A model generated the notes under the pieces. That model saw only the letters and a list, made by a program, of their open reading frames with translations. It was not told where the DNA came from and searched no databases. Made by a program: the position numbers and the translations under genes. A stretch of DNA of 64,000 nucleotides from the NCBI RefSeq assembly GCF_035978755.1, contig NZ_CP108414.1:2790001-2854000 (forward strand), read 5' to 3'. Source of the stretch: Streptomyces sp. NBC_01298. Lineage in GTDB: Bacteria; Actinomycetota; Actinomycetes; Streptomycetales; Streptomycetaceae. Every line of letters starts with the position of its first letter. The stretch's first letter is position 1. Shown piece by piece: positions 1-64,000 of the stretch.

Positions 1-16
1 CGGCAAACTGCCGGAC

Positions 17-69
17 CACACGGCCCGGATCCTCCGTTCGAGTGAGAACGAGGGGGTCCGGGCCGTGTG
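17..69. terminator. Inverted repeat, probable terminator of a gene left of the window
   Basis: Thirteen-base arms at 17-29 (CACACGGCCCGGA) and 57-69 (TCCGGGCCGTGTG) are perfectly complementary across a 27-base loop. A smaller hairpin, CGGCA-AAC-TGCCG, occupies 1-13. The position before the first plus-strand gene suits the end of a transcript entering from the left. There is no clear T tract, so the terminator role is inferred. Confidence 0.45.
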
Positions 70-164
70 CTGTCACCATCCAAGACGTTCATCTCTTTAC
101 ATCTCATTGCGGCGCCAGTGACCAAGCGGGCTCCGCTTCGTTCCCCCGGACGGAGGTGTACGCC

Positions 165-965
165 ATGGTGGCTCCACGGGACAACGCCGCGCTGGACAAT
201 GCCCGGCCCGACAGTGCCCTGCCCCAGGACGATCTGCTCTGGGCACGGTCCCTTCACTACTCCCACAGCGGTTCACCGGGCCTGATCGGGGTCTCGGTCG
301 GCGTCCGCTCGGGAGAGATCCTCGCCGTGACCGGCCCCCGGGGCAGCGGCAAGACCACGCTGCTGCGCTGCCTGTCCGGACAGCTCCGGCCCGAGCAGGG
401 CGAGGTCTGGTTCAACAGCGTCCCCGTGCACACCATGGGCGCCCCGGCCCGCGAGCGGCTGCGCCGCGACCGCTTCGGCTGGATCGGCCCCGAGCCGCGG
501 CTGCTGCCCGAGCTCCGCGTCTGGGAGAACGCCGCCCTGCCGCTGCTGATCGCCGGCGCGAGTCACCGCACCGCGAAACGGGCCGCCTGCGAATGGCTGG
601 ACCGCCTCGACATCGGCGCCTTCGCCCGCAAGCACCCCGGCGCCCTCAACCGGGCCGAGTCCCAGCGCGTCGCGCTCGCCCGCGCCCTCGCGCACCTGCC
701 CGCCGTGGTCTTCGCCGACGAACCCACCGCCCCGCTGCACCGCGCCGAGCGCTCCCTGCTGCTGCGCACGCTCACCACGGCCGCCCGCTCCCACGGCATC
801 ACCGTGCTCCTGGCCACCCACGACGAGGAGACCGCGGCCGCCGCCGACCGGCGCTTCTCCCTGCTGGACGGCCGACCCGCCGCCGCGGCGACCGCGGCCG
901 GGCTCTCCCCCACCTCCTTCCCCCAGCCCCCGGAGGAACAGGCCGCGTGCTCGCTCTCCGCCTAG
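165..965 (+). CDS. ABC transporter ATP-binding protein with degenerate signature motif
   Basis: A 266-residue ABC ATPase that would power a membrane complex. Walker A (GPRGSGKTT) lies at about residues 57-65, Walker B is seen as FADEP, and the H-loop as ATHD. The position where LSGGQ is expected reads LNRAESQRVAL, so the signature is degenerate. ATG 165 is chosen because GGAGG lies 8 bases upstream; the open frame continues further upstream without such support. The next gene overlaps by 19 bases and encodes a multi-spanning protein, so the two probably form one transporter of the LolD/FtsE-like class. The substrate cannot be read from the sequence. Confidence 0.85.
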   Translation: MVAPRDNAALDNARPDSALPQDDLLWARSLHYSHSGSPGLIGVSVGVRSGEILAVTGPRGSGKTTLLRCLSGQLRPEQGEVWFNSVPVHTMGAPARERLRRDRFGWIGPEPRLLPELRVWENAALPLLIAGASHRTAKRAACEWLDRLDIGAFARKHPGALNRAESQRVALARALAHLPAVVFADEPTAPLHRAERSLLLRTLTTAARSHGITVLLATHDEETAAAADRRFSLLDGRPAAAATAAGLSPTSFPQPPEEQAACSLSA

Positions 966-2020
966 CCCGCGGCTCCCGGCCGCTGGTACAGCTGCGCCGG
1001 CTGCTCGTCGCCGCCGCGTCGGCCGGCAGCGGCTTCCTGCTGCTGTACGTGCTCGCGCAGGCCACGGCCCGGCCCGCCGGATCGTTCCCTCAGCTGCTGT
1101 GGGCCCTGGTCCCCCTCGGCGCCACCGTCCAGTTCGCCGTCGCCGTGGCCCGGACCGACCCCGCGACCCGGCCCCTGGAGGGGCTGGACGCCGCCGGGCT
1201 GGGACCCGTACGGCTCACGCTGGTCGCGACGATCTCCACCGCCGTGGCCTGCGCCCTCGGCAGCGCCGTGGCCCTGGCCGTCTTCCTCCACCTGCGCGGG
1301 GAGGTGACGGGGTTCCCGTTCGACGGTGCCGGGGCCGGCTTGCTCCACGCCGACCAGCCCCTGCCCGTGGCCGCCGCCCTCACCCTGCTGGCCCTGCTCC
1401 CGGTGGCCGCCTCGATCGCCACCGCCCTCGCCCTGCGCCCGCACCCCCGGCCCGCGCCGCAGGCCGCACTGCCCTGGGGCATCGCCCTCACCGCCTGCGG
1501 ACTCGCCGCGCTGGCCTACGCCCGCCCCGGCGGAGCCGGCGTGCCCGCGGGCTGGGCCCTGACCGCCCTCGGACTGGCCCTCGCCGGTCCGGGCCTCGCC
1601 TATGCCTGCGGGGCGCTGGTCCAGGCCGTCCGCCCGGGCGCGCTCCGGCTGCTGGCCGGGCGGGCCCTCCAGGAGGAGGCCCCCCGGCTGGGCGCACCCC
1701 TCGGGGTCCTGTGCGCCGTCGGGGCGGGCGCCCTCAGCGCCCTGGCCCTGCGCGACCACGGCGGACTCCAGGTCCCGCTCGGCCCGCTGACCGCTCCCGC
1801 CGCCGCCCTGGTGGCCCTGTGCGCGACCGCCACCCTGCTCACCTCCGCGGTCGAGGTCCACCAGGCCCGGGCCGCCACCCGCGAGACCCTGACCGGGCTC
1901 GGCGCCCCGGGCAAGGTCCTCCGTACGGCCGCGACCGTACGGGCCACCGCGCTGGTGGCGGTGTGCCTGCCGCTCAGCTGGGGTGTGTCACAGCTGACGT
2001 CGCTGGCATTGACCCGCTGA
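947..2020 (+). CDS. Multi-spanning membrane protein, probable ABC transporter permease partner
   Basis: A 357-residue, very Ala/Leu-rich protein with roughly eight to ten hydrophobic stretches, beginning around residues 18-38. GTG 947 is the likely start because GGAGGAAC lies just upstream inside the end of the ATPase gene, and the 19-base overlap suggests translational coupling. The C-terminal part (around EVHQARAATRETLTGLGAPGKVL, then a final membrane segment) recalls FtsX-like permeases, in which a cytoplasmic coupling stretch precedes the last helix. No strong family motif is visible, so the permease role is inferred mainly from its neighbour. Confidence 0.75.
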   Translation: MLALRLARGSRPLVQLRRLLVAAASAGSGFLLLYVLAQATARPAGSFPQLLWALVPLGATVQFAVAVARTDPATRPLEGLDAAGLGPVRLTLVATISTAVACALGSAVALAVFLHLRGEVTGFPFDGAGAGLLHADQPLPVAAALTLLALLPVAASIATALALRPHPRPAPQAALPWGIALTACGLAALAYARPGGAGVPAGWALTALGLALAGPGLAYACGALVQAVRPGALRLLAGRALQEEAPRLGAPLGVLCAVGAGALSALALRDHGGLQVPLGPLTAPAAALVALCATATLLTSAVEVHQARAATRETLTGLGAPGKVLRTAATVRATALVAVCLPLSWGVSQLTSLALTR

Positions 2021-2046
2021 GGTGAGCAGCCCTTAGGGTGGGCCGA

Positions 2047-3156
2047 ATGGTCAACCCACACATCGAGACCGACAACGAGATCGAGACCCTCGCCGAATTC
2101 GACCGGGTCGTGGCCCGCGGCTCGCTCAGCGGGTACCGGATCCAGTCGGTCAACCTGCTGGAGCGGACCTTCGCACTGCTGTCCGCCGACACCTCGTCCG
2201 CCGTGTTCCTGGGCTGCGCGATGGAACCGGACGCCTCGGCCAAGGTGCGCGCGGACGGCGCCCTGGTGTTCCCGCCCGTCCCCGACCTCCCGTTCAATCC
2301 CTACCGGGGCCTGCTCTACACGCCGGAGGAGCTCTTCACCGGGCTGTCCGCCGGCTACGAGGCCACCCCGGACGCCGAGGCGTACGCCTGGTTCCAGGAG
2401 ACCAAGGCGGAGGGCGACATCTACTCCTCGATGCTGCGCTCCATCCACGACGACGCCATCTCCGACGCCCTCGACGAGCACCTCGTGGGCGCCCGCGTCG
2501 TCGGGGTGATGGGCGGGCACGCCATGACCCGCGGCGGCGACGCCTACCGGGGCGCCGCCGAACTCGGCCGGACGCTGACCCGCTCCGGGCTGACCGTGGC
2601 CACCGGCGGCGGCCCGGGCGCCATGGAGGCGGCCAACCTCGGCGCGTACCTCGCCCCGGCCCCCGACGAGGCCCTGCCCGAAGCCCTGCGGATGCTGGCC
2701 AAGGCTCCGTCCTTCACCCCGTCCGTCTCCGACTGGGCGCGCGCGGCCTTCGCCGTACGGGAACGCTGGCCGGCGGTCACGGGCGGCGACTCGGTGGGCA
2801 TCCCGACCTGGTTCTACGGACACGAGCCGCCGAACCCCTTCGCCGGCCACGTCGCGAAGTACTTCGCGAACGCCACCCGCGAGGACGGGCTGCTGGCACG
2901 GTCCAACGCGGGCGTGGTCTTCCTGCCCGGCGCGGCGGGCACGGTCCAGGAGATCTTCGACAACGCGACGCCCAACTACTACGAGTCCCGGAGCGAGCCG
3001 ACCCCGATGATCCTCGTCGACCGCGTCCACTGGACCGAGCGGCTGCCCGCCTGGCCGCTGCTCCAGGCACTGGCCCGGGGCCGGGCGATGGAGTCCCGGA
3101 TCGCCCTGGTCGACTCGGTGACCGAGGTCCCGGCGGCCCTCGCCGCGATGGGCTGA
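2047..3156 (+). CDS. LOG-family (Rossmann-fold, lysine-decarboxylase-like) protein
   Basis: A 369-residue soluble protein. The centre carries the Rossmann glycine-rich stretches VMGGHAMTRGG and ATGGGPGAMEAANLGAY, and the C-terminal half has LPGAAGTVQEIFDN, a variant of the PGGxGTxxE signature of LOG/TIGR00730-type proteins. Known members are cytokinin-activating phosphoribohydrolases or nucleotide-binding proteins. This one is longer than the roughly 200-residue LOG enzymes, with an extra N-terminal region, so the exact reaction is uncertain. ATG 2047 is preferred over in-frame GTG 2038, although neither has a strong ribosome site. It stands alone between the transporter pair and the next membrane gene. 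Confidence 0.8.
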   Translation: MVNPHIETDNEIETLAEFDRVVARGSLSGYRIQSVNLLERTFALLSADTSSAVFLGCAMEPDASAKVRADGALVFPPVPDLPFNPYRGLLYTPEELFTGLSAGYEATPDAEAYAWFQETKAEGDIYSSMLRSIHDDAISDALDEHLVGARVVGVMGGHAMTRGGDAYRGAAELGRTLTRSGLTVATGGGPGAMEAANLGAYLAPAPDEALPEALRMLAKAPSFTPSVSDWARAAFAVRERWPAVTGGDSVGIPTWFYGHEPPNPFAGHVAKYFANATREDGLLARSNAGVVFLPGAAGTVQEIFDNATPNYYESRSEPTPMILVDRVHWTERLPAWPLLQALARGRAMESRIALVDSVTEVPAALAAMG

Positions 3157-3199
3157 CCTGAACGGCCTGCGCCGGCCAGGCAACTCCTCTCCCCTTTTC

Positions 3200-3243
3200 C
3201 ACGTCTGGAAGAGGTACGCACTACGTAAAACCTGCCAGACGTG
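3200..3243. promoter_or_regulatory. Inverted repeat upstream of the DMT-type gene
   Basis: CACGTCTGG at 3200-3208 and CCAGACGTG at 3235-3243 are exact complements separated by 26 bases, immediately before the GTG start at 3258. The arms could be an operator or form a leader hairpin. There is no run of T, and the distance to the start favours a regulatory site. No known regulator consensus is recognised. Confidence 0.3.
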
Positions 3244-3257
3244 AACGGAGCCCACGG

Positions 3258-4163
3258 GTGCTCATAGGCCTGCTGACCGCTATCGCGGCGTCCATCTGCT
3301 ACGGCACGGGATCCGTCCTGCAAGCCGTGGGCTCCCGGCGGGCGGCCCGGATGTCGCCCGCCGCCGCCGGGGTCACCCAGCACGGCGGCCCGAACCTCAG
3401 CTCCACGGCGAAAGCCGCGATGACCTGGGAGTTCATCGTCGGCACGATCCTGGACTTCGTGGGCTTCGGCCTGGGCGCCCTGGCCGCCCGACTCCTGCCG
3501 CTCTTCCTGTCCCAGACGGTCATCAGCGCCAACCTGGTGATCACGGCCGTGCTGAGCGTGAAGATGCTCGGCATCCGGCTGACCCGGAAGGAATGGACCT
3601 CCATCGGGGTCGTCTGCGCGGCCCTGGTCCTGCTGGCGACGGCGGCGGGCCACGAGGGCGGTCACTACGCGCCGGCCGCCACGCACTGGTGGCTCCTGGC
3701 CGTGACCGTACTGATCATCGTGGGCGGCACGGTGGCGGTACGTTTCCTCGGCGCCCGCGCCGCGATCCTGGCGGGCCTGCTGTCGGGTCTGGCGTTCGGT
3801 GCGCTGGGCGTCGGGGTCCGCGTCCTGAACGGCGTCGAGCCGTTCTCGTTCCCGGCCCTCCTCTCCGACCCGGCCCTGTACGCCATCGTCCTCGCCGGCG
3901 TCGGCGGCATGTACCTGCACACCGTGGCGCTCCAGATCGGCTCGGTGAACGGCGCCACCGCCGCCCTGGTGGTCGGCGAAACCGTGCTCCCCGGAGCGAT
4001 CGGCGTGCTCTGGCTGGGCGACGCGTCCCGCCCCGGCATGGCCTGGCTGGCGGTCCTCGGCTTCGTCCTGGCGGTGACCGGCGCGGTGGCCGTCGCCTGG
4101 TACGGCAACCACGAGGCCGCGGACGGAGAGGTCCCCGTCCCGGCACCGGCTCCGGTCGGCTGA
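3258..4163 (+). CDS. DMT/EamA-type integral membrane protein
   Basis: A 301-residue protein with about nine or ten hydrophobic helices along its whole length, starting at residue 1 (LIGLLTAIAASICYGTGSVL). The pattern of short Gly/Ala-rich helices and the repeated halves resemble drug/metabolite-transporter superfamily proteins of the kind common in actinobacteria. The substrate is unknown. GTG 3258 is the start (CGGAG lies 9-13 bases upstream), and the C-terminus is a short charged, Pro-rich tail. It appears to be monocistronic, with an inverted repeat before it and a hairpin spanning its stop codon. Confidence 0.8.
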   Translation: MLIGLLTAIAASICYGTGSVLQAVGSRRAARMSPAAAGVTQHGGPNLSSTAKAAMTWEFIVGTILDFVGFGLGALAARLLPLFLSQTVISANLVITAVLSVKMLGIRLTRKEWTSIGVVCAALVLLATAAGHEGGHYAPAATHWWLLAVTVLIIVGGTVAVRFLGARAAILAGLLSGLAFGALGVGVRVLNGVEPFSFPALLSDPALYAIVLAGVGGMYLHTVALQIGSVNGATAALVVGETVLPGAIGVLWLGDASRPGMAWLAVLGFVLAVTGAVAVAWYGNHEAADGEVPVPAPAPVG

Positions 4164-4195
4164 AGCAGCCCCGCCGGGGTGTGTTCCTTCAGCCG
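4157..4195 (+). terminator. Hairpin spanning the stop codon of the DMT-type gene
   Basis: CGGCTGAAG at 4157-4165 (containing the TGA stop) pairs with CTTCAGCCG at 4187-4195. The loop holds a second short GC stem (CCCCGCCGGGG). The right arm merges into the interspersed repeat that follows. Confidence 0.5.
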
Positions 4196-4285
4196 TCCGG
4201 CGTTTGAGGACCGGGGTCTGGGGCGGAGCCCCAGGAGGGTCCGGGCAGCGCCCGGGGAACGGGCGAAGGGCGGGTAGGGGACTCC
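4188..4285. repeat. Interspersed GC-rich repeat, intergenic copy 1
   Basis: This copy opens with TTCAGCCGTCCGGCGTTTGA, followed by a G-rich run with the stem TGGGGCGGAGCCCCA and the segment AACGGGCGAAGGGCGGGTAG. The same arrangement recurs at 34305-34374 (plus), 34194-34270 (inverted) and inside smc at about 48929-49003. I recognise it as a repeat common between Streptomyces genes. It sits between the convergent DMT-type gene and thiQ. It could act as a bidirectional terminator or be passive. Confidence 0.75.
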
Positions 4286-4343
4286 GCCCCGCAGGGCCCA
4301 CCCAGCCGCACCCGCCCACCGGGCCCCGCACAGCGGCCCGGCC

Positions 4344-5366
4344 CTAATCCCCCGGCAGCACGACCACTTCGCCGGGGGCGAAGCTCACCGCGACCCGGTC
4401 CCCCACCCCGGGCGCCCCGGCCAAGTCACACTCCGCCTCCAGTACCGGCCCCACCTCGGGCCGGAGCAACAGCGCGACATGCGTCCCCCGGAAGGTCCGC
4501 GACACCACCTCGCACCCCAGTCCAGCAGGCGAAAGCACCACCCCGGCCGGCCGGACCAGCACCTGGCACTCCCCCTCGGAGGCCCCCGCCGCAACCGGCA
4601 CCTTCCCCCACGCAGTGGAGGCGACCCCACCCGACACCACTGCCGGGACGACGTTCTCGAAGCCCAGGAACCGCGCCACGAACTCCGACGCCGGCCGCTC
4701 CCACACCTCCAGCGGGGTCCCCGCCTGCGCGATCCGCCCGTCCCGCATGACGACCACCCGGTCGGCCAGCGCGAACGCCTCGCCCTGGTCGTGCGTGACG
4801 GCCAGCACGGTCGTGCCCAGCCGCGAGAACAGCCCCTGCAACTCCACCACCAGCCGCTCCCGCAGCCCGCGGTCCAGCTGCCCGAGCGGCTCGTCCAGCA
4901 TCAGGAGCCGCGGCGAGGGCGCCAGCGCCCGCGCCAGCGCGACCCGCTGCTGCTCGCCGCCGGACAGCGAGGCCACCGCCCGGCCCTGCGCCCCGGGCAG
5001 CCCGACGAGCTCCAGGAGCTCGGTGACCCGGGCCTCGGAGGTCTGCTTCGAAGCGCCCCGCATCCGCAGCCCGAACGCGACGTTCCCGCCCACGTCCCGA
5101 TGCGGGAACAGCTGGTGGTCCTGGAACATCAGGCCCACCCCCCGCCGGTGCACGGGCACCGCTGCCTGGTCGGCGCCGCCCAGCAGCACCCTCCCGCCGG
5201 CGACGGGCTGGAGCCCGGCCACCACCCGGAGCAGAGTGGACTTGCCGCTCCCGCTGGGCCCCAGCACGCACACGATCTCGTGTTCGGCGACCACCAGGTC
5301 CACGGCGTCCACGACCGCGCGCTCACCGAAGCGGACCGACACCCCTTCCAGCTGAAGCAGGGTCAT
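4344..5366 (-). CDS. thiQ: Thiamine ABC transporter ATP-binding protein
   Basis: A 340-residue ABC ATPase. Walker A GPSGSGKST is at residues 36-44, the intact signature is LSGGEQQRVAL, Walker B is LLMLDEP, and the H-loop is VTHDQ. A C-terminal TOBE-like region of about 100 residues is typical of ATPases for binding-protein-dependent importers of the Fe3+/thiamine/polyamine group. The ATG at 5364-5366 shares one base with the permease stop (TGATG), so it is translationally coupled. Thiamine specificity is inferred from the TPP riboswitch at the head of the operon rather than from the ATPase itself. Confidence 0.88.
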   Translation of the reverse strand: MTLLQLEGVSVRFGERAVVDAVDLVVAEHEIVCVLGPSGSGKSTLLRVVAGLQPVAGGRVLLGGADQAAVPVHRRGVGLMFQDHQLFPHRDVGGNVAFGLRMRGASKQTSEARVTELLELVGLPGAQGRAVASLSGGEQQRVALARALAPSPRLLMLDEPLGQLDRGLRERLVVELQGLFSRLGTTVLAVTHDQGEAFALADRVVVMRDGRIAQAGTPLEVWERPASEFVARFLGFENVVPAVVSGGVASTAWGKVPVAAGASEGECQVLVRPAGVVLSPAGLGCEVVSRTFRGTHVALLLRPEVGPVLEAECDLAGAPGVGDRVAVSFAPGEVVVLPGD

Positions 5367-6982
5367 CAGAACTCTCCGGAGGTCTTGTCGGGTCGCAGTC
5401 GCTCCAGCGCCAGCAGGGACACCGCGCACACCAGCATCAGAATCGTGCTCAGGGCCATCGCCTGCCCGTAGTTCATCTCCCCGGCCCGCCCCAGCAGCCG
5501 TGCCACGGCGACCGGCAGCGTCGGATGGTCGGGCCGCGCGATGAAGACGGTCGCCCCGAACTCCCCGAGGGACACGGCGAAGGCGAAGCCCGCCGCGATC
5601 AGCAGGGCCCGCCGCACCATGGGCAGGTCCACCTCCCGCCAGGCCCGCAGCGGTGAGGCGCCGAGCACGGCGGCGGCCTCGCGCAGCCGTCCGTCCACCG
5701 CGCGGAGCACCGGCAGCATGGTCCGTACGACGAAGGGGACGCCCACCAGCGCCTGCGCCAGCGGCACCAGGATCCACGAGGTCCGCAGGTCCAGCGGCGG
5801 CTCGTCGAGCGTGATGAGGAAACCGAAGCCGACGGTGACGGCCGACACCCCCAGCGGGAGCATCAGCAGCGCGTCGAAGCCCCGTACGAAACGGCCCGCG
5901 CGCCGGGTCAGCGCGGCGGCCGCGAGCCCGCCGACGACCAGCGCGATGGCGGTGGCGGCGAGCGCGTACTGCAGGGAGTTCCAGATGGCCTCCAGCGGTG
6001 GCACCAGGAACGTTCCGCCGCCCGCGCCCACCTCCTGGAGCGCCCGGTAGAAGCCGAAGCCGTAGCCGCCGGGGGCGTCCAGCGAGCGCTCGACCAGCAC
6101 GGCCAGCGGCGCCACGATCAGCAGCGCCACCGTCAGCAGCACCCCGCCGAGCAGGGTGCGCTGGGCCCAGCCGCGCGGCCGGTGCGTGGTCCGCCCCGGG
6201 GCGACGAGCCGCAGCGCGGTCTCCCGCTTGCGCACGGTCCAGGAGTGCACGCCGAGAATCGCTCCGATGGCCGCGAACTGCACCATCGTCAGCACCGCGG
6301 CCGTCGGCAGGTCCAGGAGCTGCGCGGTCTGCCGGTAGACCTCCACCTCCAGGGTGGAGTACGCGGGCCCGCCCAGGATCTGCACGACGCCGAAGGAGGA
6401 GAACGTGAACAGGAACACCATCAGCGAGGCGGCGGCGACGGCCGGGCCCAGCGCGGGCAGCGTCACGCGCCGCCAGGCGGCGAACCGCCCGGCGCCGAGC
6501 ACCCGGGCGGCCTCCTCCTGACGCGGATCGAGCTGCGCCCACAGTCCGCCGACCGTGCGGATCACCACGGCGTAGTTGAAGAAGACGTGCGCGAGCAGGA
6601 TCGCCCACACGGTCGTGTCGAGGCGGATCCCCCACACCTCGTCCAGCAGGCCGTTGCGCCCCACCAGCGCGAGGAAGGCGGTGCCGACCACGACGGTCGG
6701 CAGGACGAACGGCACCGTCACGAGCGCCCGCAGCAGTTGTTTGCCGGGGAACTCGAAGCGCGCGAAGACGTACGCGCCGGGGAGTGCGATCAGGAGCGTG
6801 AGCGCCGTGGACGCGAGCGCCTGCCAGGTGGTGAACCAGAGCACGTCGCCGATGTCGGGCCGGGCCAGCACCTCGCCGATCCGGCCGAACTGCCAGCCGG
6901 CGTCCGTCTTGAGCCCGCGCCCGACGATCGCGGCCACGGGGTAGGCGAAGAACAGCCCGAAGAAGACGAGCGGCACGGCCAT
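5366..6982 (-). CDS. thiP: Thiamine ABC transporter permease, fused two-domain type
   Basis: A protein of about 538 residues with two tandem BPD-type permease units, each about 250 residues with its EAA-like loop (RQEEAARVLGAGRFAAWRRV in the first, RLREAAAVLGASPLRAWREV in the second). It conducts the substrate through the inner membrane and docks ThiQ. Fused halves are normal for ThiP and FbpB proteins. The start is uncertain: ATG 6982 sits just before the first helix, while GTG 7066 would add 28 residues and overlap thiB by 25 bases. The stop overlaps the thiQ start. Confidence 0.85.
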   Translation of the reverse strand: MAVPLVFFGLFFAYPVAAIVGRGLKTDAGWQFGRIGEVLARPDIGDVLWFTTWQALASTALTLLIALPGAYVFARFEFPGKQLLRALVTVPFVLPTVVVGTAFLALVGRNGLLDEVWGIRLDTTVWAILLAHVFFNYAVVIRTVGGLWAQLDPRQEEAARVLGAGRFAAWRRVTLPALGPAVAAASLMVFLFTFSSFGVVQILGGPAYSTLEVEVYRQTAQLLDLPTAAVLTMVQFAAIGAILGVHSWTVRKRETALRLVAPGRTTHRPRGWAQRTLLGGVLLTVALLIVAPLAVLVERSLDAPGGYGFGFYRALQEVGAGGGTFLVPPLEAIWNSLQYALAATAIALVVGGLAAAALTRRAGRFVRGFDALLMLPLGVSAVTVGFGFLITLDEPPLDLRTSWILVPLAQALVGVPFVVRTMLPVLRAVDGRLREAAAVLGASPLRAWREVDLPMVRRALLIAAGFAFAVSLGEFGATVFIARPDHPTLPVAVARLLGRAGEMNYGQAMALSTILMLVCAVSLLALERLRPDKTSGEF

Positions 6983-7041
6983 CAGACCGAGCCTGACGGC
7001 CGTGGCCCGCCCGCTCTCCTTCGGTAGGGAACTGGGCCGTC

Positions 7042-8145
7042 CTACTTCACGACGAGCGCGGTCCACGCCTTGACCCACTGGTCGCGGTTCTTCGCGATGG
7101 CCTCGGGGGCGACCGTCTCGGGCTTCTCGATGACCACGCCGTGCTTGGTGAACAGCTCGGGCAGCACCGCGTCCTTGGTCACCGGGTTCACGAACATCTG
7201 GAGCGGCATGTCCTCCTGGAACTTCTTGGAGATCAGGAAGTCCAGGAGCGCCTTGCCGCCCTCCTCGTTCTTCGCGCCCTTGAGCAGACCGGCGAACTCG
7301 GTCTGCCGGAAGCACGTGCCCGTCGAGACGCCCGTGGGGGCCTCGGTCGGCTGCGGCTCGCCGTAGAGGACCTCGACCGGCGGGCTGGAGGCGTAGGAGA
7401 CGACCAGCGGGCGGTCGCCCTTGGCCTTCTTGCCGCCCGCCGAGCCGGAGAAGCGCTCGTTGTAGGCCTGCTCCCAGCCGTCGACGACCTCGACGCCGTT
7501 GGCCTTCAGCTTGCTCCAGTAGTCCTTCCAGCCCTCGTCGCCGTACTTGCCGACGGAGGCGAGCAGGAAGCCGAGGCCGGGCGAGGAGGTCGCGGCGTTC
7601 TCGGTGACCAGCAGGTTCTTGTACTCCGGCTTGATCAGGTCGTCCAGCGTCTGCGGCGGGGCGAGCTTCTTGTCGGCGAAGTAGGCCTTGTCGTAGTTCA
7701 CGCAGATGTCGCCGGAGTCGACCGGGGTGACCCGGTGCTCCTTGTCGAGGACGAACTCGGGCTTCACACCGGCCAGCCCCTTGGCCTCGTACGGCGTGAA
7801 GATGCCGTTGTCGAGGGCGCGGGAGAGCAGCGTGTTGTCCACGCCGAAGAAGACGTCGCCGCGCGGGGAGCCCTTGGTGAGGATCTCCTGGTTCAGCGCC
7901 GCGCCCGCGTCTCCGGACTTCAGGACCTTGACGGTGTAGCCGCTCTGCTGCTCGAACTCCTTGAGGACCGCTTCGGTCACGTTGAAGGAGTCGTGCGAGA
8001 CGAGGGTGATCGTCTTGGACTTCGGGGCGGCGGACGCGGACGCCCCGGCGGGCTTGTCCTTGGCGTCGCCGCCGCAGGCGCTGAGCGTGGTGACGCCGAG
8101 CGCGGCCACGAGCGCGACGCCCGCCATCTTCTTGGTGGTGCTCAT
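7042..8145 (-). CDS. thiB: Thiamine ABC transporter substrate-binding lipoprotein
   Basis: A 367-residue secreted binding protein. The N-terminus has Lys residues, a hydrophobic stretch and the lipobox LSAC with Cys24, so it should be lipid-anchored to the outer face of the membrane. The body resembles the extracellular solute-binding family 1 that includes TbpA/ThiB (KTITLVSHDSFNV near residue 45). ATG 8145 is preceded by AGGAGG at good spacing. It is the first gene of the minus-strand thiB-thiP-thiQ operon, under a TPP riboswitch, so transcription should fall when thiamine pyrophosphate is plentiful. Confidence 0.9.
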   Translation of the reverse strand: MSTTKKMAGVALVAALGVTTLSACGGDAKDKPAGASASAAPKSKTITLVSHDSFNVTEAVLKEFEQQSGYTVKVLKSGDAGAALNQEILTKGSPRGDVFFGVDNTLLSRALDNGIFTPYEAKGLAGVKPEFVLDKEHRVTPVDSGDICVNYDKAYFADKKLAPPQTLDDLIKPEYKNLLVTENAATSSPGLGFLLASVGKYGDEGWKDYWSKLKANGVEVVDGWEQAYNERFSGSAGGKKAKGDRPLVVSYASSPPVEVLYGEPQPTEAPTGVSTGTCFRQTEFAGLLKGAKNEEGGKALLDFLISKKFQEDMPLQMFVNPVTKDAVLPELFTKHGVVIEKPETVAPEAIAKNRDQWVKAWTALVVK

Positions 8146-8182
8146 TGGTGCATTCCTCCTGGGATGTCCAGGAGAAGACGCG

Positions 8183-8222
8183 GCCCTGCCCGGCGCTCTG
8201 TGGAGCGGACGCCGGGCAGGGC
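8183..8222 (-). terminator. GC-rich hairpin in the thiB leader, probable riboswitch expression platform
   Basis: GCCCTGCCCGGCG at 8183-8195 is perfectly complementary to CGCCGGGCAGGGC at 8210-8222, with a 14-base loop. On the minus strand it lies just after the TPP aptamer and about 40 bases before the thiB start codon. The run after the stem on the transcribed strand is not a clean U tract, so Rho-independent termination is plausible but unproven. It could instead regulate translation. Confidence 0.6.
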
Positions 8223-8235
8223 GCAACAGCTTGAG

Positions 8236-8338
8236 TGATGACCGAACTTCCTACCCCGAATGACCGGGGCGAGGTTCAGAGGGTCTGCGGTGACGGTTAC
8301 CGCACTCTCAGCGCTGTGGCGCTCCCCTGTCGGAATAT
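8236..8338 (-). promoter_or_regulatory. TPP riboswitch (THI element)
   Basis: Read on the minus strand, the segment contains the conserved aptamer blocks in order: GACAGGGGAGC, GCTGAGAG, a variable stem, ACCCTCTGAACCT, then CCGGTCATTCGGGGTAGGAAG and a 3-prime arm that can pair with the 5-prime end. These match the thiamine pyrophosphate aptamer. The downstream genes encode an ABC importer, so ligand binding should repress uptake. Confidence 0.9.
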
Positions 8339-8396
8339 GAAATTGGTTCGGCCACAGGGTACCCCGCGGCCGAATGCCCACCTCAATTGGCGGAAA

Positions 8397-9509
8397 TCAG
8401 CGCTCCGAGGCGGCGAGCTGGCCGCACGCGCCGTCGATCTCCTGGCCACGGGTGTCGCGTACGGTCACCGGCACTCCGTGGCGGGCGATGGCCTCGACGA
8501 AGGCCTTCTCGTCCTCGGGGCGCGAGGCGGTCCACTTCGAGCCCGGCGTCGGGTTCAACGGGATCAGGTTGACGTGCACGCGCTTGCCCTTGAGCAGCCT
8601 GCCGAGCAGGTCACCGCGCCAGGCCTGGTCGTTGATGTCGCGGATCAGGGCGTACTCGATGGAGATCCGGCGGCCGGACTTCTCCGCGTACTCCCAGGCC
8701 GCGCCGAGCACCTCGCGGACGTTCCAGCGGGTGTTCACGGGGACCAGGGTGTCGCGCAGCTCGTCGTCCGGGGCGTGCAGGGAGACGGCGAGGCGGCACT
8801 TGAAGCCCTCGTCGGAGAAGCGCAGCATCGCCGGGACCAGGCCCACGGTGGAGACCGTGATGCCGCGCTGCGACAGGCCCAGGCCGTCGGGCTCCGGGTC
8901 GGTCAGGCGGCGGATGGCGCCGACGACGCGGTTGTAGTTGGCGAGCGGCTCGCCCATGCCCATGAAGACGATGTTCGACAGCCGGGCGGGCCCGCCGGGG
9001 ACCTCGCCGTCGCGCAGGGCGCGCATGCCGTCGACGATCTGGTGGACGATCTCGGCCGTCGACAGGTTGCGGTCCAGACCGGCCTGCCCGGTGGCGCAGA
9101 ACGGGCAGTTCATGCCGCAGCCGGCCTGCGAGGAGATGCACATGGTGACCCGGTCCGGGTAGCGCATGAGCACGGACTCGACGAGCGTGCCGTCGTGCAG
9201 CTTCCACAGGGTCTTGCGGGTGGTGTCGTCATCGCAGGAGATGTGGCGCAGGACGTTCATCAGGTCCGGCAGCAGCTCCTGCTGGAGCTTCTCCCGGGAC
9301 GCGGCCGGGATGTCGGTCCACTCGGCCGGGTCGTGCGCGTACCGGGCGAAGTAGTGCTGGGAGAGCTGCTTGGCCCGGAACGGCTTCTCGCCGATCGCGG
9401 CGACGGCCTCCCGGCGCTCCTCGGGCGTGAGGTCGGCGAGGTGCCGGGGCGGCTTCTTCGCTCCACGAGGCGCGACGAAAGTGAGCTCTCCCGGGACAGG
9501 GCGGGCCAT
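8397..9509 (-). CDS. rlmN: Dual-specificity 23S rRNA/tRNA adenine-C2 methyltransferase
   Basis: A 370-residue radical SAM enzyme that methylates C2 of A2503 in 23S rRNA and of A37 in some tRNAs. The cluster-binding motif CxxxCxxC is present as C131, C135 and C138 (GCGMNCPFC). A C-terminal catalytic cysteine is seen in GACGQL (about residue 362), and the SAM-binding stretch [11 protein letters not shown] follows the cluster. Length is normal for the family. The N-terminus is [11 protein letters not shown]. It follows cdsA on the minus strand, separated by a strong hairpin, so it probably has its own promoter. Confidence 0.95.
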
Positions 9510-9532
9510 GGCAGGTACTCCTTGTAAGACGA

Positions 9533-9560
9533 AAGGCGCGCCGCAGAAGCAGCGCGCCTT
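9533..9560 (-). terminator. Terminator after cdsA
   Basis: AAGGCGCGC at 9533-9541 pairs with GCGCGCCTT at 9552-9560 around a 10-base loop. On the minus strand it lies 43 bases after the cdsA stop and ends in TT, followed by TCGTC. It separates the cdsA transcript from rlmN. Confidence 0.7.
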
Positions 9561-9602
9561 CCAAGAGTAACCGCCCCGCCTGTACGGGCGCCTTTTCGCA
9601 GG

Positions 9603-10682
9603 TCAGCCGGTACCGACGAACAGCGCCAGCAGCAGCCAGACCACGGGGGCCGTCGGGAGCAGGGAGTCCAGCCGGTCCATGATGCCGCCGTGGCCCGGCA
9701 GCAGGGTGCCCATGTCCTTGATCCCGAGATCCCGCTTGATCATGGACTCCCCGAGGTCGCCGAGCGTGGCGCTGACGGCGACGGCGAAGCCGAGCACCAG
9801 GCCCTGCCACCAGACGCCCCCGTCGATCAGGAACTCCATGCACAGCGCGCCGGCCCCCATCGCGAAGGCCACCGCCCCGAAGAGCCCCTCGCGGGTCTTT
9901 CCGGGGCTGATGCGCGGGGCGAGCTTGGTCTTGCCGAAGCGCCACCCGACCGCGTAGGCCCCGGTGTCGCTGACCACGGTCAGGAGCAGGAAGGTGATCA
10001 CCCGCTGCGGCCCGTCGTCGGCGGTGAGCAGCATCGCGACGAAGGTGGCCAGGAAGGGCACGTAGAACGCCGCGAAGGCGCCCGCCGTGACGTCCCGGAG
10101 GTAGTCCTCGGGCGGCTCGGTCATCCGCCAGACGAGGACGGCCAGCACCGTGAGCGCCATGGCCACCCAGGCACCCTCGGCACCGCGGAAGTATCCGGCG
10201 ATGACCATGGCCGCGCCGCCGATGGCGAGCGGGACCAGCGGGGCCTTGATGCCCTTCTTCTCCTGGAGCCGGGAGGTGAGCTCCCACAGGCCGACGACCA
10301 CCGCCACGACGACGACGCCGAGGAAGACCTCCTTGACGATGAGCAGCGAGGCGAAGATCACCGCGCCGAGGCCCACGCCGACCCCTATGGCGGCACCCAG
10401 GTCCCGCCCGGCCCGCTTCTTCTGAGGCGGGGGCGTGGCGTCCTGCGGTGCCGGCGAAGGCGGGGTCGGCGGGGGGCTGGGCATGGGCTCCTGCGGCGGC
10501 GTCTCGGCGCGGAAGAGGGAGCCGCCGTCAGCGGCGGCCCCCCGATCGCGTGCTTCCCGGTCGTCGAAGTCACGGCCGGCGGCATCGGGCACGATGGGCA
10601 TGGGCCGAGTGTGCGGGCCCACCAGCGCATCGTAGGCGGGACCCGCCGGAACCGGCTCCGGCTGCCAGGAAGTGTCGTTCAT
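9603..10682 (-). CDS. cdsA: Phosphatidate cytidylyltransferase
   Basis: A 359-residue membrane enzyme that makes CDP-diacylglycerol from phosphatidate and CTP for phospholipid synthesis. After an acidic, Pro-rich cytoplasmic N-terminus of about 125 residues there are seven or eight helices. The family signature SMIKRDLGIKDMGTLLPGHG, followed by GIMDRLD, is intact near the C-terminus. The long Pro-rich N-terminal extension is typical of actinobacterial CdsA. The ATG overlaps the frr stop by one base (TGATG), so it is co-transcribed with frr. Confidence 0.93.
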   Translation of the reverse strand: MNDTSWQPEPVPAGPAYDALVGPHTRPMPIVPDAAGRDFDDREARDRGAAADGGSLFRAETPPQEPMPSPPPTPPSPAPQDATPPPQKKRAGRDLGAAIGVGVGLGAVIFASLLIVKEVFLGVVVVAVVVGLWELTSRLQEKKGIKAPLVPLAIGGAAMVIAGYFRGAEGAWVAMALTVLAVLVWRMTEPPEDYLRDVTAGAFAAFYVPFLATFVAMLLTADDGPQRVITFLLLTVVSDTGAYAVGWRFGKTKLAPRISPGKTREGLFGAVAFAMGAGALCMEFLIDGGVWWQGLVLGFAVAVSATLGDLGESMIKRDLGIKDMGTLLPGHGGIMDRLDSLLPTAPVVWLLLALFVGTG

Positions 10683-11239
10683 CAGACTTCGAGGAGCTCG
10701 GCTTCCTTGTGCTTCAGGAGCTCGTCCACCTGCGCGACGTACTTCGCGGTGGTGTCGTCGAGCTCCTTCTCGGCGCGGCGCACCTCGTCCTCGCCGGCTT
10801 CCTTGTCCTTGACGAGCTTGTCGAGGGCGTCCTTCGCCTTGCGGCGAATGGCGCGGATCGACACCTTGGAGTCCTCGGCCTTGGTGCGCGCGACCTTGAT
10901 GTACTCCTTGCGGCGGTCCTGCGTCAGCTCGGGGAAGGTCACCCGGATGATGCTGCCGTCGTTGCTGGGGTTGACGCCCAGGTCGGAGTCGCGGATGGCC
11001 GTCTCGATGTTGCGCAGGGCGCTCTTGTCGAACGGGGTCACGATCGCCATGCGCGGCTCGGGGACCGAGAAGGAGGCGAGCTGGTTGATGGGCGTGATGG
11101 CGCCGTAGTACTCCGCCACGATCTTGTTGAACATCGCCGGGTGCGCACGACCGGTGCGAATCGCGGCGAAGTCTTCCTTGGCGACGACGACGGCCTTTTC
11201 CATCTTCTCCTCGGCCTCGAGGAGGATCTCTTCGGTCAC
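10682..11239 (-). CDS. frr: Ribosome recycling factor
   Basis: A 185-residue protein that, with EF-G, splits the post-termination ribosome. The sequence has the canonical landmarks [13 protein letters not shown] and [21 protein letters not shown], and a long helical C-terminus. I chose GTG 11239 because AGGAG lies 6 bases upstream and it gives the standard 185-residue length; ATG 11254 would add five residues. It lies 50 bases downstream of pyrH in a conserved rpsB-tsf-pyrH-frr-cdsA order. Confidence 0.93.
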
Positions 11240-11289
11240 CACGTGCTCCTGCATGTCAGAAATGGATGGTTCAGGCGGACGGGGCCTGC

Positions 11290-12069
11290 TCAGGCCCGGG
11301 TGCCCTGGTCGCTCACGAGCGTGCCGATCTTCTCACCCTTGACGGCTCGCGCGATATTGCCCTCGGCGAGCAGCTCGAAGACCAGGATGGGCAGCTTGTT
11401 GTCGCGGCACAGCGTGATGGCGGTGGCATCGGCGACCTTGAGGTCGCGCGACAGCACCTCGCTGTACTCCAGCGCGTCGAACTTCACCGCGTCCGGGTTC
11501 TTCTTCGGGTCGGAGTCGTAGACCCCGTCGACGCCGTTCTTGCCCATGAGCAGGGCTTCCGCGTCGATCTCCAGGGCACGCTGGGCGGCCGTGGTGTCGG
11601 TGGAGAAGTAGGGCATGCCCATGCCGGCGCCGAAGATGACGACGCGGCCCTTCTCCAGGTGGCGCACGGCGCGCAGCGGGATGTACGGCTCGGCGACCTG
11701 GCCCATGGTGATGGCCGTCTGGACGCGGGAGTCGATGCCTTCCTTCTCCAGGAAGTCCTGGAGGGCGAGGCAGTTCATGACGGTGCCGAGCATGCCCATG
11801 TAGTCGGACCGGGCCCGGTCCATGCCGCGCTGCTGGAGCTCGGCGCCGCGGAAGAAGTTGCCACCGCCGATCACGATCGCGATCTCCGCGCCGTCGCGGA
11901 CCACCGCGGCGACCTCGCGGGCGATGGCGTGGACCACGTCGGGGTCGACGCCGAGTCCTCCGCCACCGGAGAAGGCCTCGCCCGACAGCTTCAGCATGAA
12001 GCGGCGGCCCTTCTTGTCCTGGTCGCTCTTGTCGTCGGAAGCGGTGTGGGTGTCCACGCCCTGATTCAT
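11290..12069 (-). CDS. pyrH: UMP kinase
   Basis: A 259-residue amino-acid-kinase-fold enzyme that phosphorylates UMP to UDP. Motifs seen are [10 protein letters not shown] near the N-terminus, [10 protein letters not shown], and [20 protein letters not shown]. Bacterial UMP kinase is a hexamer and is feedback-regulated by UTP. ATG 12069 is chosen for the GAGGAG 6 bases upstream. The N-terminal extension [22 protein letters not shown] is charged and probably disordered. The gene sits between tsf and frr, with hairpins on its upstream side. Confidence 0.95.
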
Positions 12070-12096
12070 GGAGATCTCCTCGTGCACATACGAAGA

Positions 12097-12143
12097 AGGC
12101 CATTGCCGGTGGGTCCTCGCGGTTCCCTCTACGGCAATGGCCT
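12097..12143. repeat. Inverted repeat upstream of pyrH
   Basis: AGGCCATTGCCG at 12097-12108 and CGGCAATGGCCT at 12132-12143 are perfect complements with a 23-base loop. It lies 27 bases before the pyrH start on the minus strand, after the tsf terminator. It may be an attenuator or operator for pyrH. Confidence 0.5.
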
Positions 12144-12159
12144 CCTCGTCAGATCTGCG

Positions 12160-12184
12160 GTCGCCCTGCGCGAACGCGGGCGAC
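12160..12184 (-). terminator. Terminator after tsf
   Basis: GTCGCCC at 12160-12166 pairs with GGGCGAC at 12178-12184, with an inner GCG-CGAA-CGC tetraloop stem. It starts 47 bases after the tsf stop on the minus strand. No strong T tract follows. Confidence 0.55.
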
Positions 12185-12231
12185 TGCTTCAGACCCTACC
12201 GGGGTCCGGTGTCCGTCGCGTACGGACGGAC

Positions 12232-13068
12232 TCAGATGCCGACCTTGATGCGCGAGAAGCGCACCAGGGTGACACCGGCCTCGTCCAGAACCTTCTGGAC
12301 GGACTTCTTGGCGTCCAGGGCGTAGGCCTGGCCAAGCAGCGTGTTGTCGCGGAAGAAGCCGTTGACACGACCCTCGACGATCTTCGGCAGCGCGGCCTCC
12401 GGCTTGCCCTCGGCGCGGGTGACCTCTTCGGCCACACGGCGCTCGGACTCGACGACCTCGGCCGGCACGTCTTCCTTGGAGAGCCACTTCGGCGCGAACG
12501 CGGCGATGTGCTGCGCGACGCCGCGGGCGACCTCGGCGTTCTCCTTGTCGAGCTCGACCAGGACACCGATCTGGAACGGCAGGTCGGGCATCGTGCGGTG
12601 CATGTACGCCGCGACGTAGCCGCCGGTGAACTGCGCGAAGCGGTCCAGGACGATCTTCTCGCCGAGGTTGGCGTTGGCCTCGTCGACGAACGCCTGCACG
12701 GTCTTGCCGGGCTCGATCTCGGACGCCAGGAGCGCCTCGACGTCGGCCGGGGACGTGGCGGCGATGTGGTTGGCCAGCTGCTCGGTGACTGCCTGGAACT
12801 TGTCGCCCTTGGCGACGAAGTCCGTCTCGCACTTCAGCTCGACGAGGACACCGGAGGTGTTGTCGTCGGAGATGACGGAGACGACGGCACCGTTCTCGGC
12901 AGAACGGCCTTCGCGCTTGGCGACGCCCTTCTGACCCTTGATACGGAGCGCCTCGACGGCCTTGTCGACGTCACCGTCGGCCTCGACCAGCGCGTTCTTG
13001 CAGTCCAGCATGCCGACGCCGGTGAGCTCGCGGAGCTTCTTGACGTCAGCGGCGGTGTAGTTCGCCAT
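12232..13068 (-). CDS. tsf: Elongation factor Ts
   Basis: A 278-residue GDP/GTP exchange factor for EF-Tu. The N-terminal UBA-like domain (residues 1-60) begins MANYTAADVKKLRELTGVGM and includes the signature LDCKNALVEADGDVDKAVE. The core contains KCETDFVAK, the conserved TDFV contact site to EF-Tu. Length is normal for actinobacteria. It is downstream of rpsB, with two strong hairpins between them that may set the S2 to EF-Ts ratio. Confidence 0.95.
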   Translation of the reverse strand: MANYTAADVKKLRELTGVGMLDCKNALVEADGDVDKAVEALRIKGQKGVAKREGRSAENGAVVSVISDDNTSGVLVELKCETDFVAKGDKFQAVTEQLANHIAATSPADVEALLASEIEPGKTVQAFVDEANANLGEKIVLDRFAQFTGGYVAAYMHRTMPDLPFQIGVLVELDKENAEVARGVAQHIAAFAPKWLSKEDVPAEVVESERRVAEEVTRAEGKPEAALPKIVEGRVNGFFRDNTLLGQAYALDAKKSVQKVLDEAGVTLVRFSRIKVGI

Positions 13069-13109
13069 GAGTCTGTGATTCTCTCTCGAAGTCGTAGATC
13101 TACGGGTGA

Positions 13110-13195
13110 ACGGCGGAGGAGGCGCGCCCCAGGCGCGGCTCCCCCGCCGTCATCGTCCGTGCTGTGAGTGCCCGGCGCATGAACGCCGGGCGCTC
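13110..13195 (-). terminator. Two hairpins between rpsB and tsf
   Basis: The first on the minus strand, at 13166-13195, has GCCCGGCG pairing with CGCCGGGC around CATGAA, extended by four more pairs. The second, at 13110-13150, is a long imperfect stem (ACGGCGG pairing with CCGCCGT, and GCGCGCC with GGCGCGG, in the window strand). They probably terminate or attenuate the rpsB transcript before tsf. Confidence 0.6.
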
Positions 13196-13203
13196 TCAGT
13201 GGG

Positions 13204-14139
13204 TCAGGCCTGCTCGGCGTCGGCGGCCGGAGCCTCGACGACGGCCTCGGCGACGACCTCGGCGGCCGGAGCGGCCTCAGCCTCGGCCTCGACGGCGGGG
13301 GTCTCGACAGCGGCCTCGGCCGGAGCCGCGGCCTCGGCCGACTCGTCGGAGTCAGCCTTCTTGTCGCCCTCGAGCAGGTCGCGCTCCCACTCGGCCAGCG
13401 GCTCGGCAGCGGCCTTCTCGCCCGGCTTCGAGTCGCCAGTGGCGGCACCGGAACGGGCGATGAGGCCCTCGGCGACGGCGTCGGCGATCACGCGGGTGAG
13501 CAGGGTGACGGAGCGGATCGCGTCGTCGTTGCCCGGGATCTTGTAGTCGACCTCGTCGGGGTCGCAGTTGGTGTCGAGGATCGCGACGACCGGGATGTGG
13601 AGCTTGCGCGCCTCACCGACGGCGATGTGCTCCTTCTTGGTGTCGACGATCCAGACCGCGCTGGGGACCTTCGACATCTCGCGGATACCACCGAGGGTCT
13701 TCTCCAGCTTGATCTTCTCGCGAGAGAGGACCAGGAGCTCCTTCTTGGTGAGACCCGAGGCGGCGACGTCCTCGAAGTCGATCGCCTCAAGCTCCTTCAG
13801 ACGCTGAAGGCGCTTGTAGACGGTGGAGAAGTTGGTGAGCATGCCACCCAGCCACCGCTGGTTGACGTAGGGCATACCAACGCGCGTCGCCTGCTCGGCG
13901 ATGGCCTCCTGGGCCTGCTTCTTGGTACCGACGAACATGATGGAACCGCCGTGGGCGACGGTCTCCTTCACGAACTCGTAGGCGCGGTCGATGTACGACA
14001 GCGACTGCAGCAGGTCGATGATGTAGATGCCGTTGCGCTCCGTGAAGATGAAGCGCTTCATCTTCGGGTTCCAACGGCGGGTCTGGTGACCGAAGTGGAC
14101 GCCGCTTTCCAGCAGCTCCCGCATCGTTACGACGGCCAT
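13204..14139 (-). CDS. rpsB: 30S ribosomal protein S2
   Basis: A 311-residue S2 protein. The canonical start region [20 protein letters not shown] and the internal [10 protein letters not shown] are intact, and the conserved core ends near residue 235. The last roughly 65 residues are an acidic Ala/Glu-rich tail typical of high-GC actinobacteria. ATG 14139 is selected because AAGGAG lies 6 bases upstream; ATG 14145 is also in frame. It heads the minus-strand rpsB-tsf-pyrH-frr-cdsA block and is divergent from the M23-like gene. Confidence 0.95.
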
Positions 14140-14391
14140 GGCCATCTCCTTGTTTTCTCGGTTTGGTTCCTGACGCCCCTGTCGCGCCCTGCCCCCGTAG
14201 AGGGGACCGAGAGACGCTGTCACCTGGCCCTGAGGGGCCGGTGCTGGGGCGTGCGAAGTCGACCCGGTGACCCGGATCGCCACAAGAAGTGTACGGGACC
14301 CGGTGGTATGCCGGATGACGCGGTTGTCCACAGCGCCCCGCCCGTCCACAGGCCCCGGCAGGGCCGGCTCCGGGGCGGGACCCTGACCCCC

Positions 14392-14994
14392 ATGACGAAG
14401 CTGCTGCTCACCCTGGTCCTGATGCTCGGGCTCGCCCTGGGCCCGCCCGCGCCCACCCCGGGGCCGCGGCCTGCTCCGGGGGCCACGGGCGCCTCGGGGG
14501 CCTCGGGGGCCGCGAGCGCCTCGGGCGGACGGCCTCTCCCCGCGCCCCTCGCTGTGCTCCGCTGGTGGGACCCGCCCCCGACCCCGTACGCGGCGGGCCA
14601 CCGCGGGGTCGACCTGGCGGCGCCGGTGGGCGCGGAGCTCCGCGCGGTCGGTCCGGGCCGGGTCCACTTCGCCGGCCCGGTCGCGGGCCGCGGCGTGCTC
14701 TCGCTGACCCTCCCGAACGGCCTGCGCACCACGTACGAGCCGGTCCGCCCGCTGGTGACGGAGGACGCCGAGGTCACGGCCGGCCAGGTGGTGGCCGTCC
14801 TCACGGACGGCACGCACTGCCCCCGCCCATGCCTCCACTGGGGCCTCCTGCGCGCGGAGACCTACCTCAACCCGCTGGCGCTCCTCCCCCGCCCGACTCC
14901 CCGTTTGCTGCCCCTTGCCGGAACCCCGGGGCCGGCAGCGGAGCGGATCAGCCCCCGACGCCCCGCAGGGCCATGGCCACCGCCGCGTCCGTGA
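14392..14994 (+). CDS. Secreted M23-like (LytM-fold) protein, possibly degenerate peptidase
   Basis: A 200-residue protein. The N-terminal segment [19 protein letters not shown] is a signal peptide or anchor, followed by a low-complexity Pro/Gly/Ala stretch. The M23 domain begins near residue 60 and shows [12 protein letters not shown] (the HxxxD metal ligands) and KxxGQ-like turns. The final HxH metal motif reads CLHWG, with Cys in place of the first His, so activity may be altered. Related streptomycete proteins near rpsB look similar as I recall. ATG 14392 precedes the signal sequence. The 3-prime end overlaps the convergent TetR gene by 47 bases. Confidence 0.8.
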
Positions 14995-15529
14995 CGACGA
15001 CGGGGTCTTCCCCCGTGCCCGCCTCGATCCGCCGCACGGCGGCGTCCACCACGCCCTGCAGCAGCATCGCGGCCAGCCTCGGCTCCGCCTGCCCCAGCGC
15101 GGCCAGTGCCTCCACGATCATCGCGATGAGGCTCCCGTGCGCCGCGCGGATCTTCTCCCGCGCCCCGGCGTCCAGCTCGCTCGCCGAGATCGCCACCACC
15201 GCCCGGTGCCGCTTGTCCCCCACCAACCCCAGCTGGCTGCGCACGTACGCCTCGATCTTCGACTCCGGATCCTGCGCCCCGGACATCGCCGCCTCGATCT
15301 CGGCCGCCCACACGGGGAAGTCCACCGCGCACAGCTCTTCGACGACGGCAGCGCGGGACCGGAAGTACTCGTACACGGAGGACCGGGCGAGGCCGGTCCT
15401 CTCCGCGAGGGCCGGGAAGGTCAGCGCTTCCGTTCCCCCTTCGGACAGCAGGGAACGGGCAGCGTCCAAGAGGGCGCCGCGCTGCATCGACCGGTGCTCG
15501 GCCACGGAGGCCGCTCGAATCCTGGGCAC
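14948..15529 (-). CDS. TetR-family transcriptional regulator
   Basis: A 193-residue regulator. The N-terminal helix-turn-helix is clear: [19 protein letters not shown] followed by [26 protein letters not shown] (residues about 20-65), the usual TetR pattern. The C-terminal ligand domain has no recognisable specificity. It is convergent with the M23-like gene, overlapping by 47 bases, and lies downstream of whiG on the minus strand, separated by about 80 bases. Its target is unknown. Confidence 0.9.
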
Positions 15530-15610
15530 GCGTCCACTCTACGGATGCACCGCAAGGCCGTGGCACGCTCCCGGCGCCCGCCCCCGGCCCCACGGCCCGA
15601 TACCAGGGGG

Positions 15611-16444
15611 TCAGCGCCCGACGTCCGCCAGCTTCGCCCGGAGCTGCAGGACCGACTTGGTGTGGATCTGGCTGACGCGGCTCTCGGTGACCCCGAGGAC
15701 GTTGCCGATCTCGGCGAGCGTGAGGCCCTCGTAGTAGTAGAGGGTCACCACCGTCTTCTCCCGCTCGGGCAGCGTGTTGATGGCCCGCGCCAGCAGCCGG
15801 CGCAGCTCCCGGTCCTCCGCGACCTCCACCGGGTTGTCCGCGGCGGTGTCCTCAAGGGTGTCCATCAGGGAGAGGCGGTCCCCCTCCCCGCCCACGTGCA
15901 GCAGCTCTTCCAGGGCGACCACGTTCGCCAGCGACAACTGGCTGAAAACCGCGTGGAGATCCTCCACGCCGATGCCCATCTCACCGGCGACCTCGTGCTC
16001 GGTCGGGGTGCGCCGCAGCTGGGCCTCCAGCGTGGCGTAGGCCCGTTCGACGGCGCGCGCCTTCTGCCGCACCGAGCGGGGGATCCAGTCCAGGGCCCGC
16101 AGCTCGTCGATCATCGCGCCGCGGATGCGGGTGATGGCGTACGTCTCGAACTTGATGGACCGTTCGATGTCGAACTTCTCGATGGCGTCGATCAGTCCGA
16201 AGACTCCGGAGGAGACGAAATCGGCCTGTTCCACATTGGGCGGGAGGCCGACGCTGACCCGGCCCGCCACGTACTTCACGAGGGGCGAGTAGTGCAGGAT
16301 CAGCTGCTCCCGCAGCCGCTCGTCACCCGAGTCCTTGTACGAGCGCCACAGCACCTCCAGCGACGAGGGCGCGGTGGACCGCTCGCTGCCGCGCGCAGCG
16401 GGGGGCACCGCAGCGCGGTCGGACCCTGAGGTGTGCTGGGGCAT
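15611..16444 (-). CDS. whiG: RNA polymerase sigma factor WhiG
   Basis: A 277-residue FliA-class sigma factor that in Streptomyces starts sporulation of aerial hyphae. Region 2 is seen as [22 protein letters not shown], then the [30 protein letters not shown] block split over regions 2.2-2.4. Region 3 is around [14 protein letters not shown]. Region 4 is [19 protein letters not shown] with the helix-turn-helix [19 protein letters not shown]. The 35-residue N-terminal extension is typical of WhiG. It lies 209 bases downstream of dprA. In the model species WhiG activity is held by the anti-sigma factor RsiG with c-di-GMP. Confidence 0.95.
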
Positions 16445-16653
16445 GCTTCGCCTTTGCCGGAGCCGGATTCCTTGGGAGCGTAGCGTGACGGAAGTGTCGC
16501 GGTGCGCGAAGAGTACGGGATCGCGCAGGCCCGCAAGGGCGCCCCGACTCGCGCGGGCGACCCGGGACCGGCGCCTGGCGCACGGTCCCGGCGGGTGCCG
16601 CCGGGAGGACCGCGTCTCTCATCGGCTTCACTCTTTCACCGGAACGCCCCAGG

Positions 16654-17880
16654 TCAACGACCGCCTCGCCGGGTGGCTGCGCTTTGTGCACCTCCTCTCG
16701 GCCGCTTCGAGGCCAACTGCCAGCCGTCGCCCTGCCGTTCGACAAACCCCAGAGAGTGAAGTTCGTACAGTCTGCCGATGACTTCATCGGTGCCGGTGCC
16801 CGCCGCCAGGGCCAGTTCCTCTAGGTCGGCGGGGCGACCCGCCGGCAGGGCTTCGAGGACCCGGACCGCGCCGGGGCCCAGGAGGTCCCGGGCGATCACG
16901 GGGCCCCGCCGCTCGGGGGCCAGCTCCCCCATCGCGCCGACCAGCTCGATGACCTCCGCCGCGTCCGTGACCAGCGAGGCCTCGCCGCGCAGCAGTTCGT
17001 GCACACCGGCCGAGAGCCCACTGGTGGCCGGGCCCGGGATGCCCATGGTGATCCTCCCCAGCGCCTGGGCCCGCCGGGCGGTGACCAGGGATCCGCTGCG
17101 GTGGGCCGCCTCCACGACGACGGTGCCGCGGGTCAGGGCAGCGATGACGCGGTTGCGCAGGACGAATCGGCTCGGTGTGGGATGGCTGCCCGGGGGCAAC
17201 TCGCCGAGGAGCAGCCCTTGGGCGGCGATCCGGCCGAGCAGTCCGGCGTGTCCGCGCGGGTAGGGCACGTCCACCCCGCAGGCCAGCACGGCGACCGTGG
17301 CCCCGCCTGCGGCGAGGGCGCCGCGGTGGGCGGCCCCGTCGATCCCGTAGGCGGCGCCCGAGACGACCACCCAGCCGTGCTCGGCGAGTTCACCGGCCAG
17401 ACTCTGGGCCATGTGCGCCCCGTACGGGGTGCACGCGCGGGCCCCGACCACCGCCACGGACCGCAGCGCCCAGGTCCGCAGGTCCGGCCCGCCCCGCACC
17501 CACAGCCCGACGGGCCGGGCGTCGCCGAGGTCGTCCAGCTGGCTCGGCCACTGCGCGGACCCCGGGCAGACGAACCTTCCCCCGGCCTCGGCGGCGGCCG
17601 CCAGGTCCCGCCGGGGGTCGGCCGCCGCGGCCCGGCGGCGGTATCCGGCGAGCCGCTCGGCGCCGACCCCGGTCAGCACCCCGGGATCCGGTTCGGGCCC
17701 GGTCAGCAGCCGTATCAGCCCGACGGCCCCGTACGTCCGCAGCCAGCGCCCGCCCTGCTCCTCCCCGGGCTCCAGGACCCGGGTCAGCGCGGCCCGCGCG
17801 AGCACCTCGCCCTCGAACTCCAGCCGCGCCCGCGGCTCCGCCTCCGCCCCGGCCCCCTCCCGCGGCTCCGCGGCGGTCAT
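16654..17880 (-). CDS. dprA: DNA-processing protein DprA
   Basis: A 408-residue Rossmann-fold protein that in transformable bacteria loads RecA onto incoming single-stranded DNA; its role in Streptomyces is less clear. The core has VVGARACTPYG, VVSGAAYGIDGAAHRGAL, VDVPYPRGH and SRFVLRNRVIAALT, all hallmarks of the Smf/DprA domain. A C-terminal winged-helix-like segment follows near residue 345. The start overlaps the end of the YifB-like gene by four bases (ATGA), so these are co-translated. Confidence 0.93.
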   Translation of the reverse strand: MTAAEPREGAGAEAEPRARLEFEGEVLARAALTRVLEPGEEQGGRWLRTYGAVGLIRLLTGPEPDPGVLTGVGAERLAGYRRRAAAADPRRDLAAAAEAGGRFVCPGSAQWPSQLDDLGDARPVGLWVRGGPDLRTWALRSVAVVGARACTPYGAHMAQSLAGELAEHGWVVVSGAAYGIDGAAHRGALAAGGATVAVLACGVDVPYPRGHAGLLGRIAAQGLLLGELPPGSHPTPSRFVLRNRVIAALTRGTVVVEAAHRSGSLVTARRAQALGRITMGIPGPATSGLSAGVHELLRGEASLVTDAAEVIELVGAMGELAPERRGPVIARDLLGPGAVRVLEALPAGRPADLEELALAAGTGTDEVIGRLYELHSLGFVERQGDGWQLASKRPRGGAQSAATRRGGR

Positions 17881-19499
17881 GAGGCGGCGCCCAGGTGCGC
17901 CGAGGCTCCGCGTGCGATCCCGGTGCGCAGTTCGAGGGCGACCGCCACGTCCAGGGCGTCGGGGCGGTCCCGGCTCCTCAGGTCGGCCACCGTCCAGGCG
18001 ACCCGGAGCACCCGGTCGAGCCCCCGCGCGGTCAGCAGGCCTCGCTCCAGGTCCCGTTCGGCCTGGGCCAGTGCTCCCGGCGCGGCCGGCCAGCGGGTCC
18101 GCAGCTCATGGCCCGGTACCTCCGCGTTGAGCCGCCAGCGCGTGCCGTCGAGGCGCGCCGCCGCCCGGTCACGGGCCTCCCGCACCCGGGCCGCGACCAC
18201 CATCGTGGCTTCGCCGCGGCCACCGCGCCCCAGCAGATCGGCGCGGGTGACCGGCTCCACCTCCACCCGCAGGTCCACCCGGTCCAGCAGCGGCCCCGAC
18301 AGCCGGGCCTGGTAGCGGCGGACCACCGAGGCCGGGCAGTCGCATCCGGTCCCGTGCAGGGTGTGCCGCCCGCAGGGACAGGGGTTGGCGGCCAGCACCA
18401 TCAGGAACCGGGCCGGCAGCCGTACCACCCCGGCGGCGCGGGCGATGACCACGTGTCCGGCTTCGAGGGGCTGCCTCAGGGCGTCCAGGGCCTTGGTGCT
18501 GAACTCCGCGGCCTCGTCGAGGAACAGCACCCCCCTGTGGGCCAGGGACACCGCTCCGGGCCTGGCCACCCCGGCCCCTCCCCCGACGAGCGACTGCATG
18601 GTCGCCGAGTGGTGCGGGGCGCAGTACGGGGGCCGGGCGACGAGCGGTTCGCCGGGGGGCAGGATTCCCGCGACCGAGTGGACGGCCGTGACCTCCAGTG
18701 AGTCCTGTCGGGTGAGCGGGGGCAGGATCCAGGGGATACGCTCGGCCAGCATGGTCTTGCCGGCGCCCGGGGGTCCGCTGAGGAAGAGGTGGTGCCCCCC
18801 GGCGGCCGCCACCTCCAGGGCCCGGCGTGCCGCGTGCTGTCCGGCGACGTCGGCGAGATCGGGGAAGTCCCGCCCGTCGCCGTCGCGGGCCACCCCCGTG
18901 CCGAGTCCGGCGCCGGGGACGACCAGCCCGGCGAGCATCGGGTCCGGCCGCCCGGGCGGATCCGGCGGATCCTCCTCGGGGACCTCCCCGTCGGTGAGCA
19001 CCGCGATCAGCTGCCGCAGGCTGCGGACCCCGAGCACCGAGACGTCCGGGACGAGCATGGCCTCGGCGGCGCACTGCTGGGGGACCACGACCTGCCGGTA
19101 TCCGGCCTCGGCGGCGGCGAGCACGGCTGGCAGGATCCCGCGGACGGGACGCACCCGGCCGTCCAGGCCCAGTTCCCCGATGAGGACCAGATCGGCGATC
19201 ACCTTCGGATCCACCACTTCGGCGGCGCCCAGAACGGCGGCGGCGACAGCGAGGTCGAAGCCGGCCCCGCCCTTGGGGACCGACGCCGGGCTGAGGCCGA
19301 CGGTGAGCTTCTTCTGCGGCCAGGCGGCGCCCGAGTTCACGACGGCCGCCCTGACCCGGTCCCGGCTCTCGATCAGGGTCTTGTCGGGCAGCCCCACCAG
19401 GGCGAAGGTGGCCACCCCGGGCTCCAGGTCCGCCTGTACCTCGACCACCACGCCTTCGACGCCCACGAGGGCGACCGAGCAGGCCCGTGCGAACCCCAT
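17877..19499 (-). CDS. YifB-family Mg-chelatase-like AAA ATPase
   Basis: A 540-residue protein of the ComM/YifB group. Residues 1-180 form the N-terminal domain (ARACSVALVGVEGVVVEVQ; GLSPASVPKGGAGFDLAVA). The AAA module has Walker A GPPGAGKTML and the sensor-like FLDEAAEF. A C-terminal zinc-binding-like stretch, NPCPCGRHTLHGTGCDCP, is typical. ComM has been linked to branch migration during natural transformation. It overlaps YraN upstream by one base and dprA downstream by four, so the three are one operon. Confidence 0.92.
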   Translation of the reverse strand: MGFARACSVALVGVEGVVVEVQADLEPGVATFALVGLPDKTLIESRDRVRAAVVNSGAAWPQKKLTVGLSPASVPKGGAGFDLAVAAAVLGAAEVVDPKVIADLVLIGELGLDGRVRPVRGILPAVLAAAEAGYRQVVVPQQCAAEAMLVPDVSVLGVRSLRQLIAVLTDGEVPEEDPPDPPGRPDPMLAGLVVPGAGLGTGVARDGDGRDFPDLADVAGQHAARRALEVAAAGGHHLFLSGPPGAGKTMLAERIPWILPPLTRQDSLEVTAVHSVAGILPPGEPLVARPPYCAPHHSATMQSLVGGGAGVARPGAVSLAHRGVLFLDEAAEFSTKALDALRQPLEAGHVVIARAAGVVRLPARFLMVLAANPCPCGRHTLHGTGCDCPASVVRRYQARLSGPLLDRVDLRVEVEPVTRADLLGRGGRGEATMVVAARVREARDRAAARLDGTRWRLNAEVPGHELRTRWPAAPGALAQAERDLERGLLTARGLDRVLRVAWTVADLRSRDRPDALDVAVALELRTGIARGASAHLGAAS

Positions 19500-19870
19500 C
19501 AGGCCGCCCCCCTGACGTGCTCCACCACGGGCCCGCCGCGCCGCGGCAGGAGGACCCCGACGAGGTCGATGCGCACCCCGCCCGGGGGTGGTCCCCCGTG
19601 GTCGGCCAGCCAGCGCCCGGCGAGCCTGCGCAAGCGCTCGGCCTTGGCGGGCCGCAGCGCGGCCATGGGATGCTCGAACTCCCCCGCCCGCCGGGTCTTG
19701 ACCTCGCACACGACGAGGGCGTCCCCGTCCCGGGCGACGATGTCGATCTCCCCGCCGCGACACCGCCAGTTCCGCGCGATCACGGTCATCCCGGCCTCGG
19801 TGAGCCGCCGCGTCGCGAGGTCCTCGCCGTACCGCCCCAATGCCTGCTGTGCCACGCCCTTCGCGTTCAT
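19499..19870 (-). CDS. YraN-family putative endonuclease (UPF0102)
   Basis: A 123-residue protein with a PD-(D/E)XK-like core: [16 protein letters not shown], then [11 protein letters not shown] and VVCEVKTRR, giving the E, D and ExK acidic and lysine residues. YraN proteins are predicted Holliday-junction-resolvase-like nucleases of unproven function. ATG 19870 is preferred because GGAGG lies upstream; a longer frame reaches 19903. The gene overlaps the YifB start by one base, so it heads the yraN-yifB-dprA operon. Confidence 0.88.
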
Positions 19871-19996
19871 CCGGCACCACCTCCGACACCGACGGTCCCG
19901 CACCCCCGCCCACCGAGTGGATCTTGGTGGACAGCCGGGGCGATGTGGACAACCGCATCACCCCGGCGAGGGAGGAAGGCTCGGAGGAGGAGGGGA

Positions 19997-20305
19997 TCAG
20001 CTGCCCGGAAGTTCGAGATCGCTCTTGTTGAGCTCCTCGATGTTCACGTCCTTGAAGGTCAGCACCCGCACCTGCTTGACGAAGCGAGCCGGTCTGTACA
20101 TGTCCCAGACCCACGCGTCGGCCATCGAGACCTCGAAGAAGACCTCCCCCTGCACCGAGTGCACCTGCATCTCGTAGTCGTTGGTGAGGTAGAAACGGCG
20201 TTCGGTCTCGATCACATACTTGAACAGCCCGACGACGTCGCGGTACTCGCGATAGAGCTTCAGCTCCATCTCGGTCTCGTACTTCTCGAGGTCCTCGGCA
20301 CTCAT
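19997..20305 (-). CDS. DUF2469-family protein
   Basis: A 102-residue, highly charged soluble protein (MSAEDLEKYETEMELKLYRE... ending DLELPGS). It is a DUF2469-type protein, conserved in actinobacteria and usually next to the YraN gene. No catalytic motif is seen, and its function is unknown. It is separated from YraN by 126 bases without a clear hairpin and may share the transcript. Confidence 0.85.
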   Translation of the reverse strand: MSAEDLEKYETEMELKLYREYRDVVGLFKYVIETERRFYLTNDYEMQVHSVQGEVFFEVSMADAWVWDMYRPARFVKQVRVLTFKDVNIEELNKSDLELPGS

Positions 20306-20360
20306 GGCATGTTCCCCTTCAGCCGTGCGTCCCCCTATTGTGCGCCAGGCCCGTGCGCCC

Positions 20361-20888
20361 CTAAACGATTTCCGGGGCCAGGTTCACGGGCGCACCCGGG
20401 GGACCGTCGTCGAGCAGCGTGCGGAGCAGCTCTGCGAGTCTGGTCGGGTACACCGTCTCATGGGCCGCAAGAAGTTCCTCGGAGGTCCACCACCTGGTGC
20501 CCGAGACGCTGCGGCGCTCCAGCTCGGTGAGGCCGCCCAGCACCGTCGCGGTCTGGCTGGTCCGGGCCAGGAAGTACCACTCGTCCTGCTCCCAGCGGCG
20601 CCCGTCGAAGGGGAACGAGCAGTAGCGGTGCCACAGCACCGGGCCCAGCTCCACGTCGGTGATCCCGGTCTCCTCCGCGAGCTCGCGCAGCGCGGCCTGC
20701 TCCCGGGTCTCGGTCCCTTCCAGGCCGCCGCCCGGGGTGAACCACCAGTCGTCCGCCGGGTCTCCCGGCTCGAAGCCGTGCATCAGCAGGATCCGGTCCT
20801 CGGGGTCCAGCAGGATCACCCGCGCCACCTTCCGCGGCCCGCCCGACGCGGAGCCCGTCCCCGGCCCCGTCGTCGCGTCAGCGGACAT
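20361..20888 (-). CDS. Nudix hydrolase (MutT-like)
   Basis: A 175-residue hydrolase with a complete Nudix box (GX5EX7REUXEEXGU), seen as GGLEGTETREQAALRELAEETGI at about residues 50-73. It cleaves a nucleoside diphosphate linked to some other moiety; the substrate cannot be read from the sequence. Its ATG lies inside the end of sipZ, overlapping by 11 bases. A MutT-like gene following sipZ is the order known in S. lividans. Confidence 0.88.
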   Translation of the reverse strand: MSADATTGPGTGSASGGPRKVARVILLDPEDRILLMHGFEPGDPADDWWFTPGGGLEGTETREQAALRELAEETGITDVELGPVLWHRYCSFPFDGRRWEQDEWYFLARTSQTATVLGGLTELERRSVSGTRWWTSEELLAAHETVYPTRLAELLRTLLDDGPPGAPVNLAPEIV

Positions 20889-21654
20889 CGGCCCGCTCCC
20901 GCCTCCGCCCGCGCCCGAAGACCCGTACGACCGGCCCGTACGCGGCTCCGAGCACGACCAGGGCGGCGCCGGCCACCACCGCCGCCACCTGGAGCAGCAG
21001 GGGCCCCGCCGTCGAGGTCCCGCCGGGCAGGGCGGCGTAGGCCTTGGGCCGCTCCACCATCGACAGGTCGGGCCACGCGACGGCGTCGACGCGGGCCATC
21101 ACCGCCGAGCGGGGCACCGTCCCCTGGCCGGCCTCCTGCAGGTGTGCCCGCGAGTCCAGCGAGGATCCGCGCCGGTCGCCGAGCAGGAAGAGGTTGCCCT
21201 CCGGCACCGTCACCTCGAACGGCGTCCGGGAGGCCGCCCCGTCCGGAGCGCCCGCCAGGTCGAGCTTCTCGACGTCGATGTACGGCTCGTCCAGCTCCTT
21301 GCCGTTCACGGTGAGCCGGCCGCCGGCACCGCAGCACTTGACCGTGTCCCCGCCGATCCCGACGACCCGCTTGACCATCGGCGAATCGCTCCACTGCTGG
21401 TCCCTGAAGACCACCACGTCCCCGCGGTGCACCTCGCCCCCGCCGATGCGCTGTGCCAGCATGCGGTCCCCGGGGTTCACCGTCGGCACCATCGAGTCGG
21501 TCGGCACCGTGTACGGCTGGTACACGACGGCTCCCCATACGAACCCACCGAGGAAGAGCACAAAGCCGATGGCCACGACCACTCCCGACAGCACGCTGCC
21601 GAGAGCACCGCGGCCATCGCCGTCACCTGCTCGTATTGCTCGTGTTCCGCCCAT
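20878..21654 (-). CDS. sipZ: Type I signal peptidase, SipZ-like
   Basis: A 258-residue leader peptidase that removes signal peptides of exported proteins on the outer membrane face. One N-terminal helix (about residues 18-42) precedes the catalytic Ser54 in PTDSMVPT and Lys95 in MVKRVVGIGGD; the box LLGDRRGSSLDSR follows. A second helix lies near the C-terminus (about residues 215-240), as described for SipZ of S. lividans. It is the last of four tandem sip genes, 44 bases after sipY. ATG 21654 lacks a strong ribosome site. Confidence 0.9.
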   Translation of the reverse strand: MGGTRAIRAGDGDGRGALGSVLSGVVVAIGFVLFLGGFVWGAVVYQPYTVPTDSMVPTVNPGDRMLAQRIGGGEVHRGDVVVFRDQQWSDSPMVKRVVGIGGDTVKCCGAGGRLTVNGKELDEPYIDVEKLDLAGAPDGAASRTPFEVTVPEGNLFLLGDRRGSSLDSRAHLQEAGQGTVPRSAVMARVDAVAWPDLSMVERPKAYAALPGGTSTAGPLLLQVAAVVAGAALVVLGAAYGPVVRVFGRGRRRERADVR

Positions 21655-21698
21655 TGCAAGCGCCCCCACACTCGGAGATCGTCGACCTGGGCGGCACC

Positions 21699-22631
21699 CT
21701 ACCTGCCGGTAGGCCCTGCGGTCAGCTTCCGCCTGCGCCACAGTACGACCGGTACCGCGCCGGCGAACCCGAGGGCGGCCGGGCCGAGCCCGACCGGCGC
21801 CAGTCCGGCGGCGTCCATGCCGAGCGCGGTGGCCTTGGTCTGCGTGCCGATGCCGGGCTGGTCGAAGGTGTCCGGAACCGGCAGGGTCGACCAGCGGGTG
21901 ATCGGCCACGCGACCACCACGGCGCGTCCGACGACATCACTGACGGGCACGAACCCCTGGGTGGCGGGGTCCTGCTGGTGGTAGCGGGAGTCCTGCGAGT
22001 TCTGACGGTGGTCGCCCATCACCCAGATCTTGCCCTTGGGCACGGTGAGCGGACCGAAGGGCAGGTCGTCGCACGGGGTGTTGCCCGGGTAGATGTACGG
22101 CTCGTCCAGCTCCTTGCCGTTGACGATGACCGGTCCCCCCTTCTTGCACTCGACCGTGTCACCGCCGATGGCGATCGTCCGCTTGATCAGGTCCTTCTCC
22201 TCGGCGGACGGCATGAGGCCGATCCAGCTGAGGGCCTTCTGGGCGATGTTGGGCTCGGGAGTGAACTCGTTGCTCAGCCAGTTCGACGGGTCGTGGAAGA
22301 CGACGACCTCACCGCGCTCGGGCTCCGACCCGAACCACGGCGTCAGCTTGTCCACGAGCACCCGGTCGCCGCGCTGCAGGGTGTTCTGCATCGAGTCGGA
22401 GGGGATCGAGAAGGCCTGCACGAGGAAGGTCTTGATCAGCAGGGCGAGCAGCAGGGCGATTCCGACCAGGAGCGGAAGCTCCTTCCAGAAGGAACGGTGC
22501 GAGCGTGCCTCGGCGCCGTCCTGCGCGTCGCCGTCTTGCTCGACGGCATCGGGCCCGGAGGAGTCTTTCGGCTCCTCGCCACCCTCGTCGCGTCCGGACC
22601 GTGCACCAACCGCCACGTCCCCCACATCCAC
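21699..22631 (-). CDS. sipY: Type I signal peptidase, SipY-like
   Basis: A 310-residue leader peptidase. The acidic 45-residue N-terminus is followed by a helix at about 53-73, catalytic Ser80 (IPSDSMQNTL) and Lys150 (IKRTIAIGGD), and the box MGDHRQNSQDSR. A C-terminal Ala/Gly-rich hydrophobic stretch (about 265-300) before RRRK suggests a second membrane anchor, the odd topology reported for streptomycete Sip proteins. In S. lividans SipY is the major enzyme for secretion. It lies 98 bases after sipX, so a promoter between them is possible. Confidence 0.92.
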   Translation of the reverse strand: MDVGDVAVGARSGRDEGGEEPKDSSGPDAVEQDGDAQDGAEARSHRSFWKELPLLVGIALLLALLIKTFLVQAFSIPSDSMQNTLQRGDRVLVDKLTPWFGSEPERGEVVVFHDPSNWLSNEFTPEPNIAQKALSWIGLMPSAEEKDLIKRTIAIGGDTVECKKGGPVIVNGKELDEPYIYPGNTPCDDLPFGPLTVPKGKIWVMGDHRQNSQDSRYHQQDPATQGFVPVSDVVGRAVVVAWPITRWSTLPVPDTFDQPGIGTQTKATALGMDAAGLAPVGLGPAALGFAGAVPVVLWRRRKLTAGPTGR

Positions 22632-22729
22632 TCCTCGTTCGGAATTCGACGCCCGGACCTGATGAGGCGCGGGCCCTCCCCTCCCCTAACGAGCGGGAGT
22701 TCCCGAAGGCGCGGGAGACCAAGGACACA

Positions 22730-23605
22730 CTATGCGAACGAGGAGCCGCCCCGGCGCCTACGGGGCGCGCGGCGACCGCCGCGCGCCTGGTCGGGAACCA
22801 TGCGGAAGGTGGCGGGCTGTTCCAGCCGGTGCCAGTGCCCGACGGGCCAGGCGATCACCACGGCCTGGCCGACCACGTCCTTCACGTCGATCGTGCCGTG
22901 GAAGGCCTCGTCGAGGTGGTAGCGGGAGTCGGCGGAATTCGCCCGGTGGTCGCCCATGACGAAGATCCGTCCGGCGGGCACCTGCACCTCGAAGCGGATC
23001 TCCGAGGGCGCGTTGCCCGGGTTGACGTACGGCTCGTCGAGCGGCGAGCCGTTGACGCTGACCCGCCCCCGGGCGTCGCAGCACTTCACGCTGTCCCCGC
23101 CGACCCCGATGACCCGCTTGATCAGGTCCTGTTCGTTCGCCGAGGGCAGCAGGCCGATGAAGGTGAGCGTCTGCTTGATCTGCTTGATGCCCACCGGGTC
23201 CTCGGCCGGCTGGACGCTGTCGGCGCCCAGCCAGCCCCCCGGGTCCTTGAAGACGACCACGTCGCCGCGCTCGACCTGGGAGCCGAACCACGGGGTGAGC
23301 TTGTCCACCAGGACCCGGTCGCCGATGCGGATCGTCTGCTCCATGGAGCCCGACGGGATGAAGAAGGCCTGGACGAGGAAGGTCTTGAGGATCAGGGCGA
23401 TGCACAGCGCGACCACCACGAGCAGGGGCAGCTCCCCCACCCGCCGCGTACGCCGCCTGCGCTTCACCCGGCGGGCGAGGCGACGCCGTTCGGCCCGGCT
23501 GCCGGGCTCCGCGGGCCCGGCGCCCGGCTCGGGCTCCGGCTCCGGTTCTGGCTCCGCGCCGGCATCTTCGTACCGGTCTCCCCGCGGGCGCCCGCGGCTA
23601 CCCAC
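22730..23605 (-). CDS. sipX: Type I signal peptidase, SipX-like
   Basis: A 291-residue leader peptidase. The N-terminus has an EPEPEPEPEP run and a highly basic stretch (RRLARRVKRRRRTRR) before a helix at about 60-80. Catalytic Ser87 is in IPSGSMEQT and Lys163 in IKRVIGVGGD; MGDHRANSADSR follows. The C-terminus ends in basic residues, and I see no second hydrophobic anchor, unlike sipY and sipZ here. GTG 23605 is the start, overlapping sipW by eight bases. Confidence 0.9.
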   Translation of the reverse strand: MGSRGRPRGDRYEDAGAEPEPEPEPEPGAGPAEPGSRAERRRLARRVKRRRRTRRVGELPLLVVVALCIALILKTFLVQAFFIPSGSMEQTIRIGDRVLVDKLTPWFGSQVERGDVVVFKDPGGWLGADSVQPAEDPVGIKQIKQTLTFIGLLPSANEQDLIKRVIGVGGDSVKCCDARGRVSVNGSPLDEPYVNPGNAPSEIRFEVQVPAGRIFVMGDHRANSADSRYHLDEAFHGTIDVKDVVGQAVVIAWPVGHWHRLEQPATFRMVPDQARGGRRAPRRRRGGSSFA

Positions 23606-24416
23606 GGCCGCCGCCCGCGGAATCCGCGGCGCCCCAGCGCGACACCGGCCAGCCGATCCAGTCGGCCCGCCCGATCACCTTCTCCACCGGCACCATCCCC
23701 CCGCCCGGCTCCCCGAGGTGGTCCCGGGAGTCCCGGGACTGGGAACGATGATCACCCATGACCCACAGGCTCCCAAGGGGCACGACGATACGGAACGGCA
23801 CTTTCGATCCGGAGTCGCCGGGAAAGAGGTACGGCTCGTCCAGCGGGACCCCGTTGACCTTGATCCGGCCGCGTTCGTCGCACACCACGTCGTCACCGCC
23901 GACGCCCACGACCCGCTTCACGAAATCGGTGTCCGAGGGCTCGGCCAGCCCGAGCGCGGAGACCGCCCCGTGCAGGGCGTCGCCGATCGGACTCCCGTCC
24001 CGGTCCTCCTGTACGAAGGAGCCCGTGCCGTCGAAGACCACGACGTCCCCGCGCTGCGGCCGGTCGCCGAAACGGTACGCCAGCTTGTTGACCAGGACCC
24101 GGTCCCCGACGGCGAGCGTGGGCTCCATCGAGTGGCTCGGGATCAGGAAGGGCTGGAGCACGAAATTGCTGAACAGCAGCAGGAAGACGGTGCAGGCGAG
24201 GCCGAGCAGCCCGGCGCGCCGCCAGCTCAGCCGGTCGGCCTTGCCGGGGCCCGAGTCCGCCGCCGCGTCCAAGTCCGCCGCCGGGTCCGCGTCCCGGGTC
24301 GGGTCCGGGGTCGGATCCGAGTCCGGACCCGCTCCGGAAAGCACGAAACGCGACCGCCCCTCCCCCTCGTCGGGGGAAGAGTGGCCGCGCTGCGTGTGAG
24401 GTGCTTCGGTGTCCAT
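23598..24416 (-). CDS. sipW: Type I signal peptidase, SipW-like
   Basis: A 272-residue leader peptidase, first gene of the four-gene sip cluster. An acidic Asp/Pro-rich cytoplasmic N-terminus of about 60 residues precedes one helix (about 69-88). Catalytic Ser96 is in IPSHSMEPTL and Lys167 in VKRVVGVGGD, and MGDHRSQSRDSR is conserved. No C-terminal membrane segment is seen, in line with SipW of S. lividans. It starts 44 bases after the rplS stop, so it may be read through from the ribosomal operon. Confidence 0.92.
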   Translation of the reverse strand: MDTEAPHTQRGHSSPDEGEGRSRFVLSGAGPDSDPTPDPTRDADPAADLDAAADSGPGKADRLSWRRAGLLGLACTVFLLLFSNFVLQPFLIPSHSMEPTLAVGDRVLVNKLAYRFGDRPQRGDVVVFDGTGSFVQEDRDGSPIGDALHGAVSALGLAEPSDTDFVKRVVGVGGDDVVCDERGRIKVNGVPLDEPYLFPGDSGSKVPFRIVVPLGSLWVMGDHRSQSRDSRDHLGEPGGGMVPVEKVIGRADWIGWPVSRWGAADSAGGGRG

Positions 24417-24460
24417 CGGGGGCGAGCCTATCCGGCCTTCCCCTGAACCCCGGGAGCAGA

Positions 24461-24811
24461 TCAGCGGTCGCGCTTCTCCTTGATCTTCGCGGCCTTGCCG
24501 CGGAGCTCACGGAGGAAGTACAGCTTGGCGCGACGCACGTCACCGCGGGTGACGAGCTCGATCTTCTCGAAGATCGGGGAGTGGACCGGGAAGGTACGCT
24601 CCACGCCGACGCTGAAGGAGACCTTGCGGACGGTGAAGGTCTCGGAGACGCCCGCGCCCTGGCGGCGGATGACGACACCCTTGAACTGCTGGATACGGGA
24701 GCGGTTGCCCTCGATCACGCGGACGTGCACGTTGACGGTGTCACCCGGGCGGAAGGCCGGGAGGTCCGAGCGCAGGGTGGCGGCGTTGACGCCATCGAGC
24801 AGGTGAGACAT
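24461..24811 (-). CDS. rplS: 50S ribosomal protein L19
   Basis: A 116-residue L19 protein at the 30S-50S interface. The core is clear: [36 protein letters not shown], and [21 protein letters not shown]. The C-terminus is basic ([11 protein letters not shown]). ATG 24811 matches the usual N-terminus [13 protein letters not shown]. It follows trmD after 134 bases in the rpsP-khpA-rimM-trmD-rplS cluster and precedes the signal peptidase genes. Confidence 0.96.
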
Positions 24812-24945
24812 GTGATTCGTCTGCTTTCTTCGCATGACGCCACAGGTCGCCGATGCGGGGTTTCCGGAGAGAATTCGGGAGCTGCGGGACTCGGCGGACG
24901 ACGGTCCCCCTGTGGCAGGGGCGTACGCGAGCACACAGCAGCCGC

Positions 24946-25767
24946 CTATTCTTCCACGGTCTGCGGCCTGCGCCAAAATCGGCCGTCGGGGGAAGGCTTC
25001 CAGCCGAGGATGCTCAGCAGCTCGCGGTCCTTCTTGTCGAAGGCGGAGGCCTCGCAGCGCTCGATCAGGTCCGGGCGGTTGGCCGCCGTACGGCGGAAGG
25101 CCTCGTCGCGGCGCCACCGGGCGATCTTGCCGTGATGGCCGCTGACCAGCACGTCCGGGATCCCGTGGCCGCGCCACTCCGGGGGCTTGGTGTAGACGGG
25201 CCCCTCCAGCAGGTTGGCCATGTCCCCGGGTGCGAAGGAGTCGTCCCGGTGCGATTCGGCGTTGCCGAGCACCCCGGGGAGCAGCCGGGCCACGGCCTCG
25301 GTGACGACCAGGACGGCCGCCTCGCCGCCGGCCAGGACGTAGTCGCCGATGGACACCTCGTAGACCGGGAGGCGCGTGGCGTACTCGTCCATGACCCGGC
25401 GGTCGATGCCCTCGTACCGGGCCGGGGTGAAGATCAACCAGGGTCGTTCGGAGAGCTCGACGGCCAGTTCCTGGGTGAACGGGCGCCCGCTGGGGGTGGG
25501 GACGACGATGACGGGCCCGTGCGCGCCCGATTCGTAGCCGTCGGCCAGGGCCGCGTCCAGGGCCTCGCCCCACGGCTCGGTCTTCATGACCATGCCGGGA
25601 CCGCCGCCGTACGGGGTGTCGTCCACCGTGTTGTGCCGGTCGTACGTCCAGTCCCGCAGGTCGTGGACGTGCACGTCGAGCTGGCCGCGCGCCCGCGCCT
25701 TGCCGACGAGGGAGACGTTGAGCGGTTCGAGGTACTCCGGGAAGATCGTGACGACGTCGAGACGCAT
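24946..25767 (-). CDS. trmD: tRNA (guanine-N1-)-methyltransferase
   Basis: A 273-residue SPOUT-class enzyme that makes m1G37 in tRNA and prevents frameshifting. Motifs visible are [16 protein letters not shown] at the start, [14 protein letters not shown], and the trefoil-knot region [20 protein letters not shown], which binds SAM. Length is normal for the family. The ATG overlaps the rimM stop by one base, so the two are coupled. Confidence 0.96.
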
Positions 25768-26381
25768 CAGGCGTCTTCCCCGTCCGAGTCCGAGTCCGAT
25801 TCCGAGTCCGACGCCGAACCCGACTCCGCTTCCGCGGCTTCCTCGTCCCGGGCGGAGACGACGATCGCCTCGCGCTCGTCGATGAGACCGGGCGGCGGGG
25901 TGATGACGCAGCGCTGCTCTTCGAGGTCGATCTCGGCGACGATCTCCTCGACGAAGGGGATCATCACCTCGGTGCCGTCCGGCCGCTCGACGATGAACAG
26001 GTCCTGCGAGGGCAGGTGGGAGATCTCGGTGATCCGGCCGATCACGGTGCCGTCCTCCAGGACGACGTCGAGGTCCATCAGCTGGTGGTCGTAGTACTCG
26101 TCGTCCTCGGCCGGCAGCTCCGCCGGGTCCACCTCGGCGATGAGCAGGACGTTGCGCAGGGCCTCGGCGCCGGTGCGGTCCTTGACCCCGGCGAAGCGCA
26201 GCATGAGCCTGCTGCTGTGCACCCGGCCCGTCTCGACCGTCAGCGGTCCCGCCGACGCGGGGTCGGTCCGGAGCACGGCACCGGGCCCGAGCCGCAGCTC
26301 GGGCTCGTCGGTCCGCACCTCGACGGTGACCTCACCCTTGATCCCGTGGGCGCGGCCGATCCGCGCGACTACCAGCTCCAC
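25767..26381 (-). CDS. rimM: Ribosome maturation factor RimM
   Basis: A 204-residue factor for 30S assembly around S19. The N-terminal beta-barrel starts [23 protein letters not shown], and the C-terminal PRC-barrel holds [16 protein letters not shown] and [17 protein letters not shown] 26381 has AGGAG 7 bases upstream. The last 30 residues are a low-complexity Ser/Asp/Glu tail ([13 protein letters not shown]) encoded by hexamer-like repeats at 25783-25815. A strong hairpin lies just upstream. Confidence 0.94.
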
Positions 26382-26405
26382 TGCTTCTCTCCTGTTCAGA
26401 CGACG

Positions 26406-26443
26406 ACGGGCCGGGGCGGGCACGTATGCCCTCCCCGGCCCGT
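26406..26443 (-). terminator. Strong hairpin between khpA and rimM
   Basis: A 17-base arm at 26406-26422 (ACGGGCCGGGGCGGGCA) pairs with 26427-26443 with one mismatch, around the loop CGTA. It lies 17 bases after the khpA stop (minus strand) and 24 bases before the rimM start. It may cut or attenuate transcription within the ribosomal cluster. Confidence 0.6.
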
Positions 26444-26460
26444 GCCGGTGATTCAACTGC

Positions 26461-26700
26461 TCAGCGGACCTGGTCCACGTCGACGAGGTCGACGCGGATC
26501 CCCCGGCCGCCGATGGCGCCCACGACGGTACGCAGAGCACGTGCGGTGCGGCCGTTGCGGCCGATCACCTTGCCGAGGTCGTCGGGGTGGACCCGAACCT
26601 CCAGCACCTGCCCGCGGCGCAGGTTGCGCGAGGCGACCTGCACTTCGTCGGGGTTGTCCACGATGCCCTTCACGAGGTGCTCAAGAGCCTCCTCGAGCAT
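26461..26700 (-). CDS. khpA: KH-domain RNA-binding protein KhpA
   Basis: A 79-residue single KH-domain protein. The GxxG loop is seen in [16 protein letters not shown] (about residues 43-58). KhpA (YlqC) proteins act with KhpB/Jag as RNA chaperones in Gram-positives. Between rpsP and rimM is its standard position. It starts only two bases after the rpsP stop, so they are co-translated. Confidence 0.9.
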
Positions 26701-26702
26701 GC

Positions 26703-27146
26703 TCAGGCCTCGGTCGACTCGGCGGTCTCGGCCTCAGCCTCGTCCGCCTTCTTGTCGGCCTTCTTCGCCTTCTGGGTGATGGCTTCGCCCTTGCCCTCGC
26801 CGATGCCCTCGAGGGCCTTGGCGAACTCGTCGAAGGAGCGACGCTTGTTCTCCTTCGTCGCCGGCTGCAGCAGCGGCGCGGGGGCCGGAAGGCCCTTGTG
26901 CGCCTGCCAGTCACCGGTGAGCTTCAGGATGGCGAGCACAGCCTCGGTGGGCTGGGCGCCAACGGACAGCCAGTACTGCGCACGCTCGGCGTTGACCTCG
27001 ATGCGCGACGGGTTGTACGTCGGGTGGTAGATACCGATCTCTTCGATCGCGCGACCGTCCCGACGGGTACGGGCGTCGGCGACGACGATGCGGTAGTGCG
27101 GCTGGCGAATCTTGCCGAGGCGCTTGAGCTTGATCTTGACTGCCAC
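26703..27146 (-). CDS. rpsP: 30S ribosomal protein S16
   Basis: A 147-residue S16. The conserved N-terminal 80 residues begin [20 protein letters not shown], with [14 protein letters not shown]. The extra 60-residue C-terminal tail is Lys/Glu/Ala-rich, common in actinobacterial S16. GTG 27146 is chosen because AGGAG is upstream; the longer frame to 27185 would add an unlikely leader. It heads the minus-strand rpsP-khpA-rimM-trmD-rplS cluster; 203 bases upstream, before the next gene, should hold its promoter. Confidence 0.95.
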
Positions 27147-27349
27147 TGGAGTGGTGTCTCCTGAACTTGACGTGGTTGGGCACATGAGATGCCACGTGGG
27201 GTTGCGGTACTCGGGTGCCCGATGGACGCGTCAGCCGGAGGAGAGAGGGGTCCTATGCGACTGTCGAGTACAGCTGTCCATTGTGCCACACGCCCGCGGC
27301 TCGCTCGGCCGGGAGGTCGCGCCCGCATGGACCGGGGCCACCCGCCGGG

Positions 27350-27946
27350 TCAGGAGGCCACCGCGATGGCCACTTCCGGGATGCGGAAGGGCTTCATGCA
27401 GCCTCCGCACACGATCGGGGCCTGAGCCAGTACGGACGGGACCACGCGCACGTTGCGCCCGCAGTCGCAGACCGCCTTGACGCGGACGCCGCCGCCGGAG
27501 GACCCGTGCCGGGCCGCCGGGCCGCGGAAGCTGCGCTTGGTGTCGGCGGCCGTGGCGACCGTGTGGGCCTTCAGCGCGCGCTGAAGGCGCTCCATGGTGG
27601 GGCGGTAGCGCTTCTTCGCCTCGGGATTGAGCGAGACCAGGGAGAAGCCGCTGCTCGCGTGCGGCTCGTCGGTGTGGTCCAGCCCCATCTCCTCGGCGAT
27701 CGCGAGGAACCTGCGGTTGTGGTAGCGGCCGGCCCGCGAAGTGTCACGCACTCCGCGGGCTGCGGCGATGCCGTGGACTGCCTCGTGCAGCAGTCGCTCG
27801 AAGGAGAGTTCGGCGCCGCAGGCGGACGAGGACTCTCCGATCAGGGACTCGGGCGCGGCAAGGTCAGGCAGCTCGGGGTGGTACCGCTGAATATCGGCCC
27901 ACGCCTGCGCCAGCTCTGCGGCGAGAACAGGTGGTGTCGTGCTCAC
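27350..27946 (-). CDS. SprT-like protein with HExxH motif and C-terminal zinc ribbon
   Basis: A 198-residue protein of unproven function. Residues 54-58 are HEAVH, an HExxH metallopeptidase motif, followed by YHNRRFLAIAEEMGLD at 75-90, resembling the third-ligand region of SprT-like proteins. A C-terminal zinc ribbon has C160-D-C162 and C180-GG-C183. GTG 27946 is preferred (start MSTTPP); GTG 28009 is in frame 21 codons earlier. It lies between proS and rpsP as a separate minus-strand gene. SprT-like domains in eukaryotes cleave DNA-protein crosslinks; any such role here is inference. Confidence 0.7.
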   Translation of the reverse strand: MSTTPPVLAAELAQAWADIQRYHPELPDLAAPESLIGESSSACGAELSFERLLHEAVHGIAAARGVRDTSRAGRYHNRRFLAIAEEMGLDHTDEPHASSGFSLVSLNPEAKKRYRPTMERLQRALKAHTVATAADTKRSFRGPAARHGSSGGGVRVKAVCDCGRNVRVVPSVLAQAPIVCGGCMKPFRIPEVAIAVAS

Positions 27947-28102
27947 GTCGTGACAACGAGCCGGGGGGCCCCGGTGTTCCGATTCCGGGCCATTCCAAAT
28001 TTTTTGCACGTACCAGTCAGTTCAGTCTCATGCGTCCCGACGAGGACGGGTGCGCATATCTCAGGAGGAGTCGGTACGTAGTGAGGCCTACCGACTGACA
28101 CA

Positions 28103-28136
28103 GCCCCGGCGCGCGGCGGATGCCGCACGCCGGGGC
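28103..28136 (-). terminator. Terminator after proS
   Basis: A 15-base arm at 28103-28117 (GCCCCGGCGCGCGGC) pairs with 28122-28136 with a single mismatch, around the loop GGAT. It lies 24 bases after the proS stop on the minus strand. Confidence 0.7.
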
Positions 28137-28159
28137 GTGAGAGCCGTCAGCCGGACCGG

Positions 28160-29572
28160 CTAGTACGAGCGCGCGACGATCGCGAGGTTACCGGGGGCGT
28201 CGTCCGCCAGCGGCACCGACCCGTCCTCGGCGATCAGGCAGCGTACGGAGACGGCCTGCTCGGCGAGCTTCGCCTCGCCCTCGGGGCCGAGGTCGGCCCA
28301 CGGGATCCGCGCCCAGCCACCGGCGATGGCGGCCTCGGCGGCCTCCTCGATGGTCGAGACGTCGGAGGTGCGGGAGATGCGGCGCTCGCGGGACTCGCGC
28401 AGCAGCTGCTCCTGGTCCTCCTCCAGCACCTTGGGCAGCAGGGCGGCGAGGTCGGAGATCTGCACGGCCTCCTTGCCGCCCGGGATCCGGCGGGCCAGCA
28501 TCGCGGTGCCGGCCTCCAGGTCGCGGGGGCCGATCTCGACGCGGACCGGTACGCCCTTGAGCTCCCAGTCCACGGCGCGGCGGCCGAAGGGGGTGTCGAC
28601 GCGGTCGTCGACGAACACCCGCAGGCCCGCGGCCTTGAGCTGGGCGCCCAGCTCGCGGACCTTCGCCACGGCCTCGTCGCCCTTGATCGCCATGACGACG
28701 ACCTGGACGTGCGCGAGGCGCGGCGGGACCCGCAGGCCGTTGTCGTCGCCGTGCGACATGATCAGGCCGCCGACCATGCGGGTCGAGACGCCCCACGAGG
28801 TCTGCCAGACGAGCTCCTGCTTGCCTTCCTTCGACAGGTACTGCGTGTTGAAGGCCTTGGCGAAGTTGGTGCCGAGCTCGTGGCTCGTGCCGAGCTGCAG
28901 GGCCTTGCCGTCGCCCATCATGCCCTCGAGGGTGAGGGTGTTGATGGCGCCGGCGAAGCGCTCCTTGGCGGTCTTGCGGCCGAGCACGACGTCGATGCCG
29001 AGCACGTTGGTCATGAAGTCGCCGTACACGTCCGTGTGGATGCGGGCGGCGTAGTCGCGGGCGTCCTCGTACGTGACGTGGGCCGTGTGGCCCTCCTGCC
29101 AGAGGAACTCGCTCGTACGGAGGAACACGCGCGGGCGCATCTCCCAGCGGACCACGTTCGCCCACTGGTTGATCAGCAGGGGCAGGTCGCGGTAGCTCTG
29201 GACCCACTTGGAGAAGTACTCGTTGATGATCGTCTCGGAGGTCGGCCGGACGACGACCGGCTCGTCGAGCTCCTTGCCCCCGCCGTGCGTGACGATCGCG
29301 AGCTCGGGGGCGAAGCCCTCGACGTGCTCCGCTTCCCGCGTCAGGTACGACTGCGGGATGAACAGCGGGAAGTACGCGTTCTGGGCGCCCGCGTCCTTGA
29401 TGCGCGCGTCCATCTCCTGCTGCATCCGCTCCCACAGGCCGTAGCCGTACGGCCGGATGACCATCGTGCCGCGGACCGGACCATTGTCGGCCAGCTCGGC
29501 CTTGTTGATCAGATCCTGGTACCAGCGGGGGAAATCCTCCGCCTGGGGGGTGAGAACGGGTGCCTTTGCCAT
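28160..29572 (-). CDS. proS: Prolyl-tRNA synthetase, archaeal/eukaryote-like short form
   Basis: A 470-residue class II synthetase that charges tRNA-Pro. It starts PVLTPQAEDFPRWYQDLINK, as in the archaeal/eukaryotic type, and lacks the INS editing domain of the long bacterial form. Motif 2 is visible in MRPRVFLRTSEFLWQEGHTA, and RPTSETIINEYFSKWV lies before it. The C-terminal anticodon domain begins near residue 290. ATG 29572 is the start. It is divergent from the methyltransferase-like gene. Confidence 0.94.
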   Translation of the reverse strand: MAKAPVLTPQAEDFPRWYQDLINKAELADNGPVRGTMVIRPYGYGLWERMQQEMDARIKDAGAQNAYFPLFIPQSYLTREAEHVEGFAPELAIVTHGGGKELDEPVVVRPTSETIINEYFSKWVQSYRDLPLLINQWANVVRWEMRPRVFLRTSEFLWQEGHTAHVTYEDARDYAARIHTDVYGDFMTNVLGIDVVLGRKTAKERFAGAINTLTLEGMMGDGKALQLGTSHELGTNFAKAFNTQYLSKEGKQELVWQTSWGVSTRMVGGLIMSHGDDNGLRVPPRLAHVQVVVMAIKGDEAVAKVRELGAQLKAAGLRVFVDDRVDTPFGRRAVDWELKGVPVRVEIGPRDLEAGTAMLARRIPGGKEAVQISDLAALLPKVLEEDQEQLLRESRERRISRTSDVSTIEEAAEAAIAGGWARIPWADLGPEGEAKLAEQAVSVRCLIAEDGSVPLADDAPGNLAIVARSY

Positions 29573-29714
29573 GGCGCGAATGGTACGGCGCCCGGAGTGC
29601 CGAACGTGAATCGGGTGCGAATCGGGTGGCGCGCTCCTCTGGACGCGGGGGCGAATCGGGAGTTCTCTGGCAACGGGGGCATGGGGGCGAAACGGAATCA
29701 GGAGCGCTCTTTCG

Positions 29715-30392
29715 ATGACACCGACGCCGACGGCGACGCTTGTCGCGCGGGACTGGGCGGAGATCCAGGAACGGATGCTGGTACCGCTGTACGAGGCGGT
29801 CTACGACCGGCTGGAGGTCGGGCCGGGAGACCGGCTGCTCGGCCTCGACTGCGGGGCCGGACTGGCCCTGCTGCTGGCCTCGGGCCGGGGAGCCCTGGCC
29901 ACGGGTGTGGAGACGGATCCGGCACGCCGGACGCTGGCCCGGGAGCGCCTCCTGGAGGTGCTCGCGGCCCCTCCGGCGCCCGCGGTGCCCTACGACGTCC
30001 TGCTGGCCTTCTCGCCCTCCCCGGGCGCCCTGGCCGCGGCCCTGCCGGCGCTGCGCCGGCCCGGCGCAGCGGTGGTGCTGGCGGACTGGGGCCCGGCGGA
30101 GCGGTGCACGGTGCCCTCCGTCCTGGGCGGCGGGCCGGCCGCGCGGGACCTGGACGCGATGGCGGCCGCGGCCGGGCTGGTGCCGGACGGGTCGGGGCGG
30201 GTGTTCTGCCCCTTCGGGTACGCCGACGTGGACAGCGCGGTGCGCGGGCTGCTGTCGACCGGGCTGTACGAGTGCTCCGACCCGGTGCAGGTGGAGAAGG
30301 AACTGGCGGAGGCGCTTCACCCGTACGAACGGGGTGACGGGGCCGTCTGGCTGCCGAACATCTTCCGCTACGTCATCGCCCGTACGGCCTAA
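29715..30392 (+). CDS. SAM-dependent methyltransferase-like protein
   Basis: A 225-residue protein with a class I methyltransferase-like fold. SAM motif I is visible as LLGLDCGAGLALLLASG (about residues 40-57), with the following acidic residue in VETDPARR. Later blocks are Ala-rich, and the substrate-binding region is not recognisable. It is related to small-molecule methyltransferases found next to streptomycete ftsH or proS, but no product is known. It is convergent with ftsH, with a bidirectional terminator between them. Confidence 0.7.
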   Translation: MTPTPTATLVARDWAEIQERMLVPLYEAVYDRLEVGPGDRLLGLDCGAGLALLLASGRGALATGVETDPARRTLARERLLEVLAAPPAPAVPYDVLLAFSPSPGALAAALPALRRPGAAVVLADWGPAERCTVPSVLGGGPAARDLDAMAAAAGLVPDGSGRVFCPFGYADVDSAVRGLLSTGLYECSDPVQVEKELAEALHPYERGDGAVWLPNIFRYVIARTA

Positions 30393-30410
30393 CCGCCCCA
30401 CGCGCGCGCG

Positions 30411-30453
30411 AGCGCCGCCGTGCGGGGCCCCCGGACCGGCCCCGCACGGCGCT
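30411..30453. terminator. Bidirectional terminator between the methyltransferase-like gene and ftsH
   Basis: AGCGCCGCCGTGCGGGGC at 30411-30428 pairs with GCCCCGCACGGCGCT at 30439-30453, with three unpaired bases in the left arm. It ends directly at the ftsH stop codon and lies 18 bases after the stop of the plus-strand gene. Confidence 0.7.
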
Positions 30454-32390
30454 CACTTGTGCGGCGCCGACTTGTGGAGGCGGGCAATGCCCGCGGCGGC
30501 GTAGGCGGCCGCTTCGTCGAGGGTTTCGTTGGCCATCAGGGCCTCCGCGAGGGCGTCCAGCTTGCCGCGGTTCTCGCGCAGCAGGCGGCAGGCCTTCTCG
30601 TAGCACTCGTCGACGATCCGGCGCATCTCGTGGTCCACCGCGTCGAGGGTGGCGGGGGCCGCGGAGAGGCCGTAGGGGCTCTGTCCGTCCGAGGGGATGG
30701 CGGTGAGGCGGCCGATGCGCTCGCTCATGCCCCAGCGGCCGACCATGCCCCGGACGATGTTGGTGACCTGTTCGAGGTCGTTCTCCGCGCCGGTGGTGAT
30801 GACCTCGTAGACCACCTGCTCGGCGGCCATGCCACCGAGCGCCCCGATGATGCGGCCGCGCAGGTACTCCTCCGTGTAGGCGTACCGGTCGGCCTCCGGG
30901 GTGGAGAGGGTGACCCCGAGCGCCCGCCCGCGCGGCACGATGGTGATCTTGCGGACGGGGTCGGCGCCGGGCTGGAGCATGCCCAGCAGGGCGTGACCGC
31001 TCTCGTGGTACGCGGTACGGCGGCGCTCCTCGTCCGGCATGACCAGCGGCCGTTCGGCGCCCAGCTGGACCTTCTCCAGCGCGTCGGAGAGGTCCGTCTG
31101 GGTGACCTCCTTCTGCTGGCGCTTCACGGCGAGCAGGGCGGCCTCGTTGGCGAGGTTGGCCAGTTCGGCTCCGGTCATGCCCGGGGTCGTACGGGCCATC
31201 TGCGCGAGATCGACCCCGTCGGCCAGCGGGATGTCCCTGGTGTGGATGCGCAGGATGGCTTCGCGGCCGGCCTTGTCGGGCGGGGAGACCATGACGGTGC
31301 GGTCGAAGCGGCCCGGCCGGGTCAGCGCCGGGTCCAGCACGTCGGCCCGGTTGGTCGCGGCGAGGACGACCACGCCCTCGGAGCCGGAGAAGCCGTCCAT
31401 CTCGGTGAGGATCTGGTTCAGGGTCTGCTCGCGCTCGTCGTGGCCGCCCATGGCCGCGCCGCCGCCGCGCACCCGCCCGATGGTGTCGATCTCGTCGATG
31501 AAGATGATCGCGGGGGCCACCTTGCGGGCCTCGGCGAAGAGTTCGCGCACCCGGGAGGCGCCTACGCCGACGATCATCTCGATGAACTCGGAGGCGGAGG
31601 CGGAGAAGAACGGGACCCCGGCCTCGCCGGCCACCGCGCGGGCGAGCAGGGTCTTGCCGGTGCCGGGCTGGCCGGCGAGCAGGACGCCGCCGGGCATGCG
31701 GGCGCCCATCTTGCGGTACTCGTCCGGGTTCTTCAGGAAGTCCACGACGTCGTTGAGCTCGCCCTCGACCTCGTCGATGCCGGCCACGTCCTCGAAGGTG
31801 GTGCGCTTGGCGCCCTCCAGCTCGACGGGCTTGGGCGGCGTCTTGCGGCCGAGCCCGCCCATGCCGCCGCCCATCGCCGATCCCATCCGGCGGGCGATGA
31901 CCACCCACAGGAGGACGAGCAGCAGCATCGGGGCCAGGGAGATCAGCAGATTGGCCAGGAAGCTGCGCTGTTCGACGACCGGGGAGGCCGTGACGACGAC
32001 GTTCTGCTTGGTGAGGTTGGCCCACAGGTCGTCGTCGGCGAAGGCGGGCCGCTGGGAGACGAACTTCTTGTAGTCGCCCTTGTCGCCGTCCGGCTTGGGC
32101 TGTTCCGCCTTCAGCTCGCCCTGGATGGCGTCGCCCTTGGAGTAGATCTTCGAGACGTTGCCGTTCGCGACCTGCTTGCTGAACTCCGTGTACGAGATCG
32201 TCGGCTCGTCGCCCTCGTTGAAGAAGGAGAGCACCAGGTTGGTGATCAGGTAGACGATCAGGGCGGTGAGGATCAGGCCGCGCCAGCCGCCGGGCATCCG
32301 CTTCTTGGGCGGCGGGGCGGGGGGTGCGCCTTCGGAGCGCCAGGGCGTATCGGCCCGGTCGCGGGGCGGTACGGGGGTGGGGCTGGGCAC
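30453..32390 (-). CDS. ftsH: ATP-dependent zinc metalloprotease FtsH
   Basis: A 645-residue membrane protease. It has an N-terminal Pro-rich cytoplasmic stretch, a helix at about 37-56, an external domain and a second helix at about 146-167. The AAA module has Walker A GQPGTGKT at about 240-247 and [11 protein letters not shown]. The second region of homology ends in [18 protein letters not shown]. The zinc site HESGH is intact near residue 450. GTG 32390 has GGAGG upstream. It degrades membrane and regulatory proteins. Confidence 0.93.
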
Positions 32391-32471
32391 GTAGGCCTCC
32401 TTCTGCCGTCCTCCCGGCCGACCATAAGCGACAAACCGGACCATCGCCCCTGGCGGCGGGCCACACGGCGA

Positions 32472-32501
32472 AGCCCCGGCCGGAGTGGTCCGGCCGGGGC
32501 T
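32472..32501 (-). terminator. Terminator after ffh
   Basis: AGCCCCGGCCGGA at 32472-32484 and TCCGGCCGGGGCT at 32489-32501 are perfect 13-base arms around GTGG. It lies 33 bases after the ffh stop on the minus strand and before the ftsH start. Confidence 0.75.
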
Positions 32502-32533
32502 CGCGTGGCTCCGTACTGCTCCTTCGTGAACCG

Positions 32534-34108
32534 CTACTTCATGAACTTCTTGAACTCGTCCGGCAGGTCGAAGTCCCCACCGGGCTGGGCGCCCCCGGCC
32601 GGAAGGCCGAACGGGTTGCCGCCGGCGGCGGGCTCGATCGCCTCCGGACCGGCCTCGCGGCGCGCGGCTGCCGCAGCCTCTTCTTCCTTGCGCTTCATCG
32701 GGTTGCCGCTCTTGCGCTTGCCCTTGGCCTGCTTGACCTGCTTCTTCTGCCGGCCGGGGCCGCCGCCCATCCCGGGCATGCCCGGCATGCCCGGCATGCC
32801 GCCGCCCTGGGCCATGCGGGACATCATCTTGCGGGCCTCGAAGAACCGCTCGACGAGCGACTTGACGGCGCTGACCTCGGTGCCGGAACCCTTGGCGATA
32901 CGGGCGCGGCGCGAGCCGTTGATGAGGTGCGGGTCCTGGCGCTCGGCCGGGGTCATCGACTTGATGATCGCGGCGGTGCGGTCCACGTCGCGCTCGTCGA
33001 TGTTGTTGATCTGGTCCTTGATCTGCCCCATGCCCGGGAGCATGCCGAGCAGCTTGGAGATGGAGCCCATCTTGCGGACCTGCTCCATCTGGGACAGGAA
33101 GTCGTCGAGCGTGAACTCCTTGGGCCCCTTCTGCAGCTTGGCCGCCATCTTCTCGGCTTCGGCCTGGCTGAAGGTCTTCTCGGCCTGCTCGATCAGGGTG
33201 AGCATGTCACCCATGTCGAGGATCCGGCCCGCCATGCGGTCCGGGTGGAAGGCGTCGAACTCGTCGAGCTTCTCGCCGTTCGAGGCGAAGATGATCTGCT
33301 TGCCGGTGACGTGCGCGATGGAGAGCGCCGCACCGCCTCGGGCGTCGCCGTCGAGCTTGGAGAGCACGACGCCGTCGAAGCCGACGCCGTCGCGGAAGGC
33401 CTCGGCGGTGTTGACCGCGTCCTGGCCGATCATGGCGTCGACGACGAAGAGGATCTCGTCGGGGCTGACGGCGTCGCGGATGTCCGCGGCCTGCCGCATC
33501 AGCTCCTGGTCGATGCCGAGGCGGCCGGCGGTGTCGACGATCACGACGTCGTACTGCTTGGTCCGCGCGTACTCGATGGAGTCCTTGGCGACCTGGACCG
33601 GGTCGCCGACGCCGTTGCCGGGCGCGGGCGCGTAGACGGCCACGCCGGCCCGCTCGGCCACGACCGAGAGCTGGTTGACGGCGTTGGGGCGCTGGAGGTC
33701 ACAGGCGACGAGGAGCGGGGTGTGGCCCTGCCCCTTCAGCCACAGGCCGAGCTTTCCGGCGAGGGTGGTCTTACCGGCACCCTGGAGGCCGGCGAGCATG
33801 ATCACGGTGGGCGCGGTCTTGGCGAAGCGCAGCCGCCGGGTCTCGCCGCCGAGGATGGAGACCAGCTCGTCGTTGACGATCTTGAGGACCTGCTGGCCCG
33901 GGTTCAGGGCCTTGGAGACCTCTTCGCCGCGGGCGCGCTCCTTGACGTTCGCGATGAAGGAGCGGACGACCGGGAGGGCGACGTCGGCCTCGAGGAGGGC
34001 GATACGGATTTCCCGCGCCGCAGCGTCGATGTCCTGCTCGGAGAGGCGGCCTTTGCCCCGGAGGGACTTGAAGGTCGCGCTGAGGCGGTCGGAAAGCGTA
34101 TCGAACAC
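32534..34108 (-). CDS. ffh: Signal recognition particle protein Ffh (SRP54)
   Basis: A 524-residue SRP GTPase that binds 4.5S RNA and signal sequences. The NG domain has the P-loop GLQGAGKTT, DTAGRLG and SKLDGDARGGAAL. The M domain (about residue 300 on) includes a Met/Gly-rich stretch (GGGMPGMPGMPGMGG) and a basic tail. The C-terminus ends LPDEFKKFMK. GTG 34108 is the start (FDTLSDRLSATFK). It pairs with FtsY elsewhere in this window to complete the SRP targeting route. Confidence 0.95.
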   Translation of the reverse strand: MFDTLSDRLSATFKSLRGKGRLSEQDIDAAAREIRIALLEADVALPVVRSFIANVKERARGEEVSKALNPGQQVLKIVNDELVSILGGETRRLRFAKTAPTVIMLAGLQGAGKTTLAGKLGLWLKGQGHTPLLVACDLQRPNAVNQLSVVAERAGVAVYAPAPGNGVGDPVQVAKDSIEYARTKQYDVVIVDTAGRLGIDQELMRQAADIRDAVSPDEILFVVDAMIGQDAVNTAEAFRDGVGFDGVVLSKLDGDARGGAALSIAHVTGKQIIFASNGEKLDEFDAFHPDRMAGRILDMGDMLTLIEQAEKTFSQAEAEKMAAKLQKGPKEFTLDDFLSQMEQVRKMGSISKLLGMLPGMGQIKDQINNIDERDVDRTAAIIKSMTPAERQDPHLINGSRRARIAKGSGTEVSAVKSLVERFFEARKMMSRMAQGGGMPGMPGMPGMGGGPGRQKKQVKQAKGKRKSGNPMKRKEEEAAAAARREAGPEAIEPAAGGNPFGLPAGGAQPGGDFDLPDEFKKFMK

Positions 34109-34193
34109 GGTGGTCGCGATTCCTCGGGTCGGGGGCGTGTGGTCGTCCCCCAGGGTATCGGGCCGCGCTACCCCTTCGGCCCTGCGGGCGGCT

Positions 34194-34374
34194 TTCCCCA
34201 CCCCGCCCTTAGCCCGTTCCCCGGGACTCCGCCCCGGACCCCGCGCCTCAAACGCCGGCGAGGCTGGAATATCCCCGGCGGGGCTGGATGGCGCGGAGCG
34301 CCATTTCAGCCCGTCCGGCGTTTGAGGACCGGGTCCGGGCGGAGCCCGGGGAACGGGCGAAGGGCGGGTAGGGG
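34194..34374. repeat. Interspersed GC-rich repeat, inverted pair between ffh and glnD
   Basis: A minus-oriented copy covers 34194-34270, with its GTTTGAGG-equivalent read backwards as CCTCAAACGCCGGCG. A plus-oriented copy covers 34305-34374 (TTCAGCCCGTCCGGCGTTTG). The 34 bases between them are themselves GC palindromes. Together they could form a large cruciform or a bidirectional terminator. The rest of this 284-base gap is empty. Confidence 0.75.
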
Positions 34375-34392
34375 ACAGCCCCCGCAGGGCCC

Positions 34393-36822
34393 CTACGCCA
34401 GGGCCGCCTGCACGGCCAGTGCAAGGGCTGCCGCCGCCGGGCCCGTCAGGGGTTTGCCGTCCGCGTCGACCACGTACACCGTGTCCACGGCGTTCGCGCC
34501 GAGCGTGGAGACGTGCGCGCTGCGGACCCTGACCCCGGAGGACTCCAGCGCCCGCCCGATCCGGTGCAGCAGTCCGACCGCGTCGGGAGCGCGCACCTCC
34601 AGGACCGTGGCCAGGGAGGAGACCTCGGGCATCACCGCGACCCGGGGCGGCGGCGGGACCACCCCGCGCCGGCGCGGGTACGCCGCCTCGCGGTCCGCCA
34701 GCTTCGCCGGGACGTCCAGCGAGCCGTCCAGGGCCCGCACCAGGTCGGTGCGCAGCCGTGCGGCCTGCGGCAGGGAGCCGTACTCCGCCGCCACCCGCCA
34801 GCGCAGGACCAGTACCTCGCCCAGTTGCTCCGGGAGCTCCATCGAGCGCAGGTCGGCCGCGCGCACGGTGAGCCGGTGCAGGGCCAGTACGCCGGCCACC
34901 GCGGGCAGCACCCCCGGCTGGTCGGGGACGGCCACCACCAGTTCCACCCCGACCGCGTCCTCCTCCTGGCGGGCGTGCAGGGCCAGGACCGGCTCCCCGG
35001 TGCGCAGCGCCTCCACCGCGAGGCGCTCCTGCTCGGTCGTCGGGATCTCCAGCTCCGTCACCGCCGGGGCGGCCCCGCGCAGCACGGCGGCGACCCGGGC
35101 GACCAGGTCGGCCACGAGCGAGCCGCGCCACGCGCTCCACGCCGCGGGGCCGGTGGCCAGCGCGTCGGCCTCCGTCAGCGCGTGCAGGATCTCCAGCGTG
35201 CCGGGCGACCCGACCGCCTCCGCGACCGCCTTGACGGTCGCCGGGTCGTCCAGGTCGCGCCGCGTGGCGGTGTCGATGAGCAGCAGGTGGTGGCGTACGA
35301 GCACGCCCAGCACGGCGACGTCCTCCGCGTCGAAGCCCACCCGCAGTGCCATGTCGCGCGCGATGGTCTCGCCGGCGACCGAGTGGTCGCCGGGCCAGCC
35401 CTTGCCGATGTCGTGCAGCAGCGCGGCCATCAGGAGGAGGTCGGGGCGGCCCACCCGGCGGGTCAGCTCCGAGGCCCGGACGGCCGTCTCGACGAGGTGC
35501 CGGTCCACGGTCCAGGTGTGCACCGGGTTGCGCTGCGGCCGGCACCGCACCCGCTCCCAGTCGGGCAGCAGCTTCGTGATGATCCCCTCGGCCTCCAGCG
35601 CCTCCCACACGGCCACCGTCGGCTCCCCCGCGCCCAGCAGGGTCAGCAGCTGCTCCCGGGCCTCGGCCGGCCACGGCACCGGCAGCGGCTTCGCCTGCGC
35701 CGCGAGCCGGCGTACGGCGTGCAGCGAGACGGGCAGTCCCGCCTGGGCGGCGGCCGCGCCGAAGCGCAGGGGCAGCACCGGGTCCCGGTCGGGCCGCGCG
35801 GCCAGGGCCAGTACGGCCTCGCCGTCGGACTCGACGACGCCCTCGGCGAGCGGGGCCCGCTCCGGTACGGAGCCGCGGGTGCCGAGCAGCCCGCGCAGCC
35901 GGGGGCGGGCCGACCGGGCCCGGAGCACGCGCCCGACCTCGCGCCAGGTCACGTCACCGGCGTACGAGACCACCCGCGCGGCCTCGTACACCTCCCTGAG
36001 CAGGGCGTCGGCGTCGAGCAGACCGAGCTGCGCCGCGACCGGCGTCTGCTCCTGGAGGGAGAGCCGATCGGTGGCGCGGCCCGTCACCAGGTGCAGCGCG
36101 TCCCGGGCGTCGAGCAGCCGGCGCCGGGCTTCGGCGAGCCCTTCGCGGGGGGCGTCGGCCAGCCAGGACGCGGCGACGGCCCGCAGCGCGGTGACGTCGC
36201 GCAGTCCCCCGCGGGCCTCCTTGAGGTCGGGTTCCAGCAGGAAGCGGAGCTCCCCGGCACGCTCGGCCCGCTCGCGGCACAGGGAGTGCAGCTCGGGAAG
36301 GCGCTTGGCGGCGTGGTTGCGCCAGTCCGCCAGCACGGAGGTGCGCAGTCCCGCGAGGAGCCCTGCGTCGCCGGCGACGGGCCGGGCGTCGAGCAGTCCG
36401 AGGTGCACCTTGAGGTCTTCGGCGGCGGTCTTGCGGGCTTCGCCGGGGGTGCGCACCGAGTGGTCGAGGGCGACGCCGAGGTCCCAGACGGGGTACCAGA
36501 GCCGGTCGGCCAGGGTGGCCAGGGCGCGCGGTTCGGCTTTTCCGTCGTGCAGCAGGACCAGATCGAGGTCGCTGCGCGGGGACAGTTCGGCGCGGCCGTA
36601 GCCGCCGACGGCGACGAGGGCCGCGCCCCGCACGCCCGTCTCCTTCACGGCGGTGGCGAACAGCGCCTTCAGCCAGTCGTCGGTCAGGGCGGCCAGGGCG
36701 GAACGCCGGGAAGGCCCGGACCGCGACTCCTCCTGGAGGAGTCGCAGCCGGGCCGCGGCGTACCCGCTGGGTCCCTGGTCGGCGGTGTTGCCGCCGTCAG
36801 TGGTCTCTTCGACACTCGTCAC
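34393..36822 (-). CDS. glnD: PII adenylyl/uridylyltransferase
   Basis: An 809-residue nitrogen sensor. Its nucleotidyltransferase core is GGYGRAELSPRSDLDLV (residues 73-89, with D85 and D87 as likely metal ligands). The HD hydrolase domain holds HDIGKGWPGDHS (about residues 470-481). Two C-terminal ACT domains sense glutamine. In Streptomyces this enzyme adenylylates the GlnK tyrosine. GTG 36822 is the start. It is the last gene of amtB-glnK-glnD, 17 bases after glnK. Confidence 0.95.
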   Translation of the reverse strand: MTSVEETTDGGNTADQGPSGYAAARLRLLQEESRSGPSRRSALAALTDDWLKALFATAVKETGVRGAALVAVGGYGRAELSPRSDLDLVLLHDGKAEPRALATLADRLWYPVWDLGVALDHSVRTPGEARKTAAEDLKVHLGLLDARPVAGDAGLLAGLRTSVLADWRNHAAKRLPELHSLCRERAERAGELRFLLEPDLKEARGGLRDVTALRAVAASWLADAPREGLAEARRRLLDARDALHLVTGRATDRLSLQEQTPVAAQLGLLDADALLREVYEAARVVSYAGDVTWREVGRVLRARSARPRLRGLLGTRGSVPERAPLAEGVVESDGEAVLALAARPDRDPVLPLRFGAAAAQAGLPVSLHAVRRLAAQAKPLPVPWPAEAREQLLTLLGAGEPTVAVWEALEAEGIITKLLPDWERVRCRPQRNPVHTWTVDRHLVETAVRASELTRRVGRPDLLLMAALLHDIGKGWPGDHSVAGETIARDMALRVGFDAEDVAVLGVLVRHHLLLIDTATRRDLDDPATVKAVAEAVGSPGTLEILHALTEADALATGPAAWSAWRGSLVADLVARVAAVLRGAAPAVTELEIPTTEQERLAVEALRTGEPVLALHARQEEDAVGVELVVAVPDQPGVLPAVAGVLALHRLTVRAADLRSMELPEQLGEVLVLRWRVAAEYGSLPQAARLRTDLVRALDGSLDVPAKLADREAAYPRRRGVVPPPPRVAVMPEVSSLATVLEVRAPDAVGLLHRIGRALESSGVRVRSAHVSTLGANAVDTVYVVDADGKPLTGPAAAALALAVQAALA

Positions 36823-36839
36823 CCAGAGGTTCCCATCAC

Positions 36840-38518
<1,679 letters not shown>

Positions 38519-38676
38519 CGGCGTCTCCTCGTCGTCGGTACGTTCGCGTGCGGGCGATCGTGAAAACCTGAGCGGCGCTGGTTCGTGAATCAGGCCTGAG
38601 GGTGTTCCGGCCCGGGGGCTGGCCGGTTATTGGCCCTGAGATTCGCGCAGGCCGGTTTCCGGCGGCGCCGCTGGGT

Positions 38677-38712
38677 GTTTCGCGTCGATGACGAAGAGGT
38701 CTGGCGTGTTAC
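38677..38712 (-). promoter_or_regulatory. Candidate GlnR box upstream of amtB
   Basis: On the minus strand two half-site pairs appear: GTAAC-n6-GACCT and GTCAT-n6-GAAAC, separated by four bases. This fits the GlnR pattern gTnAC-n6-GaAAC only loosely. The second pair is good, while the first has a poor right half and the spacing between pairs is short. GlnR control of amtB is known in S. coelicolor. Confidence 0.5.
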
Positions 38713-38742
38713 GCCTCCATGAACGAGTGGTTCATGGAGGCG
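38712..38742 (-). terminator. Terminator after nsdA
   Basis: CGCCTCCATGAAC at 38712-38724 and GTTCATGGAGGCG at 38730-38742 are perfect 13-base arms around GAGTG. It lies about 115 bases after the nsdA stop and abuts the candidate GlnR box. Confidence 0.55.
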
Positions 38743-38855
38743 GCGGGTGGAGACCCGGCCGCGGCGATGACCCGGGGAACCTGGCTGGGGGAGCCTGATC
38801 GGGCTTCACGGGGTGACTGCCGCGGCCGGGGGCCTTGGGGGCGGCCGGGTGGCCG

Positions 38856-40391
38856 TCAGACGGCCTCCGCGGCCTCGGGGAGGCGGGAGGCGAGGTGGTC
38901 GGTCAGCCGCACCACGTCGGCGACGTCGCCGTACTCACGCGCGGCGGTGTCGACGGTCTTGCGCAGCCGGGTGTTCACCCGTTCGGACCGCACCTTTCCC
39001 GCCACGTCGAGGGCGCGGCCCACGAGGACGGTGGCCTGCTCGGGCTCGCGCTGGAGCAGGTGCACGGTGGCCATGCCGATCAGGTTGAGGGCGTAGGAGC
39101 GCTGGTGCTCCTCGTCCTTCCCGAAGAGCTCGACGGCGCGCCGCATGACCGGCTCGGCGAGGGAGGCGTACATGGGGCTGCGGCCCGCGACGTAGGCCAG
39201 GTCCCGGTAGGAGTGGGAGTTCTCGCCGTTGAGCTCGGCCTCGGAGAAGAAGCGGATCCAGTCGGGCTCGGGCTCGGCGTCGAAGCCGACGTCGGAGAAG
39301 GTGTCCTCGGCCATCCGCACGGCCCGCTTGCAGCGGCTGGGCTGGCCCATGTTGGCGTAGGCGCGGGCCTCCATCGCATACAGCATCGCCTGCGTACGGG
39401 GCCCCGCGCAGTCGCGGCTGCCGTACTGGGCCAGGTGGATGAGCTCCAGGGCGTCCTCGGGGCGGCCCAGGTGGATCATCTGGCGGCTCATGCTGGAGAG
39501 GATGTACGAGCCCAGGGGCTTGTCCCCGCCCTCCTTCGCGGCGTGCAGCGCGAGGACGAAGTACTTCTGCGCGGTGGGGTGCAGGCCGATGTCGTAGCTC
39601 ATCCAGCCGGCGAGTTCGGCGAGTTCGGCGGCGACCTTGAAGAGCCGCTTCATGACCGGGGCCGGGTGGTTCTCCTGGAGCAGGTCGGTGACCTCGTGGA
39701 GCTGGCCCACCACGGCCTTGCGGCGCAGTCCGCCGCCGCACTGGGCGTCCCACTGGCGGAACATCACGGTGGTGGCTTCGAGGAGGTCCACCTCGGGCTC
39801 GGAGAGCCGGGGCGGCCGGTGGCCGCTCAGGGCGCCCGTCGGCCCCGCCTCCCGGGGTCCCGGGTCGGCGGCCGGGACCGGTACGAGCCAGCGCTGCATG
39901 GGCTCGATGAGGGCGGGGCCGGCGGACAGGGCGAGCGAGGTCCCGAGGAAGCCGCGGCGGGCCAGCATCAGGTCGCTGCGGGAGAACTCGCCGAGCAGCT
40001 CGATGGTCTGCGGTCCGGCCCAGGGCAGGTCTACGCCGGAGACGGAGGGGGTCTGGTGGGCGGTGCGCAGGCCGAGGTGCTCGATGGCGACGACGGAGCC
40101 GAAGCGTTCGGAGAAGAGCTCGGACAGGATGCGCGGGACGGGCTCGCGGGGCTGTTCGCCGTCGAGCCAGCGCCGGACCCGCGAGGTGTCGGTGCTGATG
40201 TGGTGGGCGCCCATCTGGCGGGCGCGGCGGTTGACCTGGCGGGCGAGCTCGCCCTTGGACCAGCCGCTGCGGACGAACCAGGACGTCAGCTGCTCGTTGC
40301 GGACGGTGGCGCCCTGCGACACGTCGGACTCCACGTCGGACTCCGCACTCGTTCCGCTTGCGCCGTTGCCGCTCACTGGAACGCCCCCCAT
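38856..40391 (-). CDS. nsdA: Differentiation and antibiotic-production regulator NsdA
   Basis: A 511-residue protein. A helix-turn-helix-like N-terminal part spans about residues 30-90 (NEQLTSWFVRSGWSKGELARQVN, then STDTSRVRRWLDGEQPREPV). The long C-terminal part is made of TPR-like helical repeats (for example SMSRQMIHLGRPEDALELIH). It matches NsdA, a repressor of sporulation and antibiotic production in S. coelicolor, in both sequence and neighbourhood next to amtB. ATG 40391 is used; GTG 40376 with GGGGGG upstream would give MSGNGASG and is also plausible. Confidence 0.9.
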   Translation of the reverse strand: MGGVPVSGNGASGTSAESDVESDVSQGATVRNEQLTSWFVRSGWSKGELARQVNRRARQMGAHHISTDTSRVRRWLDGEQPREPVPRILSELFSERFGSVVAIEHLGLRTAHQTPSVSGVDLPWAGPQTIELLGEFSRSDLMLARRGFLGTSLALSAGPALIEPMQRWLVPVPAADPGPREAGPTGALSGHRPPRLSEPEVDLLEATTVMFRQWDAQCGGGLRRKAVVGQLHEVTDLLQENHPAPVMKRLFKVAAELAELAGWMSYDIGLHPTAQKYFVLALHAAKEGGDKPLGSYILSSMSRQMIHLGRPEDALELIHLAQYGSRDCAGPRTQAMLYAMEARAYANMGQPSRCKRAVRMAEDTFSDVGFDAEPEPDWIRFFSEAELNGENSHSYRDLAYVAGRSPMYASLAEPVMRRAVELFGKDEEHQRSYALNLIGMATVHLLQREPEQATVLVGRALDVAGKVRSERVNTRLRKTVDTAAREYGDVADVVRLTDHLASRLPEAAEAV

Positions 40392-40750
40392 CCGTCAGTC
40401 TCTTCTACACGAAACCCTGCCGGGAAACGGTCTTCACAGGTCCTTCACGCATGCCTCCGGCATACCCGCGTCCTACCCGCGAACCCGTCTCCTCTTCGCG
40501 CTTCGTGCACCGAAAGTAATCCTACGATCACCCCTTCGGCGAGGTCGATCCCGGAAACGCCACCATTCGCCACCCCTTCGAATGAACTCGCCACCCGCCA
40601 GGCGCGATTCACTTGACACGAAGGCGAGATCGATCGGATGGACAGGAGTGCGCCGGGGCGTGCGCGTCACGAAGTGCGCCGGTAGTCCGGGCAGCCAACA
40701 CAACCGGCCGAGGTCGTAACCACCGGCACGTCCGACCCGTTGGAGGGGGC
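40392..40750. other. Divergent intergenic region nsdA / Prim-Pol-domain gene (359 bases)
   Basis: This region must carry promoters for both genes. On the plus strand a TTGACA lies at 40613-40618, but the matching -10 region (near 40636) is weak. Short AC-rich stretches occur at 40560-40610. GGAGG at 40742-40746 is the ribosome site of the plus-strand gene. I see no open reading frame with coding character. Confidence 0.5.
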
Positions 40751-41428
40751 ATGGGCATGGGCTTCACGATCGGCGGCAGCCGCGGCACCAAGGAGTTCCG
40801 TTCCGGCGCTCGGCGCCGCGGCCGGACGTCGGAGTGCACGACGGTGGCGGAGTACACCGGACTGTGGGGCTGGGACGTGGTCCCCGGCGCCCGGGCCGCG
40901 GGTCCGGCCCGCGACTGTTCCTGCGGTCATACGAATTGTGGTGCGCCGGGGGCGCATCCACTGGCCCTCGCTCCCACGGTCCCGGCCGGCGCCACCCTCG
41001 ACGAGGTCACCGAGACCTGGACCGGGTACCCGGGAGCCGCCGTGCTGCTCCCCGTCGGGCGCTCCTTCGACGTCATCGAGGTCTCCGAGGAGGCCGGGCG
41101 GCGGGCGCTGGTGCGGCTGGAGCGGATGGGGCTGCCGCTCGGCCCCGTGACCGCGACCCCGGACGGCCGGGCCCAGTTCTTCGTCGCCACGGGGGCGGCG
41201 GCCGGGCTGCCGCAGCTGCTGTACCGGATGGGCTGGGACGACGCCGATCTGGATCTGCGCGCACTGGGCCAGGGCTCCTACGTCACCGCCCCGCCCTCGG
41301 ACTTCGCGGGCCTCGGCCCGGTGAGCTGGCTGCGCCCGCCGGCGCTGGACTCGGCCGGGGACCCCCCGCAGGCCCGCCTCCTGCTGGGCACCCTCGCCTA
41401 CCTGTGCCACCGGCTGCGCCGCGCGTAG
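40751..41428 (+). CDS. Bifunctional DNA primase/polymerase (Prim-Pol) N-terminal domain protein
   Basis: A 225-residue protein with one Prim-Pol-type domain. Landmarks are VAEYTGLWGWDVVPGAR, the Cys pattern CSCGHTNCGAPGAHP, and SYVTAPPSDFAGLGPVSW near the end. In active members an acidic pair binds metal; here the matching stretch is SFDVIEVSEEAG, with one Asp and one Glu in an unusual arrangement, so activity is uncertain. ATG 40751 follows GGAGGGGGC; ATG 40757 is an alternative. It is convergent with ftsY, and a terminator lies between. Confidence 0.75.
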   Translation: MGMGFTIGGSRGTKEFRSGARRRGRTSECTTVAEYTGLWGWDVVPGARAAGPARDCSCGHTNCGAPGAHPLALAPTVPAGATLDEVTETWTGYPGAAVLLPVGRSFDVIEVSEEAGRRALVRLERMGLPLGPVTATPDGRAQFFVATGAAAGLPQLLYRMGWDDADLDLRALGQGSYVTAPPSDFAGLGPVSWLRPPALDSAGDPPQARLLLGTLAYLCHRLRRA

Positions 41429-41456
41429 CTGCCCTCCAGGCTCCGCACATGGCAGC

Positions 41457-41483
41457 GCCCCCGGGTCCTGGGACCTCGGGGGC
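41457..41483. terminator. Bidirectional terminator between the Prim-Pol gene and ftsY
   Basis: GCCCCCG-GGTCC at 41457-41468 pairs with GGACC-T-CGGGGGC at 41471-41483, with one bulged T and a two-base loop (TG) that would open slightly. It sits 28 bases after the plus-strand stop and 29 bases after the ftsY stop. Confidence 0.6.
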
Positions 41484-41512
41484 ACTGGTCGGCGTAGGAG
41501 CGTCGGGGGCGT

Positions 41513-42736
41513 TCAGTCGCCGATCAGGGCGTCGACGAAGGCTTCCGGCTCGAAGGGCGCCAGGTCGTCCGCACCCTCACCGAGACCGATGAGCTTGACC
41601 GGTACGCCGAGCTCGCGCTGGACGGCGATGACGATGCCGCCCTTGGCGGTGCCGTCGAGCTTGGTCAGCACGATGCCGGTGATGTCCACGACCTCGGCGA
41701 AGACGCGGGCCTGGGTCAGGCCGTTCTGCCCGGTGGTGGCGTCCAGGACCAGCAGGATCTCGTCGAGCGGGCCGTGCTTCTCCACGACGCGCTTGACCTT
41801 GCCGAGCTCGTCCATGAGGCCGGTCTTGGTGTGCAGCCGGCCCGCCGTGTCGATGAGCACCACGTCGGCGCCCTCGGCGATGCCCTCCTTGACCGCGTCG
41901 TAGGCGATCGAGGCCGGGTCGCCGCCCTCGGGTCCGCGCACGGTGCGCGCCCCGACCCGGTCGCCCCAGGTCTGGAGCTGGTCGGCGGCGGCGGCGCGGA
42001 AGGTGTCCGCGGCGCCGAGCACGACGCTGCGGCCGTCGGCGACGAGCACGCGGGCGAGCTTGCCGGTGGTGGTGGTCTTGCCGGTGCCGTTCACGCCGAC
42101 GACCATGATCACGGCGGGGGTGTCCACGCCGCTCTCGGTCTTCACCGCGCGGTCGAAGTCGGTACCGAGGAGCGCGACCAGCTCCTCCTTCAGCAGGGCG
42201 CGCAGATCGGCGGGGGTGCGGGTGCCGAGCACCTTGACCCGCTCGCGGAGCCGGTCCACCAGCTCCTGGGTCGGCGCGACACCGACGTCGGCGATGAGGA
42301 GGGTCTCCTCGATCTCCTCCCAGGTGTCCTCGTCGAGGTGCTCGCGGGAGAGCAGCGTGAGCAGCCCCTTGCCGAGCGTGTTCTGCGACCGGGCGAGGCG
42401 GGCGCGCAGCCGGACCAGGCGGCCGGCGGTGGGCTCGGGCACCTCGATCTCGGGTGCGGGCGGAGCCTCGACGACCGGGTCCTCGACCGCGACCGGCGAT
42501 TCGAGGGCGGCCTCCGCGTCGGGGAGGGCGACCTCCTCGATCGTGCGGCGCGGTTCTTCCGCCGTCGGTGCGGCGTCCTCCCCCACCTGCGGTTCGGCGG
42601 GCGGGGCAGTGATGGTCGGCGTGCTGGGCGGGGCCGTGGGGGGCAGCTGCTTCTTCTTGCGGCTGCTGACCACGAGCCCGCTGATCGCACCGACCGCGAC
42701 CAGGGCGATGACTACGGCAAGGATGAGGATTTCCAT
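41513..42736 (-). CDS. ftsY: Signal recognition particle receptor FtsY
   Basis: A 407-residue SRP receptor GTPase. The N-terminal helix (MEILILAVVIALVAVGAI...) anchors it, and a long acidic linker (about residues 33-110) follows. The NG domain has GVNGTGKTTTTGKLA, DTAGRLHTKTGLMDEL and TKLDGTAKGG. The transmembrane anchor is typical of actinobacterial FtsY. ATG 42736 is the start. It is divergent from the cytosine-permease-like gene and completes the SRP route with Ffh. Confidence 0.95.
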   Translation of the reverse strand: MEILILAVVIALVAVGAISGLVVSSRKKKQLPPTAPPSTPTITAPPAEPQVGEDAAPTAEEPRRTIEEVALPDAEAALESPVAVEDPVVEAPPAPEIEVPEPTAGRLVRLRARLARSQNTLGKGLLTLLSREHLDEDTWEEIEETLLIADVGVAPTQELVDRLRERVKVLGTRTPADLRALLKEELVALLGTDFDRAVKTESGVDTPAVIMVVGVNGTGKTTTTGKLARVLVADGRSVVLGAADTFRAAAADQLQTWGDRVGARTVRGPEGGDPASIAYDAVKEGIAEGADVVLIDTAGRLHTKTGLMDELGKVKRVVEKHGPLDEILLVLDATTGQNGLTQARVFAEVVDITGIVLTKLDGTAKGGIVIAVQRELGVPVKLIGLGEGADDLAPFEPEAFVDALIGD

Positions 42737-42885
42737 AACGCTCCCCAGTATCGGCCACGAGCGCGCCGAGCCGGGGACCCTGGAGGTTCACACCAGGACG
42801 TAAGCCTCTGTTTGTAGTTTTTGCCGCAAATCTACGATGATGAGCAGTCCCCCACGCCCCGCCCCTCCCCCCACGGAGTACACCT

Positions 42886-44349
42886 ATGCCTGCCGAGACC
42901 GCCGTCGAGTCGCGCGGACTGGAGCCCGTCCCGGACGCCGAGCGCCGCGGGCGGGTCCGCGAACTCGTCCCGACCTGGGTCGCCGCCAACATCAGCGTGC
43001 TGCTGCTGACCATGGGCGCCGGTCTCGTCATCTTCAACGGGCTGAACATCTGGCAGGTGCTCGTCGTCGCGATCGCCGCCCCCGTCGTCTCCTACGGGAT
43101 CGTCGGACTCATATCCATCGCGGGCAAGCGCGGCGGCGCCCCCGGCATGGCGCTCTCCCGGGCCGTCTTCGGCCAGCGCGGAAACCTCTTCCCCGGCGCC
43201 CTGATCTGGGTCGCCCGCTGGGGCTGGGAGACCATCAACGCGGTCAGCGGCGCCTACGCCGTCCTGACCGTCCTGGACCTGGTCTTCGGCGTCAGGAAGA
43301 ACACCGCGCTCATCGTCGTCACCCTGCTCTTCTTCGTCGGCTGCACCTTCCTGGTCTCCGGGCTCGGCATCAACGCCCTGCGCGTCTGCTCCAAGTGGTC
43401 CACGTACCTCTTCGGCGCCTTCAGCGTGCTCGTGCTCGGCTACCTGATCGCGGAGACCGACTGGTCCGCCGTCTTCGACAAGCCCGCCGGTTCCACCGCG
43501 ATGATGATCGCGGGCATCGGCACCATCGCGGCCGGCGGCATCAGCTGGGTCCCCTCCGGCCCGGACTTCACCCGCTACCTGCCCCGCACCGCCTCCGCCC
43601 GGGGCATGGTCGGCGCGACCATCGGCGGCGCGGCCGTCGTGGTGATCCCGATGGTGCTCATGGGCGCGGTGATGGCGGTCGCCACCCCCGACCTGGCCAC
43701 CGCGCAGGACCCGGTGTCCTTCATCGGCGAACTGCTGCCGATCTGGATCGCGGTCCCGTACCTGCTGATCGCCCTCATCGGCATGCTGCTCATCAACTCG
43801 ATGTCCATGTACTCGGCGGGCTTCACCGCCCAGACCCTCGGCATCAAGGTCCCGCGCGCGGCGGCGGTCAGCGTCAACGCCGTCATCAGCCTGGTCTTCG
43901 GCTTCCTGCTGATGGTGGTCGCGACCAGCTTCTTCGGCTCGTTCATCTCCTTCCTGACCCTGCTGGCCGTGGCCTTCTCCGCCTGGATCGGCGTCTTCGG
44001 CGTGGACATGCTGCGCCGCCCGTCCTACGACGGGGCCGCGCTCCTGGACACCACGCGGACCAGCGCGTACTGGTACAAGGGCGGTTTCGCCTGGCAGGCC
44101 ATGACCGCCTGGGGCCTCGCCCTGGTGGTGGGCCTGCTGTTCACGAAGGTCGACTGGTTCAGCGGCCCGCTGGCCACCACCTGGATCGGGCAGAACGGCC
44201 TGGGCTGGGCGGCGGGCATCGTCACCTCGGCCGTGCTGTACGCGGTCCTGCCGCGCACCCCGGCGGCCCCGGAGGCACCTGAGGCCGTTCCGGCGGCCCC
44301 GGAGGCCGCCGCGCAGGATCGGGCCCCCGCCGGATCCCTGTCCAACTGA
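42886..44349 (+). CDS. NCS1-family permease, cytosine-permease-like
   Basis: A 487-residue transporter with about twelve helices. It matches the CodB branch of the NCS1 nucleobase transporters: PTWVAANISVLLLTMGAG at the start, WVARWGWETINAVSGAYA in the substrate region, and SWVPSGPDFTRYLPR. The substrate is likely cytosine or a related purine or pyrimidine; it is not proved by the sequence. The C-terminal 40 residues are Pro/Ala-rich. ATG 42886 follows CGGAG. Confidence 0.85.
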   Translation: MPAETAVESRGLEPVPDAERRGRVRELVPTWVAANISVLLLTMGAGLVIFNGLNIWQVLVVAIAAPVVSYGIVGLISIAGKRGGAPGMALSRAVFGQRGNLFPGALIWVARWGWETINAVSGAYAVLTVLDLVFGVRKNTALIVVTLLFFVGCTFLVSGLGINALRVCSKWSTYLFGAFSVLVLGYLIAETDWSAVFDKPAGSTAMMIAGIGTIAAGGISWVPSGPDFTRYLPRTASARGMVGATIGGAAVVVIPMVLMGAVMAVATPDLATAQDPVSFIGELLPIWIAVPYLLIALIGMLLINSMSMYSAGFTAQTLGIKVPRAAAVSVNAVISLVFGFLLMVVATSFFGSFISFLTLLAVAFSAWIGVFGVDMLRRPSYDGAALLDTTRTSAYWYKGGFAWQAMTAWGLALVVGLLFTKVDWFSGPLATTWIGQNGLGWAAGIVTSAVLYAVLPRTPAAPEAPEAVPAAPEAAAQDRAPAGSLSN

Positions 44350-44412
44350 CGCCACGTCAGCTAACGTCCCCCTTCGCCCGCCCACCCACCTCCGGCGAAG
44401 GGGGACTTCTCC

Positions 44413-45399
44413 ATGCCCATCACCGTGGCCCGGTTCAACCTCATCGATCCGAACGGCACCCCGGAAACCCTCTCCGCCCGCTACAAGGCCGCGCTGGAGA
44501 TGGCGAAGTACGCGGACGACCGCGGGATCGACACCATCCAGACCGAGGAGCACCACGGCACCGACAACAACTGGCTGCCCTCCCCCTTCGCCTTCGCGGG
44601 CGCGGTCTTCGGCGCCACCCGCCGGATCGCCGTCACCGTCTCGGCGATCATCGGCCCGCTGTACGACCCGCTGAAGGTGGCCGAGGACATCGCCGTACTG
44701 GACCTGCTCAGCGGAGGCCGCCTCGTCACGGTGGCGGGCATCGGCTACCGGCCCGAGGAGTACGAGCAGCACGGCGTGGAGTGGGGCCGGCGCGGCAAGC
44801 TCCAGGACGAGCTGCTGGAGACCCTGCTGAAGGCGTGGACCGGCGAGCCGTTCGAGTTCCGCGGCCGCACCGTACGGGTCACCCCGCGGCCCTTCACCCA
44901 GCCGCACCCGCTGCTCCTGGTCGGCGGCAGCTCGCAGGCCGCGGCCCGCCGGGCGGCCCGCCTCGGGCTGCCGTTCTTCCCGAGCGCGCACCTGCCCGAG
45001 CTGGAGGCGTACTACCACGCGAAGCTCGCGGAGTACGGCACGGAGGGCTTCTGCATGATGCCGGCGGCCGAGACCCCGCTGCTGCACATCGCCGAGGACC
45101 CGGACCGGGCGTGGGACCAGTACGGCGAGCGGTTCCTGCACGAGGCCGGGATGTACGCCTCCTGGCAGTCCAAGGACATCCGCAGCGCCGTACGGTCGGG
45201 CGCGCGCACGGTGGCGGAGCTGCGCGCCGAGGGCGTGTACCGGATCCTGACCCCCGACGAGGCGGTCGCGTACGCCCGCGGCGCCGGCGAGGCGGGGAAC
45301 CTGGTGCTGCACCCGCTGTGCGGCGGGATGCCCGTGGACGAGGGCTGGCGGAGCCTGCAGCTCCTGTGCGAACAGGTGCTGCCCCGCCTCAAGGACTGA
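44413..45399 (+). CDS. LLM-class flavin-dependent oxidoreductase
   Basis: A 328-residue luciferase-like TIM-barrel protein that would use reduced flavin (FMN or F420). Landmarks are DTIQTEEHHGTDNNWLPSP, FAGAVFGATRRIAVTVSAI, and DLLSGGRLVTVAGIGYRPEE. The substrate is unknown. The start ATG 44413 lies 63 bases after the permease stop, so both may be one transcript; the products could then act on the same imported compound, but this is only inference. GAAGGGGGA gives a ribosome site. Confidence 0.88.
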   Translation: MPITVARFNLIDPNGTPETLSARYKAALEMAKYADDRGIDTIQTEEHHGTDNNWLPSPFAFAGAVFGATRRIAVTVSAIIGPLYDPLKVAEDIAVLDLLSGGRLVTVAGIGYRPEEYEQHGVEWGRRGKLQDELLETLLKAWTGEPFEFRGRTVRVTPRPFTQPHPLLLVGGSSQAAARRAARLGLPFFPSAHLPELEAYYHAKLAEYGTEGFCMMPAAETPLLHIAEDPDRAWDQYGERFLHEAGMYASWQSKDIRSAVRSGARTVAELRAEGVYRILTPDEAVAYARGAGEAGNLVLHPLCGGMPVDEGWRSLQLLCEQVLPRLKD

Positions 45400-45436
45400 G
45401 ACGGGGCGGCAACCGGGGATCGTTGGCGGGGGGTGG

Positions 45437-46870
45437 TCAGCCCATCTCCTCCAGCGCCTTGCCCTTGGTCTCCGGCACCCACTTGAGGATGAACGGGATC
45501 GAGAGCACGGCGAAGACCGCGTAGATGACGTACGCCCCGGACAGGTTCCAGTCCGAGAGCGTCGGGAACGAGACGGTGATGACCCAGTTGGCGATCCACT
45601 GGGCGGCGGCCGCCACACCGAGGGCCGCGGCGCGGATGCGGCCCGGGAACATCTCGCCGAGCAGGACCCAGACCACCACACCCCAGGACAGCGCGAAGAA
45701 GAGCACGAAGAAGTTGGCCGCGATGAGGGCCACGAGCCCCTGGGTGTGCGGGAGGGCGATGTCGCCGCCGCTGGTGTCCTTGTAGGAGAAGGCCCACGCG
45801 GCGAGCGCGAGGGAGATCGCCATGCCCACGGACCCGATGAGCGCGAGGGGCTTGCGGCCGATGCGGTCCACGAACACCATCGCGATCACCGTACCGATGA
45901 TGTTCACGACGGAGGTCTCGAAGGAGTACAGGAACGAGGAGCTCGGGTCGATGCCGACCGACTGCCACAGCGAGGAGCTGTAGTAGAAGATCACGTTGAT
46001 GCCGACGAGCTGCTGGAAGACGGAGAGGCCGATGCCGATCCAGACGATCGGCAGGAAGCCGAAGCGGCCGCCGAGGAGGTCCTTGAACGTGGACTTCTGC
46101 TCCGAGTGGATGGCGCGGTCGATCTCGCGGACGCGGGCGTCGGCGTCGATGCCCTCGCCCTCGACCTCGCGCAGGACCGTCTTGGCCTTCTCCATGCGGC
46201 CGGCCGAGACGAGGAAGCGCGGGGATTCGGGGATGGCGAAGGAGAGCAGCCCGTAGAGCACGGCCGGGACGACCATGACGCCGAGCATCCACTGCCAGGC
46301 TTCCAGGCCGCCGATCTTGCCGCGCTGGTCGCCGTCGGCGAGGTTCAGGATCCCCCAGTTGACGAGCTGGGAGATGGCGATGCCGATGACGATCGCGGCC
46401 TGCTGGAACGAAGCGAGCCGGCCGCGGTAGGCGGGCGGGGAGACCTCCGCGATGTAGGCCGGTCCGATCACCGAGGCCATGCCGATGCCGAAGCCGCCGA
46501 TGACCCGCCACATCGCCAGGTCCCAGAGCGCGAACGGCAGGGCGGATCCGATGGCGCTGGCCGTGAAGAGGACGGCGGCGATCTGCATGCAGCGGATGCG
46601 GCCGATCCGGTCGGCGATCCGGCCGGCGGTGGCCGCGCCGAGGGCGCAGCCGATCAGCGCGGCTGCGATCACCTGGGCGAGCGTGCCGGAGCCGACGTCG
46701 AAGCGGTCGCGGATGGCCTCGACGGCGCCGTTGATGACGGAGCTGTCGTAGCCGAAGAGGAATCCGCCCATGGCGGCGGCCGCGGTGATGAAGATGACGT
46801 GCCCGAGGTGGTCGGGCTGGGATACGTGGCCGCCACCAGGGTCCTGGGGCCGCGTCGTGCTGCTGCTCAA
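45437..46870 (-). CDS. glcP: Glucose permease GlcP (MFS sugar porter)
   Basis: A 477-residue proton-coupled sugar importer of the major facilitator superfamily. Twelve helices and the signatures GRIADRIGRIRC, ESPRFL, FVDRIGRKPL and the C-terminal VPETKGKALEEMG are intact. It closely resembles GlcP1 of S. coelicolor, the main glucose importer, which also sits next to smc. TTG 46870 is chosen because AGGAG lies 6 bases upstream; the open frame runs to 46936. It is downstream of smc on the minus strand. Confidence 0.92.
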   Translation of the reverse strand: MSSSTTRPQDPGGGHVSQPDHLGHVIFITAAAAMGGFLFGYDSSVINGAVEAIRDRFDVGSGTLAQVIAAALIGCALGAATAGRIADRIGRIRCMQIAAVLFTASAIGSALPFALWDLAMWRVIGGFGIGMASVIGPAYIAEVSPPAYRGRLASFQQAAIVIGIAISQLVNWGILNLADGDQRGKIGGLEAWQWMLGVMVVPAVLYGLLSFAIPESPRFLVSAGRMEKAKTVLREVEGEGIDADARVREIDRAIHSEQKSTFKDLLGGRFGFLPIVWIGIGLSVFQQLVGINVIFYYSSSLWQSVGIDPSSSFLYSFETSVVNIIGTVIAMVFVDRIGRKPLALIGSVGMAISLALAAWAFSYKDTSGGDIALPHTQGLVALIAANFFVLFFALSWGVVVWVLLGEMFPGRIRAAALGVAAAAQWIANWVITVSFPTLSDWNLSGAYVIYAVFAVLSIPFILKWVPETKGKALEEMG

Positions 46871-47030
46871 GGTGCGCTCCTGCGTGCCGGCTGCGGGGTG
46901 GACGGGCTGAGGGTGTGATCCCTCCCAGTGGCGCACGGGTCAAGATCGGGCACCACCCGGAAGGGCCATCGGTGGCACGCCTGCCCCGGACGGGCCCGGC
47001 CACACCCCACCGGGGTCCACTCGCGGCCAC

Positions 47031-47057
47031 CGCACCCACCCGCACCCACCCGCACCC
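47031..47057. repeat. Short tandem repeat after smc
   Basis: CGCACCCACC occurs twice in tandem (47031-47050) followed by a partial third unit (CGCACCC). It lies immediately after the smc stop at 47068. It is a simple low-complexity stretch with no known role. Confidence 0.6.
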
Positions 47058-47067
47058 GGCGGCTCCG

Positions 47068-50000
47068 TCACCGCAGGCGCTGGCTGATCACCTTCGACAC
47101 CCCGTCGCCCTGCATCGAGACCCCGTAGAGCGCGTCGGCGACCTCCATGGTCCGCTTCTGGTGCGTGATCACGATCAGCTGCGAGCTCTCCTGCAGCTCC
47201 TCCATGATCCGGATCAGCCGCTGCAGGTTGGTGTCGTCGAGCGCGGCCTCGACCTCGTCCATCACGTAGAACGGGCTGGGCCGCGCCTTGAAGATGGAGA
47301 CCAGCAGGGCCACGGCGGTCAGCGAGCGCTCGCCGCCCGAGAGCAGCGACAGCCGCTTGACCTTCTTGCCCGGAGGCCGGGCCTCCACGTCGACGCCCGT
47401 GGTGAGCATGTTGTCCGGATCCGTCAGGATCAGCCGGCCCTCGCCGCCGGGGAACAGCCGCGAGAACACCCCCTCGAACTGGCGGGCCGTGTCCCGGTAG
47501 GCCTCCGTGAAGACCTGTTCGACCCGCTCGTCCACCTCCTTCACGACCTGGAGGAGGTCGGCCCTGGTCTTGCGCAGGTCCTCCAGCTGCTCGCTGAGGA
47601 ACTTGTGCCGCTCCTCCAGCGCCGCGAACTCCTCCAGCGCCAGCGGGTTGACCTTGCCGAGCTGCTGGTAGGCCCGCTCGGCCGCCTTCAGCCGCTTCTC
47701 CTGCCGGGCGCGCACGAAGGGCTCCGGACCGGAGTCCGCGTCCGGATCCTCCCCGTCCGCGGACGGGCTCGGCGGTACCGGCTGGTCGGGCCCGTACTCG
47801 GCCACGAGCCCCGGCGCCGCCATCCCGAACTCCTCCAGCGCACGGCTCTCCACCTGCTCGATCCGCATGCGCTTCTCGGCGCCGAGCACCTCGCCCCGGT
47901 GCACCGAGTCCGTGAGCTTGTCGAGCTCGCCCTTGAGGCCGCGGCCCAGCCCCCGGGCCTCGTCGAGCTCGCGCTCGCGGACGCCCTTCGCGTACTCGGC
48001 GGACGTGCGCTCCCCCACGGCGCGGGTCAGCGACACCTCGATGTGCGCCAGCAGCTGGCGGGCTCCGTCGGCGACGGCCCCGGCCACCCGCGCCTCGTAC
48101 CGCAGCCGTTCCCGGCGGCGCTCGGCCCTGGCCCGGGCCTCGCGCTCGGCCCTGGCCCCGCGGTCGAGGGAATCGGCCCGGCCCGCGAGCCCCTTCACCC
48201 GCTCCTCGTGGGTCCTGAGCTGGAGCCGGGCCTCCATCTCGGTCTGCCGCGCGTTCGCCCCGTCGGCCGAGAGCCGGTCCTTCCTGGAGGTGTCCGGCTC
48301 CTCCTCCGCAGGCATCTCCTCGGCGACCGCGAGCCGTTCCGCGCACTCCTCCACGTCGGCCAGCGCCTGCTCCAGCGCGTCCTGCGCCGCGGCGGCGGCC
48401 GCGGCGGCGCGGTCGGCTTCGCCCAGTGCCCCCTTCGCCTGCCCGGCGAGCCGTCCGAGCTGCTGCGCGACCCCGGCCCGCGCCCGCTCGGCGGCCCGCC
48501 GGAGCTCCCCGAGCTCCTCGACCCGGGCCCCGGCCGCCACCCGGCGCGCGTCCGCGTCCGTCTTCTCCCCCGCCAGCACCAGACACCGGCCGTCCAGCCG
48601 GGCCAGCTCCGCCGCGGCCTCGTCGACGGCGGCCTGCACCTCGATCAGGCTGGGCACCCCGGCGGAGCCACCGTGCGCGAGGTGCGCTCCGAGCACGTCC
48701 CCCTCGGCGGTCACGGCCACCAGCTCCGGCCGCGCGGCAACGAGCGCCTCGGCCTCGTCGAGCCCCCCGACGACAACGAAGTCCCGCAACACCCAGGCCA
48801 CGGCCCGCACGACCTCGGCGTCCCCCCGCACGAGCCCCGCGGCACCGACCACCCCGTCAACCTGCACCTGAGGCCCGGAGCCCGACACGGTCAGCCCGGC
48901 GGGCGCTTGAGACGCGGGGTCAGGGGAATTCAGCCCCGCCGGCGTTTGAGGCGCGGGGTCCGGGGCGGAGCCCCGGTTTCGGGAAGGGGCGGGGTGGGGG
49001 AAAGCAACCCCCGGCCCGACCCCGCCGGCCGACCCGACACCGGTTCCCGGTTCCGACCCCCGGGTCGCCGCGACGGTCTGGACCGAGTCCTGGTCCTGAG
49101 CCGAGCTCGCGTGGGGGGCCTGATCCGGGATCGGGCCCGGGGCCGACCCCGAATCCGGCGCCGGGGCCTGACCCGGAACTCCGCCCCCGACCACCGAACC
49201 GCCGGAGGCGACGGGCGCGATGAGGAACGCCGCCCTCCCCGCCTCCCCCTCCCGCAAGTACCGGATCGCCCCGGCCGCCGCCGCCGTCGACGTGACGGCC
49301 ACCGCGTCCGCCGCCGCACCCAGCGCCGCCGCCACCGCGACCTCGTACCCCGGGGTCACGGACAACCGCCGGGCCGCCGGCCCGAGCAGCCCCTCCAGCC
49401 GCGCCGCGAGCAGCTCGGCCGTGCCGTCCTTGCGGCGCAGCCCCATCGCCAGGGCGTCCCGCCGCGCCGACACCGCCGCCCGCGACCGCTCCGCCGCGGC
49501 CAACGCGTCCCGGGTCTCCCCCAGTGCGGCCTCCGCCGCCGCCAGCTCGGCCCGCGCCTCCTCGTACTCCCCCGGCCCGGAGCCGGCGGCCCCCTCGGCC
49601 GCCCCCGGGGATTCCTCCCCGACCTCCTGCGCCAGCGCCTCGTACTCCTCGCGCGCCTCCTCCGCCCGTGCCCGCGCCGCGTCCCGCGCCAGCACCAGCC
49701 GGTCGATCTCCGCCTGGGCGGCGCCCGCGCGGGAGCGGGCCGCGCCGAGCCGGCCCGTCAGCCGCGCCAGTGCCTCGCGCCGGTCGGCGATGGCCCGCGC
49801 CACGTCCCGTAGCCGCCGTTCCTCGTCGGCCAGCGCGCGCTCCAGCTCGGCCCGGTGGGCGACGGTGTCCTCCAGGGCCCGCGCGGCCGCCTCCTGTGCG
49901 GCCGTCAGTTCCGCCTCCTGCTCGCGGATCCGCGCGGCCTCCTTCTCCATCTCCTCCGGATCCCGGCCGCGCCGGTCCTCCTCCGCCGGCGCCGACGCCG

Positions 50001-50937
50001 AGGTGACCCGGGCGTCCGCCAGCGACACCGTCCCGCGCACGCGCTCGGCGAGCTGGGACAGTTCGTACCAGGTCTGCTGCGCCCGCTGGAGCCGGGGCGC
50101 GAGTTCCCGTACGGCCTCCTCCAGTTCGGATTCCCGCCGCACCGCCGCCGCGAGCTGCGCCTCGGCGGCCTCCTTGCGCTCCTTCAGGGCCGCCTCGTCC
50201 GCGATCTCCGCGTCGAGCGCGCCCTTGAGCGTGACGAGGTCGTCGGCGAGCAGCCGCAGCCGCGCGTCCCGCAGGTCCGCCTGGATCACGGCCGCCCGCC
50301 GGGCCACCGCCGCCTGCCGGCCCAGGGGCTTCAGCTGCCGCTGCAGTTCGTTGCCCAGGTCCTGCACGCGCGCGAGGTTGGCCTGCATCGCGTCCAGCTT
50401 CCGCAGCGCCTTCTCCTTGCGCTTGCGGTGCTTGAGCACCCCGGCCGCCTCCTCGATGAAGGCGCGGCGGCCCATCGGATCGGCGTGCAGGACGGAGTCC
50501 AGCTGGCCCTGTCCGACGATGACGTGCATCTCGCGGCCGATGCCGGAGTCGGAGAGCAGTTCCTGGATGTCGAGGAGGCGGCAGGTGTCGCCGTTGATCT
50601 GGTACTCGCTGCTGCCGCCGCGGAACATGATCCGCGTGATGGTGACCTCGGCGTACTCGATGGGCAGCGCGCCGTCGGAGTTGTCGATGGTGAGCGAGAC
50701 CTCGGCGCGGCCGAGCGGGGGGCGACCGGTCGTGCCGGCGAAGATGACGTCTTCCATCTTCCCGCCGCGCAGGGACTTGGCCCCTTGTTCGCCCATGACC
50801 CAGGAGAGCGCGTCCACCACATTGGACTTGCCGGAGCCGTTGGGGCCCACGACGCAGGTGATGCCCGGCTCGAAGCGCAGGGTGGTCGCGGAAGCAAAGG
50901 ATTTGAAGCCGCGCAGGGTCAGGGACTTGAGGTGCAC
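47068..50937 (-). CDS. smc: Chromosome segregation protein SMC with hinge insertion
   Basis: A 1289-residue structural-maintenance-of-chromosomes ATPase. Walker A GPNGSGKSN is near residue 32, long coiled coils flank the hinge (about residues 520-760), and the signature LLSGGERSLTAVALL and Walker B YVMDEVEAALDDTN lie at the C-terminus. Actinobacterial SMC is usually about 1180-1190 residues. The excess is a Pro/Ala/Ser-rich segment at about residues 577-691 in the hinge, part of which is a copy of the interspersed repeat read in frame. The ends of the hinge around it (RAAFLIAPV; VDGVVGAAGLVRG) look normal. Confidence 0.95.
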   Translation of the reverse strand: MHLKSLTLRGFKSFASATTLRFEPGITCVVGPNGSGKSNVVDALSWVMGEQGAKSLRGGKMEDVIFAGTTGRPPLGRAEVSLTIDNSDGALPIEYAEVTITRIMFRGGSSEYQINGDTCRLLDIQELLSDSGIGREMHVIVGQGQLDSVLHADPMGRRAFIEEAAGVLKHRKRKEKALRKLDAMQANLARVQDLGNELQRQLKPLGRQAAVARRAAVIQADLRDARLRLLADDLVTLKGALDAEIADEAALKERKEAAEAQLAAAVRRESELEEAVRELAPRLQRAQQTWYELSQLAERVRGTVSLADARVTSASAPAEEDRRGRDPEEMEKEAARIREQEAELTAAQEAAARALEDTVAHRAELERALADEERRLRDVARAIADRREALARLTGRLGAARSRAGAAQAEIDRLVLARDAARARAEEAREEYEALAQEVGEESPGAAEGAAGSGPGEYEEARAELAAAEAALGETRDALAAAERSRAAVSARRDALAMGLRRKDGTAELLAARLEGLLGPAARRLSVTPGYEVAVAAALGAAADAVAVTSTAAAAGAIRYLREGEAGRAAFLIAPVASGGSVVGGGVPGQAPAPDSGSAPGPIPDQAPHASSAQDQDSVQTVAATRGSEPGTGVGSAGGVGPGVAFPHPAPSRNRGSAPDPAPQTPAGLNSPDPASQAPAGLTVSGSGPQVQVDGVVGAAGLVRGDAEVVRAVAWVLRDFVVVGGLDEAEALVAARPELVAVTAEGDVLGAHLAHGGSAGVPSLIEVQAAVDEAAAELARLDGRCLVLAGEKTDADARRVAAGARVEELGELRRAAERARAGVAQQLGRLAGQAKGALGEADRAAAAAAAAQDALEQALADVEECAERLAVAEEMPAEEEPDTSRKDRLSADGANARQTEMEARLQLRTHEERVKGLAGRADSLDRGARAEREARARAERRRERLRYEARVAGAVADGARQLLAHIEVSLTRAVGERTSAEYAKGVRERELDEARGLGRGLKGELDKLTDSVHRGEVLGAEKRMRIEQVESRALEEFGMAAPGLVAEYGPDQPVPPSPSADGEDPDADSGPEPFVRARQEKRLKAAERAYQQLGKVNPLALEEFAALEERHKFLSEQLEDLRKTRADLLQVVKEVDERVEQVFTEAYRDTARQFEGVFSRLFPGGEGRLILTDPDNMLTTGVDVEARPPGKKVKRLSLLSGGERSLTAVALLVSIFKARPSPFYVMDEVEAALDDTNLQRLIRIMEELQESSQLIVITHQKRTMEVADALYGVSMQGDGVSKVISQRLR
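48890..49005. repeat. Interspersed GC-rich repeat inside the smc coding sequence
   Basis: The core at 48929-49003 opens TTCAGCCCCGCCGGCGTTTGA and carries the stem CCGGGGCGGAGCCCCGG and a following G-rich run, as in the intergenic copies. A decayed second copy (GCCCGGCGGGCGCTTGAGAC) precedes it at 48890-48927. Read in the smc frame it gives a Pro/Ala-rich peptide (NRGSAPDPAPQTPAGLN), with no stop codon. Confidence 0.8.
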
Positions 50938-51099
50938 GCCGCCGGACTCTACCTTTCACGTTCGGTTTCGCCCATGAAGGTGCAGGGCACATCAGACGTT
51001 AAAGGAATGGGCCCCCCACCTGGCGCAACGCCGCCCGGCGGCCTTGTCCGAGGTGGGAAAGGCGGAGGAAAGCGGAGTAGGGAAGAGCGGAAAGAAAGA

Positions 51100-51121
51100 A
51101 GGGACGCCGAAGCGTCCCTTG
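51100..51121 (-). terminator. UUCG-tetraloop terminator after the small coiled-coil gene
   Basis: On the minus strand AAGGGACG-CTTCGG-CGTCCCTT forms a stem capped by C(UUCG)G and is followed by CTTTCTTTCC, a U-rich run. This is a textbook intrinsic terminator, 43 bases after the gene's stop. Confidence 0.85.
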
Positions 51122-51164
51122 CAGATCATGCGGTTCCGTAGATCGAGCGACGAGGGAGCGCGGA

Positions 51165-51380
51165 TCAGGTGAGCGCAGGCTCCGCCTGGGGTACGTCGAG
51201 GTCGATGCTGTCAAGCAGCGAGTCTCCGTGCTGTGCGGCGGCCGCATTCAGAGCGTCGTTTTCGGACTGGATTCGTCCGAGCTCGGACTCGAGGTCCTGG
51301 ACGCGCTGCTGAAGCCGTCGCATCTCGGCGAGGAGTCGCGGGTCGGAACCGCCGACGTAACCGAGAAGCGCCTTTGCCAT
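51165..51380 (-). CDS. Small coiled-coil protein, function unknown
   Basis: A 71-residue protein. It begins MAKALLGYVGGSDPRLLAEM and continues as an amphipathic helix with heptad-like spacing (RRLQQRVQDLESELGRIQSEN), then an acidic end. No known domain is recognised, though similar short genes lie beside smc in other streptomycetes as I recall. ATG 51380 has GGAGG 10 bases upstream, and a strong UUCG terminator follows, so it is a well-defined, independently transcribed gene. Confidence 0.8.
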   Translation of the reverse strand: MAKALLGYVGGSDPRLLAEMRRLQQRVQDLESELGRIQSENDALNAAAAQHGDSLLDSIDLDVPQAEPALT

Positions 51381-51746
51381 GATGGATGGTCCTCCACACT
51401 GAGTGACCGACCGAAGCGGTGTGGGTCGTGAGGGAATCGCACCCGCGGATGTCCGGCAGCGACTGTCAGTCACTGCATCGATCTTTAGCTGACACTGTGT
51501 ACTGCCAGCACTGCCAAACAGCTCAGGTGCGCGGGGCTTCCAGCGTCTCACCAAAAAGTTTGACGGTCAACACGATCACGCCCCGTATCGGCGGGCATCC
51601 CGGCCCCCGCAAGGGGCGTGGAGATCATCCTCGTCTCCGAGCCTTCCACGGATCCGTCACGCCGGCAACGCGTCGGCGACGAATGCGCAGTTCCGACCGC
51701 ATGCGGACCATCCGGCGATGTGTTCAGTACATGATCAGTCGATCGC
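51381..51746. other. Intergenic region between acyP and the small coiled-coil gene (366 bases)
   Basis: The stretch is less GC-rich than its surroundings. It should contain the promoter of the small coiled-coil gene, and near 51400 a GGAGG site belonging to that gene. AATCGATCTTTAGC-like AT-richer patches lie near 51478-51490 (window strand). No coding frame with usual codon bias is seen. Confidence 0.45.
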
Positions 51747-52028
51747 TCACCGGATCGCGAACCCGTCGTAACCGCCGCGCGGTGTGCTCCAGATCTCTGT
51801 CACCCCGTCCACGTTCCCGGGCGTGTCGGCGCTGTGCAGCCACTCCAGGAGCCGGTGGCAATTCTCACGTTGACCTTCGGCCACCACCTGTACTCGACCG
51901 TCGTCCAGGTTGAGCGCGAAGCCGATCAGTCCGCCGATCTCCATGGCGTTCGCCCTGGTGAACCAGCGGAAGCCCACTCCCTGTACACGGCCGCGCACCC
52001 AGGCGGTCATGCGCACATCTTCGTTCAT
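51747..52028 (-). CDS. acyP: Acylphosphatase
   Basis: A 93-residue enzyme that hydrolyses acyl phosphates. The signature [11 protein letters not shown] contains the catalytic Arg, and [16 protein letters not shown] contains the catalytic Asn. Length is the family norm. ATG 52028 is the start. It is divergent from the CAP-domain gene and upstream of the small coiled-coil gene and smc. Confidence 0.94.
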
Positions 52029-52174
52029 GCCTGAACGCTAACCGGGCAAACAAATTCGGGTCACCTCGCCCCCTGCCGCCATGGCGTACAGTCGCGCAGC
52101 AATGAGCTCACCCATTTGGGTGAGTAAAGGTTGATCTTGAAGCGTTGACCCCAACCCCAGGAAGGTGAGCCACG

Positions 52175-53020
52175 ATGGGACGCCACCGACTCCACGCCGC
52201 GCCGCGCCCCGGCGGCAAGCGCCGCGCCGCCCTGCGGGGCGGTCTCCTCGGCGCATCCGTGGCCGTGGCCCTCGGCACGGCGGCCGTCACCACGGGCTTC
52301 GTCCCGGTCGGCTCCGCCTTCCCCTACGTAGGGGTCACGACCGCGGGCTCCGACGCGAAGACCACGGACGCCAAGGCCAAGACTCCGGTCTCGCCGAGCA
52401 CCCAGAGCGCGCTGGAGCAGCAGGGCGGCCTCGCCAACCTCTCCGGCCGGGCCCCCTCGGGAGCTGCCACCCCTTCCGCCTCCCCCACACCCTCCGCCTC
52501 ACCTTCCCCGTCGGCCTCCCCTTCCCCTTCTCCTTCCCCCTCCACCAAGGCGGCGAAGACCCCGGAGGCGAGCCCCACCCCGACCCCGGTGAAGCCGAAG
52601 CCGAAGCCCTCCGCCCCCGCGGCCCCGCCCACCTCGGCCGGCCACTCCGCCGAGGAGAGCGCCGTACTCGCCCTGGTGAACCAGGAGCGCGCACAGGCCG
52701 GCTGTGTTCCCGTCCGGGCGAACCCGCCGCTGGCGGCGCTGGCCGGGGCCTTCAGCAAGGACATGGCCGTCCGGGGCTTCTTCGACCACACCGACCCCGA
52801 CGGCAACACCCCGTGGGACCGCGCCACCAAGGCCGGCATATCGGGGATGGGCGGCGAGAACATCGCCCGCGGCCAGGGTGACGCGACGGCCGTGATGAAG
52901 GCCTGGATGAACAGCCCGGGCCACAAGGCCAACATCCTCAACTGCGAGTTCCGCACCCTGGGCGTCGGCGTGTACAACGCCGCCGGCGGCCCCTGGTGGA
53001 CCCAGGACTTCGGCTTCTAG
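52175..53020 (+). CDS. Secreted CAP/SCP-domain protein
   Basis: A 281-residue protein. Basic N-terminal residues and a helix (about residues 22-45) act as a signal or anchor. Residues 90-155 are a low-complexity Ser/Pro/Ala/Lys linker. The C-terminal CAP domain (about 165-281) has VLALVNQERAQAGC, FFDHTDPDGNTPWDR, GENIARG and SPGHKANILNCEFRTLGVG, including the His and Glu residues of the CAP cavity. The function of bacterial CAP proteins is unsettled. It ends at a very strong terminator shared with the flavodoxin gene. Confidence 0.88.
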   Translation: MGRHRLHAAPRPGGKRRAALRGGLLGASVAVALGTAAVTTGFVPVGSAFPYVGVTTAGSDAKTTDAKAKTPVSPSTQSALEQQGGLANLSGRAPSGAATPSASPTPSASPSPSASPSPSPSPSTKAAKTPEASPTPTPVKPKPKPSAPAAPPTSAGHSAEESAVLALVNQERAQAGCVPVRANPPLAALAGAFSKDMAVRGFFDHTDPDGNTPWDRATKAGISGMGGENIARGQGDATAVMKAWMNSPGHKANILNCEFRTLGVGVYNAAGGPWWTQDFGF

Positions 53021-53037
53021 CAGCGGCTCTCCGCAAC

Positions 53038-53106
53038 GGAAACGGGCGGGGGCACGGTCACGCGCGGCGGATATCGCCGCGCGTGACCGTGCCCCCGCCC
53101 GTTTCC
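53038..53106. terminator. Perfect 32-bp stem, bidirectional terminator
   Basis: The left arm 53038-53069 and right arm 53075-53106 are exact complements, with the loop GATAT. The stem begins GGAAACGGGCGGGGGCACGG. It lies 17 bases after the CAP gene stop and 50 bases after the stop of the convergent flavodoxin-like gene. Confidence 0.9.
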
Positions 53107-53156
53107 ACGTACCGCACCCGTGCCGGGCGGGCAGCGCCCGGCACCCGGGTCCCGCC

Positions 53157-53762
53157 TCAGACGGAAGCCAGCGCGGCGCGGCCCGCGAGCAGGACACGGG
53201 CCTGCTCGGTGACGCGGGCGCCGAGGTGCTCGGCGGTGGCGATGTCGGCCTTGTGGACGAACTCGGGGCCCTGGTCACCGTTGGACTGGGCGGCGGCGCC
53301 GTCGAAGAAGCCGAGGCGGTTGATGTCGTTCTCGGAACCGGTGCTGGAGTTCCAGCCCGGCTTCAGGCCCAGGTTGACCCAGCTCATGCCGTGCTGCGAG
53401 GCGAGGGTCTGGAAGTAGTCGAGGGTGTTGCCCTTGTCTCCGGACTTGGAGCCGGAGTTGGTGAAGCCCGCGGCGACCTTGTCCTGCCAGCCGGCCGCGA
53501 ACCAGATCTTCGAGGTGGCCTCGGCGAAGACGTGGAAGGCGCCGGAGGCGGTGCCCATGTAGGTCGGGGCACCGAAAACGATCGCGTCGGACGCGGTCAG
53601 CAGCTCCCACCGCGCGTCGTCGATCTCGTCGACCTTGATCAGGTGCACGGTCGCACCAGCCTCGACGGCGCCGGCCTTGACGGCCTCGGCGATCACAGCG
53701 GTGTGGCCGTAGCCGGAGTGGTAGGCGATCGAGACGACGGGGGTGTAAGTGGTTGCGGACAA
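53157..53762 (-). CDS. Flavodoxin-family NAD(P)H:quinone oxidoreductase, WrbA-like
   Basis: A 201-residue flavoprotein. The FMN phosphate loop is SIAYHSGYGHTAVIAEAV, near the N-terminus, and FGAPTYMGTASGAFHVFAE is the conserved FMN-binding region. Such enzymes reduce quinones by two electrons. TTG 53762 is chosen because AGGGAG lies 6 bases upstream. It is divergent from an HxlR regulator 131 bases away, a typical quinone-stress arrangement. Confidence 0.88.
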   Translation of the reverse strand: MSATTYTPVVSIAYHSGYGHTAVIAEAVKAGAVEAGATVHLIKVDEIDDARWELLTASDAIVFGAPTYMGTASGAFHVFAEATSKIWFAAGWQDKVAAGFTNSGSKSGDKGNTLDYFQTLASQHGMSWVNLGLKPGWNSSTGSENDINRLGFFDGAAAQSNGDQGPEFVHKADIATAEHLGARVTEQARVLLAGRAALASV

Positions 53763-53893
53763 GACGGTCTCCCTCGGAAAACACCGTGGGGTACACGGCG
53801 CTGTGCGGCGTGAAGCAACGACACAGAGGTAACCACTAACTTTTCGAAAGCGCAACCTAGATGGCTGGCGCTGCGCAGTAGTAGGCTGAAACC

Positions 53894-54334
53894 ATGCAGA
53901 CTCCAGGGTGTGGCGAAACAGAGGGTGACGGCGTGCCCGAACAGGCCTCCGAAGCCTTCGATGTGTTCGCTCGCACGTGCCCGTCCCGCGAGACGCTGGA
54001 ACACGTCACGGGTCGCTGGGGCAGCCTCACGGTCGGCGCCCTGTCCAAGGGGCCGTGCCGGTTCAACGAGCTGCGCCGCCGGGTGGACGGCATAAGCGAG
54101 AAGATGCTCTCCCAGACCCTGCACGCGCTGGAGCGCGACGGCATCGTCAACCGGGAGGCCCAACCGACCAACCCGCCCCGGGTCGACTACGAGCTGACCC
54201 CGTTCGGCGTATCGGTCGCGGAGCGCGTGGACGCGCTCATCGGGCTGCTGGAGGGCAGCATGCCCGCGGTGCTCTCTTCCAGGTCCGCCTACGACGCCAC
54301 GCGCGAGACCCGCTGGCAGCGCGGGCAGAAGTAG
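53894..54334 (+). CDS. HxlR-family transcriptional regulator, possible redox sensor
   Basis: A 146-residue winged-helix regulator. The HxlR core is clear: [48 protein letters not shown] and VDYELTPFG. Cys29 lies just before the domain, as in the quinone- and redox-sensing YodB/HypR/QorR type. It is divergent from the quinone oxidoreductase gene, so it probably represses it. ATG 53894 is used; GTG 53933 would remove 13 residues. The 3-prime end overlaps convergent mutM by 46 bases. Confidence 0.85.
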
Positions 54335-55158
54335 CTCGACCGGTTCATCCAGGGCCTGCGCCGGATCGGAGTACCGCAGCGCCGGCAGGGCTCGTCCTCC
54401 CGGCCGTAGGCGTCGAGCGAGCGGTCGAAGTAGCCGGACTCTCCGTTGACGTTGACGTAGAGGCTGTCGAAGCTGGTGCCGCCGACGGCGAGCGCCTCGT
54501 TCATGACGTCGCGGACGTGGCCGAGGAGCTCCGTGCTGCGGGGGCGGGTGAGCATGGCCGTGGGGCGCTCGTAGTGCAGCTTGGCGCGCCAGAGCGATTC
54601 GTCCGCGTAGATGTTGCCGACCCCGCTGATCAGCGACTGGTCCAGCAATGCCCGCTTCACGGTGGTGCGCTTGGCGCGCAGGGCCAGGTGATAGGCCGTT
54701 TCGTCGAACAGAGGGTCCAGGGGGTCCCGCGCGATGTGCGCGATGACATCGGGGAGTCCCTCCGCGCTGTCGGGGACGCACGGGTGCAGCGACAGCCCGC
54801 CGAAGGTCCGCTGGTCGACGAAGCGCAGCTCCGTCCCGGCGTCGTCATCGAACCGCATCCGGATGCGCAGGTGCTTCTCGTCGGGGGCGCCCTGCGGCTG
54901 CACGAGGAGCTGCCCGCTCATCCCGAGGTGCCCGAGCACCGAGTGCTCGCGCTCCTCGAGGGGCAGCCACAGGTACTTGCCGCGCCGCCTCGGTACCGCG
55001 AAGGTCTCCCCCGTGAGCCGCGCCGCGAAATCGGCGCCGCCGCCCTCGTGCCGGCGTACGGCGCGCGGGTGCAGGACCTCGACGGCCGTCACGGTCCGCC
55101 CGGCCACCCAGCGCTCGAGCCCGCGCCGCACCACTTCGACTTCGGGCAGCTCGGGCAC
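54289..55158 (-). CDS. mutM: Formamidopyrimidine-DNA glycosylase
   Basis: A 289-residue base-excision repair enzyme for oxidised purines such as 8-oxoguanine. The catalytic N-terminus PELPEVE, with Pro2 and Glu3, is intact. The helix-two-turn-helix region includes [13 protein letters not shown], and the C-terminal zinc finger is [20 protein letters not shown] followed by CPRC. It follows rnc on the minus strand after a strong hairpin. ATG 55158 has GGAGGA upstream. Confidence 0.95.
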
Positions 55159-55254
55159 GGGGGTCCTCCGGAGGGAGTGCGGGGCGGGACGCTGCCGCCG
55201 AGCCTACCGGGCCCGCCCGGACCGCCGTGCGGGGGCCTTTGCCGGAAAACGGGT

Positions 55255-55290
55255 CCGCCCCGCCGCCTGCCGGAGCAGGTGGCGGGGCGG
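55255..55290 (-). terminator. Terminator after rnc
   Basis: A 16-base stem pairs 55255-55270 with 55275-55290, with one G-T wobble and the loop CGGA. On the minus strand it lies about 20 bases after the rnc stop and before mutM. Confidence 0.75.
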
Positions 55291-55310
55291 GGGGTTCCCG
55301 GAAGAACGGA

Positions 55311-56126
55311 TCAGGCGTCCGGGTCGGCGGGAGTCGGCGTCCCGTCGTCCTCGGCCGGAGCGGCCGTGGATCCGGCAGCCGCCGAAGTCTGCTCGCCCGG
55401 CGCGGTACTGATACCGCGCCACGCGGACTCGGCCGCCTGCTGTTCCGCTTCCTTCTTGCTGCGCCCGACACCGGTGCCATAAGAGATCCCACCGACGCGC
55501 GCGGCGGCGGTGAAGGTCTTCTCGTGGTCCGGGCCGGTCTCGGTGACCAGGTATTCGGGCACCCCGAGACCTTCGGCGGCCGTGAGCTCCTGGAGACTGG
55601 TCTTCCAGTCCAGGCCGGCACCGAGGTTCGAGGACCTGTCGATGAGCGGGTCGAAGAGCCGGTGAACCAGCTCCGAGGCCGCGTCGAGACCCTGGTCGAG
55701 GTAGACCGCGCCGATCACCGCTTCAAGGGTGTCGGCGAGGATGGAGGCCTTGTCCCGGCCGCCCGTGCCCTCTTCGCCCCGGCCGAGCCGGATGAAGGAG
55801 CCGAGCTCGAGCCCGCGGCTGACTTCGGCAAGTGCGCGCGAGTTGACTACCGCGGCCCGCAGTTTGGCCAGTTGGCCTTCCGGCAGGTCGGGGTGGGTCG
55901 TGTACAGCGTGTCCGTGACCACCAGGCCCAGCACGGAGTCCCCGAGGAACTCCAGGCGTTCGTTGGTGGGCAGACCGCCGTTCTCGTACGCGTACGAGCG
56001 GTGGGTCAGCGCACGCACCAGAAGGGCGGACTCGAGTCGATACCCGAGCCGCCCTTCCAGAAGCACGTGGGACGAGGCCGCGTTCTTACTGTCTGCCTGC
56101 TTCTCAGCGTTGGACAGCTCAGACAT
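55311..56126 (-). CDS. rnc: Ribonuclease III (AbsB-type)
   Basis: A 271-residue double-strand-specific RNase. The catalytic signature [15 protein letters not shown], with its acidic residues, lies near residue 55-70. The C-terminal double-strand-RNA-binding domain shows [20 protein letters not shown] and [17 protein letters not shown] Ser/Ala/Pro-rich tail of about 35 residues follows. In S. coelicolor the orthologue AbsB globally controls antibiotic production. ATG 56126 is the start; it is 19 bases after rpmF. Confidence 0.94.
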
Positions 56127-56145
56127 TGCGCCTCTCACCAGCCGC

Positions 56146-56319
56146 TCAGACCTCGAGGACCTGGCGCTTGTTGTAGGTGCCGCAGCTCGGGCACGCAATG
56201 TGCTGGAGCTTCGGCTCCTGGCAACGCTCACACGAAACCAGGGTGGGGACCGCAGCCTTCCACTGCGACCGGCGGTGGCGCGTGTTGCTGCGCGACATCT
56301 TCCGCTTCGGAACAGCCAC
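56146..56319 (-). CDS. rpmF: 50S ribosomal protein L32
   Basis: A 57-residue L32 protein. It begins [20 protein letters not shown] and contains the zinc ligands in [17 protein letters not shown] (CxxC...CxxC). GTG 56319 has AGGAG 8 bases upstream; earlier in-frame codons are unlikely starts. It begins two bases after the YceD-family gene and precedes rnc, the conserved order. Confidence 0.95.
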
Positions 56320-56321
56320 GG

Positions 56322-56987
56322 CTACTTCTCCTGCTTCTCGGCGGCGCCCTGAACTCCGTCGGAGGCAGTGCCGCTCATATTGTCCTTCTCGACGCCCTGA
56401 TCGGTGACGAGTCCCTGCAGTGCCGCCCAACGGATGTCGACGGCGTCATGATGGTGGTCCGGGTCGTCGTTCAGGCTGAGCCCGCAATCGGGGCACAGTC
56501 CGAGACAATCCTCCCGGCACACCGGCTGCAGCGGCAGTGCGAGCACCACCACATCGCGCAGCACGGATTCGAGGTCGAACAAGCCGTCCTCGAGAAAGAG
56601 TGTGTCCTCGTCGTCCTCGGCGTCGTCGGCCGGCTCCGCCTTGGAGCGGATCCGGTCGTCGGCGTCAGGGTACGAGAACATCTCCTGGAACTCCGCCTTG
56701 AGCTCGCGCTCGACGGCCTCCAGACACCTTACGCACTCCCCGGTCGCCCAGCCACGGACGGTGCCTGTGACAAGCACCCCTTCCATGACCGACTCCAGGC
56801 GGAGCTTGAGATTCAGCTTGTTGCCCTGGGGCACTCCGATGACACCTGCGAGACCGAGGTCCGCCGGCGCCGCGATCTCACGGGACAGCCGCAGCATGGC
56901 ACCAGGACGCCGACCCAGCTCGTGCGTGTCGAACACGAGAGGGTTGCGGTGGTCGAGGTGGGTGTTCAGGGCTGTTCCCGCTTTCAC
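56322..56987 (-). CDS. YceD-family (DUF177) protein
   Basis: A 221-residue protein of the DUF177 family found before rpmF in most bacteria; it is linked to 23S rRNA processing in some species. The Cys pairs CVRCLEAV and [18 protein letters not shown] suggest metal binding. Acidic stretches flank them. GTG 56987 is the start used, although no good ribosome site is visible and the true start may be a little downstream. It ends two bases before rpmF. Confidence 0.85.
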
Positions 56988-57120
56988 AAAATCACTGGAG
57001 ACTGCTGAAGATCAAGACTTCCGCCACGTGGGGGCAGCATGGATCGCGGTGCATACGCGCGACCGAAGAGCCAGGATACCCGCCGCTTCGCCCTGAGCCC
57101 AATCCAGGTTCCGGAGGGGC

Positions 57121-58155
57121 TCAGCGCCCCTGCTCGTACTGGCGCAGCTGGTCCAGATTGATCATGCTCGTGTCGAAGAAGCTGGTCTCGTCCAGGGCCG
57201 CCTGCTGGTCCTGGACGGGCTGCTGCTGGTAGCCGCCGTAGGGGTCGGGCTGCTGCTGCTCGTACGAGACCGCGTACGGGTCGGGCTGCTGCTGGGGCTG
57301 CTGGTAGCCGGCATAGGGGTCCTGGTAGGCGGCGTACGCGTCCTGCTGGACGGGCTGCTGGTAGGCATACGCGTCGTACGAGGGCTGCGGCTCCGGCTGC
57401 GCCTGTGCGGGGATCAGCGGCGCCTGCGGCTCGGCCAGCCCGGCCAGGAAGTCCGCGTCGCTGGAGGAGCGCGACTGGTTGGAGCCGACGGCGTCCTGGG
57501 CGGCCATGTGCGCGCCGAGGTCGTCGGTGGCCACGCGGCCCAGCAGCTTCTGGCGGCCCCGGCCGACGGCCTCGAGGGTCTTGGAGAGCACCGCTTCGAA
57601 GGTGGCCAGCTTGGTGTCCACGTACGCGTCCGCCTGCTGCCGCTGCGTCTCCGGGTCGTGGCTGCGCTCGGGCGCCTCGGCGTCGGGGTAGCCCTGCTCG
57701 TCGAGCCCGGCCCCGCGGCCCAGCAGCTTCTCGCGGCCCCGGTCCACCGAACCGATCGTCTTGGTGAGCACGACCTCGAAGTTCGCGAGCTTGCTGTCGA
57801 CGTAGTCGTCGGCCTCGGCCTTGACCTCGTCCGCCTCCCGGCGGGCCTCCGCCAGGATCCGGTCCGCCTCGTCCTGGGAGCGCCGCGCGACCTCGGTGTC
57901 GGAGACCAGCGAACCGCGCTGGGCGTGCGCCGACTCGATGATCCGGTCGGCCTCGCGGCGGGCCTCCTCGACCATCTGCTCCCGGCCGCCGATGAGCTCC
58001 TGGGCCTGGGCGAGCGAGCCCGGCAGGGCGCCCCGCACCTCTTCGAGCAGGGCGAGCAGCTCGGCGCGGTTGATCACGCACGAGGCCGACATGGGCATGG
58101 ACCGGGCGCTGCCGACGGCCGCGACGATCTCGTCGAGCTTCTTCTGCACGTCCAT
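57121..58155 (-). CDS. DivIVA/F0F1-b-like coiled-coil protein with internal duplication
   Basis: A 344-residue cytoplasmic coiled-coil protein. It starts MDVQKKLDEIVAAVGSARSM, followed by a long heptad region (EEARREADRIIESAHAQRGS). The motif EADDYVDSKLANFEVVLTKT, with SVDRGREKLLGR, is repeated as QADAYVDTKLATFEAVLSKT, with AVGRGRQKLLGR, about 70 residues later. The C-terminal 100 residues are a Gln/Pro/Tyr-rich disordered tail. Similar proteins lie between coaD and rpmF in streptomycetes. The function is unproven; a role in cell-wall or division scaffolding is inference. Confidence 0.8.
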   Translation of the reverse strand: MDVQKKLDEIVAAVGSARSMPMSASCVINRAELLALLEEVRGALPGSLAQAQELIGGREQMVEEARREADRIIESAHAQRGSLVSDTEVARRSQDEADRILAEARREADEVKAEADDYVDSKLANFEVVLTKTIGSVDRGREKLLGRGAGLDEQGYPDAEAPERSHDPETQRQQADAYVDTKLATFEAVLSKTLEAVGRGRQKLLGRVATDDLGAHMAAQDAVGSNQSRSSSDADFLAGLAEPQAPLIPAQAQPEPQPSYDAYAYQQPVQQDAYAAYQDPYAGYQQPQQQPDPYAVSYEQQQPDPYGGYQQQPVQDQQAALDETSFFDTSMINLDQLRQYEQGR

Positions 58156-58272
58156 GGGTGCTCGCACTCTCTCGGCCCCGGGCGGTTCCCGAGACGGACG
58201 GGACGACTGTAAGGCCACCGGCCCGGGAGCCGACACCGGCTGACTCCCGGTCAGGGGGCGGTGGAGGCCGGG

Positions 58273-58785
58273 TCAGCGCCGGGGCAGCCGCTCCAGCAGC
58301 GCGGCGTGCACGTGCGCGGGCAGCAGGTGGGCGACGTCGCCGCCCCAGGCCGCCACTTCCTTGACCAGGGAGGAGGACAGGAAGCTGTAGGTGGGGTTGG
58401 TCGGGACGAAGAGCGTCTCGACGCCCGACAGGCCCATGTTCATCTGGGCCATCTGCAGCTCGTAGTCGAAGTCGCTGACGGCGCGCAGACCCTTGACGAT
58501 GGCCGGGATCTCCCGCTGCTTGCAGAAGTCGACGAGGAGTCCGTGGAAGGACTCGACCACGATGTTGCCGTAGCCGGCGGTGGCCTCGCGGATCAGCTCG
58601 ATCCGCTCCTCGACGGTGAAGAGACCCTGCTTGGACTGGTTGATCATCACGGCGACGTGGACCACGTCGTAGAGCCGCGAGGCCCTGCCGATGATGTCGA
58701 GGTGTCCGTTGGTGATGGGGTCGAACGACCCCGGACAGACGGCGCGGCGCAACTGCATTCCCTCGTTCCCGGGTGCGGGCTTCAT
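58273..58785 (-). CDS. coaD: Phosphopantetheine adenylyltransferase
   Basis: A 170-residue enzyme of coenzyme A synthesis. The nucleotidyltransferase motif GSFDPITNGHLDII (HxGH-like, with NGH) and the C-terminal YSFLSSSLVKEVA are intact. ATG 58785 overlaps the rsmD stop by four bases; ATG 58758 (MQLRRAV) is closer to the usual 159-162-residue length. It is coupled to rsmD. Confidence 0.94.
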   Translation of the reverse strand: MKPAPGNEGMQLRRAVCPGSFDPITNGHLDIIGRASRLYDVVHVAVMINQSKQGLFTVEERIELIREATAGYGNIVVESFHGLLVDFCKQREIPAIVKGLRAVSDFDYELQMAQMNMGLSGVETLFVPTNPTYSFLSSSLVKEVAAWGGDVAHLLPAHVHAALLERLPRR

Positions 58786-59360
58786 GACTCTTCGCTGGTG
58801 GAGGCGGCGCGACCGTACCAAAGGGTGCCCTCGCCGTACTTCCTGGAGCGCAGCGGCTCGAAGCCGTCCGGCCACGGGAAGGCCCCGCTGCGGGTCCTGC
58901 GCTCCACGGTGACGAGCGCGTCGCCGGTGAGCCAGCCATTGGACCGGAGTGTGAGCAGGATCTCGCGGAGGTGCGCGTGCTCGACCTCGTACGGCGGGTC
59001 CAGGAAGACCATGTCGTACGGGTCCCCGTGCGCGGCGCCGGCCACGATCTGCTCGGCCCTGCCGGACCGGAATTCGGCGCCGGGCAGGCCGACCGAGGTG
59101 ATGTTGTCCTTGATCGCCTTGGCGGCCTTGGCATCGGGCTCGACCAGCAGCGCGTGGGCCGCGCCGCGGGAGAGCGCCTCCAGGCCGACGGCGCCGGAAC
59201 CGGCGTAGAGGTCGAGGACGCGGGCCCCCTCCACTCCGTGCAGCGACTCCCAGGTGGAGAAGAGTCCTTCGCGCATCCGGTCCGAGGTCGGGCGGGTGCC
59301 GGTGCCGGGCGGTACGGCGAGGCGTCGCCCGCCGGCGCTTCCGGCGATCACGCGGGTCAT
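58782..59360 (-). CDS. rsmD: 16S rRNA (guanine-N2-)-methyltransferase RsmD
   Basis: A 192-residue methyltransferase for G966 of 16S rRNA. The SAM motif VLDLYAGSGAVGLEALSRGA and the catalytic DPPYE are seen. It begins MTRVIAGSAGGRRLAVPPG, the family norm. It lies between recG and coaD, a common order. ATG 59360 is the start; it overlaps coaD by four bases. Confidence 0.94.
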   Translation of the reverse strand: MTRVIAGSAGGRRLAVPPGTGTRPTSDRMREGLFSTWESLHGVEGARVLDLYAGSGAVGLEALSRGAAHALLVEPDAKAAKAIKDNITSVGLPGAEFRSGRAEQIVAGAAHGDPYDMVFLDPPYEVEHAHLREILLTLRSNGWLTGDALVTVERRTRSGAFPWPDGFEPLRSRKYGEGTLWYGRAASTSEES

Positions 59361-59434
59361 CTGGGGTCCTTCGGTGAGCGGGGCAACGGGTGGTGCAGGT
59401 GTTCCACGATAGGTCGTGCCCGTCGCCGCACCCG

Positions 59435-61672
59435 TCACCCCTTCTCCAGGTACTGCTCCCGCTCGGTGTCCAGCAGGGCGTCCAGGGCGGTCCGCAGGCC
59501 CGGCAGCTCCGTGAGCTCGGGGTCGGCGGCGACCACGCGGGTGGCCTCCTCCCGGGCCTGGGTGATGACTTCCTCGTCCTCGATGACCGCGAGCATCCGC
59601 AAGCTGGAGCGGACACCGGACTGGGCCTGGCCGAGCACGTCGCCCTCGCGGCGCTGCTCCAGGTCGATGCGGGAGAGCTCGAAGCCGTCCAGGGTGGCGG
59701 CGACGGCCGCGAGCCGGGCGCGGGCGGGGCTGGCCTCGTGCATCTCGCTGACCAGCAGGCACAGCCCGGGGGCGGAGCCGCGGCCGACGCGGCCGCGGAG
59801 CTGGTGGAGCTGGGAGACCCCGAATCGGTCCGCGTCCATGATGACCATGACGGTGGAGTTCGGGACGTTCACGCCGACCTCGATGACGGTGGTGGCGACC
59901 AGCACCTTGACCTCGCCGGCGGTGAAGCGGCGCATGACGTCGTCCTTGTCGGCGGGGTCCATCCGCCCGTGCAGCACCTCGACGGAGAGCCCGGCGAGCG
60001 GGCCCCGGGTGAGCTGCTCGGCGATCTCCAGCACCGCGAGCGGGGGCCGCCGGTCGCCGTCGTCCTCGGCCGCCGCCTTCTTCTTGGCGGCGGCGCCCTT
60101 CGCTCCCTTGGCTCCCTTGCCGTTCTCGTCCTCCCCGTCGCCGATGCGCGGGCAGACCACGTACGCCTGGTGGCCGTTCTCCACTTCCTCGCGGACCCGC
60201 TCCCAGGCCCGGGCCAGGAAGTGCGGCTTGTCCTTGGCGGGCACCACGTGGGTGGCGATCGGGGAGCGGCCGGCGGGGAGCTGGTCGAGTACGGAGGTCT
60301 CCAGATCGCCGAAGACGGTCATGGCGACCGTGCGCGGGATCGGGGTGGCGGTCATGACCAGCAGGTGCGGGGGCTGCTTCCCCTTGGAGCGCAGGGCGTC
60401 GCGCTGTTCCACGCCGAAGCGGTGCTGTTCGTCGACGACGACCAGGCCGAGGTCGTGGAACTGGACCTTGTCCTCGATGAGCGCGTGCGTGCCGATCACG
60501 AGGCCGGCCTCGCCGGTGATCAGGTCGAGCAGTGCCTGACGGCGGGCGGGCATCCCCATCGAGCCGGTGAGCAGCACCACCTTGGTCCCCCGGTCGGAGC
60601 CGCCGAGCATGCCGCCTTCGGCGAGCTCGCCCATCATCTCGGTGATGGACCGGTGGTGCTGCTGCGCGAGCACTTCGGTGGGGGCGAGCATGGCGGCCTG
60701 TCCGCCGGAGTCGACGACGGCGAGCATGGCCCGCAGCGCGACCATCGTCTTCCCCGAGCCGACCTCGCCCTGGAGCAGGCGGTGCATGGGGTGGTCGGTG
60801 GCGAGGTCGTCGAAGATCTCCTTGGAGACGCCTCGCTGGCCTTCGGTGAGGGTGAAGGGGAGCTTGGCGTCGAAGGATTCGAGGAGGCCGCCGGGGGTGG
60901 GGCGGCGGGGTACGGCCGGGAGCTGGGAGTCGGCGTGCCGGCGGCGGGCCAGGGCGACCTGGAGGACGAAGGCCTCGTCCCACTTGAGGCGGCCGCGGGC
61001 GTCCTCGATGTCGGCTTTGGTGACCGGGCGGTGGATCTTCAGCAGGGCTTCGGTGAGCGGGACCAGTGCGCGGTCCTCGCGCAGGGCGGGCGGCAGCGGG
61101 TCGACGACCTCCTGGGCCCTGGGGAGCACCGCGTCCACGCACTTGGCGATCTTCCAGGACTCCAGCTTCGCGCAGGCCGGGTAGATCGGGATGAGCTGGC
61201 TCGCGAAGGCGGCGGCCGCGTCCCGGTCGGAGGCGTCCGCGCCGAGCGGTTCGTAGGCCGGGTGGGCGAGCTGGAGCTTGTGGTTGAACATGCCGACCTT
61301 GCCCGCGAACATCGCGCGACTGCCGGGCAGGAGTTCCTTGTGCGGCTTGTGGACGCCGGACCCGAAGAAGACGAGCTGGAGCCGTCCGCTGCCGTCGGTG
61401 ATGGTGACTTCGAGGCGCTTCCCGCCGCCCCGGCTGCCCTGGTACGTGAGCAGGCGCGCGTCGGCGACCTGCGCGACCACGGTGACGTGCTCGTCGATCT
61501 GGTCGGCGAGTTCGGCCAGCGAGGTCAGCTCGCCGCGCTCCGCGTACCGCCGGGGGTAGTGGTGGAGCAGGTCCAGGGCCGTGTGCAGGCCGAGCTGCTC
61601 GGCCAGCACCTTCGCGGTGGCGGGGCCGAGGGTCTTCTTGAGGTCTTCGTCGAGCGCGGGCACGTGTTCCAT
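59435..61672 (-). CDS. recG: ATP-dependent DNA helicase RecG
   Basis: A 745-residue helicase that remodels stalled replication forks. The wedge (OB-like) domain spans about residues 60-150. Walker A GEVGSGKT is at 302-309 and DEQH at 414-417, and the C-terminal helicase motifs include VSQLHQLRGRVGRG. A Lys/Ala/Glu-rich low-complexity linker at about 511-542 (GKGAKGAKGAAAKKKAAAED) splits the helicase part and is unusual. ATG 61672 is the start, with no strong ribosome site. Confidence 0.95.
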   Translation of the reverse strand: MEHVPALDEDLKKTLGPATAKVLAEQLGLHTALDLLHHYPRRYAERGELTSLAELADQIDEHVTVVAQVADARLLTYQGSRGGGKRLEVTITDGSGRLQLVFFGSGVHKPHKELLPGSRAMFAGKVGMFNHKLQLAHPAYEPLGADASDRDAAAAFASQLIPIYPACAKLESWKIAKCVDAVLPRAQEVVDPLPPALREDRALVPLTEALLKIHRPVTKADIEDARGRLKWDEAFVLQVALARRRHADSQLPAVPRRPTPGGLLESFDAKLPFTLTEGQRGVSKEIFDDLATDHPMHRLLQGEVGSGKTMVALRAMLAVVDSGGQAAMLAPTEVLAQQHHRSITEMMGELAEGGMLGGSDRGTKVVLLTGSMGMPARRQALLDLITGEAGLVIGTHALIEDKVQFHDLGLVVVDEQHRFGVEQRDALRSKGKQPPHLLVMTATPIPRTVAMTVFGDLETSVLDQLPAGRSPIATHVVPAKDKPHFLARAWERVREEVENGHQAYVVCPRIGDGEDENGKGAKGAKGAAAKKKAAAEDDGDRRPPLAVLEIAEQLTRGPLAGLSVEVLHGRMDPADKDDVMRRFTAGEVKVLVATTVIEVGVNVPNSTVMVIMDADRFGVSQLHQLRGRVGRGSAPGLCLLVSEMHEASPARARLAAVAATLDGFELSRIDLEQRREGDVLGQAQSGVRSSLRMLAVIEDEEVITQAREEATRVVAADPELTELPGLRTALDALLDTEREQYLEKG

Positions 61673-61698
61673 TGCACACCATCGCGCTGACAACCCGG

Positions 61699-63342
61699 CT
61701 ATTCCACCCCGATGAGCAGCGGCGCGGACCAGCGTCCGCCCTGATAGGTGACGGTGTCGACGGCGAGGTGACCGTGCTGGACGTACGCCTCCAGCAGGCC
61801 GGCGAGCTCCTCGGGGGCCTCGGGGCCCAGGACCAGGGTGACCAGTTCGCCGCCCGATCCGAGCATGCGGGCGAGGACCGCCTGGGCGGTCTCGGCCAGA
61901 CCCGTGCCGATGACGGCGACGTCGCCGTCGATGAGCCCGAGCACGTCGCCGGCCTGGCAGATGCCGGCCGAGGTGAAGGACTGCCGTTCGGCGACGGCGA
62001 GTTCGCCGTAGCGGGTGGCTCCGGCGGCCGCGGTCATGGCGACCACGTCCTCGTCGAAGCTGCCGTCCGGGTCGTGCACGGCGAGGGCGGCCAGGCCCTG
62101 GACCTCGGAGCGGGTGGGGATCACGGCGACCCGTACGCCTTCGGCCCGCGCCTGCTGGGCGGCGGCCGCGGCGACCGCGCGCAGTTCGGCGCCGTTGGGG
62201 AGCAGGACGACCTCGCGGGCGTGCGCCTCGCGGATGGCGTCGGCCAGTTCGGCGACGGCCGGGGGTTCCCCGGGCCGGGCGAGCACGGTGGTGGCGCCCG
62301 CCTCTCCGCAGAGCCCGGCCAGTCCCTCGCCCTGGACCACGGCGACGACCGCGCGCTGGGAGCGCTCGCCGCGGGCGCGGCGGCGTTCGTCGCCGAAGTG
62401 CGTGATGCGGATCCGGTAGGGCCGCCCGGCGACCACCGCGGCCTCCACGGCCGCGCCGGGGTCGTCGACGTGGACGTGGACGTTCCACAGCCCGTCGCCG
62501 CCGACCACCACGAGGGAGTCCCCGAGGGAGTCGAGCCGGGTGCGCAGCCGGTCGACCTCGGGCTCGGGGGCCTCCAGCAGGTAGATCACCTCGTAGGCGG
62601 GTCCGCCGTGCTCCTCGGCGCAGGGCTCGGACGGCTTCGGTACGGGCACGGCCCGGCCGCGTACCGGTTCGGGCGCCGGCTCCCGCCCGGACAGCGCCTG
62701 CCACAGGGCCCCGAGTACGGCGACCAGCCCGCAGCCCCCGGCGTCGACGACCCCGGCCCGCCCCAGCGCGGCCAGCTGGCCCGGAGTTTCGGCGAGGGCC
62801 GCGCGGGCTCCGTCGTAGGCGGCCCCGGCCACGTCGGCCGCGTTCTCGGAGGGTCCGGCGGCGGCTTCCGCGGCCCTGGCGGCCGCCGCGGCGACGGTGA
62901 GCATGGTGCCCTCGACAGGGTGCGCGACGGCCCGGTACGCCTCCTCGGCGGCCCGGGTCAGCGCCCGCGCGAGCAGCCGTGCGGGATCGCGCCCGGCGGG
63001 CTCGTCGCCGAGTACGTCGGCCACTCCGCGCAGCAGCTGCGCGAGGATCGTCCCGGAGTTGCCCCGGGCGCCTATCAGGGCGCCGTGCGCGAAGGCCCGT
63101 ACGGCTTCGGGGAGGGTGGCTCCGGCTGTGCCGTCCGTCACTCCGGCGAGGTGGTCCGCGAGCTCGCGGTCGGCCGATTCGGCGGTCAGGTAGAGGTTGG
63201 TGCCGGTGTCCGCGTCGGCGACGGGATAGACGTTGATCGCGTCGATGTCCTCGCGGGCCCGGCCCAGTGCGGCCAGGGCCAGTGAGCTCCAGGTGCGTAC
63301 CGCTTCGGCGTTCAGGGGGTACGGCTGAGGCTGGTGCGCCAC
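61699..63342 (-). CDS. DAK2-domain protein, fatty-acid-kinase (FakA)-like
   Basis: A 547-residue protein with an N-terminal DAK2 kinase-like domain. It shows NVYPVADADTGTNLYLT and GARGNSGTILAQLLRG. The C-terminal half, about residues 230-547, resembles the DegV/FakB-binding part of FakA. Such proteins phosphorylate fatty acids with a DegV-type partner, or are of unknown role in actinobacteria. GTG 63342 is chosen because AAGGAGG lies 8 bases upstream. It lies just upstream of recG. Confidence 0.85.
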   Translation of the reverse strand: MAHQPQPYPLNAEAVRTWSSLALAALGRAREDIDAINVYPVADADTGTNLYLTAESADRELADHLAGVTDGTAGATLPEAVRAFAHGALIGARGNSGTILAQLLRGVADVLGDEPAGRDPARLLARALTRAAEEAYRAVAHPVEGTMLTVAAAAARAAEAAAGPSENAADVAGAAYDGARAALAETPGQLAALGRAGVVDAGGCGLVAVLGALWQALSGREPAPEPVRGRAVPVPKPSEPCAEEHGGPAYEVIYLLEAPEPEVDRLRTRLDSLGDSLVVVGGDGLWNVHVHVDDPGAAVEAAVVAGRPYRIRITHFGDERRRARGERSQRAVVAVVQGEGLAGLCGEAGATTVLARPGEPPAVAELADAIREAHAREVVLLPNGAELRAVAAAAAQQARAEGVRVAVIPTRSEVQGLAALAVHDPDGSFDEDVVAMTAAAGATRYGELAVAERQSFTSAGICQAGDVLGLIDGDVAVIGTGLAETAQAVLARMLGSGGELVTLVLGPEAPEELAGLLEAYVQHGHLAVDTVTYQGGRWSAPLLIGVE

Positions 63343-63441
63343 CGGGCGTTCCTCCTTGTGCGGGCCAGGGTTCACCGCAGGGTAACGAAGGACTGCCGGG
63401 AGGGCGGGACCCCGGGGCGGGGGCGGCCGGGGACATGGTAG

Positions 63442-63472
63442 TTTTCTTGGACCGAGGCAGTCGTTGTATGCT
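63442..63472 (+). promoter_or_regulatory. Candidate promoter of rpmB
   Basis: TATGCT at 63467-63472 resembles a -10 element. TTCTTG at 63444-63449 would be a poor -35 with 17 bases between. The region lies between divergent rpmB and the DAK2-domain gene, where promoters for both must be. The assignment is weak. Confidence 0.35.
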
Positions 63473-63585
63473 GCTCCGGTTGCCCGATGAGAGTCGGGCC
63501 ATTCCCCCCGGCAAACCACTTCAGATCTCTGATACCGGTGCGCCGGGATTCACTGTAAGTGCATCTGAAGTCTTTGGAGTGACCT

Positions 63586-63771
63586 GTGGCTGCCAACTGC
63601 GACGTTTGCGCCAAGGGGCCGAGCTTCGGCAACAGCATTTCCCACTCGCACCGCCGCACCTCGCGTCGCTGGAACCCGAACATCCAGCGTGTCCGTGCCG
63701 TGGTCAATGGGACGCCGAAGCGCCTCAACGCCTGCACCTCGTGCATCAAGGCCGGCAAGGTCTCGCGCTGA
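63586..63771 (+). CDS. rpmB: 50S ribosomal protein L28
   Basis: A 61-residue L28 protein. It starts [20 protein letters not shown], with two Cys pairs (CDVC near the start and CTSC near the end) typical of the zinc-binding form. The basic core includes [19 protein letters not shown] 63586 has GGAG about 8 bases upstream. It is the only plus-strand ribosomal gene here and ends at a strong terminator. Confidence 0.96.
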
Positions 63772-63810
63772 CGCCTTCCGTCGTAGCGCAGCCCTTTCCG
63801 GTTGCTGAGA

Positions 63811-63837
63811 AGGCCGGTCCACCTGGTGGACCGGCCT
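63811..63837 (+). terminator. Terminator after rpmB
   Basis: AGGCCGGTCCAC at 63811-63822 and GTGGACCGGCCT at 63826-63837 are perfect 12-base arms around CTG, followed by CTTGCTTT. This is a convincing intrinsic terminator 40 bases after the rpmB stop. Confidence 0.85.
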
Positions 63838-63866
63838 CTTGCTTTACCTGATCGAACATGATCAAA

Positions 63867-63920
63867 CCTGTAGGGCCTGCTTCACCTCGTACATGTACGA
63901 GGTGAAGCAGGCCCTACAGG
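63867..63920. repeat. Perfect 54-bp palindrome
   Basis: The 27-base left arm (63867-63893) and its exact reverse complement (63894-63920) join with no spacer; the centre reads GTACATGTAC. It lies after the rpmB terminator and may be the terminator of a leftward gene beyond the right edge. A loopless perfect palindrome is unusual for an intrinsic terminator, where a loop of at least three bases forms. Confidence 0.8.
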
Positions 63921-63970
63921 CGTTTCAGTGCGGGCGTTTCAGTGCGGACGGTTCCGTGCGGACGGTTCAG
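63920..63970. repeat. 14-bp tandem repeat
   Basis: The unit GCGTTTCAGTGCGG occurs twice exactly (63920-63947). It is followed by a variant ACGGTTCCGTGCGG and a partial fourth unit, ACGGTTCAG. It abuts the 54-bp palindrome. Confidence 0.75.
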
Positions 63971-64000
63971 CAGCGCCACTGCCACGCGTGGTCCACCGGG

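Follow-up and report, generated by a model that had tools for sequence, protein, structure and literature searches.

How did a long Pro/Ala-rich segment come to interrupt the hinge of the SMC protein of Streptomyces sp. NBC_01298, and does its DNA descend from a repeat that is dispersed through the genome? The initial annotation of this locus proposed that an interspersed, mobile-looking intergenic repeat had become coding sequence in an essential chromosome protein. We followed up this proposal in the window, that is, the whole stretch of 64,000 nucleotides that was analyzed, and in related genomes and proteins. The gene and the parts of its hinge are as follows.

47068..50937, minus strand: smc, encoding an SMC protein of 1289 aa (open reading frame, Pfam SMC_N and SMC_hinge, and matches to SMC proteins in the PDB).
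49213..49395, minus strand: first half of the SMC hinge, approximately residues 515-575 (Pfam, structure model and Foldseek).
48859..49212, minus strand: Pro/Ala-rich insert between the hinge halves, residues 576-693 (118 aa).
48622..48834, minus strand: residues 702-772, the second half of the SMC hinge in the structure model (also Foldseek).

Judging from a structure model, the insert most likely forms a disordered loop that connects two strands, and the hinge around it looks normal. The protein has both halves of the ATPase head and the hinge of an SMC protein (Pfam, PDB and Foldseek). The Pfam SMC_hinge match covers residues 515-580 (positions 2-67 of the 116 in the profile), after which the insert interrupts it. 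In an AlphaFold model spanning SMC residues 494-772, made with 33 sequences as input, the means of ten-residue blocks were 87-95 in the first half of the hinge and 91-96 in the second half up to model residue 260, followed by blocks of 70 and 67. In the insert, the block means were 42-63 (with an edge block of 69) and secondary structure was nearly absent. The top Foldseek matches of the hinge model were solved SMC hinges (best E 2.7e-8), with which it has both halves in common in superposable form and from which it differs by the 118-residue insert that is predicted to be disordered. These low block means and the matches to solved hinges are the basis for our assignment. The position of the insert in the hinge and the open reading frame through it were as the initial annotation had described. 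Calling SMC essential was too strong, because Streptomyces venezuelae strains without smc live: in the accessible text of the relevant report, smc deletion strains are viable, with replication and oriC positioning altered during germination (PMC13121528).

Part of the insert is encoded by DNA of the same repeat family as two other places in the window. The features that establish this are listed here, beginning with those in smc.

48925..49002, minus strand: residues 646-671, encoded by the repeat; the element runs in plus orientation, with a full copy at 48928-49002.
48892..48924, minus strand: decayed second copy, residues 672-682 (PDPASQAPAGL), recognized from sequence and from a profile match with E 0.0042.
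48934..48956, plus strand: hairpin 1 of the element, with loop GGCGTTTGA; the stem keeps a mismatch, and the arms covary in 110 distinct own-genome copies.
48960..48976, plus strand: hairpin 2 of the element, with arms CCGGGGC and GCCCCGG, which covary and are paired in the minus-strand RNA fold.
4188..4290, plus strand: copy of the element between a plus-strand ORF ending at 4163 and a minus-strand ORF ending at 4344.
34178..34383, no single strand: inverted pair of copies, with cores at 34246-34258 (minus) and 34315-34327 (plus).

A profile made from the other copies in the genome found the smc copy with E 1.2e-14, compared to E 2.2 for the best match in a reversed control, and positions 48931-48976 were 96% complementary to 34221-34266 over 46 nt, in opposite orientation. 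The minus-strand reading of the element in smc gives the predicted peptide FPHPAPSRNRGSAPDPAPQTPAGLNS (residues 646-671), after which comes the decayed unit. Together, the repeat match covers approximately 37 of the 118 residues of the insert (646-682), and the remainder is other Pro/Ala/Gly-rich sequence in which there was no match to the repeat profile at E < 0.05. The insert as a whole is thus not repeat, as the profile match at this threshold is limited to residues 646-682. The RNA fold of the smc stretch alone was modestly better than that of shuffled sequences (z -2.0, with 7 of 200 shuffles equally good). The kinship with the copies at 4188 and 34194-34374 and the presence of an additional decayed copy in the insert, both claimed at the outset, were borne out; the copy at 34194-34374 is of the family, and is an inverted pair and not a single copy.

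The inverted pair lies in front of a minus-strand gene that is presumably Ffh-like, judging from its translation, and behind a minus-strand ORF at 34393-36822. At 34110-34330, the Ffh-like frame (ORF 32534-35674, minus strand) continues open upstream across the pair, so gene callers could add a repeat-encoded peptide to this protein. Extension of a frame into the repeat in this way is a possible route of capture. Elsewhere in the window, positions 21141-23873 hold four paralogous stretches arranged head-to-tail (families D1 and D3), presumably the cluster of type I signal peptidase genes known from Streptomyces. There were no Rfam matches in the window at gathering scores.

The element is REP-like, GC-rich and approximately 75 bp long, has two hairpins, and is present in many copies. 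The core CCGGCGTTTGAGG, with no more than one mismatch allowed, occurred four times in the window (all exact) versus 0.22 times expected. In the entire 9.7 Mb genome there were 154 exact cores versus none in the reversed control, and 224 versus 30 with no more than one mismatch. A BLAST search with a 92-nt stretch gave 54 matches (40 scored of 251 candidates), the best non-self match being 96% identical over 71 nt. The expectation that the DNA of the insert would match many copies outside genes was therefore correct.

We determined the anatomy of the element from 110 distinct copies, with 112 of the 154 exact-core places covered. One pair in hairpin 1 was T-A in 61 copies and G-C in 42, and was Watson-Crick in 104 of 110 versus a maximum of 68 in 2000 shuffles; another was C-G in 69 copies and G-C in 37, and was Watson-Crick in 106 of 110 versus a maximum of 76. 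A C.C or T.C mismatch was present in hairpin 1 in 109 of the 110 copies. Hairpin 2 had perfect arms of at least 6 in 81 copies versus 4 of 110 when the tails were single-base-shuffled once. Adjacent cores were arranged head-to-head in 17 cases (12 with 36-37 or 53-55 nt between the cores), directly in 10 and tail-to-tail in none, and 57 loci had a single core. The core counts, the profile E-values and the covarying hairpin arms rule out GC bias as the source of the repeat match.

The loop into which the repeat is inserted is hypervariable in the genus. There were 57 named Streptomyces loci after omission of L086 and L091, in which the hinge is absent, and in the 53 that had both hinge halves (four of the 57 lacked one) the loop was 19-165 residues long, with a median of 31 and 17 loci at 60 or more. 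The share of Pro, Ala, Gly and Ser in the loop had a median of 0.61 in these loci and was 0.63 in the SMC of the window, and no SMC from the named Streptomyces loci had a match to the repeat profile at E < 0.05. L110, L124, L157, L159 and L161 did not yield both halves of the hinge and are outside the later counts. Based on the range of lengths and the similar composition of loops that lack a match to the repeat, we conclude that the loop is a permissive site and that the repeat is one of its fillers. Half of the case that the initial annotation had set against itself is thus real: similar Pro-rich hinge loops with unrelated DNA do exist, and the other half, similarity caused by GC bias, does not apply. 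By the same token, the proposal of repeat-driven protein extension stands insofar as an interspersed, mostly non-coding repeat is now coding, and falls insofar as the repeat alone was to have made the loop, because similar loops lack it.

There are two side observations on smc loci. In two close relatives, L049 (Streptomyces sp. ISL-66) and L047 (S. bambusae), the contig ends in or shortly before the insert, the matches reaching residues 538 and 651; GC-rich loops or repeats perhaps interrupt the assembly of short reads there. In L110 (G012:C1:8645500-8645781), an smc-like hinge stretch without the core runs into unrelated sequence with stops, and this is perhaps a second, partial copy of smc.

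The repeat in smc is shared across species. We examined the best 120 of 3321 protein matches to a query (residues 500-800) that contains the insert, a sample that favors carriers of the repeat for that reason. PSRN[RWQ] was present in 34 of these 120 SMC proteins and APDPAPQ.PAG in 24; ten had two or more repeat units, and five had stretches, such as SAPPAFEERG, that resemble the opposite orientation. A tree was built from 119 of these proteins, with the insert left out and without the partial protein P0117; the repeat was intact in 34, partial in 70 and absent in 15, as judged by loose regular expressions. These labels were clustered, with at least 18 changes needed versus a mean of 42.7 when shuffled, and intact and partial proteins fell on either side of the midpoint root. 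The closest SMC proteins mostly carry the same repeat peptide, which rules out a peculiarity of a single strain and indicates that the capture is old in this clade. The expectation that close relatives would lack the insert failed, as 104 of the 119 have intact or degraded traces.

At the DNA level, the profile matched 9 of 125 inserts at E < 0.05 (L109, which is the own smc, L139-L143, L145, L148 and L155). All nine genes agree in the strand of the element and in the frame in which its PHP end is read. The smc gene of L155 had seven profile matches approximately 51 nt apart, which is a tandem array, and L145 and L148 had a frame shift inside the element that is later restored. We note that the copy in L148 (G197) reads PSRNRGLRPRTPAPQTPAGL, with the middle in another frame, as it would be after compensating indels. 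The sequence that adjoins the repeat differs between species.

The element is in frame in several unrelated genes of the same genome. We tested 114 core copies (112 distinct), a non-random set made up of the first 100 listed places and the best BLAST matches. Ten of the 112, at eight loci, were coding, that is, the frame was open through both flanks and the bases had a coding-like periodicity; the other 102 scored as non-coding by the periodicity test. The coding loci mostly place the element in linkers between domains, as delimited by Pfam. Besides smc, they are the following, with positions given in the protein; the names HemA and CobB are tentative readings of the Pfam matches.

CobB: inverted pair at 249-283, between CbiA (9-194) and GATase_3 (307-489).
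Biotin carboxylase alpha chain: 469-490 and 562-568, one copy each, both within the stretch that matches the BT domain (457-625).
MbnB/TglH-like (DUF692) protein: 311-317, C-terminal to the Pfam domain (8-272).
ABC protein with two ATPases: 287-293, preceding the second ATPase domain (325-466).
HemA: 316-322, between a match ending at 278 and one starting at 472.
PTS IIABC protein: 163-169, between EIIA, which ends at 143, and IIB, which starts at 203.
Eighth coding locus: a protein without a Pfam match.

In nine of the ten coding copies, the element was read in one of its two Pro/Ala-rich frames (PQTPA or PAFE). A gene-blind spread would make most copies coding, yet most are not, so the coding copies look like survivors in places that tolerate them. 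The tail TTTCGGGAAGGGGCGGGG was found in six exact-core copies, three of which were coding, versus 7 of the 106 others (Fisher p 0.009), and coding copies may usually derive from the subfamily with this tail. The element was also present at the PTS site in G302 and G345, and a peptide search found the repeat peptide in nine proteins of other sizes from other species, including precorrin-3B synthase (with three units), DUF692, CobB and ABC proteins, and a phosphonate permease. By eye, the Streptomyces CobB proteins P0123, P0125 and P0127 carry the pair in the same place as the own CobB (L002, G000:C1:6908592-6908761). A stricter coding test on 30 loci missed the smc copies L229, L231 and L232, which are surely coding, and its counts therefore run low.

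At third codon positions, the DNA of the repeat in smc is more constant between species than that of its surroundings. We compared the seven smc genes with repeats of equal length (L145 and L148 have repeats of unequal length and were omitted). In the 21 pairs, third positions agreed at 0.91-1.00 in the 69-nt repeat versus 0.61-0.86 in the hinge flanks. Agreement over all bases was 0.87-1.00 in the repeat and 0.80-0.94 in the flanks, a gap that was slight in some pairs (0.87 versus 0.85 for L142 and L143, and 0.93 versus 0.92 for L139 and L142). The repeats of L140 and L155 were identical at 69 of 69 nt, and their flanking third positions agreed at 92 of 152. The genes compared were chosen as carriers of the repeat peptide; this choice inflates identity at the amino-acid level and does not as such inflate agreement at third positions. 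Codons CGA and CAA, which make up 0 and 3% in three genes of the window used as a reference, were retained in all nine repeat-bearing smc genes, and CCT (5%) was retained at both of its places in the seven genes with equal-length repeats, with one exception, its first place in L143. L151 and L154 still encode PHPAPSR, with codons shifted to CGG and CCC/CCG, as expected of ordinary codon drift.

Changes within the repeat extend to both arms of hairpin 2, whose outer pair is altered on both sides in the SMC genes of three other species. In L139, L140 and L155, an Arg-to-Trp change (CGG to TGG) accompanies a silent change from CCG to CCA in the opposite arm. The same Arg-to-Trp change is present in L143 without the silent partner, leaving a T-G pair, and in the second of the tandem units of L155 the outer pair is disrupted (C-A). 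Outside smc, a copy in G098 that was called non-coding shares 72 of 74 nt with the smc copy of the window.

Genomes with a near-full copy in smc had more copies of the element than other near relatives. The number of exact cores in 150 Streptomyces genomes ranged from 0 (46 genomes) to 235, and G281, counted separately, had 320. The eight genomes with a near-full smc copy had 154, 320, 235, 252, 85, 34, 35 and 176 cores; the genome with 176 is that with the mid-frame shift (L148), and 4 of the 35 cores in another are inside smc. Eleven other near relatives, including G078 with its weak L145 match, had 0-126 cores, significantly fewer when kinship is ignored (one-sided Mann-Whitney p 0.0025). 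G012 was omitted from this comparison because L110 is an interrupted smc-like stretch without the core; with G012 included (8 versus 12 genomes), p was 0.0015.

Based on these results, we think it probable that a REP-like element was captured once, ancestrally, in the permissive loop of SMC and was then homogenized with the genomic pool. The element would have entered the hypervariable, disordered hinge loop in an ancestor of the group that resembles S. lavendulae and S. virginiae, on a strand and in a frame that gave the flexible peptide FPHPAPSRNRGSAPDPAPQTPAGL. The copy would have been kept because the loop tolerates changes in length; some lineages would then have expanded it into tandem units, and in others it would have decayed. 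In genomes rich in copies, gene conversion with the pool most likely keeps the smc copy at the DNA consensus of the element. Capture in frame has also occurred in other genes, for the most part in linkers between domains. Homogenization appears to be the simplest reading of the constancy of the repeat in smc, and selection on the DNA or transfer between smc alleles would yield equal constancy.

It is unlikely, in our estimate, that the DNA of the element in smc is maintained by selection on the nucleic acid, as a protein-binding site or as a pause or processing hairpin, and not by homogenization. Such selection would fit the constant third positions and rare codons and the Arg-to-Trp change in three species that is paired with a silent change preserving hairpin 2. 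However, related smc genes have a recoded copy (L151 and L154) or none, and 46 of the 150 Streptomyces genomes are without an exact core, which together argue against a general need for the element. In addition, pairing in genes is imperfect, with a disrupted outer pair in one unit and T-G in L143.

Single ancestral capture has its own alternative, that the loop is a hot spot for insertion that the element entered several times independently. Repeated gain is possible because 15 of 119 SMC proteins have no trace of the repeat and the tree requires no fewer than 18 changes of label; the patchy presence, the stretches resembling the opposite orientation in 5 of 120 proteins, and the different sequences adjoining the repeat in different species are all in keeping with it. 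However, independent entries sit poorly with the finding that all nine genes with a DNA match have the element on one strand and in one frame at the PHP end, and we consider this reading quite unlikely.

We also doubt strongly that the peptide is a selected linker, for example one that tunes hinge opening or binds a partner, for which the repeat supplied only the raw material. The preference of nine of ten coding copies for the two Pro/Ala-rich frames could be explained in this way, as could the recoded start of the peptide in L151 and L154. But the large variation in length, the losses, and the unrelated sequences that fill the same loop elsewhere in the genus point away from it, and the peptide probably has no major function. 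Finally, a loop made Pro/Ala-rich by GC content, whose similarity to intergenic DNA is a matter of composition, has virtually no weight: the genus has many repeat-free loops of this composition, and this account may hold for residues 576-645 and 683-693, but it is contradicted for residues 646-682 by the exact cores (154 versus 0), the profile (E 1.2e-14 versus 2.2) and the covarying arms.

Ancestral capture followed by homogenization admits a broader and more tentative extension. It is conceivable, and to us somewhat doubtful, that a non-coding pool of palindromes rewrites unrelated proteins by gene conversion, such that drift of the consensus imposes coordinated amino-acid changes on them. 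With the same reservation, this might take in SMC, CobB, biotin carboxylase, HemA, the PTS transporter and others, the Arg-to-Trp change with its silent partner being an example.

The element fits the broad sense of REP. It is a stem-loop palindrome with arms that covary in 110 copies, and it is in high copy number mostly outside genes (154 cores, with 102 of 112 copies not called coding). REPIN and BIME doublets are head-to-head inverted pairs with preferred spacing; the Streptomyces element also forms such pairs, and differs in that 57 loci have a single core and no RAYT was found. A search for RAYT (Y1_Tnp, PF01797) was negative in the own genome and positive in 5 of 14 known genomes used as a control, which excludes a REP driven by a Y1_Tnp detectable in this genome; a lost or distant transposase behind the element is possible. 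The GTAG and CGTC end tags were in the 5' flank of 1 and 4 of 112 copies and in the 3' flank of 0 and 1, and these tetranucleotides occurred anywhere in 78 nt in 24 and 42 of 112, not as end tags.

By sequence, the element also behaves as a coding palindrome would, as it appears in frame in several unrelated genes (10 copies at 8 loci, plus those of other species). RPE of Rickettsia come from AT-rich genomes. The Streptomyces element is like them in phenomenon, in that palindromes are in frame in unrelated genes, and unlike them in being GC-rich and approximately 75 bp long, with two hairpins and mostly non-coding copies. In the accessible parts of the reports on them, RPE are repeated palindromes that are in frame in many unrelated genes and encode surplus peptide (PMC10969869, PMC3733652), with a length of approximately 150 bp (PMC10969869). 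GTAG/CGTC REPs are described, in the accessible main text of PMC3733652, as short, high-copy and mostly extragenic, occurring as singles and dimers, with intragenic copies that encode 20-30 aa and clusters that encode 43-82 aa; that text does not mention Streptomyces. The Streptomyces element is likewise short, high-copy and single or paired, with some copies intragenic, and differs by having no end tag and no Y1_Tnp in its genome. Tandem growth inside a gene and DNA constancy between species go beyond this precedent. In the open literature, where subscription papers are mostly out of scope, the core strings were found only in two papers, on poplar and wheat genes, and the peptide strings nowhere, and among the titles and opening lines of abstracts listed we recognized no described Streptomyces repeat family or SMC hinge insert.

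The finding belongs to a known kind of event, the in-frame capture of palindromes in Rickettsia and some REP-rich bacteria. New are the Streptomyces host group, the site in the SMC hinge, the tandem growth within a gene and the constancy at the DNA level; the in-frame copies in other genes, the tandem growth in smc and the DNA constancy also go beyond what the initial annotation had seen. Within one genome, the element reaches a core chromosome protein and seven further loci, and some caution follows for the use of SMC in this group, where the length of the loop and its codon use may be products of something other than ordinary protein evolution. The clade allows capture, tandem growth, constancy and erosion to be traced, and the system could be used to test whether pools of non-coding repeats drive protein sequence by homogenization.
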